From positions 1 through 43,324 of the forward strand of contig JACCLF010000051.1 of NCBI GenBank assembly GCA_013425405.1: a DNA stretch of 43,324 bases. Direction: 5' to 3'. This DNA comes from Microcaldota archaeon. GTDB taxonomy: Archaea; Micrarchaeota; Micrarchaeia; Burarchaeales; Fermentimicrarchaeaceae. Made by a program: the position numbers and the translations under genes. The notes beneath the pieces were generated by a model, which saw only the letters and a list, made by a program, of their open reading frames with translations, had not been told where the DNA came from and did not search any database. Of the stretch, positions 1-43,324 are shown piece by piece; within the stretch, counting starts at the first letter, position 1, and each line of letters begins with the position of its first letter.

Positions 1-151
1 TCATCACCGAGATGACCCCTATCCAGGTGAAAATTGAGCTGCCGAGGAAGGGCTCCAGTATCCTGGTCGCAATTATCTCTAGCACCATAATTGCTGCTCC
101 GGAGACTAAGGCGGAGACGTAGAGTCGCAGGGTGGAGTAACTAGTCATCAT
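1..151 (-). CDS. N-terminal fragment (runs off window) of a membrane protein resembling the TM domain of membrane-associated spermidine synthase-like proteins
   Basis: Minus-strand reading from ATG at 151: MMTSYSTLRLYVSALVSGAAIMVLEIIATRILEPFLGSSIFTWIGVISVM. Open to the window edge. GGTGAT lies just upstream. The GAAIMVLEI..R.L.P..GSS..TW motif recalls SpeE-like fused membrane proteins. Absent from the supplied ORF track. Confidence 0.6.
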   Translation of the reverse strand, partial: MMTSYSTLRLYVSALVSGAAIMVLEIIATRILEPFLGSSIFTWIGVISVM

Positions 152-306
152 ATCACCTAACCTATAGTTTCAAATTAGTGAATTTAAATTCGTATGCGGC
201 TTACTCCTGTTGACGCACTTGCAGCTTGCTGGGATCAGCACAAGAATGCTGATTTCGACAGGGATAGCAATGGGTGCGTGACTGCTGTGAGATGCCCTTG
301 AACAGA

Positions 307-2496
307 CTAGTCCATGAAATCCTGCGGTGTCGGGGGCTCCTTCTTGTCCCCTTTTCTTTCTCTTATCTGCCCCACTATCTTGTCCTGCAAATCTTTCGGG
401 AGCCTCTCGAACCCTGCATATTCATAGTACCACAGGGCCCTTCCCTGGGTTGCGCCCCGTATGTCATCAGAGAAGCCGAACATGTCCGAAACAGGAACCT
501 TCGCTGTGAGAGTGACTATCTCTTCCTCCTGCTGTATGTCAAGGACCTGACCCCTCCTTGCCTGAACCTGCGCTATAATGGGGCCAAGGTATTCCTGCGG
601 GGCCTGCACAAGCAGCTTCTGCTTTGGCTCGAGTAGTACTGTACCTGCAATGAGCATTGCTGCGTATATCGGCCTTTTTATTGCGGGTATGATCTGCGCA
701 GGGCCCCTGTGAACCGGATCTTCATGTATAGTGGCATCAGTTATTTTCACCTTAACTCCAGTAACCTTTTCCTTTGCAAGCGGGCCGAGGTTCATTGCCT
801 CCTCAAAACCCTGTATGAGCAATTCCATCACTTCATTCATGTACTGCATGCCTCGGGTCGTGTCTATGAGCACGCACTTGTTGGACACATCCTTTACGTT
901 CTTGGCTTCATCCCTGTCCATTCCACCCGCAATGAAAACGTCAACAAGCTTCTTGCCCTTCGGCTTACCTTCAGGAATCTCGCCCTCGGTCATCTTCTTG
1001 TAGACCCCCTCCTCAAGAGGTTCAACAATGACCTTGAACTTGCTGTGTTTGTTTGGTGATTTTCCCTCAACAGGGCCTGCTGCGTTTGTTATAGTCTCCC
1101 TGTAGACGACTATAGGCTTGGACGTCTCTATCTCAATCTTGCCTTCCTTCAGAATCTTGTACTCGATTATCTCCAGGTGCAGCTCACCCATTCCTGAGAT
1201 GAGGTGCTCTCCAGTCTCCTGGTTTATTTCGACTCTGATTGTCGGGTCCTCCTTTGCAAGTTTTCTCAGCACCTCTACAAGCTTAACCAAATCTTTTATA
1301 TTCTTGGCTTCAATTGACTTGGTGACGACAGGCTCTGAGTAGTGTTTTATCTGCTCAAACGGCTCTATCTTTTCCTCGCTTACTGTTTCCCCTACATATA
1401 AATTGTGAAGCCCTACAACGGCCGCTATGTTGCCGGCAGGCACCTCATCAACCATAACCCTGTCAGGGCCCATGTAAATGCCAACCTGCTGAATCTTCTC
1501 GCTCTGCAAGGTGGATGCAATTGTAACCTCAACTCCTTTCTTCACAGTTCCCGAGAACACACGGCCTATGCCCACTTCCCCAGCATGCTCGTCTATTACA
1601 ACACCGAATACAATCATGCACACCTTTGCCTTCGGGTCGCAGTTTGTCATGCCCTTCCCTGTCTCGCTCTCCATATCGCCCTTCCAAAGAGTTGGTATCC
1701 TGTATTTCTGCGCCACTGCGGGATTTGGAAGGTGCTTCACAGCCATCTCAAGCAGAACCTCCTCAAGAGGTGCCTTCTCAACAAGCGATTTGTGGTCCTC
1801 GATGCTGCAGAACTTGTATATGTCCTTGAACGTCAGCTTCGTCTTCTGCATGTAGTTGAAGCTCAAGCCCCACTTGTTGTATGCTGAACCAAATGCCACA
1901 TTGCCCTTCTCAACCTTTATGAGCCACTCATCCTTGAATTCCTTTGAGCCATAGCGGTGTATCAGGTCGTTGACAGACTTGATTATCTTTACGAGCCTGT
2001 CCTGCATGTCTTCCGGCCCCAGCTTCAGCTCATTTATAAGCCTGTCAATCTTGTTTATGAAAAGAACCGGCTTCGCCTTCTCCTTCAAGGCTTGCCTGAG
2101 GACTGTCTCTGTCTGCGGCATGACGCCCTCAACTGAATCGATTACAAGGATGACCCCGTCAATTGCTCTCATTGCCCTAGTCACATGCCCTCCGAAGTCT
2201 ACGTGTCCTGGGGTGTCTATGAGGTTTACCAAGTAGTCCTTGCCCTCATGATGGAACCCCAGTGAAATGTCAGATGCCTTTATTGTCATGCTCCTCTGCT
2301 GTTCTATCTCCTCGGAGTCCATCACCTTCAGCTCGCCTGCAAGCTCCTTTGAGATGAGGCCTGCCCCTGCAACCAGAGAATCCGTAAGGGTGGTCTTCCC
2401 GTGGTCCACATGCGCAATTATAGCTATGTTCCTTATGTGCTCCGGCTCGTACATGAGTTTCTGAACTTTGTCTACGACAAACTCTTTTTTGACCAT
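307..2496 (-). CDS. fusA: Translation elongation factor aEF-2
   Basis: 729 aa; AHVDHGKTTLTDSL, DTPGHVDFGGHVTRAMRAIDG, NKIDR G-motifs; C-terminal DDIRGATQGRALWYYEYAGFERLP. Confidence 0.98.
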   Translation of the reverse strand: MVKKEFVVDKVQKLMYEPEHIRNIAIIAHVDHGKTTLTDSLVAGAGLISKELAGELKVMDSEEIEQQRSMTIKASDISLGFHHEGKDYLVNLIDTPGHVDFGGHVTRAMRAIDGVILVIDSVEGVMPQTETVLRQALKEKAKPVLFINKIDRLINELKLGPEDMQDRLVKIIKSVNDLIHRYGSKEFKDEWLIKVEKGNVAFGSAYNKWGLSFNYMQKTKLTFKDIYKFCSIEDHKSLVEKAPLEEVLLEMAVKHLPNPAVAQKYRIPTLWKGDMESETGKGMTNCDPKAKVCMIVFGVVIDEHAGEVGIGRVFSGTVKKGVEVTIASTLQSEKIQQVGIYMGPDRVMVDEVPAGNIAAVVGLHNLYVGETVSEEKIEPFEQIKHYSEPVVTKSIEAKNIKDLVKLVEVLRKLAKEDPTIRVEINQETGEHLISGMGELHLEIIEYKILKEGKIEIETSKPIVVYRETITNAAGPVEGKSPNKHSKFKVIVEPLEEGVYKKMTEGEIPEGKPKGKKLVDVFIAGGMDRDEAKNVKDVSNKCVLIDTTRGMQYMNEVMELLIQGFEEAMNLGPLAKEKVTGVKVKITDATIHEDPVHRGPAQIIPAIKRPIYAAMLIAGTVLLEPKQKLLVQAPQEYLGPIIAQVQARRGQVLDIQQEEEIVTLTAKVPVSDMFGFSDDIRGATQGRALWYYEYAGFERLPKDLQDKIVGQIRERKGDKKEPPTPQDFMD

Positions 2497-2513
2497 GGAA
2501 CCACCAAAAGAGA

Positions 2514-3116
2514 CTACCTGGCACTCCTTGCCATCCTCTCAGTCTCATCCCTCTTCTTTATTGCATAGCTGTTCGGGTCGTTCTTCGCGGCAAGGGTTAT
2601 CTCATCGGCAAGCGCCTCGGAGAGAGTCTTCTTCTTGTCAAAAGCGCCTATGATTGCAGAGAGAGTGATGTTCCTCAGCGCCATGTCCAGCCTCCTCCCT
2701 GCTGAGACATCAACTGCAACCTGGTAGGAGACCCCTCCGTACTGCACTCTTGTCGTGTCCTCCCTTGGAGCAGTATTCTGAATAGCATCGACGAAAACCT
2801 GGATGGGGTTGGACTTTGTTCCTTTTGCTATGGAATCAAACGCCTCCTCCACAATCTTCATTGTCCTGAACTTCTTTCCCTGGAGCCTTCCGTGAGTTCT
2901 TATGACCTTCCCCGAGGTCTTCTCCCCCGTTCCCCCTCTCATGAGCTTGTTAACAAGCCTCTCAACAATATTCACCTTCATCTTCCCGAACTGCTTTTTG
3001 GTATGCCTTCCATGCGAGTGCGGTATAGAAACAGGCGAAAGGTCCAGGTATTTCTTCAGGCTCGGGTCTGTGACCTTGACCTCAGATATATCGTATTTAT
3101 CGAAAATCTTCTCCAT
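2514..3116 (-). CDS. rps7: 30S ribosomal protein uS7
   Basis: NIVERLVNKLMRGG...A..NTAPREDTTRVQYGGVSYQVAVDVS; ends ...ETERMARSAR. Confidence 0.97.
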   Translation of the reverse strand: MEKIFDKYDISEVKVTDPSLKKYLDLSPVSIPHSHGRHTKKQFGKMKVNIVERLVNKLMRGGTGEKTSGKVIRTHGRLQGKKFRTMKIVEEAFDSIAKGTKSNPIQVFVDAIQNTAPREDTTRVQYGGVSYQVAVDVSAGRRLDMALRNITLSAIIGAFDKKKTLSEALADEITLAAKNDPNSYAIKKRDETERMARSAR

Positions 3117-3121
3117 CTCAA

Positions 3122-3550
3122 CTACCTCTTCGGCTTCTCCTTCCTGCCTAGTCTCACATCCTCAAGCGGAACCCCATTGACTTCAACAACCTTGTACCTG
3201 ACTCCCGGGATGGAACCCACCTGCCCCCTCTGTGAGCCCCCAAGTCCTTCTATAGTGACCTCATCATGCTCGTCTATGAAGCTTATTGCTCCGTCTTTTG
3301 GAGCGAAGACAGTGATTATCTTTCCATTCTTGATGAGCTGCACCCTCACGCATTTTATCAAGCCTGAGTGAGGCTGCTTCTGCTCAAGAGCCTTCTTCTC
3401 AAGAACGATGCCCTTGGCCTGGGGCGAGCCCTCAAGCGGGTCGAACTTGTCCTTTAGCCTGAGCTTCTTCCTCTTCCAGGGCTTCTTCAGCCATTTCATC
3501 TTCTGTCTTTTCCTTTTCAAATCCCTTGCTGCGAACTCTCCTCTCCCCAT
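3122..3550 (-). CDS. rps12: 30S ribosomal protein uS12
   Basis: [52 protein letters not shown]. Confidence 0.97.
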
Positions 3551-3558
3551 ATATCCAC

Positions 3559-3975
3559 CTAGAACAACTTCAGATCCATACCAAAGTACCTTTGCATGAG
3601 CATCCTCGCCATCTTCACTTTCTCTCCGTTCCTCCCTATTGCGGTTCCCCTGTCCCTCGGGTCAACGGTTACATGAACTATCTTGCTTCCTCCTGCATCA
3701 TCAATTTTGAGGTTTTTTATTTCAACCGCAGAGAATATATTCCTTACGAACCTCTCTGGGTCATCCGCGTATTCAACAACTTCAATCCTCCTCCTGAAAG
3801 CATCCCTCACTCTCATTATTGCGCTGCCGCCCTTTCCAATTGCCCTACCAAGTTCACCTTCGCTTACCACGAAGACAGCGCTTTCCTTGTCTACCACGCA
3901 GTCCCTCGCAGAAGCACCGGTGAGCTGCTGGAAGAGTGTCATGCACTTGATGTCGTCATTGGTCAGCTTCACCAA
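3559..3975 (-). CDS. nusA: Archaeal NusA-like KH-domain transcription factor
   Basis: 138 aa; [43 protein letters not shown] motifs; located in the rpo-rps12 operon. Confidence 0.92.
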
Positions 3976-3979
3976 GCAA

Positions 3980-4279
3980 TCACTTCACAAGCTCTAGTAT
4001 GTTGGAGTTTCCTGGGTCGTGTATGCTCAATGCAGAAATCGGAAATGGCTTTCCGCATAAGGAGCCTAACTCCAGAGATGTGCAGTTGAATTCAAATACA
4101 TTTGTTTTTGAGAGCTTAGAATAATATGTAATATCTTCTTTAAATTTCTTTGGGCAGTTGCTTGAGGTTACTATGAGCCTGACCTCCCCGCTTGAGGCGA
4201 GGCGCAATGCGCTCTTCACCCCGAAATCCACTTTCCCCGTGTCCACGGCCATTCTTATCGCTTTGCCAATATCAACCAT
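3980..4279 (-). CDS. rpl30e: Ribosomal protein eL30
   Basis: 99 aa; L7Ae/L30e fold pattern IGKAIRMAVDTGKVDFGVKSALRLASSGEVRLIVTSSNCP; operon position next to rpoA2. Confidence 0.93.
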   Translation of the reverse strand: MVDIGKAIRMAVDTGKVDFGVKSALRLASSGEVRLIVTSSNCPKKFKEDITYYSKLSKTNVFEFNCTSLELGSLCGKPFPISALSIHDPGNSNILELVK

Positions 4280-4283
4280 AACA

Positions 4284-7838
<3,555 letters not shown>

Positions 7839-7842
<4 letters not shown>

Positions 7843-9686
7843 GCCTTGTCCTTCAACATGATTCTTGGTAACACCCCAATTGCCTTTATCTCATCAAGCA
7901 AGAGCTTGAATGCATAGCTTATCTCAACCGGGTACAGCTCATCAGATTCTGCGCAGAGGGGGCAGTAGCTCTTGTTCCTTATGTAATCGGTCACCGCCAC
8001 AGAGCCGCACTTGGCGCAGATGAGTTCGGTTGTCTTGTCGGACTCCTCAAGCATCCTTTCTTTCAGAAGCATGCTCGCCCCATATCCTATGAGGCAGTCC
8101 CTCTCCATCTCCCCGAACCTCAAACCTCCTTCCCTTGCCCTGCCCTCTGTTGGCTGGTGCGTGAGGAGCTGCACAGGGCCCCTGCTCCTCACATGCATCT
8201 TGTTTGAAACAAGGTGATGCAGTTTCTGGTAGTAAACGACCCCTACAAATATGTCGGCATCTATGGCTTCCCCGCTCATGCCATCGTACAGGCGCTCCTT
8301 CCCATCCTTCCTGAATCCATAGCTCTCAAGTATTTTTGTGAAGCCCTCCTCGGTATCTCCGTTGAAACCTGTCCCGTCCATTATCTTGCCGCTGAGAGCC
8401 GATGCCTTTCCGCCCAGCATCTCAAGGAGATGGCCGGCAGTCATTCTTGATGGAATGGCATGCGGGTTTATTATCAGGTCGGGAACAACGCCCTGCTCTG
8501 TGAAAGGCATATCCTCCTGGTTTACGAGAAGGCCAATCACTCCCTTCTGGCCGTGCCTTGAGGCGAACTTGTCACCAAGCTCCGGTACCTTCACGCTCCT
8601 CACCTTGACCTTCACAAGCTTGTTGCCTGATGGACTCTCTGTGAGCAGCACTGCATCAACAAAACCCTCCTCACCTTCCTTTACAACCGCGGAGTTCTCC
8701 CTCTTCTTTTCCTCTGCGATGCCGAACCCGCTGACCTCCTCCAAGAATCTTGGCGGAGATGTCTTTCCAACAAGCACGTCCTTTGCCTTCACCTCTGCCT
8801 CCGGGAAGATTATTCCATCCTCCCCGAGCTTTGAGTACATCGCCTCTTCCCTGTAGCCTGCAACAGTGGGCTGGGGAATCTCGAACTTGTCCTTCTGCCC
8901 TCCAGGGTATCTCCTCTCTTCGGTCTCATAGGTTTTGTAGAAGGCAGACCTGCCGAGAGCCCTGTCGACCGCATTCTTGTTCATTACAACCCCGTCTCCC
9001 ATGTTGTAGCCGTAGTAAGTGGCAACCGCAACAACAAAATTCTGCCCGCATGGCCTCTTTGAAAGCTTCAAATTCCTGTATGGTCTTGTCTGCACAAGAG
9101 GCGCCTGCGGGTAATACATAATATGCGCCCTGGAATCCATTCTTATGTTGAAGCTGCTGGCATACAGCCCAAGCGACTGCTTGCTCATGGCGCATGCCAT
9201 TGTAATCCTGGGTGATGAGTTGTATTCCGGGAAGGGAAGCTGGGCAACCGTCACTCCGACTATGGAAATCGGGTCAATTTCAAGGTGCGTGTTATCTTCA
9301 GTGAGCTCCTCCTCTCTTGTGGCAACAAGGGCATTCTCCTCTTCCTCTGCGTCTAAGTATTCTATTATTCCGTTGCTCACCAGGTAGTCCCATGAAATTT
9401 CCCTCTTTTTCAATTTCTCAACTATGTCAGGTGTGAGCTTGCTCTTCCCGTTCTCTGCAATTATATACGGCCTTCTAGCCCTGCCGCTGTCTGTATTGAT
9501 GTATAGCGCCCTGTCCCTTGGGAAATATGCGAAGTTGACCTGCCTGCTTATGGCGCCTGCCCTCCTTTTTTCTCTGAGAGACGTTACAAGAGCCCCCCCC
9601 TTCTCATGGAAGCCGACAAGCCTGCCGTTCAGATACACTGCAACCTTATACTTTGGCTTTTCCATACAATCACTCAATTTTGACAT
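7839..9686 (-). CDS. rpoB1: DNA-directed RNA polymerase subunit B' (split rpoB)
   Basis: GYNMGDGVVMNKNAVDRALGRSAFYKTYETEERRYPGG; KVKVRSVKVPELGDKFASRHGQKGVIG. The more likely start is the internal Met at 9665 (MEKPKYKV). Confidence 0.97.
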
Positions 9687-11133
9687 TCATTTTCTTGAGT
9701 ATATTTTCAACATTGCCTTCGCTGTCCCCGGTTGATATGTCGCAGAGCAATGCCATATTCTTGACAAGCGCGCAGGAAGGGCCTTCCGGGGATTCGTTCG
9801 GGCAGAGCTTGCCCCAGTGCGTCCCGTGCAGGTCCCTTGCCTTGAAGTGCGGGTGTCTTCTGCTCAGAGGGGAAATTATCCTCCTGAGGTGCGATATAGT
9901 TGAGAGGTAGTTCGTCCTGTCGAGCAGCTGGGAGACACCTGTCTGCCCTGCAATCCAGTTGCCTGTCGCCATTGAATACCTAATCCTCTCTGTGAGTGCG
10001 TCAGGCCTCACCAGCGTCTGGATGACAAGCTTCCTGCCTCTTGACGATGCCCTCTCAACCTGGTAGGCAATATCCTTTATGAGGAATTGGAAAGCATACC
10101 TGAATAGCTCCTCCATCAGATTCCCTGCAAGCTTTATCCTCTTGTTTGCATAATGGTCCTTGTCATCCGAAGTGGCTTCGCCATATGTAACGTCTATTGC
10201 CTTCTCAGTCATCTTGCACAGGTAATACGCCTTGTTGAGCCTCATGCTTAGGTCCACTCCAATGTGCGGCAGGAGGTAGTTGTCGAGCAGTATCTCAGCC
10301 CTCTTCAGCTGGTACACCTTAGCCTGGCCCACTGCAGCCTTTTTACCAATTGCCTCCATCGCATTGGCTGTTCCGATTGTCTGGTCAATCTCCATGTTTA
10401 GGAGTATGTCATTCTGCACCTCAAGCTCGTCGCTGAATGAGTCGAGTATGTTCTGGTTGGGGTGCAGCCCCAGAGCCCTCAGGACAGTTATGAGGTTCAA
10501 ATCCTTTGGAGCTGCAGGAAAAACAACCGAAAGCTCTCCATTGGAGCTTCTCTCAACAACGCACCTTGCACGGAAGCCGAATCTTGTGGAGAAAACCTTG
10601 GAAGTTACAAGCGCGCCGTCCTTCTCCTTTGAAACCATTATCCTGTTCGGGGCCAAATCCTCTATACTCACAAGCACCCTCTCGCTGCCGTTTATCACGA
10701 AGTATCCTCCCGGGTCGTTTGGGTCCTCCCCTGCCTCAATGAGCTCATCCTCGGTCATGTTGTCCAGGTGGCACAGCTTTGACTTCAGCATGACTGGCAG
10801 TTCCCCTATGAACACTTCCTGCGGGTACCTCCTCTCGATTCCTCCCACAATCTGCAGGAACTCCAGGAAGAGAGGCGCTGCGTATGTGAGGTTCCTCATC
10901 CTTGCCTCTGCAGGAAGAATCTGCCTCCTCGAGCCGTCTGCCTCCACTATGGTTGGCTTGTCAAGCCTCACCCTACTGAACTTGAGCTTGTAGTTCTCAA
11001 CATTCGGGTCTATGGAGCCTATGTTGTCTATTATATTCTGTATGCCGGAGTCAACAAACTTGTTGTAGGAGTCAAGGTGCTGCACGACAAGCTTATTATC
11101 CCTGAAATACTCATCTACCAAGTCCCATTTCAT
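9670..11133 (-). CDS. rpoB2: DNA-directed RNA polymerase subunit B'' (split rpoB)
   Basis: DPGGYFVINGSERVLVSIEDLAPNRI; HGTHWGKLCPNESPEGPSCALVKNMAL. Confidence 0.97.
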   Translation of the reverse strand: MKWDLVDEYFRDNKLVVQHLDSYNKFVDSGIQNIIDNIGSIDPNVENYKLKFSRVRLDKPTIVEADGSRRQILPAEARMRNLTYAAPLFLEFLQIVGGIERRYPQEVFIGELPVMLKSKLCHLDNMTEDELIEAGEDPNDPGGYFVINGSERVLVSIEDLAPNRIMVSKEKDGALVTSKVFSTRFGFRARCVVERSSNGELSVVFPAAPKDLNLITVLRALGLHPNQNILDSFSDELEVQNDILLNMEIDQTIGTANAMEAIGKKAAVGQAKVYQLKRAEILLDNYLLPHIGVDLSMRLNKAYYLCKMTEKAIDVTYGEATSDDKDHYANKRIKLAGNLMEELFRYAFQFLIKDIAYQVERASSRGRKLVIQTLVRPDALTERIRYSMATGNWIAGQTGVSQLLDRTNYLSTISHLRRIISPLSRRHPHFKARDLHGTHWGKLCPNESPEGPSCALVKNMALLCDISTGDSEGNVENILKKMNVKIE

Positions 11134-11149
11134 ACAATCACTTCGAAAC

Positions 11150-11386
11150 TTATTTCACAACTAGGCGGTAGTATATATTCTCCTTTGTGGGGTCCTTCCT
11201 TGTTATCTTCACTATGTCCCCATCCTTTGCACCAAGGAACTTGACCTGTGGGTCCTGCAGCTTTATCTTCGGAAGCTTCTGCGCATCCACACCTAAAGAA
11301 GTAAGTATTTCCTCGTGCTTTGATTTTGCCAGGATTTCGTGCTTCGGAACAAGAAAATGAGATGTGTGAAAATCGGCAGGAGTCAA
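11150..11386 (-). CDS. rpoH: DNA-directed RNA polymerase subunit H
   Basis: 78 aa RPB5-C-terminal-like: HFLVPKHEIL...LPKIKLQDP....GAKDGDIVKITRKDPT....YYRLVV; first gene of the rpo operon. Confidence 0.95.
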   Translation of the reverse strand: MTPADFHTSHFLVPKHEILAKSKHEEILTSLGVDAQKLPKIKLQDPQVKFLGAKDGDIVKITRKDPTKENIYYRLVVK

Positions 11387-11650
11387 ACTACCACCTAAGC
11401 TGAGGTTAGGCTACTATTTAAGCTGGCAATCTTTTTAAAGCTATCGTTAGAAAAGCTACGCTAACAGCATTCTACATAACTTGAACACTTTTTCTAAACA
11501 AACTTCAACCTTCTTTACGTTTTTATGATTAGTTGGAACTTGTATTTAAAGATAACTACGTTATTCAGCGAGCGTATACTGCAGTTATGGCTTGCATCTC
11601 ACAGGCATGAGGGGGATAAGCCTTTAAATTGGGAAATTCACAATTCATGC

Positions 11651-12421
11651 ATGCATCAGCTTGCGGATTGGAGAATATGCTCTTTCGGCAGTGAGCGGAT
11701 TTACTTCAAGGGGGAGATTGAGAAAAACGAAGAAAGCCGGATGATGTTTGAAAGCACTAGGATTATCATGAATAAGAGTGACCCGGCAAACATCGCGGTT
11801 GCATTTTCTATTGAAGTCATATTCAAGGGCAGGGAGTTTAAAGGGGTGGAGATAACCGACAGGAAGAACTCCCTGACTGTTAAAATGGATGCCTCGCTTA
11901 AACTAATCACGGACGAATCTCTTGAGAAAAATCCTGAGGCCATGAAGCTTGCCAGAGAGTACGAGGAGAAAACCAAGGCGTCAGTGCCTGCTATGATCGG
12001 CATAGTGCAGAAAGCAATATCAGACAAGGGAGGGTATGCGAGGGACCTTTTCTTCCCGCATGCAATCGAGATAAAGAAATTCCAGCACAAGAAGACTGTT
12101 GGAGAGGAGGATAGCGTAATAATGGAAATAAGGAGATATTCCTTCAGGGAAAAGAGCGAGTTCAACTATCTTACTAGAAGAGGGTACAAGGAGGATCTGG
12201 AAAAGTGGAAGGAAGTCGGAAGAGCCATAAGCAGTGAAGGTTCTATAAACTGGATTGATATGCAATTGATATTCGTCGAGGAGGCCGGAGCACAGAGGGG
12301 CAGGATAAGGACAGACCTCCCGTATAGAATACGGTATCTAGTCGATAACGGTGCCCTTAACGAGACGCTTGTTACTGAGGAGATATCTACTGAGAAACTG
12401 AAAAAACTTAAGGGGAAATAA
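11651..12421 (+). CDS. Hypothetical protein, no family recognised
   Basis: ORF is open from 11525. Met at 11651 is preferred because cctttaaatt (11621-11630) lies about 25 nt upstream (TATA-like, leaderless spacing). Antisense ORFs look spurious. Confidence 0.75.
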   Translation: MHQLADWRICSFGSERIYFKGEIEKNEESRMMFESTRIIMNKSDPANIAVAFSIEVIFKGREFKGVEITDRKNSLTVKMDASLKLITDESLEKNPEAMKLAREYEEKTKASVPAMIGIVQKAISDKGGYARDLFFPHAIEIKKFQHKKTVGEEDSVIMEIRRYSFREKSEFNYLTRRGYKEDLEKWKEVGRAISSEGSINWIDMQLIFVEEAGAQRGRIRTDLPYRIRYLVDNGALNETLVTEEISTEKLKKLKGK

Positions 12422-12540
12422 CGCCAGGGGCGGGATTCGAACCCGCGAAGGCCTTTTGGACCTAACAGCTTAGCAGGCTGCCGCCCTTTAGAGCCTTGCT
12501 TCTCTTGCGAGAAACTCAGGAACCACTAGGCGACCCCGGC
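12422..12540 (-). tRNA. tRNA-Ser(GCT) with about 31-nt insertion (putative intron about 12490-12520) in the D-loop
   Basis: Acceptor GCCGGGG/CCCTGGC + G73; D-stem GCCT/GGGC; anticodon arm GCAGC-CTGCTAA-GCTGT (GCT); type II variable arm AGGTC-caaaa-GGCCT; T-arm GCGGG-TTCGAAT-CCCGC. Total 119 nt, about 31 nt too long, with the excess between GCCTAGTGGTT and AAAGGGC. Confidence 0.9.
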
Positions 12541-12544
12541 TCTG

Positions 12545-13117
12545 TTATCTTTTGTATTGTATATATTTAAAAGGAGTTTCTCTTCCAGTGACCTTGCGGT
12601 AAGCCCAGCTTGTGGTGAGTGAGGCTAGAATTGAGAGTAGCAGAAGATAGAGATGGGAAAAATCAAGAGCATTGTAAAACCAGTAAAAAAGAGTAGCAGC
12701 AAGCAAGGAGGTGAAGGCCATAAGAGAAACAGCAAGGGATGCATCTCCCCAAGTCCACCGCATAATGCCGGCATATGCACCAACTGCCCCAAGGATAAAA
12801 ATGATGATAAAAAATAAATCATTTTTTATAAATGCAAGAAACAGAACTGAGAAAAAACATGCCAGAAACATTTGGAAATAGATTCTATTCCAATTGAGAT
12901 TTGGCCAATGGCGGTATCTGATAGCAAGTGCCCAGATAATCACGAAATCAGAGTAAATTAGAAAGAAAACTGCCGCCACAATATTGCTTATGTTAAAACC
13001 GGTAGATATTGCAACGAGGATGAGAATCACAACTGAAGTTAGTATTGCCACAACAACTCGCAGAAAGAATGCTGCATTTTCAATTTTTTTGTAATCTTTT
13101 CTTTTTTTTGTTTTCAT
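12545..13117 (-). CDS. Hypothetical multi-pass membrane protein
   Basis: Several hydrophobic segments (VVVAILTSVVILILVAISTG; IYFQMFLACFFSVLFLAFI; LFFIIIFILGAVGAYAGIM). The track ORF starts at 13174, but that start overlaps the SRP RNA 3' end. The internal Met at 13117 (MKTKKRKDYKK) is preferred. Confidence 0.7.
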   Translation of the reverse strand: MKTKKRKDYKKIENAAFFLRVVVAILTSVVILILVAISTGFNISNIVAAVFFLIYSDFVIIWALAIRYRHWPNLNWNRIYFQMFLACFFSVLFLAFIKNDLFFIIIFILGAVGAYAGIMRWTWGDASLAVSLMAFTSLLAATLFYWFYNALDFSHLYLLLLSILASLTTSWAYRKVTGRETPFKYIQYKR

Positions 13118-13135
13118 ATGCTCATCTAAACTAAA

Positions 13136-13441
13136 TGCAGCGGGCTTCACTGGAATCGATGGGGGCCCCCTCACCCGGTTGTTCAGACATGGGCTAGACT
13201 TTGTGACTTGCTAGCATGGACGAATCCACTCAGAGAGCAGGTGCTCTCGTGATTTGTGTTCAGGGTTGCTCCTTCCGGCCTGGCCCGGTTCGCACGACCT
13301 TCCATCCAGCAAGGCAAAGCTTCAACGCTTGCGCCTGAGCCAAAGTGAGATGGCTCGAACCTCTTCCAGCTTTTCGGTCTCACCGTGAAGGGGGTTTGTG
13401 ATTACAGGAGACCCCTAACCTCCCGACCTATCCCACTGCAG
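13136..13441 (-). ncRNA. Archaeal SRP RNA (7S RNA)
   Basis: Minus strand contains the S-domain signature GCGAACCGGGCCAGGCCGGAAGGAGCAACCC and an Alu-like 5' domain GGTCGGGAGGTTAGGGGTCTCCTGTAA. Helix-5 strands CCCCCTTCACGG / CCGGGTGAGGGGG. Terminal helix 1: 5' TGCAGTGGG pairs with 3' CCCGCTGCA. TATA-like tatttaagc about 25 nt upstream of the 5' end. Confidence 0.93.
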
Positions 13442-13460
13442 TTAGTATTATTCCTTGAAG

Positions 13461-13470
13461 GCTTAAATAG
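13461..13470 (-). promoter_or_regulatory. TATA-like box for SRP RNA
   Basis: gcttaaatag on +, ctatttaagc on -, centred about 25 nt upstream of the SRP RNA 5' end. Confidence 0.6.
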
Positions 13471-13524
13471 CTATTGAAATAAAAATGCGCATGCAAAACG
13501 ACGGAAAAAGTTCAAAAAAAGAGA

Positions 13525-13540
13525 AAGGTTTTTAAATATC
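13525..13540 (+). promoter_or_regulatory. BRE/TATA-like promoter upstream of the ribosomal protein supercluster
   Basis: gaaaggtttttaaatatc about 45 nt upstream of the uL3 ATG. Confidence 0.55.
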
Positions 13541-13580
13541 ATCTTCATAAGATTATTCCACTCTTTTCTACGACTGAAGT

Positions 13581-14618
13581 ATGGGGTCTCCCGGCTCCCG
13601 TTCTAGAGGTCTTATTATGGGAAAGATTCGTAAGCCAAGAAGCGGGTCTCGCGCGTTTAGACCGAGAAAAAGGGCGGGCAGTCAGAATGCCCGCATCGTT
13701 AGCTGGCCCGCCATGAATGAGACGAAACTTCTGGGCTTTGCTGGCTTTAAGGCGGGCATGACTCACCTGCTGATGATTGATGATCATGAGGGTTCTCCAA
13801 CGAAGGGACATGAGATTTCTGTTCCTGTGACTGTGGTTGAAACTCCTTCTCTTCTTGTGCTGGGTTTGAGGGCTTATTCTTCTGATGTCTGCGGTCTGAT
13901 GGCTTTTTCTGATGCTTATGCAAACATTGACAAAAAAATTGCCGAGAGGATAAACCTGAAGAAGAACAGATTTGAGGATGCCATGAAGAAAATTGAAAGC
14001 AATGTTGATTCTATCAAGGATGTGAGGATTCTTGCGATAACCGCCCCTGACAAGACAGGCTTTGGAAGGAAGAAGCCCGATGTAATAGAGATTGCTGTCG
14101 GGGGCAAGAATGCAAAGGAGAAGCTGGAATTCTGCAAGGGAATAATTGGGAAGGAAGTGAAGCCTGCTGATGTTTTCTCTGACGGCGAATATGTTGATGC
14201 AATAAGCATTACCAAGGGAAAGGGATGGCAGGGCGCTGTGAAGAGGTTTGGTGTGCACCTCCAGAGGAGAAAGGCAACCGGCAGGAGAAGGCATGTGGGG
14301 ACCCTCGGCCCGTGGCATCCTGCAAGAGTGATGTATACCACTCCAATGGCAGGGCAGATGGGCTACCACAAGAGGACTGAGATAAACAAGAGGATATTGA
14401 AGATTGCTGGGAAGGATGAGGTGAACCCGAAGGGAGGATTTCTGAACTACGGGTTTGTGAAAAACGACTGCATGCTCATAAAGGGCTCTGTGGGAGGTCC
14501 TTGCAAGAGGATGATAAAGTTTAGAAAGAGCATCAGGGAGAACGGAAAGCCTGTAAAGCCTGAAATAAAGTACATCTCGAAGGAGTCAAAACAAGGCAAA
14601 TCAAGGTGCTTAGGATGA
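13581..14618 (+). CDS. rpl3: 50S ribosomal protein uL3
   Basis: MGSPGSRSRGLIMGKIRKPRSGSRAFRPRKRA; GWQGAVKRFGVHLQRRKATGRRRHVGTLGPWHPARVMYTTPMAGQMGYHKRTE. Confidence 0.98.
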   Translation: MGSPGSRSRGLIMGKIRKPRSGSRAFRPRKRAGSQNARIVSWPAMNETKLLGFAGFKAGMTHLLMIDDHEGSPTKGHEISVPVTVVETPSLLVLGLRAYSSDVCGLMAFSDAYANIDKKIAERINLKKNRFEDAMKKIESNVDSIKDVRILAITAPDKTGFGRKKPDVIEIAVGGKNAKEKLEFCKGIIGKEVKPADVFSDGEYVDAISITKGKGWQGAVKRFGVHLQRRKATGRRRHVGTLGPWHPARVMYTTPMAGQMGYHKRTEINKRILKIAGKDEVNPKGGFLNYGFVKNDCMLIKGSVGGPCKRMIKFRKSIRENGKPVKPEIKYISKESKQGKSRCLG

Positions 14619-15406
14619 AAGTTCATGTTTACTCAATTGACGGGAATCCTGTGGAGGAGCTTGAGCTACCGCACCAGTTCAGCGAGGAGATTAGGGAGGA
14701 AGTGATAAGCAGGGCGGTCATCGCTGAGCAGAGCAGGAAATACCAGCCAAAAGGTGCATTCAAACTTGCAGGTATGCAGACAAGCGCGGAGTATAGAGGC
14801 AGGAAGGAGGCGTATGGAAGCATAAAGAATAAAGGTATCTCAAGGCTGCCTAGGGAGAAGTTTCCCAAAGGAAGGTTCGGCAGAGTCAGGATAGTTCCAT
14901 TCTCAGCAAAGGGAAGGAGGGCGCACCCGCCAAGACCGGAAAAGATTCTGGTTGAGAAAATAAACAATAAGGAGTATGAGAAGGCTTTGAGGAGCGCCAT
15001 AGCGGCAACTGCAAGAAAGGATATTATTGAGGCAAGGGGTCATTTTACTGGTGGAGTGAAGGAGATTCCGCTTGTTGTTGAAAATAAGTTTGAGGAGTTT
15101 GACAAGACGAAGAATGTGCTCACATGCCTAAGGGCTCTTGGGCTTGAGGGCGATTTGGAGAGGGGGAGGAGAACCAGAAACATAACAGGGGTGAGGAAGA
15201 GAAGGAGAGGGGGAAGTGTGAGGGCGAAATCAATTCTCATAGTTGTTGGAAACGGCAGCAAGGTTGCCAGAGCTTCAAGAAATCTTGCAGGGGTTGATGT
15301 GAGAAGCGTCGCAGAGCTTGACGTGAGCTCACTGGCACCAGGCACGCACGCAGGAAGACTGACTCTCTGGAGCAAGAGGGCAGTTGAGGAGCTTGCAAAG
15401 ATGTGA
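14606..15406 (+). CDS. rpl4: 50S ribosomal protein uL4
   Basis: R..FGRVRIVPFSAKGRRAHPPRPEKI; overlaps the uL3 end. Confidence 0.97.
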   Translation: MLRMKVHVYSIDGNPVEELELPHQFSEEIREEVISRAVIAEQSRKYQPKGAFKLAGMQTSAEYRGRKEAYGSIKNKGISRLPREKFPKGRFGRVRIVPFSAKGRRAHPPRPEKILVEKINNKEYEKALRSAIAATARKDIIEARGHFTGGVKEIPLVVENKFEEFDKTKNVLTCLRALGLEGDLERGRRTRNITGVRKRRRGGSVRAKSILIVVGNGSKVARASRNLAGVDVRSVAELDVSSLAPGTHAGRLTLWSKRAVEELAKM

Positions 15407-15660
15407 TATTTATGGTTGTAATGTACCCCATAATGACAGAGAAGGCAATTGCGCTGATAGAGAAGGAGAACAAAATGGTTTTCATAGTTGAAAAAGATGC
15501 CACAAAGAAGGAGATTGCCGATGATGTTGAGAAGTCGTACAATGTGAAGGTGGACAAGGTGAATGTTCTCATAACGCCTCAGGGCAGGAAAAAGGCATAC
15601 GTGAAGCTTCAGAAAGGCTACTCTGCAGATGAGCTGGCCGCAAAGTTGAAGATTATTTAG
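15403..15660 (+). CDS. rpl23: 50S ribosomal protein uL23
   Basis: YPIMTEKAIALIEKENKMVFIVEKDATKKEIADDVEKSYNVKVDKVNVLITPQGRKKAYVKL. Confidence 0.97.
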   Translation: MIFMVVMYPIMTEKAIALIEKENKMVFIVEKDATKKEIADDVEKSYNVKVDKVNVLITPQGRKKAYVKLQKGYSADELAAKLKII

Positions 15661-15669
15661 GTGAGATGA

Positions 15670-16425
15670 ATGGGAAAGAGACTTATACAACAGAAACTTG
15701 GCAAGGGCTCTCCAAGCTATAAGAGACCTTCGAGCAGGTGCAAGGCTGATGTTGAATACAGGAATCTTGATGAGCTTGAGAAGAGCGGAAAGCTGGACGG
15801 CGAGGTGGTGGGGTTTGTTGATGACCCTGCCAGAACTGCCATTCTCATGGAAGTGAAGTTCAATAATAACGAGATGAATTTATTCATAGCGCCAGAAGGA
15901 GCAATGATTGGAGACAGAATAGAGGTTGGCGTCAGCGCTGGTGTGAAGCCAGGGAATGTCCTCCCCCTGAACTCAATTCCCGAGGGGATGCCTGTTTATG
16001 ATATTGAGATCACCCCGGGTGACGGGGGCAGGCTAGTCAGGAGCAGCGGCACAACTGCATTTGTTGTTTCTCATGAGGGCAATACTGTTACAGTGAGGCT
16101 CCCTTCAAAGAAGCTCAAGATGCTTGATGGAAGGTGCAGGGCACAGGTTGGAGTTATATGCGGAGGGGGTAGGCTGGAGAAGCCTTTCCTCAAAGCCGGC
16201 AAGAAATTCTACGCCATGGGTGCAATGAACAGAAGGTGGCCCAATGTGAGAGGAGTTGCAATGAACCCGTACAACCATCCATTTGGAGGTAAGGAGCACC
16301 ACAAGGGAAGACCCTCAACGGTTTCAAGAAGCACTCCTCCAGGGAGAAAGGTCGGGCATCTTGCAGCTAGGAGGACTGGAAGAAGGAGAGGAAAAAGCGT
16401 AGAAAGGGAGGAGACGGGTGGGTAG
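15670..16425 (+). CDS. rpl2: 50S ribosomal protein uL2
   Basis: MGKRLIQQKLGKGSPSYKRPSSR; RRWPNVRGVAMNPYNHPFGGKEHHKGRPSTVSRSTPPGRKVGHLAARRTGRRRG. Confidence 0.98.
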   Translation: MGKRLIQQKLGKGSPSYKRPSSRCKADVEYRNLDELEKSGKLDGEVVGFVDDPARTAILMEVKFNNNEMNLFIAPEGAMIGDRIEVGVSAGVKPGNVLPLNSIPEGMPVYDIEITPGDGGRLVRSSGTTAFVVSHEGNTVTVRLPSKKLKMLDGRCRAQVGVICGGGRLEKPFLKAGKKFYAMGAMNRRWPNVRGVAMNPYNHPFGGKEHHKGRPSTVSRSTPPGRKVGHLAARRTGRRRGKSVEREETGG

Positions 16426-16821
16426 ATGGCGAGAAAGGTTCAGTACAGGGGAAAGACTCTCGATGAACTGAAGCAGATGACTGCTGAGGAATTCTCAAAA
16501 CTCCTCAAGTCGAGGGCAAGAAGGGCCCTGAAGAGAGCTTCCGCCGTATACAGGAAGCTGCTTGAGAAGGTGAAAAGAGCCGGAAGCGATGGCAAGGGCG
16601 AGAAGGTTGTAAAAACCCACCTGAGGGATGCGGTCATAATGCCGGACTGGGTGGGATTGAAGTTTGGCGTTCATAACGGGAAGGAATTCAAGACTGTTGA
16701 GATAAAGGTGGAGATGATAGGGCACAGGCTTGGCGAGTTCTCCCACACTACGGGAAGGGTAGCTCACTCAGGCCCAGGTGTCGGAGCAACAAGAGGTTCC
16801 AAGTTCATACCGTTGAAGTAA
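16426..16821 (+). CDS. rps19: 30S ribosomal protein uS19
   Basis: VVKTHLRDAVIMPDWVGLKFGVHNGKEFKTVEIKVEMIGHRLGEFSHTTGRVAHSGPGVGATRGSKFIPLK. Confidence 0.97.
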   Translation: MARKVQYRGKTLDELKQMTAEEFSKLLKSRARRALKRASAVYRKLLEKVKRAGSDGKGEKVVKTHLRDAVIMPDWVGLKFGVHNGKEFKTVEIKVEMIGHRLGEFSHTTGRVAHSGPGVGATRGSKFIPLK

Positions 16822-16827
16822 GGTGCG

Positions 16828-17274
16828 ATGATGGAATACAGCTACAAACCAAAGGAAGGGGTTCGCGCAGCAAAGGCGCTGATGCATGATATTGATGCGT
16901 CATTCAAAGACCTTAGCCAGGTCTGCGGGAACATAAGCGGCAGGGAAGTTTCAAAGGCAGTGCAGCTGCTTGAGAGCGCAAAGCTCGGCGAGGTCCCCAT
17001 ACTGTACAGAAAATTCAACAAGAAGTGCGGGCACAGGAAGGAGCTCGGAGGGAGAAGGGGCAGATACCCAAAGAAAAGCGCTAGAATAGTTTTAGAGGTG
17101 CTGAGGAGCGCCATGGCAAATGCAAAGAATGTTGGGCTTGGCGAGAAGCTTGTTGTGAGGCACGCTTCGGCAAACAAGCAGAACATATATCCGAGGATGG
17201 CTTCTAAGGGAAAGGCCATGAGGTCAAATTATGAAACAGCAAAGGTGGAGATAGTTCTGGAGGAGTTGAAGTGA
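16828..17274 (+). CDS. rpl22: 50S ribosomal protein uL22
   Basis: NKKCGHRKELGGRRGRYPKKSARIVLEVLRSAMANAKNVGL....V.HASANKQNIYPRMASKGKAM. Confidence 0.97.
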   Translation: MMEYSYKPKEGVRAAKALMHDIDASFKDLSQVCGNISGREVSKAVQLLESAKLGEVPILYRKFNKKCGHRKELGGRRGRYPKKSARIVLEVLRSAMANAKNVGLGEKLVVRHASANKQNIYPRMASKGKAMRSNYETAKVEIVLEELK

Positions 17275-17275
17275 T

Positions 17276-17941
17276 ATGGCAATTGAGAGAAAATTCTTAG
17301 AGGATTCAATAAGCCGGTACAAGCTTGCAGCCTACCTGGAGAAGGAGCTGGACAGGGCGGGCTTCTCAAAGGTTGATATACAGAGAACTCCAATGGTCAC
17401 AAGGATAAATGTTGAGGTCACAAAGCCAGGCAAGGTGATTGGAAGGAAGGGCAAGACAATCAAGGATTTGACAGATGCTATACAGAAAAACTTCGGGGTT
17501 GATAACCCGCAGATAAGCGTCTCAGAGGTCACAAACGAGAATCTGGAGCCAAGGTTGGTTGCAAAGAGGGTTGTGAGGTCTATTGAGATGGGAAGGAATG
17601 TGAGAAGAATACTGCATTTCACGCTGAAAACAATCATGGATGCTGGCGCTCTTGGAGCTGAGATAATTGCAAGCGGAAAGATTGCGGCAAAGGGAGCAAG
17701 AGCAAAAAGACTCAGGGTTGGTGCGGGTTATCTGCCAAAGTCAGGTGAGCCCTCAAGGTTGGTGAGAGTTGCACATGTAACTGCGTATCCAAAATTCGGT
17801 GCAATAGGTGTGCGTGTAAAGATAGTTCCTCCGGGAACTGTATTCCCTGGCAAAGAAAAAACAAAGCCCATTGAGCTGCCGAGAGTGATAAAGGAGGCAG
17901 CTGCAGAGAGTGAGGAAGATGCCGATATTGAGAGTAAATGA
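17276..17941 (+). CDS. rps3: 30S ribosomal protein uS3
   Basis: MAIERKFLEDSISRYKLAAYLEKELDRAGFSKVDIQRTPMVTRINVEVTKPGKVIGRKGKTIKDLTDAI KH domain. Confidence 0.98.
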   Translation: MAIERKFLEDSISRYKLAAYLEKELDRAGFSKVDIQRTPMVTRINVEVTKPGKVIGRKGKTIKDLTDAIQKNFGVDNPQISVSEVTNENLEPRLVAKRVVRSIEMGRNVRRILHFTLKTIMDAGALGAEIIASGKIAAKGARAKRLRVGAGYLPKSGEPSRLVRVAHVTAYPKFGAIGVRVKIVPPGTVFPGKEKTKPIELPRVIKEAAAESEEDADIESK

Positions 17942-18125
17942 GCTCAGAAGTATGGAAAATGCGACTCTGAAGAGCAAGCTGTCAGAGCTAAGGAACGAGC
18001 TGAGAATCGACAAGGGCAGCGTTGCAAGCGGAGGGAAGGCGAGCAACCCCGGCAGGATGAAGGAGTTGAGAAAGAGTATTGCAAGAATATTGACAGTTCT
18101 TAGGGAGAAAAAAATTGAAATTTGA
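17910..18125 (+). CDS. rpl29: 50S ribosomal protein uL29
   Basis: LRVNELRSMENATLKSKLSELRNELRIDKGSVASGGKASNPGRMKELRKSIARILTVLREK; start at 17910 or 17919. Confidence 0.95.
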   Translation: MRKMPILRVNELRSMENATLKSKLSELRNELRIDKGSVASGGKASNPGRMKELRKSIARILTVLREKKIEI

Positions 18126-18142
18126 AGAGGTGAAAGGTTTAG

Positions 18143-18448
18143 ATGGGAGAAATATGTTCCAAATGCGGGCTTCCGAAAGAGATTTGCGCGTGCGAAGCTC
18201 TTGAGAGAGAAGGAGCCAAGAGGATAAAAATTTACAGCACGAAGAAAAAGTTCGGCAAACTCGTGACAATAGTAGAAGGGTTGGACGAGGGCGAGCTGAA
18301 CAAAATCTCAAAAGAGCTGAAGAGGGCTCTCGCATGCGGCGGCAGCGCAAAGGGAGGCGTGATGGTGCTGCAGGGGGAGCACAGGGACAAGCTCAAGCAG
18401 CTCTTAACAAAGATGGGGTATATGGAAGACAGCATAGACGTGGGATGA
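18143..18448 (+). CDS. Translation initiation factor aIF1 (SUI1 family)
   Basis: CSKCGLPKEICACE; KKKFGKLVTIVEGLDEGELNKISKELKRALACGGSAKGGVMVLQGEHRDKLKQLLTKMG. Confidence 0.96.
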   Translation: MGEICSKCGLPKEICACEALEREGAKRIKIYSTKKKFGKLVTIVEGLDEGELNKISKELKRALACGGSAKGGVMVLQGEHRDKLKQLLTKMGYMEDSIDVG

Positions 18449-18738
18449 TGATTGACAAGAGCAACATATTGATTCATGAGTTCATGGGATTGGAGGTAGA
18501 AGTTTCAAAGAGCACATGCAGGAACCTAATAGGAAAGAAAGGTAGAGTGGTTGACGAAACTAAGAACACAATTGAGATTGAGAAGGATGGAGTCACAAGA
18601 ACTGTTCCAAAAAGGGCGAGCACCTTCAGGTTCCGCCTGCCAAGCGGTGGCAGCGTGGAGGTTGAGGGAAGGCTCATAGAATACAGGCCCGAGGACAGGC
18701 CGAAGAGGCTCATGAGGCATGTGAGGAAGGTGGGATGA
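18445..18738 (+). CDS. rnp1: RNase P protein component 1 (Rpp29/Pop4)
   Basis: LIHEFMGLEVEVSKSTCRNLIGKKGRVVDETKNTIEIEKDGVTRTVPKRASTFRFRLPSG; the track ORF start at 18334 is over-extended into aIF1. Confidence 0.94.
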   Translation: MMIDKSNILIHEFMGLEVEVSKSTCRNLIGKKGRVVDETKNTIEIEKDGVTRTVPKRASTFRFRLPSGGSVEVEGRLIEYRPEDRPKRLMRHVRKVG

Positions 18739-19043
18739 TGGCAACGTGCAATGATAAGAAATGTTTCAAGCATGGGTGTGTCAAGATAAGGGGAGGCACC
18801 ATAGAGGGAATTGTAGTGAGCGACAGGGGCAGGAGGACTGCAATAGTTGAAAGGCCTCTGGTGAAGTACATTTCCAAATATGAGAGGTCTGCAAGGAGGA
18901 ACTCAAGGATAGCGGCACATAACCCGGACTGCATAGGTGCAAAGGAAGGGGATACTGTGAAGATTGCGGAATGCAGGAAGCTGAGCAGGACAAAGGCATG
19001 GAGCGTTGTTGAGATTACGAAGAAAGCCGAGAGAGGTAGTTGA
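18735..19043 (+). CDS. rps17: 30S ribosomal protein uS17
   Basis: KHGCVKIRGGTIEGIVVSDRGRRTAIVERPLVKYISKYERSARRNSRIAAHNP; KIAECRKLSRTKAWSVVE. Confidence 0.96.
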   Translation: MMATCNDKKCFKHGCVKIRGGTIEGIVVSDRGRRTAIVERPLVKYISKYERSARRNSRIAAHNPDCIGAKEGDTVKIAECRKLSRTKAWSVVEITKKAERGS

Positions 19044-19044
19044 G

Positions 19045-19443
19045 ATGAAAGGCATGCAGAGCAGAGTCACAGGGGGATTGACAATAGGCTCCCGCCTTAT
19101 TTGCGATGACAACAGCGGAGCCAAGATTGTCCAGATAATAGGGGTGAGGGGCAGCCACACTAAGAGGACAAGGACTCCTTCAGTCGGGATAGGCGATATA
19201 GTGATAGTTGCGGTCAAGAAAGGAGTTCCGCAGATGAAGAAGAAGGTCGAGAAGGCTCTTATAATAAGGCAGAGGATGCCCTACAGGAGAGCTGACGGCA
19301 TGAGGATTGAGTTTGAGGACAATGCAGTTGTGCTTATAGATGACCAGGGCTTGCCCAAGGCAACCGAGATAAAGGGCGCAATAGCAAGGGAGGTTGTTGA
19401 CAGATTCCCAAAGGTTGCCGGCATAGCCAGCGCGGTGGTTTGA
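19045..19443 (+). CDS. rpl14: 50S ribosomal protein uL14
   Basis: GLTIGSRLICDDNSGAKIVQIIGVRG; AIAREVVDRFPKVAGIASAVV; true start likely ATG at 19045 rather than 19006. Confidence 0.97.
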   Translation: MKGMQSRVTGGLTIGSRLICDDNSGAKIVQIIGVRGSHTKRTRTPSVGIGDIVIVAVKKGVPQMKKKVEKALIIRQRMPYRRADGMRIEFEDNAVVLIDDQGLPKATEIKGAIAREVVDRFPKVAGIASAVV

Positions 19444-19826
19444 TGGTATCCCCAACTGATTCAAAACAGCCGAGGAAGCAGAGAAAGGCCAGGTACGAGG
19501 CTCCGCTGCACATCAGGCAGAAGTGGCTTGCAGTGCATATGGACAAGGAGATGAAGGGAAAGCTCAAGACTGCGAGGAGAAGCGTGCCTGTGAGGGAAGG
19601 GGACCGGGTAAAGATAATGAGGGGGGAGAACAGCGGGAAGAGCGGCAAGGTGTCAAGGGTTGATTTGCGGTACGGAAAGGTTTATGTTGAAGGGGTTGTC
19701 AGGAAAAAGGGGAAGGGGGGAGAGGCTTTGATTCCAATAGACCCTTCAAAGCTTCTGATGATTGAGGCCGGCTTCTCAGACAAGATGAGGGGCAGGATAC
19801 TTGAAAGGTCAAGGAAAATAGAATGA
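19440..19826 (+). CDS. rpl24: 50S ribosomal protein uL24
   Basis: SKQPRKQRKARYEAPLHIRQKWLAVHMDKEMK; RSVPVREGDRVKIMRGENSGKSGKVSRVDL (KOW). Confidence 0.96.
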   Translation: MMVSPTDSKQPRKQRKARYEAPLHIRQKWLAVHMDKEMKGKLKTARRSVPVREGDRVKIMRGENSGKSGKVSRVDLRYGKVYVEGVVRKKGKGGEALIPIDPSKLLMIEAGFSDKMRGRILERSRKIE

Positions 19827-19836
19827 GGTAGGTTGA

Positions 19837-20547
19837 ATGGCTAAAAAAGGCGGTTCGCCGCATATGAAAAGGATTGCTTCGCCGAGGTACGTTACGATAG
19901 CAAGAAAGAGTGACGTGTGGCTCACCAAGCCCGCGCCAGGGCCCCACAGCCTTGGCAGCTCCATGGCATTGGGGGTTGTCCTCAGGGATATCCTGAGGGT
20001 GGCTGACTCAATAAGAGAGGTGAAGAAAGTCCTCATGGGGGGGAACGTGCTTGTTGACGGCAGGGTTGTGAAGGACAGGAAATTCCCTGTTGGGCTTATG
20101 GATGTGGTCAGCATACCGAAGCTCAAAAAAGATTACTGGGTGGGAGTTGACAGGAAGGGCAGGTTCAAGCTTGTAGAAGTGGACGGCGAGAAGTCAAAAT
20201 TCAAGCTGTGCAGGGTTGAGGGCAAGCACAGCATTTCCGGAGGCGCTTTCCAGATTGCGCTGCATGACGGCAGGACTGCTGTGGGCGGCAAGGAGTTCAA
20301 GCTTGGTGATACAGTAAAGCTGTCTGTGCCTGAGCAGAAGATAGTTGCTGTAATGAAGCTGGAGCCCAATGCGAGCTGCATAATAACAAGCGGAAAGCAC
20401 GCTGGGGAGCTGGCAACAATTGACGAACTCTACCACAAGAAAGGCGCGAGGAGGGCGGAGGCAAAGCTGCACTCAGATTCAGAAAGCTTCATAACGGTGA
20501 GGGATTACCTTTTCATTGTTGGCGGTGAGGCGCAGGTGTTCAAATGA
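19837..20547 (+). CDS. rps4e: 30S ribosomal protein eS4
   Basis: GGSPHMKRIASPRYVTIARKSDVWLTKPAPGPHSLGSSMALGVVLRDILRVADSIREVKKVL. Confidence 0.97.
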   Translation: MAKKGGSPHMKRIASPRYVTIARKSDVWLTKPAPGPHSLGSSMALGVVLRDILRVADSIREVKKVLMGGNVLVDGRVVKDRKFPVGLMDVVSIPKLKKDYWVGVDRKGRFKLVEVDGEKSKFKLCRVEGKHSISGGAFQIALHDGRTAVGGKEFKLGDTVKLSVPEQKIVAVMKLEPNASCIITSGKHAGELATIDELYHKKGARRAEAKLHSDSESFITVRDYLFIVGGEAQVFK

Positions 20548-21050
20548 ATCCAATGAGGGATATACGCATTGAGAAGGTCACCGCGAACATGGGAGTAGGA
20601 GAAGGCGGTGAGAAGCTTGAGAGCTGCTCAGGGCTGCTGGGCAAGATAAGCGGAAAGAAGGCGGTGAGGACAATTGCGAGGGTAAGGAATCTTGTCTTCA
20701 AAATAAGGAAGGGCGATCCCATAGGGACAAAGGTGACAATCAGGAGCAAGGAAGGGGAGGAATTCCTCAGGAAGGCGCTGGAAGCTGTCGATAAGAAAAT
20801 CGGCTCAAGGGCATTTGACAAGGAGGGGAATTTCTCATTCGGAGTGAAGGAGTACATAGATTTTCCCGGGGTAAAGTACGACCCGAAGCTTGGAATTGTT
20901 GGTTTTGATGTCTGCGTGACTCTCAAGAGGAGGGGAGGCAGGGTGGCCAGAAGGAGGAGGGGCCAGCATGCAATTGGGAGGAGGCACAGGATAACAAAGG
21001 AGGAGGGAATGTCATTTGCAAAGGATGTTCTTGGAGTTGAAATAGTGTGA
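20544..21050 (+). CDS. rpl5: 50S ribosomal protein uL5
   Basis: MRDIRIEKVTANMGVGEGGEKLESCSGLLGKISGKKAVRTIARVRN; NFSFGVKEYIDFPGVKYDPKLGIVGFDVCVTLKR. Confidence 0.97.
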   Translation: MNPMRDIRIEKVTANMGVGEGGEKLESCSGLLGKISGKKAVRTIARVRNLVFKIRKGDPIGTKVTIRSKEGEEFLRKALEAVDKKIGSRAFDKEGNFSFGVKEYIDFPGVKYDPKLGIVGFDVCVTLKRRGGRVARRRRGQHAIGRRHRITKEEGMSFAKDVLGVEIV

Positions 21051-21059
21051 GTTGGTTGA

Positions 21060-21236
21060 ATGACTAGCAAGAAGGTTTCACATGAGAAGAGGCTCAAGCT
21101 GAAATATAAGGGAAGAGGCTTGAGGAAGTGCAGATTCTGCGGCAACGCGAGAGGAGTGATTAGGATGTACGAACTGTACATATGCAGGAGGTGCTTCAGG
21201 GAAGTCGGAGAGAGCATAGGCTTCAGGAAGTTTTAG
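21060..21236 (+). CDS. rps14: 30S ribosomal protein uS14 (Zn-binding form)
   Basis: 58 aa read directly: MTSKKVSHEKRLKLKYKGRGLRKCRFCGNARGVIRMYELYICRRCFREVGESIGFRKF. CxxC...CxxC. Absent from the ORF track (below its length cutoff). Canonical slot between uL5 and uS8. Confidence 0.95.
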   Translation: MTSKKVSHEKRLKLKYKGRGLRKCRFCGNARGVIRMYELYICRRCFREVGESIGFRKF

Positions 21237-21244
21237 GTGGTAGA

Positions 21245-21634
21245 ATGGCGAATGACCCGCTTGCGGATGCGATTAACACGATAAAAACGCACGAGATACT
21301 GGGAAGGTCTTCATGCGTGATAAAGCCGGCCTCCAAGCTCATAAAGGAGGTTCTCATGATTTTCCAGCAGCACAAGTATATAGGCGAGTTCGAGTATGTT
21401 GACGATGGAAAGTCTGGCTCATTCAAGGTTCAGCTCAAAGGCAGCATAAACAACTGTGGAGTGATAAAGCCAAGGTTTGCTGTGAAGAACGGCGAGTGGG
21501 CCAAGTGGGAGCAGAGGCACATACCCAGCCCTGAGTTTGGCATACTAATAGTCTCAACCCCCCAGGGGCTCATGACGAATGCAGATGCAAGAGGGAAAAA
21601 CATAGGGGGAAGGCTCATAGCATATGTTTACTAG
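21245..21634 (+). CDS. rps8: 30S ribosomal protein uS8
   Basis: MANDPLADAINTIKTHEILGRSSCVIKPASKLIKEVL; PSPEFGILIVSTPQGLMTNADARGKNIGGRLIAYVY; the track start at 21182 overlaps uS14. Confidence 0.96.
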   Translation: MANDPLADAINTIKTHEILGRSSCVIKPASKLIKEVLMIFQQHKYIGEFEYVDDGKSGSFKVQLKGSINNCGVIKPRFAVKNGEWAKWEQRHIPSPEFGILIVSTPQGLMTNADARGKNIGGRLIAYVY

Positions 21635-21643
21635 AGTGATTGC

Positions 21644-22138
21644 ATGGTTGGCATACCAAAGGATGTTGAAGTTGACGTGAAGGGCAGCACGGTTGTGGTT
21701 AAAGGTAAGAAGGGCAAGGTTGAGAAGAGCTTCAGGGGGATAGGATTGAAGATTGAGAGAAAGGGAGATTCAATAGAAGTTGACGGAGGGAACGGGGGCA
21801 AGATGCTTGCCGGAACTGTGGAGTCGCATCTCAAGAATATGTTTCAAGGAGTGAGTGAGGGTTACTCCCGCAGGCTCCAGATTATCCACTCCCACTTTCC
21901 AATGAGCGTTGAGGTGAAGGGGAAAGAGGTGCTCATAAAGAATTTCGTAGGAGAGAAAAAGCCACGCACAGCAGACATCGTCGGAGAGACAAAGGTTGAG
22001 GTGAAGGGAACCGATGTCCTTGTTTCAGGGCCTGACAAGGAGGCTGTGGGGCAGACCTGCGCCAACATATACCAGGCAACGAAGATAAAGCAGAAGGACA
22101 GCAGGGTCTTTCAGGATGGAGTGTATCCGGTTGAGTGA
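21644..22138 (+). CDS. rpl6: 50S ribosomal protein uL6
   Basis: VDVKGSTVVVKGKKGKVEKSF; LKNMFQGVSEGYSRRLQIIHSHFPMSVEVKGKEVLIKNFVGEKKPR. Confidence 0.96.
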   Translation: MVGIPKDVEVDVKGSTVVVKGKKGKVEKSFRGIGLKIERKGDSIEVDGGNGGKMLAGTVESHLKNMFQGVSEGYSRRLQIIHSHFPMSVEVKGKEVLIKNFVGEKKPRTADIVGETKVEVKGTDVLVSGPDKEAVGQTCANIYQATKIKQKDSRVFQDGVYPVE

Positions 22139-22494
22139 TTCTTATGGCAAAGGTGAAAAAGAAAAAACACCCGAAATTCTTCAGGCAGAATTACGGAAGG
22201 ACAGACAGGAAGAGGATAGGGAGTAGCTGGAGAAGGCCGAGAGGACATGACAACAAGAAAAGAGCCAAGCATGCTTTCGCCGGAGCCGAGCCCACCATCG
22301 GGTGGAGGAACGCCCGTGCTGTAAGGGGCCTGCATCCATCGGGGACATACGAAGCACTTGTCAAGAACATGGGGGAGCTGGGAAAGGTGATGCGCGGGAC
22401 TGCCGTGAGAATAGCACACGGGATAGGGGTAAGAAAAAGGAATGCAATTGTTTCAAAGGCCAGGGAGTTGGGCTTGAAAATTTTAAACGAGTGA
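22135..22494 (+). CDS. rpl32e: 50S ribosomal protein eL32
   Basis: KKKKHPKFFRQNYGRTDRKRIGSSWRRPRGHDNKKR; P.IGWRNARAVRGLHPSG. Confidence 0.96.
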   Translation: MILMAKVKKKKHPKFFRQNYGRTDRKRIGSSWRRPRGHDNKKRAKHAFAGAEPTIGWRNARAVRGLHPSGTYEALVKNMGELGKVMRGTAVRIAHGIGVRKRNAIVSKARELGLKILNE

Positions 22495-22498
22495 TAAA

Positions 22499-22945
22499 AT
22501 GGGAATGGCAACTGTGAGGAGGATTGCGGCTGAACTGCTCGGCGTTGGAGAGAGCAGGGTTAGGATAGATCCCAAGAATGCTAGCAAGGCAGAGGAAGCT
22601 CTTACAAGGGATGACATACGCTCGCTCATATCGCAGGGTGTAATCTATGCGCTTAGAAAAAGAGGAGTTTCAAGAGCGAGAGGAAGGAAGAAGCACCTGA
22701 AGATGAAGGTGGGTAGGAGAAGGGGGACGGGGAGCAGGAAGGGAAAGCGCTACTCAATCGTTCCAAGAAAGACGGTGTGGATACACCGCGTGAGGGCGCA
22801 GAGGGCCCTGCTGAAGAATCTCTTGCTTGAGAAAAAGATACAGAATGACGCTTACAGAAAGGTTTACAGGATGGTGAAGGGAGGCGCCTTCAAGAGCAGG
22901 GCTAGCCTTCTCACCCATCTGAAGGACAACCAAATGATAAAGTGA
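22499..22945 (+). CDS. rpl19e: 50S ribosomal protein eL19
   Basis: RRIAAELLGVGESRVRIDPKNASKAEEALTRDDIRSLISQGVI; KVGRRRGTGSRKG. Confidence 0.96.
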   Translation: MGMATVRRIAAELLGVGESRVRIDPKNASKAEEALTRDDIRSLISQGVIYALRKRGVSRARGRKKHLKMKVGRRRGTGSRKGKRYSIVPRKTVWIHRVRAQRALLKNLLLEKKIQNDAYRKVYRMVKGGAFKSRASLLTHLKDNQMIK

Positions 22946-22949
22946 TAAT

Positions 22950-23525
22950 ATGGGAAAAGCAACTGGACCGACATACACCGTTCCGTTCAGGAGAAGGAGG
23001 CAAAGCCTCACAAACTATGCAAAGAGATTGGCGCTTCTGAAATCCATGAAGCCCAGGATGGTTGTGAGAAAAAGCAATAGGAATGTGCTTGTGCATTTCG
23101 TCAGCTATGCTGAGAACGGGGATGCAACTGTGGCTGTCGCAAACTCAAGGGAGCTTGCGAAGTTCGGCTGGCACTGCTGCGGCAACACTCCAACGGCATA
23201 CCTGACGGGCCTGCTTGCCGGAAGGAGGGCAAAGGAGAAGGGAGTTGCGGAGTTCGTTCCCGATATAGGGCTGGCAACACCTTCAAAGGGCGCCGTGGTT
23301 TTCGCAGCTATCAAGGGGGCAATTGACGCTGGGCTGAAAACAAAATACGAGGAAGGCATGGTTGATGAAAAGAGGATAAGGGGAGAGCACGTGGCGAAGT
23401 ATGCAGGTAGCCTGAAGGGCAAGCCCGAGTATGACAAGATTTTCTCATCATATCTCAAGGCAAACATTCAGCCTGAGAATATTCCTGCGATGTTCGACAA
23501 GGTCAAAGAGGAGATAATGAAGTAG
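22950..23525 (+). CDS. rpl18: 50S ribosomal protein uL18
   Basis: MGKATGPTYTVPFRRRRQSLTNYAKRLALLKSMKPRMVVRKSNRNVLVHFVSY; W.CCGNTPTAYLTGLLAGRRAKEKGV. Confidence 0.96.
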   Translation: MGKATGPTYTVPFRRRRQSLTNYAKRLALLKSMKPRMVVRKSNRNVLVHFVSYAENGDATVAVANSRELAKFGWHCCGNTPTAYLTGLLAGRRAKEKGVAEFVPDIGLATPSKGAVVFAAIKGAIDAGLKTKYEEGMVDEKRIRGEHVAKYAGSLKGKPEYDKIFSSYLKANIQPENIPAMFDKVKEEIMK

Positions 23526-23532
23526 GTGATAG

Positions 23533-24252
23533 TTGATGGCTAGAAGAATGATCAGAGGCAGAGACGAGGAAAACAAGGTATTCAACATTGACGAGTGGAA
23601 CCCCAAGACCGAGATTGGGAAGAAGGTTAAGAACAAGGAGATAACGTCCATAGAGCAGGTGTTCGGCTTGGGCAAGCCAATAGTTGAGGATGGGATTGTT
23701 GATGCTCTTATGCCGGACTTGAAGGAGGAGGTGCTTGAAGTTTCCATGACGCAGAGGATGAGCGAGAACGGCAGGAAGACTCTGTTTCGTGCAATTGCCA
23801 TAGTTGGAGATGGGCACGGACATATAGGCGTTGGAGCAGGCAAGGCGGAGGAGGCCAAGCCGTCAATAGAAACGGCAGTGAAGGCTGCCAAGAGAAATGT
23901 TATAGGCGTCGCGCTTGGATGCGGCTCATGGGAGTGCGGCTGCAAGCAGAAGCACACCATCCCAATAAAGGTTATTGGGAAGAACGGCGGAGTTATAATA
24001 ACGCTCAAGCCTGCTCCGAGAGGAGTCGGCATAGCAGCAGATGAAATTGTGAGAAAGGTCCTCAGAATGGCAGGGGTGAAGGACAGCTGGGGGTTTGCCA
24101 GGGGCAGAACAAGAAGCATATACAACACTGCAATGGCATCCTATGATGCTCTCAACAGCCTTAACAGGATGAAGTTCCACAAAGAGTGGGACACGCTGCT
24201 TGAGGAAAGCAAGGAGGTTGAAGCTGATGTCAAAGAGAGTAGCGGTAGTTAG
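23533..24252 (+). CDS. rps5: 30S ribosomal protein uS5
   Basis: FRAIAIVGDGHGHIGVGAGKAEEAKPSIETAVKAAKRNVIGVALGCGSWECGCKQKHTIPIKVIGKNGGVIITLKPAPRGVGI. Confidence 0.97.
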   Translation: MMARRMIRGRDEENKVFNIDEWNPKTEIGKKVKNKEITSIEQVFGLGKPIVEDGIVDALMPDLKEEVLEVSMTQRMSENGRKTLFRAIAIVGDGHGHIGVGAGKAEEAKPSIETAVKAAKRNVIGVALGCGSWECGCKQKHTIPIKVIGKNGGVIITLKPAPRGVGIAADEIVRKVLRMAGVKDSWGFARGRTRSIYNTAMASYDALNSLNRMKFHKEWDTLLEESKEVEADVKESSGS

Positions 24253-24691
24253 AGTGAGGGGGACAGTGGCGACAACGGGAGAGATAGAGGACACTCTGGG
24301 AAAGCTCAAGCTCACAAGGGTCAACCACTGCGTTGTAATAGATGATACTCCGCAGAACATGGGAATGGTGAAGAAGTGCTCTAATTATGTGACATGGGGC
24401 GGGATAGACGCAGGCACGCTTGCTCTTATGCTTGCCAAGAGGGCGAGGGCGCCCGGAAACAGGAGGATTGGGGTTGATGAGCTCAAGGGCAGCGGTTTCG
24501 AATCTTTTGATGATTTTGCTGAGAAAGTCTTCAATTTTAAGTGCGAGCTGGAAGCTTTGAAGTGCTTGAAGCCTGTGTTCAGGCTCCATCCGCCAAAGAA
24601 GGGTTACAGGCATGTTAAAAAGCCTTACCCAAAAGGAGCTCTGGGCAACAGGAAAGAGGAAATAAACGAGCTTTTGAGAAGGATGGTGTGA
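24227..24691 (+). CDS. rpl30: 50S ribosomal protein uL30
   Basis: KRVAVVRVRGTVATTGEIEDTLGKLKLTRVNHCVVIDDTPQNMGMVKKCSNYVTWG; RLHPPKKGYR. Confidence 0.96.
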   Translation: MSKRVAVVRVRGTVATTGEIEDTLGKLKLTRVNHCVVIDDTPQNMGMVKKCSNYVTWGGIDAGTLALMLAKRARAPGNRRIGVDELKGSGFESFDDFAEKVFNFKCELEALKCLKPVFRLHPPKKGYRHVKKPYPKGALGNRKEEINELLRRMV

Positions 24692-25110
24692 TTATGGTTA
24701 GAAGGTACAGGAAGAGGAGCAGGAAGAAGTACCTCGGTTCAAGGAGCTGCGGGGCGGGAAACATAAAGCACAGGAGAGGCAAGGGAAGCAGGGGAGGAGT
24801 CGGCTATGGAGGGGGTAAGAACAAATGGACTTACATTGTGAAGTATGAACCTGACCATTTCGGCAGGCACGGCTTTGTGCCGCCCAAGAGCAGCAGACTG
24901 AAGGACATAAATTTATGGGAGATCAATAATATGGTGGAGGGTGGGAAGTTAAAGAAGGACAGCTCTGGAAGATTCATTGTTGAGCTAATGGGTTATAAGG
25001 TTCTTGGGAGCGGCAAGCTGAACTCGCCAGTTTCCATAAAGGCAACTTCATTCTCCAAGAGTGCAGTTGACAAGATAAAAAGCTTTGGTGGTGATGCGAA
25101 GGTAGAGTGA
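24688..25110 (+). CDS. rpl15: 50S ribosomal protein uL15
   Basis: RKKYLGSRSCGAGNIKHRRGKGSRGGVGYGGGKNKWTYIVKYEPDHFGRHGF. Confidence 0.96.
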   Translation: MIMVRRYRKRSRKKYLGSRSCGAGNIKHRRGKGSRGGVGYGGGKNKWTYIVKYEPDHFGRHGFVPPKSSRLKDINLWEINNMVEGGKLKKDSSGRFIVELMGYKVLGSGKLNSPVSIKATSFSKSAVDKIKSFGGDAKVE

Positions 25111-25114
25111 GAAT

Positions 25115-26563
25115 ATGGCGTTGGAATTTGTGGAACCAATAATAAGGATTCTACCGGAGATTAGGACTCCTGACAGAAAGCCGGCTCTGAGAGAGAAGAT
25201 ATACTGGACTGCCGCTGCGCTTGTAATATTCTTTGTTATGTACCACGTATACCCTGTCGGGAGGTACCCAATCCCGCAACAGTTCGAGTTCGTGCAGATG
25301 ATAACTGCGAGCAAGGTCGGGAGCCTCATAACAGCGGGTATAGGACCTATTGTGCTGTCTTCAATATTCCTGCAGCTCTTCGTTGGAGCCAAAATAATAG
25401 ACATTGACCTTAAGGATGAGAAGAACAAGAGGAGATTCCAGGGGACGCAGAAGGCTCTGGCTCTTATCCTGGCTTTCTTTGAGGCAGGAATATATGTTTA
25501 TACCAACGCAGTTCCAGTAAAGGGTGCAGGCATACCGGCCGGTAACATTGAGCCGCTATTTGGGAGCCTTGCTTTTACTCAGCTGCTCGTGATATTCCAG
25601 CTCGCCATGGGTTCGGTCATACTGCTGTGTCTGGATGAGATAGTTGCAAAGTATGGAATAGGTTCAGGCATAAGCCTTTTCATAGCTGCGGGTGTCTCTC
25701 TCGCAGTGGTGCAGGGCACATTCGGGGTTTTAATCCCTCAGGCAGCGCAGTATCTTGGAGAGGGAGGGGCAAACGCAGTACCACTGGCTATTCTCGCAAT
25801 GCTCCCGCTGGTGTTCACATTTATAGTATTTATCGCAAGCTCCTATGCAGAAGGCATGAGAGTGGAGGTGCCCCTGGTTTTCGAGAGAATCAGAGGAGTT
25901 GGCGGCAGGTACCCGATAAAGTTCCTCTACGTTTCGAACGTGCCGGTGATTCTGGCTGCTGCACTCATGATGAATTTCCAGCTCTTGGCAAGGGCCATAG
26001 GAAACAGCTCATTTTACATAGGAGGCATGAATGTAATGAGTTCCTTGGCTGTTGTCGACAGCAACGGAAGGCTTGTTGACGGGCTTCTGTATTTCATGAC
26101 ACCAAGTTTTCCAAACCCTATTCTTGTGGGGTATATACCATACGTGAACGCCCTTCTGGCAGCAACAACCCAGTACAGCCACATACCTGAGTATGTGCAT
26201 GTAATTACCTATGTGCTCACCATGGTTGTGCTCTGCGTAATATTCGGAAGCTTCTGGATTGAGACTACTGGGATGGGCCCGAAGGACATTGCAGAGCAGC
26301 TCAAGGGCTCGGGCCTGCAGGTGCCTGGCTTCAGGAGGGACCCGAGAGTGATTGAGAAGGTGCTTGAGAAATACATACCGATGATAACGATTCTGGGTAG
26401 TATATTTGTAGGGCTTCTGGCATCATTTGCGGATTTGACAGGGGCGCTGGGAACGGGCACAGGCATACTGCTGACTGTGGGCATACTGAACAACATGTAC
26501 GAGATTATGAAAAAGGAGCAGATGCTGGAGCTGTATCCGGCATTGAAGAACCTGATGGGGTGA
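25115..26563 (+). CDS. secY: Preprotein translocase SecY
   Basis: 482 aa polytopic; GIGPIVLSSIFLQLFVGAKII, YGIGSGISLFIAAGV, EGMRVEVPLVF..IRGVGGRYPIKFLYVSNVPVI; spc-operon position. Confidence 0.98.
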   Translation: MALEFVEPIIRILPEIRTPDRKPALREKIYWTAAALVIFFVMYHVYPVGRYPIPQQFEFVQMITASKVGSLITAGIGPIVLSSIFLQLFVGAKIIDIDLKDEKNKRRFQGTQKALALILAFFEAGIYVYTNAVPVKGAGIPAGNIEPLFGSLAFTQLLVIFQLAMGSVILLCLDEIVAKYGIGSGISLFIAAGVSLAVVQGTFGVLIPQAAQYLGEGGANAVPLAILAMLPLVFTFIVFIASSYAEGMRVEVPLVFERIRGVGGRYPIKFLYVSNVPVILAAALMMNFQLLARAIGNSSFYIGGMNVMSSLAVVDSNGRLVDGLLYFMTPSFPNPILVGYIPYVNALLAATTQYSHIPEYVHVITYVLTMVVLCVIFGSFWIETTGMGPKDIAEQLKGSGLQVPGFRRDPRVIEKVLEKYIPMITILGSIFVGLLASFADLTGALGTGTGILLTVGILNNMYEIMKKEQMLELYPALKNLMG

Positions 26564-26571
26564 TGGGGGTA

Positions 26572-27135
26572 ATGATAATAGTCATGGGGCTTCCGGGAGC
26601 AGGAAAGACAACGGTGCTCAACGGAGCGGTTTCAGGATTTGCAGACTGGAAAGTCTTGAACTACGGAGACATGATGTTTGAGATAGCGAAGAGGGAAAAG
26701 ATTGTGAATGAGAGGGATGAGATGAGGAAACTCCCGCTGAAGAGCCAGAAGAGGATTCAGGATGAAGCAGCGAAGAAACTCTCGGAGATACAGGGGAAGG
26801 TTATATTGGACACCCACTGCTCTATACAAACGGCAACAGGTTATATGCCAGGGCTTCCCTTCGACCAGCTCAGGAAACTCAAAGTGGATTACCTGGTGTT
26901 CATAACAGCTCCGGCAAAGGACATACTCGGCAGGAGGCAGAGGGACACAACAAGGAAGAGAGATGTGGTGAGCATTGAGGATGTGGAGAGGGATATTTCA
27001 GTGAACATCTCATATCTCTGCACCTACTCTGTCTTGAGCGGCGCAGCTGCGAGCATAATAACCAACGCAGACGGGAAGCTTGATGATGCGGTTGGAAGGC
27101 TTAAGGAAGTTATAAAGAAGGCGGGTGAGGCTTGA
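26572..27135 (+). CDS. adkA: Adenylate kinase, archaeal type
   Basis: IIVMGLPGAGKTTVLNGAV P-loop; ILDTHCSIQTATGYMPGLP; operon position after secY; start at 26572 or 26560. Confidence 0.93.
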   Translation: MIIVMGLPGAGKTTVLNGAVSGFADWKVLNYGDMMFEIAKREKIVNERDEMRKLPLKSQKRIQDEAAKKLSEIQGKVILDTHCSIQTATGYMPGLPFDQLRKLKVDYLVFITAPAKDILGRRQRDTTRKRDVVSIEDVERDISVNISYLCTYSVLSGAAASIITNADGKLDDAVGRLKEVIKKAGEA

Positions 27136-27136
27136 T

Positions 27137-27643
27137 ATGGAAGATTCTACTATTGCTTTCTTCATAATAACGGTGACTGCGGTGATTTACTCAGCAACAT
27201 CATTGTATGTGACAAAGATAGTAGGCAACAGGAAGAGGGTTAAGGAGATTCAGGAGGAGATGAACAGGGTAAGCAAACTTCTAAGAAAGACGGACTACAA
27301 GAGCGATGCCGAGAGGAAGGAGGCGGAAGAGCTGCAGAGCAAGATACCTAAGCTGATGAGCGAGAGCATGATACTGCAGTTCAAGCCGCTGATTATACTG
27401 CTTCCGGTATTCGCCATAATGAGCTACCTTATCAGGTCAACTTTCCCCTATCTGCAGGTCAAGCTCAGCTTCTCAATCCCCACATTCCCCTACTACTGGC
27501 TGCTGCTGAGGTTTAATTTTGATACTTTTCCAAACTGGAGGAACGAGTTCGGGACGTTCGGCTGGCTTCTGCTGTGCGTTGTGTTCTCAGGTATTGTAAT
27601 TCAGGTAGTTGTTGATCAAATAGAGAAAAGAAGGAGAAAGTGA
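27137..27643 (+). CDS. DUF106/EMC3-TMCO1-like membrane protein (Oxa1-superfamily insertase)
   Basis: N-terminal TM, coiled coil VKEIQEEMNRVSKLLRKTDYKSDAERKEAEELQSKIPKLMSESMILQFKPLIILLPVFAIMSYL, conserved position between adkA and rpl34e. Confidence 0.88.
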   Translation: MEDSTIAFFIITVTAVIYSATSLYVTKIVGNRKRVKEIQEEMNRVSKLLRKTDYKSDAERKEAEELQSKIPKLMSESMILQFKPLIILLPVFAIMSYLIRSTFPYLQVKLSFSIPTFPYYWLLLRFNFDTFPNWRNEFGTFGWLLLCVVFSGIVIQVVVDQIEKRRRK

Positions 27644-27647
27644 TAAA

Positions 27648-27947
27648 ATGTTGCCGAGATTCAGATCTAAATCTATAAGAAAGGTCCAGAAAAAAATCAG
27701 CGGGACATTCCGCTACGTGAGAAGGAAAGGCAGGACAGCATGCTGCGCGCTCTGCGGAATTAAGCTTAACTTGAGAAGGGACGGAGCGAAGAGCAAGAGG
27801 ATACCCAGCAGGCCGTTCGGAGGGGTTCTTTGCGCCAGATGCTCTTTTGACGTGATGAAACTTGTAGGAAAGGTCAGGGGAGCATATATAAAGCTGGAGG
27901 ACATCGACATGAAGAGGAGGAAGTTTGTGGGGCAGATGATGAAATGA
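27648..27947 (+). CDS. rpl34e: 50S ribosomal protein eL34
   Basis: MLPRFRSKSIRKVQKKISG; CCALCGIKLN...IPSRPFGGVLCARC. Confidence 0.95.
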   Translation: MLPRFRSKSIRKVQKKISGTFRYVRRKGRTACCALCGIKLNLRRDGAKSKRIPSRPFGGVLCARCSFDVMKLVGKVRGAYIKLEDIDMKRRKFVGQMMK

Positions 27948-28471
27948 TAATATGCGTATCGGGCCTAGCCGGCTCGGGAAAAAACACCGTCGGGGAGATA
28001 GTTGCGAAGAAACTCAATCTTGATGAGGTGAAGCTCTCCTTCAAGGATGAGGCGAAGAGGGAGAATGTTGACTTGATGACAGTGCAGAAGGAGGCGACAA
28101 AGAATGAGAGCTACGACAGGGAGCTGGACAGGGAGATTGTGAAGCGCGCCAAGAAAGGAAACTGTGTTGTGATGACATGGCTCGGCCCTTGGATAGTGAA
28201 GAATGCAGACTTGAGAGTTTGGCTCAATGTGAGTGAGAGAGAAAGGGCAAAGAGAGTCGCAAGGAGGGACAGGATGAGCCTCAAGAAAGCTCTTGAGCAC
28301 ATAAGGAAGAGGGATGACAACAACAGGAGGAGGTACAGAAGGTACTACGGAATTGACATAATGGACCACAGCATATTTGATCTGGAGATAAACTCCGATG
28401 TTTTCAACCCGCAGCAGATTGCGGGCATAGTGATAAAGGCCGCTGAAGCCAAGCGAGCCGGGAGGAGATGA
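27944..28471 (+). CDS. cmk: Cytidylate kinase, archaeal type
   Basis: MIICVSGLAGSGKNTVGEIVAKKLNL; RDDNNRRRYRRYYGIDIMDHSIFDLEINSD. Confidence 0.94.
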   Translation: MIICVSGLAGSGKNTVGEIVAKKLNLDEVKLSFKDEAKRENVDLMTVQKEATKNESYDRELDREIVKRAKKGNCVVMTWLGPWIVKNADLRVWLNVSERERAKRVARRDRMSLKKALEHIRKRDDNNRRRYRRYYGIDIMDHSIFDLEINSDVFNPQQIAGIVIKAAEAKRAGRR

Positions 28472-28480
28472 GGTGTTTGC

Positions 28481-28702
28481 ATGGCAGCTATTAGTGTAGG
28501 CAGTGTTTGTATGAAGAACAGGGGGAGAGATGCCGGCAGGAAATGCGTTGTTGTGAACCTTGTTGATGCGAACTATGTTGAAATTCTGAGCGCCGGGAGG
28601 AAGAAGAGGAGGAAATCCAATGTCAGGCATCTGGAGCCTCTTGGCGAGAAAATCGAGCTCAAGGCAAGCGATGAGGAGACGAGAAAACTCATTGAGGGAT
28701 GA
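28481..28702 (+). CDS. rpl14e: 50S ribosomal protein eL14
   Basis: VGSVCMKNRGRDAGRKCVVVNLVDANYVEI...KKRRKSNVRHLEPL. Confidence 0.92.
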   Translation: MAAISVGSVCMKNRGRDAGRKCVVVNLVDANYVEILSAGRKKRRKSNVRHLEPLGEKIELKASDEETRKLIEG

Positions 28703-29658
28703 ATTTGCAGGAAACACTTGTAAAGGTTGAAGAGGAAAGCGACGAAAGGTACGGGAAACGCCCCCAAGAAAGGAGCGTTGAGGAGCTTATGGAGTATGGA
28801 ATTGTGCTCGCGGACAAGCCGCAAGGCCCTTCAAGCCATGAGGTGACTTCCTGGGTGAGGAAGATGCTCAATGCATCCAAAGCTGGACATTCCGGAACGC
28901 TTGACCCCAATGTCAGCGGAGTTCTTCCAGTTGGGCTGAACAGGGCAACAAGGGCAATGGGCCTCATGCTGAAAAGCTCCAAGGAATATGTGGGGATAAT
29001 CAAGTTCCACTGCGATGTGAGCCAGGATAAGGTTAACAGCATTTTCAAAAAATTCAGCGGTGAAGTTGAGCAGATGCCGCCAGTGAAATCCGCCGTGAGG
29101 AGGGTTTTGAGGAAGAGAAAGGTTTATTACCTTGAACCTCTAGAATTTAATGGAAGAGAAGTCCTCTTTAGAGTCGGATGCGAGGCGGGAACCTATATCA
29201 GAAAGCTCTGCTTTGATATGGGAAAGGAATTAGGATGCGGAGCTAATATGCTCGAACTGAGGAGGACGAAAGTTGGAGGGCTTGAGGAGAGCCGAATTTC
29301 AACTCTACAGGATGTGAAGGATGCCTTCTGGCTCTGGAAGGAGAAGGGAAATGAAAAGGAGATGAGAAGGGTCATTCTTCCAATTGAGGATGGGCTGGGT
29401 TTGGGAAGAATCTGGCTGAGGGATTCCGCCATTGAGGCGGTATGCTCGGGGGCAGTCCTTGCAGCACCGGGAATTGCGAAGCTTGAGGATGGAATTGCAG
29501 CCGGTGATAACGTCGCGTTAATGAGCCTTAAGGGGGAGCTCGTTGCATTTTCAGCTGCACAGGCGAGCTCTCACGAAATGCTCGCGATGAAGAATGGAGT
29601 TGCAGCAAAAACAATAAGGGTGATGATGAAGAAGGGTACATATCCAAAATGCTGGTGA
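28699..29658 (+). CDS. cbf5: tRNA/rRNA pseudouridine synthase Cbf5 (TruB family, with PUA)
   Basis: DKPQGPSSHEVTSWVRKML...GHSGTLDPNVSGVLPVGLNRATR; PPVKSAVRRVLRKRKVYYLE; C-terminal PUA-like segment. Confidence 0.95.
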   Translation: MNLQETLVKVEEESDERYGKRPQERSVEELMEYGIVLADKPQGPSSHEVTSWVRKMLNASKAGHSGTLDPNVSGVLPVGLNRATRAMGLMLKSSKEYVGIIKFHCDVSQDKVNSIFKKFSGEVEQMPPVKSAVRRVLRKRKVYYLEPLEFNGREVLFRVGCEAGTYIRKLCFDMGKELGCGANMLELRRTKVGGLEESRISTLQDVKDAFWLWKEKGNEKEMRRVILPIEDGLGLGRIWLRDSAIEAVCSGAVLAAPGIAKLEDGIAAGDNVALMSLKGELVAFSAAQASSHEMLAMKNGVAAKTIRVMMKKGTYPKCW

Positions 29659-29664
29659 TGAGAT

Positions 29665-29764
29665 GCCGGGGTGACGGAATCTGGTCAACGTGTACGCCTG
29701 GAATAATCTCCCGGCAAGCGTATGGCCTTTGCGGGCCTTATGGGTTCAAATCCCATCCCCGGCG
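29665..29764 (+). tRNA. tRNA-Ser(GGA) with 13-nt anticodon-loop intron (29704-29716)
   Basis: Acceptor GCCGGGG/CCCCGGC + G73; anticodon stem TACGC/GCGTA enclosing CTGGAA-taatctcccggca-A. Removing 13 nt gives the 7-nt loop CTGGAAA (GGA). Central helix CTGG/CCGG with 3-nt bulges fits a BHB. Type II variable arm GGCC-tttgc-GGGCC; T-arm ATGGG-TTCAAAT-CCCAT. Confidence 0.92.
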
Positions 29765-29784
29765 TTATCAAAAAGAGTGATGGT

Positions 29785-30396
29785 ATGGCAAAGAAAACTG
29801 AAAAAGCAGTGGAGAGCAAAGCTGAAGCAGCTAGCTCAGAGAAGGAGATAAAGGGAATTGTCAGAATTGCTGGCAAGGATATAAAGGGCGAGATGAAGCT
29901 GCGCAGGGCTCTCATGCAGGTCAAGGGCATAGGCGTGACGCTGAGCTCCGCCTTGACGAAAATTATTTCATCTGAACTCAAGATTCCAAAGGATGTTATG
30001 ATTGGGGAGCTGAGCGATGACCAGCTTGACAATCTTGCTGAGATAATAGGCAACCCATTCAAGCATGGCATACCTGAAAGGATGCTGAACAGGCAGAGAG
30101 ATATCGATACGAGCCAGAGCATTCATCTCATAGGAACCGATCTTATATTCAGGACGAAGCAGGATATAACGAATGCAAAGGACATGAATACATGGAAGGG
30201 ATACAGGCACGCCTACGGGCAGAAAGTGAGAGGGCAGAGGACAAGGACAACCGGCAGGACGGGCATGACTGTGGGTGTGCTGAGAAAGGCAATGCTTGCA
30301 AAGGCGGCAGCGGCAAAGGCGACTGGAGCAGCCGGAACTGCTGCAACTCCCGCAGTTGAGGAGAAGAAGCCCGCTGAAGAGAAGAAGAAGGAGTGA
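29785..30396 (+). CDS. rps13: 30S ribosomal protein uS13 with Ala/Lys/Glu-rich C-terminal tail
   Basis: IVRIAGKDIKGEMKLRRALMQVKGIGVTLSSALTKI; WKGYRHAYGQKVRGQRTRTTGRTGMTVGV; tail AAAAKATGAAGTAATPAVEEKKPAEEKKKE. The track start at 29722 overlaps the tRNA. Confidence 0.96.
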   Translation: MAKKTEKAVESKAEAASSEKEIKGIVRIAGKDIKGEMKLRRALMQVKGIGVTLSSALTKIISSELKIPKDVMIGELSDDQLDNLAEIIGNPFKHGIPERMLNRQRDIDTSQSIHLIGTDLIFRTKQDITNAKDMNTWKGYRHAYGQKVRGQRTRTTGRTGMTVGVLRKAMLAKAAAAKATGAAGTAATPAVEEKKPAEEKKKE

Positions 30397-30402
30397 TAAG
30401 CT

Positions 30403-30963
30403 ATGGGAGACCCTAAAAAACTTAAGAGAAAATATGAATCTCCAAAAAAGATTTGGGACCGCACTAGAATTGAGGAGGAGCAGAAACTTCTTGAGGAATT
30501 CGGGCTGAAGAACATGCATGAGCTGAGAGTTATGCAGATGGAGCTGAAGAAAATAAGAAGGGAAGCGAGGAGGCTTCTCTCAATGGGTGAAAAGGGTAGG
30601 AAGCTTGGCAAGCCCCTGCTGGAGAAGGTTGTGAGGCTGGGCATAGCGAAGCCAGATACTTCGCTTGAGGACTTGCTGTCGCTTACAATAATGGACGTGC
30701 TTGACAGGAGGCTTGAGACCAGGGTGTTCAAGAAAGGCCTAGTAAGGTCAATTGAGCAGGGCAGGCAGCTAATAGTGCACGGGCACATAGCAATAGAAGG
30801 CAGGAAAATATCCGCGCCAAGCTACCTTGTGCCTGTTGATGAGGAGGATAGGATAGGTTACTACAAGAATGTTAATTTCATTCCAATTGTCGTAGGCAAA
30901 GCGAAGGAGAGCAAGGAGGGTGAGAAAGTTGGCGGAGGAGAAGGAAGCAGAAAAGAAGAGTGA
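30403..30963 (+). CDS. rps4: 30S ribosomal protein uS4
   Basis: [87 protein letters not shown]. Confidence 0.97.
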
Positions 30964-31393
30964 AGCACCAAGCGCACCTGAGGAAGAAAAGATTATCAGG
31001 AGAAGAAGGGATGAGAGATGGGGAGTTGCAAATGTATACTCATCCAAGAATGACACGATAATAACGATAACAGATATAAGTGGCGCCGAGACCGTGGCTG
31101 TTGGAAGCGGCGGGATGATTGTGAAGGCTGACAGGGAAGAAGGATCTCCCTACGCAGCAATGCAGGCTGCTTTCAAGGCTGCCAGCAAGGCAAAGGAGAG
31201 GGGCATAACGGCAGTTCACATAAAGATACGCGCACCCGGAGGGCACGGCAATAAGACGCCGGGTCCTGGTGCTCAGGCGGTTGTGAGGGCGCTTGCAAGG
31301 TCCGGCCTTAGGATAGGCAGAATAGAGGATGTGACACCAATCCCCACAGATACAACTAAGAGGCCTGGTGGGAGAAGGGGGAGAAGGGTATAA
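30920..31393 (+). CDS. rps11: 30S ribosomal protein uS11 with charged N-terminal extension
   Basis: [101 protein letters not shown]. Confidence 0.97.
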
Positions 31394-31982
31394 GGTGGTT
31401 GTCTTGAAAATTGAGGTATTGCATTCGAAAGGAAATGAAATGGAGTTCGTTCTGAAGGACGCTACAGTAGCGTTCGCCAATGCCATAAGGAGGATGGGCA
31501 TGTCACAGGTGCCAGTGTTCGCCATAGACAGCGTGACGTTCTATGAGAACAACTCCGCTGTGTTCGATGAGTACATAGCGAACAGGCTCGGCCTGATTCC
31601 GCTGACAAGCGAGGGCGCGCACAAGGCTGATGAGGAGGTGCTGCTGTCCCTGGGGGCAGAAGGTCCTAAGATGGTGCACTCAAAGGAGCTCAAGAGTTCC
31701 ACTCCGAAAGTGAAGTGCGTTTACGACAACATACCGATAATAAAGCTCGGCGAGGACAGGGGGATAAGGCTGGAGGCAAAGGCCAAGATTGGAAGGGGCA
31801 CGGAGCATGCAAAATTCCAGGCAGGAATAATATCATACGGCTATGAGTCGAATGGCAAGAAGAACTTCAAATTCATGGTTGAATCATTCGGGCAGGTCAG
31901 CCCAAAAACAATGCTACTGAAGGCGGCAGAGGGATTGAAGGAGAAATGTGATGAGTTAAACTCGCAGCTAAAGGATGTATAG
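31368..31982 (+). CDS. rpoD: DNA-directed RNA polymerase subunit D
   Basis: [56 protein letters not shown]; short form with no obvious Fe-S insertion; true start may be GTG/TTG near 31395-31404. Confidence 0.95.
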
Positions 31983-31983
31983 C

Positions 31984-32089
31984 GCGGGGGTGGCAGAGTC
32001 AGGTCAAATGCGCAGGACTGAGGCTCCTGTGCCTTTAGTGGCTGCGTGGGTTCAAACCGAAAGGTTGCCCAAAAATCCCATCCCCCGCA
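31984..32089 (+). tRNA. tRNA-Leu(GAG) with about 19-nt T-loop insertion (putative intron about 32057-32075)
   Basis: Acceptor GCGGGGG/CCCCCGC + A73; anticodon arm CAGGA-CTGAGGC-TCCTG (GAG); T-stem GTGGG/CCCAT encloses 26 nt (TTCAAACCGAAAGGTTGCCCAAAAAT) instead of 7. Removing 19 nt restores TTCAAAT and a normal 87-nt type II tRNA. Confidence 0.92.
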
Positions 32090-32103
32090 TTTTTGGTGAT
32101 TGG

Positions 32104-32463
32104 ATGAAAAGAGGTCCGGAAAGCAAGAGAACATTGGAACTTGTGAACCTCCTGAGAAAGAAGGCTGTGGAGGAGAAGGTTGGAATATGGAAGAGGGCTG
32201 CAGAGAAGCTCTCGCGCAGCGCAAGGAGGATGGCAGAGGTAAACCTCTACTGCATAGACAGGTACAGCAAGGAAGGCGATACCGTTCTTGTTCCGGGCAA
32301 GGTGCTGTCAACAGGAGTTCTGAGCCATAAGGTCACGGTTGCAGCTCACAAGTTTTCTGCAAGCGCTGCGGATAAAATAAGGAAGGCTGGCGGAGAATGT
32401 TTGAGCATATATGAGATTGTGAAGGATAATCCGAAAGGAAAGGGAATCATTTTGATGGAGTGA
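32104..32463 (+). CDS. rpl18e: 50S ribosomal protein eL18
   Basis: KRTLELVNLLRKKAVEEKVGIWKRAAEKLSRSARRMAEVNLYCIDRYSKEGDTVLVPGKVLSTG; the track start at 31975 reads through tRNA-Leu. Confidence 0.95.
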   Translation: MKRGPESKRTLELVNLLRKKAVEEKVGIWKRAAEKLSRSARRMAEVNLYCIDRYSKEGDTVLVPGKVLSTGVLSHKVTVAAHKFSASAADKIRKAGGECLSIYEIVKDNPKGKGIILME

Positions 32464-32900
32464 GTAGAATGAAAGTCATAGATGGAACGAATCTTGTGAT
32501 GGGAAGGCTTGCGGCAAAGGCTGCCAAGTATCTCCTTAGCGGCGAGGAGGTTGTCATCCTGAATGCAGAGAGAATAGTCATAGTCGGGAGAACCGAGAAC
32601 ATTGTCGGGAAGTACTGGGAGAGGAGGCAGAGGAAGGACAAGGCAAAGCCTGAGAACTCGGCAAAAACTCCCAGGAGGCCGGACATGTTTGTCAAGAGGG
32701 TTATACGGGGGATGCTGCCTTTCAAGAGAAGCAGGGGGAGAAAGGCATTCGAGGGGCTGAGGGTTTATGTTGGAGAGCCTGCGCAGTTCAAGGATACGGC
32801 AAGGGAAGATATGTCGAGGATGAGCTGCCTGAATGTCAAGAGCAGGTATATTGACGTTGGGAAGGTTTGCGAGAGACTGGGGTATAACAAAGGTGTTTAG
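32460..32900 (+). CDS. rpl13: 50S ribosomal protein uL13
   Basis: VIDGTNLVMGRLAAKAAKYLLSGEEVVILNAERIVIVG; FVKRVIRGMLPFKRSRGRKAFEGLRVYVG. Confidence 0.97.
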   Translation: MSRMKVIDGTNLVMGRLAAKAAKYLLSGEEVVILNAERIVIVGRTENIVGKYWERRQRKDKAKPENSAKTPRRPDMFVKRVIRGMLPFKRSRGRKAFEGLRVYVGEPAQFKDTAREDMSRMSCLNVKSRYIDVGKVCERLGYNKGV

Positions 32901-33356
32901 ATGGCAAAAGCTAAGAGCGCTAAGAAGAAGGTTGTTCCGAAAGCAAAGCCTAAGAAGCCCAAGGTAGTTGTGACAAGGGGAAAAAGGAAGGAGAGCATCG
33001 CAAGGGCATATGTCCGGGAGGGAAAAGGAGTAGTGAGGATAAACAGCTTCTCCCTTGACGGCATGCCGACGGGCTACCTCAAGAGCATAATTATGGAGCC
33101 GCTTGTCATGGCAGGCGAAAAGGCGAAGAACCTTGACATAAGAGTAGTTGTGAAAGGTGGCGGAGTGATGGGTCAGGCCGAAGCTGTGAGGACGGCAATT
33201 GCGAGGGGAGTTGTTGAATTCGCCGGAGATGAGGAGCTCAGAAAGAGCATAACCGGCAGGGATAGGTTCATGCTTCTGGAAGATTCAAGGAGAGTTGAGC
33301 CGAAGAAGTATAAAGGGCCGAAAGCAAGAGCCAGATTCCAGAAGTCGTACAGGTGA
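32901..33356 (+). CDS. rps9: 30S ribosomal protein uS9
   Basis: [49 protein letters not shown]; ends [11 protein letters not shown]. Confidence 0.97.
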
Positions 33357-33360
33357 TACT

Positions 33361-33558
33361 ATGATGATTCCGATAAGGTGTTTCACTTGCGGGGGCGTAA
33401 TAGCCCACAAGTACGAGGAGTACACCAAGAGGGTGAAGGAGGGAGAAAGCCCTGAAAAAGTTCTGGACAAGCTTGGGGTGAAAAGGTATTGCTGCAGGAG
33501 AATGTTTCTGGGCCATGTGAACTTCATAGATGAAATAATAAAATATGGGAGGCATTAG
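33361..33558 (+). CDS. rpoN: DNA-directed RNA polymerase subunit N
   Basis: [21 protein letters not shown]...[28 protein letters not shown]; the track start at 33295 is over-extended. Confidence 0.97.
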
Positions 33559-33565
33559 ACTTGTA

Positions 33566-33693
33566 GGGGCCGTGTGCTAGCCTGGCATGCTTCCGGCTTC
33601 AGAGCAAAACTCTGCCGGAATGGGGTGCCGGCGACCCGAGGAGCTTCCTGAGTAACATCAGGTTGAATGGGAATTCAAATCTCGGCGGCCCCA
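33566..33693 (+). tRNA. tRNA-Pro(GGG) with two putative introns: about 22 nt in the anticodon loop (about 33600-33621) and about 33 nt at the T-stem/T-loop junction (about 33641-33673)
   Basis: Acceptor GGGGCCG/CGGCCCC + A73; anticodon stem CCGGC/GCCGG around TT-[22 nt]-GGGGT; T-stem CCGAG/CTCGG with loop TTCAAAT after removing 33 nt. 128 - 22 - 33 = 73 nt, a normal type I length. Intron hairpins CAGAG-caaaa-CTCTG and CCTGA-gtaaca-TCAGG. Confidence 0.92.
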
Positions 33694-33713
33694 TTTTGTT
33701 AAGGGGGGTTTGT

Positions 33714-34331
33714 ATGAGTGAACTTTTGATTCAGCAGGAAAAGTACCTTGAGGCGGGCATACACATAGGTACGAAGATAAAAACGCCCGATATGAACCAG
33801 TTCATATACAAGGCAAGGCAGGACAGGCTGTATGTGCTGGACTTGAAGAAAGTGGATGAGAGGATAAGGGTTGCTGCAAAGTTCATTTCTCACTACAAGC
33901 CCGAGGAAGTTCTCATTGTGGCCTCAAGGCTGTATGCGGGCAGCTCCGCGAAGAAGTTCTGCGAGGCTGTCGGGTGCAGGGTTGTTGAGGGCAGGTTCGT
34001 CCCTGGAATGCTGACAAACCCGGCCAGGGAGGATTTCTCGGAGCCCAGGCTGCTTTTCGTATCAGACCCCAAGAATGAGAGGCAGGCAATAAAGGAGGCA
34101 AACGCCATGGGCATACCGATAATTGCGTTATGCGACACGGATAACTCCACAAAGTTTGTTGACTGGATTATTCCGTGCAACAACAAGGGCAGAAAATCCC
34201 TGGCGCTCATCTTCTATCTTCTTGCTAGAGAGATAGCGAGGGCGAAGGGAGAAATTCCAGAAGGAGAGGAGTTCAAGCTCAAGCCAGAGGACTTTGAAGG
34301 GATGAGCGAGGAGGAAGAAATCTCAGCTTGA
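33714..34331 (+). CDS. rps2: 30S ribosomal protein uS2
   Basis: EKYLEAGIHIGTKIKTPDMNQFIYKARQDRLYVLDLKKVDERI; RFVPGMLTNP; NNKGRKSLALIFYLLAREI; the track start at 33663 overlaps tRNA-Pro. Confidence 0.96.
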   Translation: MSELLIQQEKYLEAGIHIGTKIKTPDMNQFIYKARQDRLYVLDLKKVDERIRVAAKFISHYKPEEVLIVASRLYAGSSAKKFCEAVGCRVVEGRFVPGMLTNPAREDFSEPRLLFVSDPKNERQAIKEANAMGIPIIALCDTDNSTKFVDWIIPCNNKGRKSLALIFYLLAREIARAKGEIPEGEEFKLKPEDFEGMSEEEEISA

Positions 34332-35573
34332 GCCCTCGATGCATTTGCTCTTTACGAACGGGTCAGCTATGTTTTGGCACAGCGTAGAGTTCTTGCTGCT
34401 TATAGCAATCTTCTGGTAGCATTCATCCTTCCAGTTTGTGTAGTTTATGTCTGCGCACATGGAAGGGGCAAAGCTCTGGCCGTATATTACTGAAGAGTAG
34501 CATGTGTTCCTCCTGTAGTTATTCTGCATAGGAGAGCAGTAAGACGGATTGCTGCTGGTCTTTGCAACAGTGAGATAGCAGAGATCTCCTTTCATCGAAT
34601 CTGTTATTTTGCCGCAGGGTGATGGGTCAGAAGTGGCATTGGCAACCTTCATGTAGCAGTCCTCCCGGTCATTTATGCATTCGTAGCAAATCATGCGGGA
34701 GCATATTGATGCATCCTTGCTTTTCATTGCTATGTCGGTAAAGCAGGCGTCCTGGTAGAGGTGGGTGCTTATGTTCAGGCATAGGTTTGGCGCGGTGTGC
34801 TCACTTGCGAAGACCTTAAAGCAGGAATCCTTCTGGAGATAGTCGGAAAGCTCGTTGCAACGAGCGTAGTCCCCTGTCAGTCTAGTTATGCATAGGTAGC
34901 GCGTATAGCTGAATGATATGTTTTCGCATAGGGAGGAATTAGAGGTCAGGTTTGCGAAATATTGGAAGCAGCTGTCTCTACCCCCAGAGCTTGAGAGCAA
35001 GCCGCATATCTTGTAATTGCTCTTGGCCTTTGCAAAATCGAAGTAGCAGTCATCCCAAAAAGAGTGATTTGTTATCTCATTGCATATCGAGTAGTTGTTC
35101 TTGCTCTTAGCCATGCACAGATTATAATCATAATTGGCAGACATGCCCTCGCAGAGCACGCTCTCGTCGCCAAGCTCTAGACGGCACTTCTTTCTCAGAG
35201 AGTCATTCTCGATTTTGTTGCATGTCATAATGCCGGCCATCGGTGCGATTGTGTGGTAACAGTCATCCCTCGTGTAGCCGTTCGCTATTCTCGCGCACAG
35301 GGCGGGATCTGTCAGGTTCACTGCGAACCTCAGGTTGCAGTTGTCCCTCAGCACGTCAGAGAATATGAATGAGCATGCGATGAGGTTGTTTTTTTCTATC
35401 GCATCATTGTAGTAGCATCTATCCCCATCATCTCGGTTGACAATCTGCGAGCACTGCAACTCAACTACTGGCGGTGGATTGACCGTTTCATTCTTCTGCT
35501 CTGGCGGATTGTAGGAAACACATCCAAGGAGCAGCAATAATAACAGTATGGATAGGGCAATATTAAATCTCAT
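34323..35573 (-). CDS. Putative lipoprotein with about 15 tandem Cx11C repeats
   Basis: Lipobox-like LLLLLGC at N-terminus; regular units such as CNEITNHSFWDDC, CENISFSYTRYLC, CADINYTNWKDEC, CQNIADPFVKSKC. Confidence 0.88.
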   Translation of the reverse strand: MRFNIALSILLLLLLLGCVSYNPPEQKNETVNPPPVVELQCSQIVNRDDGDRCYYNDAIEKNNLIACSFIFSDVLRDNCNLRFAVNLTDPALCARIANGYTRDDCYHTIAPMAGIMTCNKIENDSLRKKCRLELGDESVLCEGMSANYDYNLCMAKSKNNYSICNEITNHSFWDDCYFDFAKAKSNYKICGLLSSSGGRDSCFQYFANLTSNSSLCENISFSYTRYLCITRLTGDYARCNELSDYLQKDSCFKVFASEHTAPNLCLNISTHLYQDACFTDIAMKSKDASICSRMICYECINDREDCYMKVANATSDPSPCGKITDSMKGDLCYLTVAKTSSNPSYCSPMQNNYRRNTCYSSVIYGQSFAPSMCADINYTNWKDECYQKIAISSKNSTLCQNIADPFVKSKCIEGSS

Positions 35574-35733
35574 AAATAGTTTAAACTGTATCTATTTATT
35601 AAGATTATGGAAGTCAGCTTACCCTCTTATCTTCATCTGGCTTTCGCCATCAGTAATACCTCGTATCATCACTTAGATGTTTATGCATTTATTATTTAAT
35701 ATACCCGCGCACACGGAAGTATAAAAATGGGTA

Positions 35734-35806
35734 TAGCCCCGGTCGGATTCGAACCGACGTGGGTGGGTCCAAAGCCCACCATCCTTGGCCACTAGATGAC
35801 GGGGCT
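35734..35806 (-). tRNA. tRNA-Gln(TTG), no intron
   Basis: Minus strand AGCCCCG/CGGGGCT + A73; anticodon arm GTGGG-CTTTGGA-CCCAC; T-arm GTCGG-TTCGAAT-CCGAC; 73 nt. Confidence 0.95.
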
Positions 35807-35831
35807 GCGTTTAAGAATTTGAATTTTTAAT

Positions 35832-37268
35832 TTAATATGCTTTACCCACGTACACAACCTGCTCTGCCTCCTTGCCGCATCTTATGCACTTTCCTTTCGG
35901 CTTCTCCTCCTTTCCAAGCGGAGTTCCTCTTATATCCCCACCAACTGTTTCGGACTTGATGAAATCCGCGCACTCGACAGAGCCGCACCACTCAACCTTA
36001 ACCAGCCCGCCATTCTCGTTTAAGATTTTCTTGAGTTGATTCATATCACTGGCTTCAAGAATGTGCTCCCTGAAGAATTTCTCAGCTCTTTTGACGAGGT
36101 TGCTCTGTATGTCCTCAGACATCTTGAGGACTTTTTCAACAAGCTCGCTCTCCTTGACGGTTATCTTCTCTCCAGTGTCCCTTCCCACTAGGATGAGCTG
36201 CTTTTTCTCAATGTCCTTGGGTCCTATCTCAATTCTTATGGGAACTCCCTTGAGCTCCCAGTAATTATACTTCCAGCCTGGAGTGTGCTCGGGCCTGTCG
36301 TCAACCTTCGCGCTTATGCACTTGCTTTCAAGAAGCTTCTTTACGGAGTTGGCCTTCTCAGTAATCTTCTCATCTGAGCCTTTGAAGTATATTGGGACTA
36401 TTACAACTAATAGGGGCGCAACGGAGGGAGGCATCACCAACCCTTTGTCATCACCATGGATTGCCACCAATGCGCCAAAAATCCTCCACACGGCAGGTCC
36501 GTAGCAGGTCTGCCAGCCGTACTGCGCCTTGCCATCCTTGTCCACAAACTTTATATTGAACGCCTTTGAGAAGTTCTGCCCCAGGAAATGGGTTGAAGGC
36601 AGCTGTATCACCTTCCCGTCCGGCATTATGCTGTCAGCTGCGTAGGTGCTCACGGCTCCTTTGAATTTGTCGTGCTCAGGCCTCTTGAAAAAGATGAATG
36701 GGATTGCGGTTTCTTTGAGAAGCTTCCCAGTTGTGTCCATGTCCTCCTCAACCTGCTTCAGGGCCTCCTTCTCCGTCTCGAAAACATCGTGCGCCTCTGT
36801 CCAGTAGAACTCCCTGCCCCTTATGAAAGGCCTTGTTGACTTTCCTTCAAACCTCCACACCTGGCAGCTCTGGTATATTTTGTAGGGCAGGTCCCTCCAA
36901 GTCCTTATCCACATGGAGAACATGGAGTACATTGCAGTTTCTGAAGTTGGCCTCAGGGCGAGCCTCTCTGAGAACTTTTCATTGCTGCTCCCGCCCTCTG
37001 TCACCCAGAAGACATCTGCTGAGAAGCCCTCCGCGTGCTCTGCCTCCTTCTTGAAGTACGACTCAGGGACAAGGGCTGGAAACCACGCCGGCTCATGCCC
37101 CTTCCTCTCAAGCTCATCCTCAAGTATGGAGTACATTCTCTTCATGGTTCTGACAGACCACGGCATATGGACCAGAAAGCCCTTGACATTGTACCGTATG
37201 TCCGCTAGCTCTGCCTCCTGGATGACCTCAGTATACCACTCGGAGAAGTTGCTTTTCGGGTTTTTCAT
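35832..37268 (-). CDS. proS: Prolyl-tRNA synthetase, archaeal/eukaryotic type
   Basis: FSEWYTEVIQEAELADIRYNVKGFLVHMPW; LRPTSETAMYSMFSMWIRTWRDLPYKIYQSCQVWRFE.KSTRPFIRGREFYWTEAHDVFET. Confidence 0.97.
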   Translation of the reverse strand: MKNPKSNFSEWYTEVIQEAELADIRYNVKGFLVHMPWSVRTMKRMYSILEDELERKGHEPAWFPALVPESYFKKEAEHAEGFSADVFWVTEGGSSNEKFSERLALRPTSETAMYSMFSMWIRTWRDLPYKIYQSCQVWRFEGKSTRPFIRGREFYWTEAHDVFETEKEALKQVEEDMDTTGKLLKETAIPFIFFKRPEHDKFKGAVSTYAADSIMPDGKVIQLPSTHFLGQNFSKAFNIKFVDKDGKAQYGWQTCYGPAVWRIFGALVAIHGDDKGLVMPPSVAPLLVVIVPIYFKGSDEKITEKANSVKKLLESKCISAKVDDRPEHTPGWKYNYWELKGVPIRIEIGPKDIEKKQLILVGRDTGEKITVKESELVEKVLKMSEDIQSNLVKRAEKFFREHILEASDMNQLKKILNENGGLVKVEWCGSVECADFIKSETVGGDIRGTPLGKEEKPKGKCIRCGKEAEQVVYVGKAY

Positions 37269-37359
37269 AAAACCACTTTTTACTGCTGAGGATATAAATA
37301 CCTATATAATCAGAAAGGATTTTATATAGTAAATAGAAAAAAGTATAGGAGCTGTTGGT

Positions 37360-37962
37360 ATGCCAGTGTTCATAGACCCGCGGATATGCGACAAACAGAT
37401 GATATGCGACCTGATGAAAGTGTGCCCCATGAGTGCTATCTACCAGGATGAGAAGGAGGGGAATGTTGAGATTGACAGCACAAAATGCAACGAGTGCCTG
37501 CTCTGCGTGAAAGCGTGCCCCTACCTTGCGGTGAAACTTGCAAAGGATACGGATGAGCTTGGCGAGTTAAGGGTGAAGGCTGGAAGGATAAAGTTCAACA
37601 GGGATGCACACCTCAGTAGAATCTATGGAGCCAAGCCCAGCAGGATTGGGAAGGCTGAGCTTAACGATTCTAATTTCCAGAAGAAGGTTAGTTCAAAGAC
37701 GCCAACTCTGGTGAGCTTCTGGGGTGCTCACAGTGAGGTCATAGCCCCCTCATTGAAGTGGATTGGCAGGAAGTACAGAGGAAAGTTGAAGGTTGCCCAC
37801 ATAAAAGTTGCAGAGAACCCTGAGAGTCGCAAGAAGTATGCGATAACCACAACTCCAACACTGATTCTTTTTAGAAGCGGGAAGCAGATTGGAAGGCTTG
37901 AAGGGGTACGGCACAGGGAGACGCTGCGCGTGTGGGTTGAAATGAAGCTCAAGGCCCGTTAA
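37360..37962 (+). CDS. 4Fe-4S ferredoxin domain fused to thioredoxin-fold domain lacking CxxC
   Basis: CNECLLCVKACPYLAVKL cluster motif; then PTLVSFWGAHSEVIAPSLKWIGRKYRGKLKVAHIKVAENPESRKKYAITTTPTLILFRSGKQIGRLEGV (thioredoxin-like with HSEV at the CGPC position). Confidence 0.85.
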   Translation: MPVFIDPRICDKQMICDLMKVCPMSAIYQDEKEGNVEIDSTKCNECLLCVKACPYLAVKLAKDTDELGELRVKAGRIKFNRDAHLSRIYGAKPSRIGKAELNDSNFQKKVSSKTPTLVSFWGAHSEVIAPSLKWIGRKYRGKLKVAHIKVAENPESRKKYAITTTPTLILFRSGKQIGRLEGVRHRETLRVWVEMKLKAR

Positions 37963-37982
37963 ACAGTCCGGCCTGACAGTTG

Positions 37983-40925
37983 CTATGCAATTTTTGTTAA
38001 TGTTATGTCTACTCCCTGCTTCTTGAGATTCATCATGTTTCCGCTGAGCTGGTAACGGTACTGGGAGGTTGCTCCGGCATAGCTCAATGAGAGTATATCG
38101 CCCTGGACGGTGTACGTCCCGTAGTAGTAATTTGGACCGTCAAGCAGGGTGTAATAGCCACCTGCATCAAGCGTGAGGAGAGTCTGTGTGTAGGAATTGT
38201 ACCACTGTCCCACAAGCTGGTTGGGCGGAGCCGGGGGTTGGACTGGCTGCTGCTGGGGCTGGCTTGGTGCTGTTCCGGGTGCAACTGCAGGAGCAGGCTC
38301 ATTTGATGCTTCTGGAATCTTCTCGCCAGGCCTGTTGAGAACTATTGCATTGTTTGAGCTGTCGTATAGAACGAGCTTGTGAATTCCCCTCAAGTAGTAG
38401 AATGTTGTTGAATAATCAGGCGAAGGGGAGACTGCAGCGAGAGTCAGATAGGTCTTGTTTACCGAATATCTCCCGCTTATTGCATGGGCGCCAATGTTCC
38501 ATGTGAAAGTTCCGTCATTATTGAAGGTGAATTTAATCTGGTTGGAAGCGCTCTCCCAACTACCCCTCATTCCCTCGCTGTCAACCTGCCTTGCATCCAA
38601 ATCCTGTCCGTTGTCACCGGTGTTTGCATAGAGGTCTTTGTAAACTGAAGTTGAAGGAGGAGTGCTCCCAGAGGTTACACAGTATATTGGGTCTGTTCCT
38701 GCAAGCTCGAATAACCACATTGCATCATCACTCACTCTTGAAGCTATGAAATGCAGAGTTTCAAACCTGTCTTTCATGTAAATGCTCATGTGCGGTATCG
38801 CCTTACGGGAATAGGTAAGTTGGCAGCTAGAAACACCCAACCCGTCGCTCATTATGCATTTACCTCCGGAGAAGTTGAAATCCGCCCTATATTGCACGGT
38901 GATTCCCTGCTCTATCTGGCCGCATTGCCAGTCCTTGCTCAAATCATCTTGCGTGAGAGGCGTCAGAGTTGGCTGCTGTCCAACTTTCAGCGTTCCGACA
39001 ACATAGCTGTTCTGGTTTACCAAGTCTGTGAGCATGTCTGCAACCATGTACGTTCCAGGCTCAAGCAGGTGCCACTCCAGCTCAAACCCGGTGCCTGTCT
39101 TGTAGGTAAGCGGCTGGCGGGACTCCTTCGCAAGTCCTGACTGGGTGAGTTTGTAGACATATGGAGTGAAAGTATCTCCATCCTGCAGGTAAGGCAGATA
39201 ACCAATCACCTGATGCCCATCAGGCCCCTGCACGGTTATCTGGACATTTGCGATGCTTCCATTTGACTCGTAGAAATACAGCTGCGCGTCGGCATTTTCA
39301 TTTCCTCTTTGGTAGATACCTCCCACAACAAAAAAGTCTTCCGCAGGCCATCTCTTGTCAACAGTTACCATTTCGCTGGTGGTTCCATCGCTAAGGAACA
39401 TCTCAACCGTTGAGCTTCTCCCAATTCCCTTGCTCAACCCATCCGAGATTCCATAAACCGTTTTTCCATTTGCTAGAGTAGTCATCGCCCTCTGGCTTAT
39501 GATGCGCGCAAGCTTCCACTCTCCATTTTCATAGTAGAACTGGAGCCACTGGTTCTTCACAATGTTGGAGCCGAACATTCTGTAGGAGAATTTTATTGGT
39601 CTTACAAGAGAAGCAGTTGGGGAAACTTCAAAATCCGATATGACGGGCTTTGTTGAGCTTAGGTTCTCCTTGGAGTAATACTCCGCTAGAAAATCTCTCC
39701 ATGGCTGCTGGTTGTAGGCGGTTGTCTGCGGGTAGCTGTCTGCGTTTATCTTCGCGTATATCCATCTAGAAGGCTGGAAATAGTAGGAAACACCATAGGA
39801 CCTTGAGTGCTTTTGGTGGCTGTATTCTGCAACGAGGGTATTGTTTATGGCACTCTGCAGCACAGCTGCTTTCTCTCCAAGGCTGGCATCATTGAATGAA
39901 TAGGCAATTCCGTTCGATGCAAAATCATAGAGGTCGCCAAAGGAGAATATCATCTCTTCATCACTGCCCAGGGGGTAATGGTCTGCATACTGGTGCATCT
40001 CCGCAACATCTTTCCACCCTCCATTTTTCACATGGGCGGTAAGTGCCTGCGCAAAAGAATCAAAAGCCTGCTTGAGCTGCGGGAATTTTGAAAGGTCATA
40101 GGCGCTCATTGTTGTGGCATATTCCTTGTCCTTGTAGAATTCCCTGAATTTCTCAACTTCCATGGCTGCAAGCTGGCGCGGACTCATTCCAGGGTTTGCA
40201 GTAAGACTTCCAATCACCGTTGTATAATCATAGCTGTAGCCTGGGACGCTCTCCTCGGATGCAACCATGTAATCCGCATAGGGATGGGTATCAAGCATCA
40301 CATCGTACTGGCCCATGAGGCACATGTCAAAAACAACCACGTCTATCTTTCTCCCGAGCTTCTGGTTTATTCTCGTGAACGCCTGGCGCATCTTTCCAAG
40401 GCTCATGCTCGTGTTATGGACGTCGTCCTGCAGCATTCCCGTCCACCCGCCCCCGTGGTTCCATACAACTAGCACATATTTCTTTGCGGGGTATTTGTCA
40501 ACCGCCCAGGAAACAAAATTGTAAAGCGAATCAGGGCTAGCCATGTCGGTTTTTCCAAGGTCCTCCAGAATTGGTGAGGTCGAATTCTGCCCGTTGCCGC
40601 TTCCTACAAGAAACCTCCTCGCACCGGTCCAGCCGCCCTCACCTGCGTAGAAACCCCCGCGGGACATCTGGACTACAATGTTAACCTTGCCTGTGGAGCC
40701 TCCTCCTCTCTCCATCTCAAGAAAATCCGAAACTGCATCCTGCTCTATGTTGTTGCTCCCGTCCATATAAACCATATAAGTCCATTCGGACTGGGTTGAG
40801 AATATGTTTCCAATTCCGCCAGTCTCGTTTGAGGAAACCAGTTTCATGAGGTCGTTATAGCTCAATCCACAGCATCCGCTGAGAAATAACAGCAATAGCA
40901 ACACCGGAATAATGTATTTCATCAC
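37983..40925 (-). CDS. Secreted lipoprotein protease of clostripain (C11) family with C-terminal beta domains
   Basis: Lipobox LFLSGCCG; EWTYMVYMDGSNNIEQDAV; catalytic His in VVWNHGGGW and Cys in VVFDMCLMGQYDV; Pro-rich linker before a final GQWYNSYTQTLLTLDAGGYYTL domain. Confidence 0.9.
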   Translation of the reverse strand: MMKYIIPVLLLLLFLSGCCGLSYNDLMKLVSSNETGGIGNIFSTQSEWTYMVYMDGSNNIEQDAVSDFLEMERGGGSTGKVNIVVQMSRGGFYAGEGGWTGARRFLVGSGNGQNSTSPILEDLGKTDMASPDSLYNFVSWAVDKYPAKKYVLVVWNHGGGWTGMLQDDVHNTSMSLGKMRQAFTRINQKLGRKIDVVVFDMCLMGQYDVMLDTHPYADYMVASEESVPGYSYDYTTVIGSLTANPGMSPRQLAAMEVEKFREFYKDKEYATTMSAYDLSKFPQLKQAFDSFAQALTAHVKNGGWKDVAEMHQYADHYPLGSDEEMIFSFGDLYDFASNGIAYSFNDASLGEKAAVLQSAINNTLVAEYSHQKHSRSYGVSYYFQPSRWIYAKINADSYPQTTAYNQQPWRDFLAEYYSKENLSSTKPVISDFEVSPTASLVRPIKFSYRMFGSNIVKNQWLQFYYENGEWKLARIISQRAMTTLANGKTVYGISDGLSKGIGRSSTVEMFLSDGTTSEMVTVDKRWPAEDFFVVGGIYQRGNENADAQLYFYESNGSIANVQITVQGPDGHQVIGYLPYLQDGDTFTPYVYKLTQSGLAKESRQPLTYKTGTGFELEWHLLEPGTYMVADMLTDLVNQNSYVVGTLKVGQQPTLTPLTQDDLSKDWQCGQIEQGITVQYRADFNFSGGKCIMSDGLGVSSCQLTYSRKAIPHMSIYMKDRFETLHFIASRVSDDAMWLFELAGTDPIYCVTSGSTPPSTSVYKDLYANTGDNGQDLDARQVDSEGMRGSWESASNQIKFTFNNDGTFTWNIGAHAISGRYSVNKTYLTLAAVSPSPDYSTTFYYLRGIHKLVLYDSSNNAIVLNRPGEKIPEASNEPAPAVAPGTAPSQPQQQPVQPPAPPNQLVGQWYNSYTQTLLTLDAGGYYTLLDGPNYYYGTYTVQGDILSLSYAGATSQYRYQLSGNMMNLKKQGVDITLTKIA

Positions 40926-40926
40926 T

Positions 40927-41664
40927 TCACCTCCTTATGAACGCCAGAGTAGCTCCAGTCAGTATGAAGAACAAGCTTCCGCATAAATTATTTGGATTAA
41001 GTGAAGCAGTTCCATTAGTTCCGCCCGTGTTATCCTGCCCGCTTATATCTGAATTCACGGGGGGAGTTATTGAAACTCCAGGAGTTTGGTATGTTGACAA
41101 ATCCACGCTTGTTGACTTTATATCAATATAAGTTTCCTGGCTGGGGTAAACCTCTGCCTGATGGAGCAGCAGACCTGTCTTCTCGTCATAAACCAGCCTG
41201 AATTCAGCCTTATCCTTCATCTCCAGCATGACCGCATCCCACGTCTTGCCATTAATTCGGTCTTGGTATGGACCTTTGGTGACTGTGAAAGGTATGTTGC
41301 CAACGCCTTTGATGAAAACATTTACCTTATCCCCAGTTTTCATGCTTTGAAGTACCTTATCATCATACCAGAACGCCCCCAAAGCATCATTCGGGCCGTA
41401 GCTTGATGTGTTCGTTATAGTGTAACCTGAGGTGGGCTCCCGGAATATGGAGGTGACGGCAATGTTGCCATTATTGTAACTATCAACTCTTTCCGTGATA
41501 TCCATCGTCGCTCCGGAATTATACTCCTCTCCCTTTTTGAATGCTCCTATGCCTTGGTAGTAGGCTGTGACTCCCGCTCGGACCCACCCTGGATGAGCAG
41601 TTGTCTCATGAAGAAGTAGAATCAGGACAAAACACAACCCAACAATTTTGTTTTTGATTTTCAT
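40927..41664 (-). CDS. Secreted/surface protein with N-terminal signal and CGS-TM-RR C-terminus
   Basis: N-terminal MKIKNKIVGLCFVLILLLHETTA; C-terminal ...GTNGTASLNPNNLCGSLFFILTGATLAFIRR; stop is 1 nt upstream of the C11 protease ATG (same operon). Confidence 0.82.
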   Translation of the reverse strand: MKIKNKIVGLCFVLILLLHETTAHPGWVRAGVTAYYQGIGAFKKGEEYNSGATMDITERVDSYNNGNIAVTSIFREPTSGYTITNTSSYGPNDALGAFWYDDKVLQSMKTGDKVNVFIKGVGNIPFTVTKGPYQDRINGKTWDAVMLEMKDKAEFRLVYDEKTGLLLHQAEVYPSQETYIDIKSTSVDLSTYQTPGVSITPPVNSDISGQDNTGGTNGTASLNPNNLCGSLFFILTGATLAFIRR

Positions 41665-41910
41665 GGGTTAATATTAGGCTCATTTAAATATTAGCATGCT
41701 TCTTTCCCGTTTAAATTTTTAGTCTGAAAATATAATTGTATGGGGCCAGAGCCGATTGAATTTCAAGTTTTTCAAGTAGGCCCATAGGATTCTATTGAAT
41801 TAATAATTAAGAAACTAATTAATTTGGTTTGGAGTTGCTTCTGCTGAACAGCATCCGAAGTCCTTTGGCTTGAGAATCATTCGATATAAAATAGTACTCA
41901 CTAATCTTCT

Positions 41911-41937
41911 GTTCTGTTTATGAAACATCTGTTCCAA
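41911..41937 (+). repeat. 27-bp direct repeat copy 1 (gttctgtttatgaaacatctgttccaa)
   Basis: Identical to 41975-42001; contains perfect TGTTT-ATG-AAACA inverted repeat. Confidence 0.95.
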
Positions 41938-41952
41938 ATTTGAGACAGAAAG

Positions 41953-41962
41953 TTATATAAAA
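41953..41962 (+). promoter_or_regulatory. TATA-like box for the HTH-MNT/HEPN operon
   Basis: ttatataaaa centred about 27 nt upstream of ATG 41984, consistent with a leaderless archaeal transcript. Confidence 0.65.
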
Positions 41963-41974
41963 CCTAGTGAGTAT

Positions 41975-42001
41975 GTTCTGTTTATGAAACATCTGTTCCA
42001 A
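41975..42001 (+). repeat. 27-bp direct repeat copy 2, spanning the start codon of the HTH-MNT gene
   Basis: Identical to 41911-41937; ATG at 41984 is the centre of TGTTT-ATG-AAACA. Confidence 0.95.
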
Positions 42002-42538
42002 GAATTGAATATAATGAGAGTGCTGACCTTCTTTCTCGAGAACCCTCGCTCCGAAACTCATCTACGTGAAATTGCTAGGAGACTAAAAATGAGCCCATCT
42101 ACTGTTTTGAGAAATATAAATTTGCTGGAGAAAGAAGGTTTAATTGCCAAAAGAAGAGAAAGAAACGCCACCTTCTTCAAACCTGTCATGAGCATTGAAT
42201 TCAAAGCTTTAAAGGTCGTGTATACCCTATCAAGATTGGAGGAGACGGGGATAGTTCAGCTCATCAGCAAAAAGTCGAGAGGCTTGAGCGGTATTCTACT
42301 CTATGGAAGCGCTGCTAAAGGCGAGGATGACTCAAAAAGCGATTATGATTTTCTAGTTATCGCGGCTGAATGCGATGCAAGTGCTCTTGAATTAAGCGAA
42401 AGGCTTGGGAGAGAGAGTAATTTGCAAGTTTATTCGATATCAGAATGGAAGAAAGTGAGCAAATATAACCGGGCATTTTACCTTGAAGTAATCTCCAACT
42501 CCATCTCACTAAAAGGAGAAAAAGCGGTGATCGATTGA
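41984..42538 (+). CDS. Winged HTH + minimal nucleotidyltransferase (MNT) fusion, candidate antitoxin
   Basis: HTH: ETHLREIARRLKMSPSTVLRNINLLEKEGLIAKRRE; MNT: GILLYGSAAKGEDDSKSDYDFLVIA (GS..G...SDxD). Confidence 0.92.
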   Translation: MKHLFQELNIMRVLTFFLENPRSETHLREIARRLKMSPSTVLRNINLLEKEGLIAKRRERNATFFKPVMSIEFKALKVVYTLSRLEETGIVQLISKKSRGLSGILLYGSAAKGEDDSKSDYDFLVIAAECDASALELSERLGRESNLQVYSISEWKKVSKYNRAFYLEVISNSISLKGEKAVID

Positions 42539-42963
42539 CCCTTGATGAGTGCTTTGGTGAGAGAAAGCTTCGCAGGGCAAGACCTGATGTTCTGAAGGCG
42601 GAGAAGTCGCTTGAGATGGCAGAGAAGAAACTCCGTGGGGCAGAGGAGCTTGCAAAAGCTGGATTTGATGATGTTGCCTTAATTACTGCATATGCTTCAA
42701 TGTTCCATTCTGGGAGGGCCCTACTTTTTAGGGATGGAATTGTAGAGAAGTCCCATTATTGCCTAGCCCTATATCTTAAAGAGAATTATGTTAAGACTGG
42801 AAAAATCGAGAGCGAAGTAATCACGATGATGGATGCTTTCAGAGAGGAGAGGCATGATGTTCTCTACTCCTTAGAGGGGATAAAAGTCAAAACCGGTGAG
42901 ACAAAAATGGCCATCGAAACTGCAAGAAAGCTTTTGGAAGTTGTCAGAAATCTTTTGAAATGA
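42535..42963 (+). CDS. HEPN-domain protein, candidate toxin partner
   Basis: KSLEMAEKKLRGAEELAKAGFDDVALITAYASMFHSGRALLFRDGIVEKSHYCLALYL; FREERHDVLYSLEG; 4-bp overlap with the MNT gene. Confidence 0.9.
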   Translation: MTLDECFGERKLRRARPDVLKAEKSLEMAEKKLRGAEELAKAGFDDVALITAYASMFHSGRALLFRDGIVEKSHYCLALYLKENYVKTGKIESEVITMMDAFREERHDVLYSLEGIKVKTGETKMAIETARKLLEVVRNLLK

Positions 42964-43251
42964 GGGAGTGTAACTCATCTGGATTTATGGCTCTGTAGAA
43001 AACCTCAAAGTTTGGTGCTAATCAAACAGTCACTATTCTTCTCACAACCTGATTGGAAAGCATTCAAAATTCGACAAAAGACGAAGTTTCTGGATTTACG
43101 AGGGAAATGCAAAATGATTTCTACAAAGCCACAAAAACAATGGTATTTTAAACAAAAGGTGGTAGTATTTGTTTCTTTCTCTCAGAGGATGCTGTCTAAT
43201 TAGTTGACATGCAGAGGCAAGCCTTTTTCTGACTCATTGTGATTTTTATTA

Positions 43252-43297
43252 GGGGACCCGCCTGCCCCATGTAATCCTGCAGGTGTGCAGGGTCCCC
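43252..43297. other. Strong hairpin / candidate structured RNA or terminator
   Basis: Perfect inverted repeat GGGGACCC...GGGTCCCC enclosing 30 nt that includes CCTGC...GCAGG; GC-rich island in AT-rich intergenic sequence. Confidence 0.45.
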
Positions 43298-43324
43298 GGA
43301 GACGATGAATATGTATTGGAAGAT

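Follow-up and report, generated by a model that had tools for sequence, protein, structure and literature searches.

A repeat lipoprotein encoded tail-to-tail with rpsB

The sequence analysed here (the window) is a stretch of 43,324 nucleotides whose host assembly is a Micrarchaeon of the genus Ca. Fermentimicrarchaeum (Micrarchaeota). An ORF with an ATG start at 34323–35573 on the minus strand, coordinates that agree exactly with those in a preliminary description of this DNA, encodes a predicted lipoprotein of 416 amino acids with 15 cysteine-paired units. The gene is convergent to rpsB (33663–34331, plus strand; ribosomal protein S2, Pfam PF00318) and the 3' ends of the two overlap by 9 bp. 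Upstream is a proS-like prolyl-tRNA synthetase gene (35832–37268, minus strand; Pfam assignment), with a tRNA-Gln (35734–35806, minus strand) lying between it and the lipoprotein gene. Also encoded in the surrounding region are a fusion of a ferredoxin (4Fe-4S) domain and a thioredoxin domain (37360–37962, plus strand), which is kept near the locus within the genus, and a second lipoprotein of 980 amino acids (37983–40925, minus strand) that contains a Peptidase_C11 domain of the clostripain type and, in its C-terminal part, lipocalin-like stretches.

Direct reading of the sequence places a signal peptide and lipobox at residues 1–18 (MRFNIALSILLLLLLLGC; 35520–35573, minus strand); the lipobox itself, the presence of which had been described, is LLLLLLLGC (residues 10–18) and ends at C18. 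A Pro/Asn-rich linker follows (residues 19–40; 35454–35519, minus strand), which is modelled at low confidence (pLDDT < 50 for residues 17–36), and the remainder of the protein is taken up by the 15-unit array (residues 41–411; 34341–35453, minus strand). There are 33 cysteines, C18 and 32 in the mature part; the protein is Ser/Asn/Cys-rich in composition.

The cysteine array is non-random, old and fixed in register

The cysteine pairs are 41/53, 67/79, 93/105, 118/130, 141/153, 164/176, 190/202 and 216/228 in the first part of the protein and 239/251, 265/277, 291/306, 320/332, 346/358, 373/385 and 399/411 in the second. The preliminary description had counted about 15 tandem Cx11C repeats, one with two additional cysteines; there are indeed 15 pairs, 14 of them exactly Cx11C, and the exception is Cx14C in unit 11 (residues 291–306; 34656–34703, minus strand), where a 3-residue loop insertion carries an extra enclosed pair, C296-Y-E-C299 (CYEC). 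This CxxC was gained as a pair, is common to all five species of the genus examined and is genus-specific among the orthologues examined. Spacing between pairs is 10–14 residues (mostly 13), and the distance from one Cys1 to the next is 23–29 amino acids (mostly 26).

This array is far beyond chance. The Cx11C count of 14 compares with a mean of 2.4 and a maximum of 9 in 20,000 shuffles of the mature sequence, and a DNA scan for the codon pattern C-x11-C-x13-C-x11-C gave seven occurrences in the window against 0.06 expected, all within the lipoprotein gene. The unit consensus read from the window is N-P-S-L-C-x2-I-x-N-x3-R-D-x-C-Y-x2-[FI]-A. Identity between units outside the cysteines is only ~16%; the array is therefore old, and this same divergence rules out a recent tandem duplication at the DNA level. 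Units with the same index in different species are closer to one another than units with different indices (0.23 versus 0.12, across the class), and thus the register of the array is fixed. Searches of Pfam, NCBIfam, PHROGs and PDB sequences gave no credible family for the repeat protein; the earlier statement that no named family could be recognised holds for the Pfam, NCBIfam and PDB sequence libraries searched.

AlphaFold2, run on a 5-sequence alignment, predicted helices throughout, arranged as a hairpin solenoid (mean pLDDT 85.8, pTM 0.57), with each unit modelled as a ~6-residue helix carrying Cys1, a turn, and a ~15-residue helix carrying Cys2. The helical hairpins that had been anticipated were thus predicted, but three of the five models were poor (67, 57 and 55, as against 85.8 and 85.7 for the two good ones) and the isolated C-terminal 109 amino acids did not fold in a separate AlphaFold2 run (pLDDT 45.5); given these poor models and the unfolded C-terminal piece, we regard an all-helical hairpin solenoid as plausible and not as secure.

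Orthologues and paralogues among the Micrarchaeota

Close full-length orthologues (56–72% identity) are found in Ca. Fermentimicrarchaeum limneticum Sv326 and three Micrarchaeota MAGs; outside the genus, overall identity of orthologues falls to ~22–32%, and a contig scan with close patterns gave matches confined to the genus. Of 59 related genomes, 41 gave relatives in a protein search. A repeat-profile search had been proposed in the preliminary description; a profile built from 24 relatives and run within Micrarchaeota matched 127 of 146 genomes, 77 of 84 when only those of good quality are counted, paralogues being included in these figures. Among the sampled genomes, families f7 and f12 had no profile match at the threshold used, and f18 and f20 had no more than a weak one, if any. 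The lipoprotein gene is not an orphan and, from these profile matches, appears to be near phylum-wide in Micrarchaeota. Similar repeats may occur in other small-genome archaea. Plasmid and phage records held no match to the window protein or to a very regular relative, and a protein search of viral contigs found no relative; among the matches listed from a codon-spacing scan of viral contigs, every frame was either rich in Cys or of low complexity, and none showed the unit consensus.

The genomic setting is also retained. In 20 of the 24 loci fetched the lipoprotein gene is tail-to-tail with rpsB, separated by a gap of < 400 bp in 18 of the 20, and in loci of the same genus the two 3' ends overlap as in the window; of the four remaining loci, one is cut off where its contig stops and three are the f10, f14 and f11 cases. 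The proS-like gene likewise adjoins the lipoprotein gene in the genus, in the family and in one further locus (L070). The conserved adjacency to rpsB supports orthology and vertical descent of the lipoprotein gene.

The repeat module is reused across several paralogue families. Two further Cx11C-repeat lipoproteins of ~220 and 123 amino acids are encoded in the window's own genome (L120, G000:C24, and L121, G000:C14), and a second paralogue group comprises proteins of ~290–350 amino acids (L118, L125). In one protein (L116) the repeats are joined to a DUF3352-like region. A class-wide group of ~490 amino acids (L106, L108, L109) combines an N-terminal domain of no assigned family with about four Cx11C-like units and an eight-cysteine cluster at the end; the match of this group to TIGR04289 is above cut-off for L109 and below it for L106 and L108.

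Cysteine losses point to pairing within units

The cysteine framework makes up almost all of the sequence that is conserved across 47 aligned orthologues, most cysteine columns being kept in 46 or 47 of them, and the number of mature cysteines is even (26, 28, 30 or 32) in 46 of the 47. Clear losses are few and remove both cysteines of one Cx11C unit: 11 sequences, all from one lineage, lack pair 41/53, L012 lacks 67/79 and L028 lacks 141/153. In 39 sequences the stretch between C190 and C228 differs by 26 residues, spanning C202–C216; this amounts to a whole unit and fits intra- or inter-unit pairing alike. In relatives, spacings anywhere from x3 to x45 occur inside a unit while that between units stays near x13, a contrast compatible with a disulfide that links the two cysteines of a unit and closes off a loop of variable length. 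Taken with the cysteine losses, which as a pattern in aligned sequences point to intra-unit pairing, this suggests a stapled unit.

The machinery for forming such disulfides in the window's genus is puzzling. Genome searches did not find VKOR there; VKOR is present in nearly all sampled genomes of families f10 and f14 (e.g. G019 and G024, as against G000 of the window); in almost every other family it is either missing or falls below cut-off. DsbB candidates from the genus, which were short, scored below cut-off and contained stops, were discarded; weak DsbA-like and DsbD_TM/CcdA-like matches were obtained. The lack of VKOR or a convincing DsbB in the genus, together with the CxxC-like character of its genus-specific CYEC, would suit a protein with reduced thiols, in which the cysteine pairs bind metal or buffer redox changes instead of forming structural disulfides. 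We consider this very unlikely given the even cysteine number combined with pair-wise loss (paired loss by itself also fits two-cysteine metal sites), and because the window protein has no CxxCH and few histidines (1.0%).

Membrane anchor and predicted surface exposure

The lipobox [GAS]C is kept in 37 of the 47 orthologues, and in those inspected among the other 10 a plain hydrophobic N-terminus stands in its place; membrane tethering therefore seems to be conserved while the type of anchor varies. Of the 12 sequences tested, 10 were enriched in N-x-S/T sequons about twofold or more relative to shuffles, and all eight genomes tested have STT3 (STT3/AglB); the surface of the protein is probably N-glycosylated.

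The preliminary description had suggested a host-contact adhesin; in this reading the solenoid displayed by the cell would bind the surface of a partner archaeon. The membrane anchor, the sequons and the predicted extended solenoid are all consistent with this, as are the many extra repeat matches in some genomes (12 in G008 and 15 in G013). We nevertheless think this function unlikely, as a near-universal gene that is syntenic with rpsB and has a fixed unit register is unlike a lineage-specific contact factor.

A proteinaceous S-layer has been reported for a Micrarchaeon, in work cited in PMC8975820, and a widespread, exported and sequon-rich protein might cover the cell as a subunit of the S-layer or as a component associated with it. 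This too seems improbable: there is no family match, a membrane-anchored rod suggests a spacer and not a lattice, and in families f10 and f14, which belong to the same class, only a different repeat protein was seen. The latter, a paralogue, is shorter and TM-anchored, the loop of one of its units is expanded to ~40 residues or more, and in the two loci whose flanks were examined rpsB is not its neighbour.

A candidate class of disulfide-stapled solenoid

The reading that we favour, and consider reasonably probable, is that the lipoprotein is a vertically inherited, membrane-tethered and disulfide-stapled alpha-solenoid whose role is that of a general scaffold of the envelope or a platform for binding partners. 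The protein would be exported and tethered to the membrane with its ectodomain forming a rigid alpha-solenoid rod, as modelled, in which each ~26-amino-acid unit contributes two helices joined by a turn, the first short and holding Cys1, the second longer and holding Cys2. A Cys1–Cys2 disulfide within each unit would probably staple the hairpin, and the loop that it encloses would be where insertions and deletions are tolerated; the rod would be exposed at the surface and probably N-glycosylated. Vertical inheritance in Micrarchaeota beside rpsB makes a scaffold or binding role the most likely one, a role that we propose from this distribution. The stapled helical-hairpin solenoid of the preliminary description is thus supported by the predicted helices (with the reservations given above), the even cysteine numbers in 46 of 47 orthologues, the pair-wise losses, the anchors and the enriched sequons.

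We also put forward, tentatively and at somewhat less than an even chance, that cystine-stapled alpha-solenoids of this kind (~26 amino acids and one intra-hairpin disulfide per unit) may form an undescribed class that is an ancestral surface building block of Micrarchaeota, with the rpsB-linked lipoprotein as its core widespread member and the module reused by several paralogue families. Micrarchaeota have barely been brought into culture, and for that reason next to nothing is known of their surface proteins. A widespread, syntenic and family-less surface protein would give labelling, proteomics and structural work a well-defined target, would extend the repertoire of repeat proteins by a compact solenoid stapled with disulfides, and raises the question of how disulfides are formed in lineages where no VKOR or convincing DsbB was found.

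Comparison with known cysteine-rich and helical repeat proteins

The eight-cysteine-cluster proteins of TIGR04289/TIGR04292 resemble the window protein in being Cys-rich exported archaeal proteins; an NCBIfam profile search showed the 52-amino-acid eight-Cys domain TIGR04289 to be absent from it. CHCH twin Cx9C proteins (PF16860) are mitochondrial and, like the units proposed here, are built on a cysteine-paired helical hairpin, but with Cx9C spacing and two disulfides in a single hairpin; one of 24 orthologues gave a chance-level match to PF16860 (E = 0.46).

A closer likeness to consider is with Helicobacter HcpB and HcpC (Sel1-like repeats, PF08238), which are alpha/alpha solenoids stabilised by regular disulfides, each linking the last part of a repeat with the beginning of its successor (PMC3851747). 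The window protein could be a diverged Sel1-like/TPR protein of this type, and Foldseek matches to its model were mostly TPR and Sel1 alpha-solenoids; these were generic only: none reached E ≤ 0.001 against either PDB or the viral models, and TM-scores were at most 0.28. The repeat unit, mostly 26 amino acids, is outside the 34–38 amino acids of Sel1-like/TPR units and short of the 36–38 of HcpB/HcpC with their Sel1 consensus, and there was no match to PF08238 or the TPR clan for the window protein (E ≤ 10) or for 24 orthologues (E ≤ 1). Moreover, Hcp disulfides tether successive repeats, whereas cysteine losses among relatives of the window protein appear to follow intra-unit pairs. That the window protein is a diverged member of the Hcp type is thus highly improbable.

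The repeat region of H. pylori CagY likewise consists of tandem alpha-helical repeats outside the cytoplasm with regularly placed cysteines (PMC2581425). The CagY A motif is 38–39 amino acids, Lys/Glu-rich and encoded by recombining DNA repeats, in contrast to the diverged, Ser/Asn/Cys-rich units of the window protein, which have a fixed register and no Pfam match. We treat both Hcp and CagY as structural analogies only.
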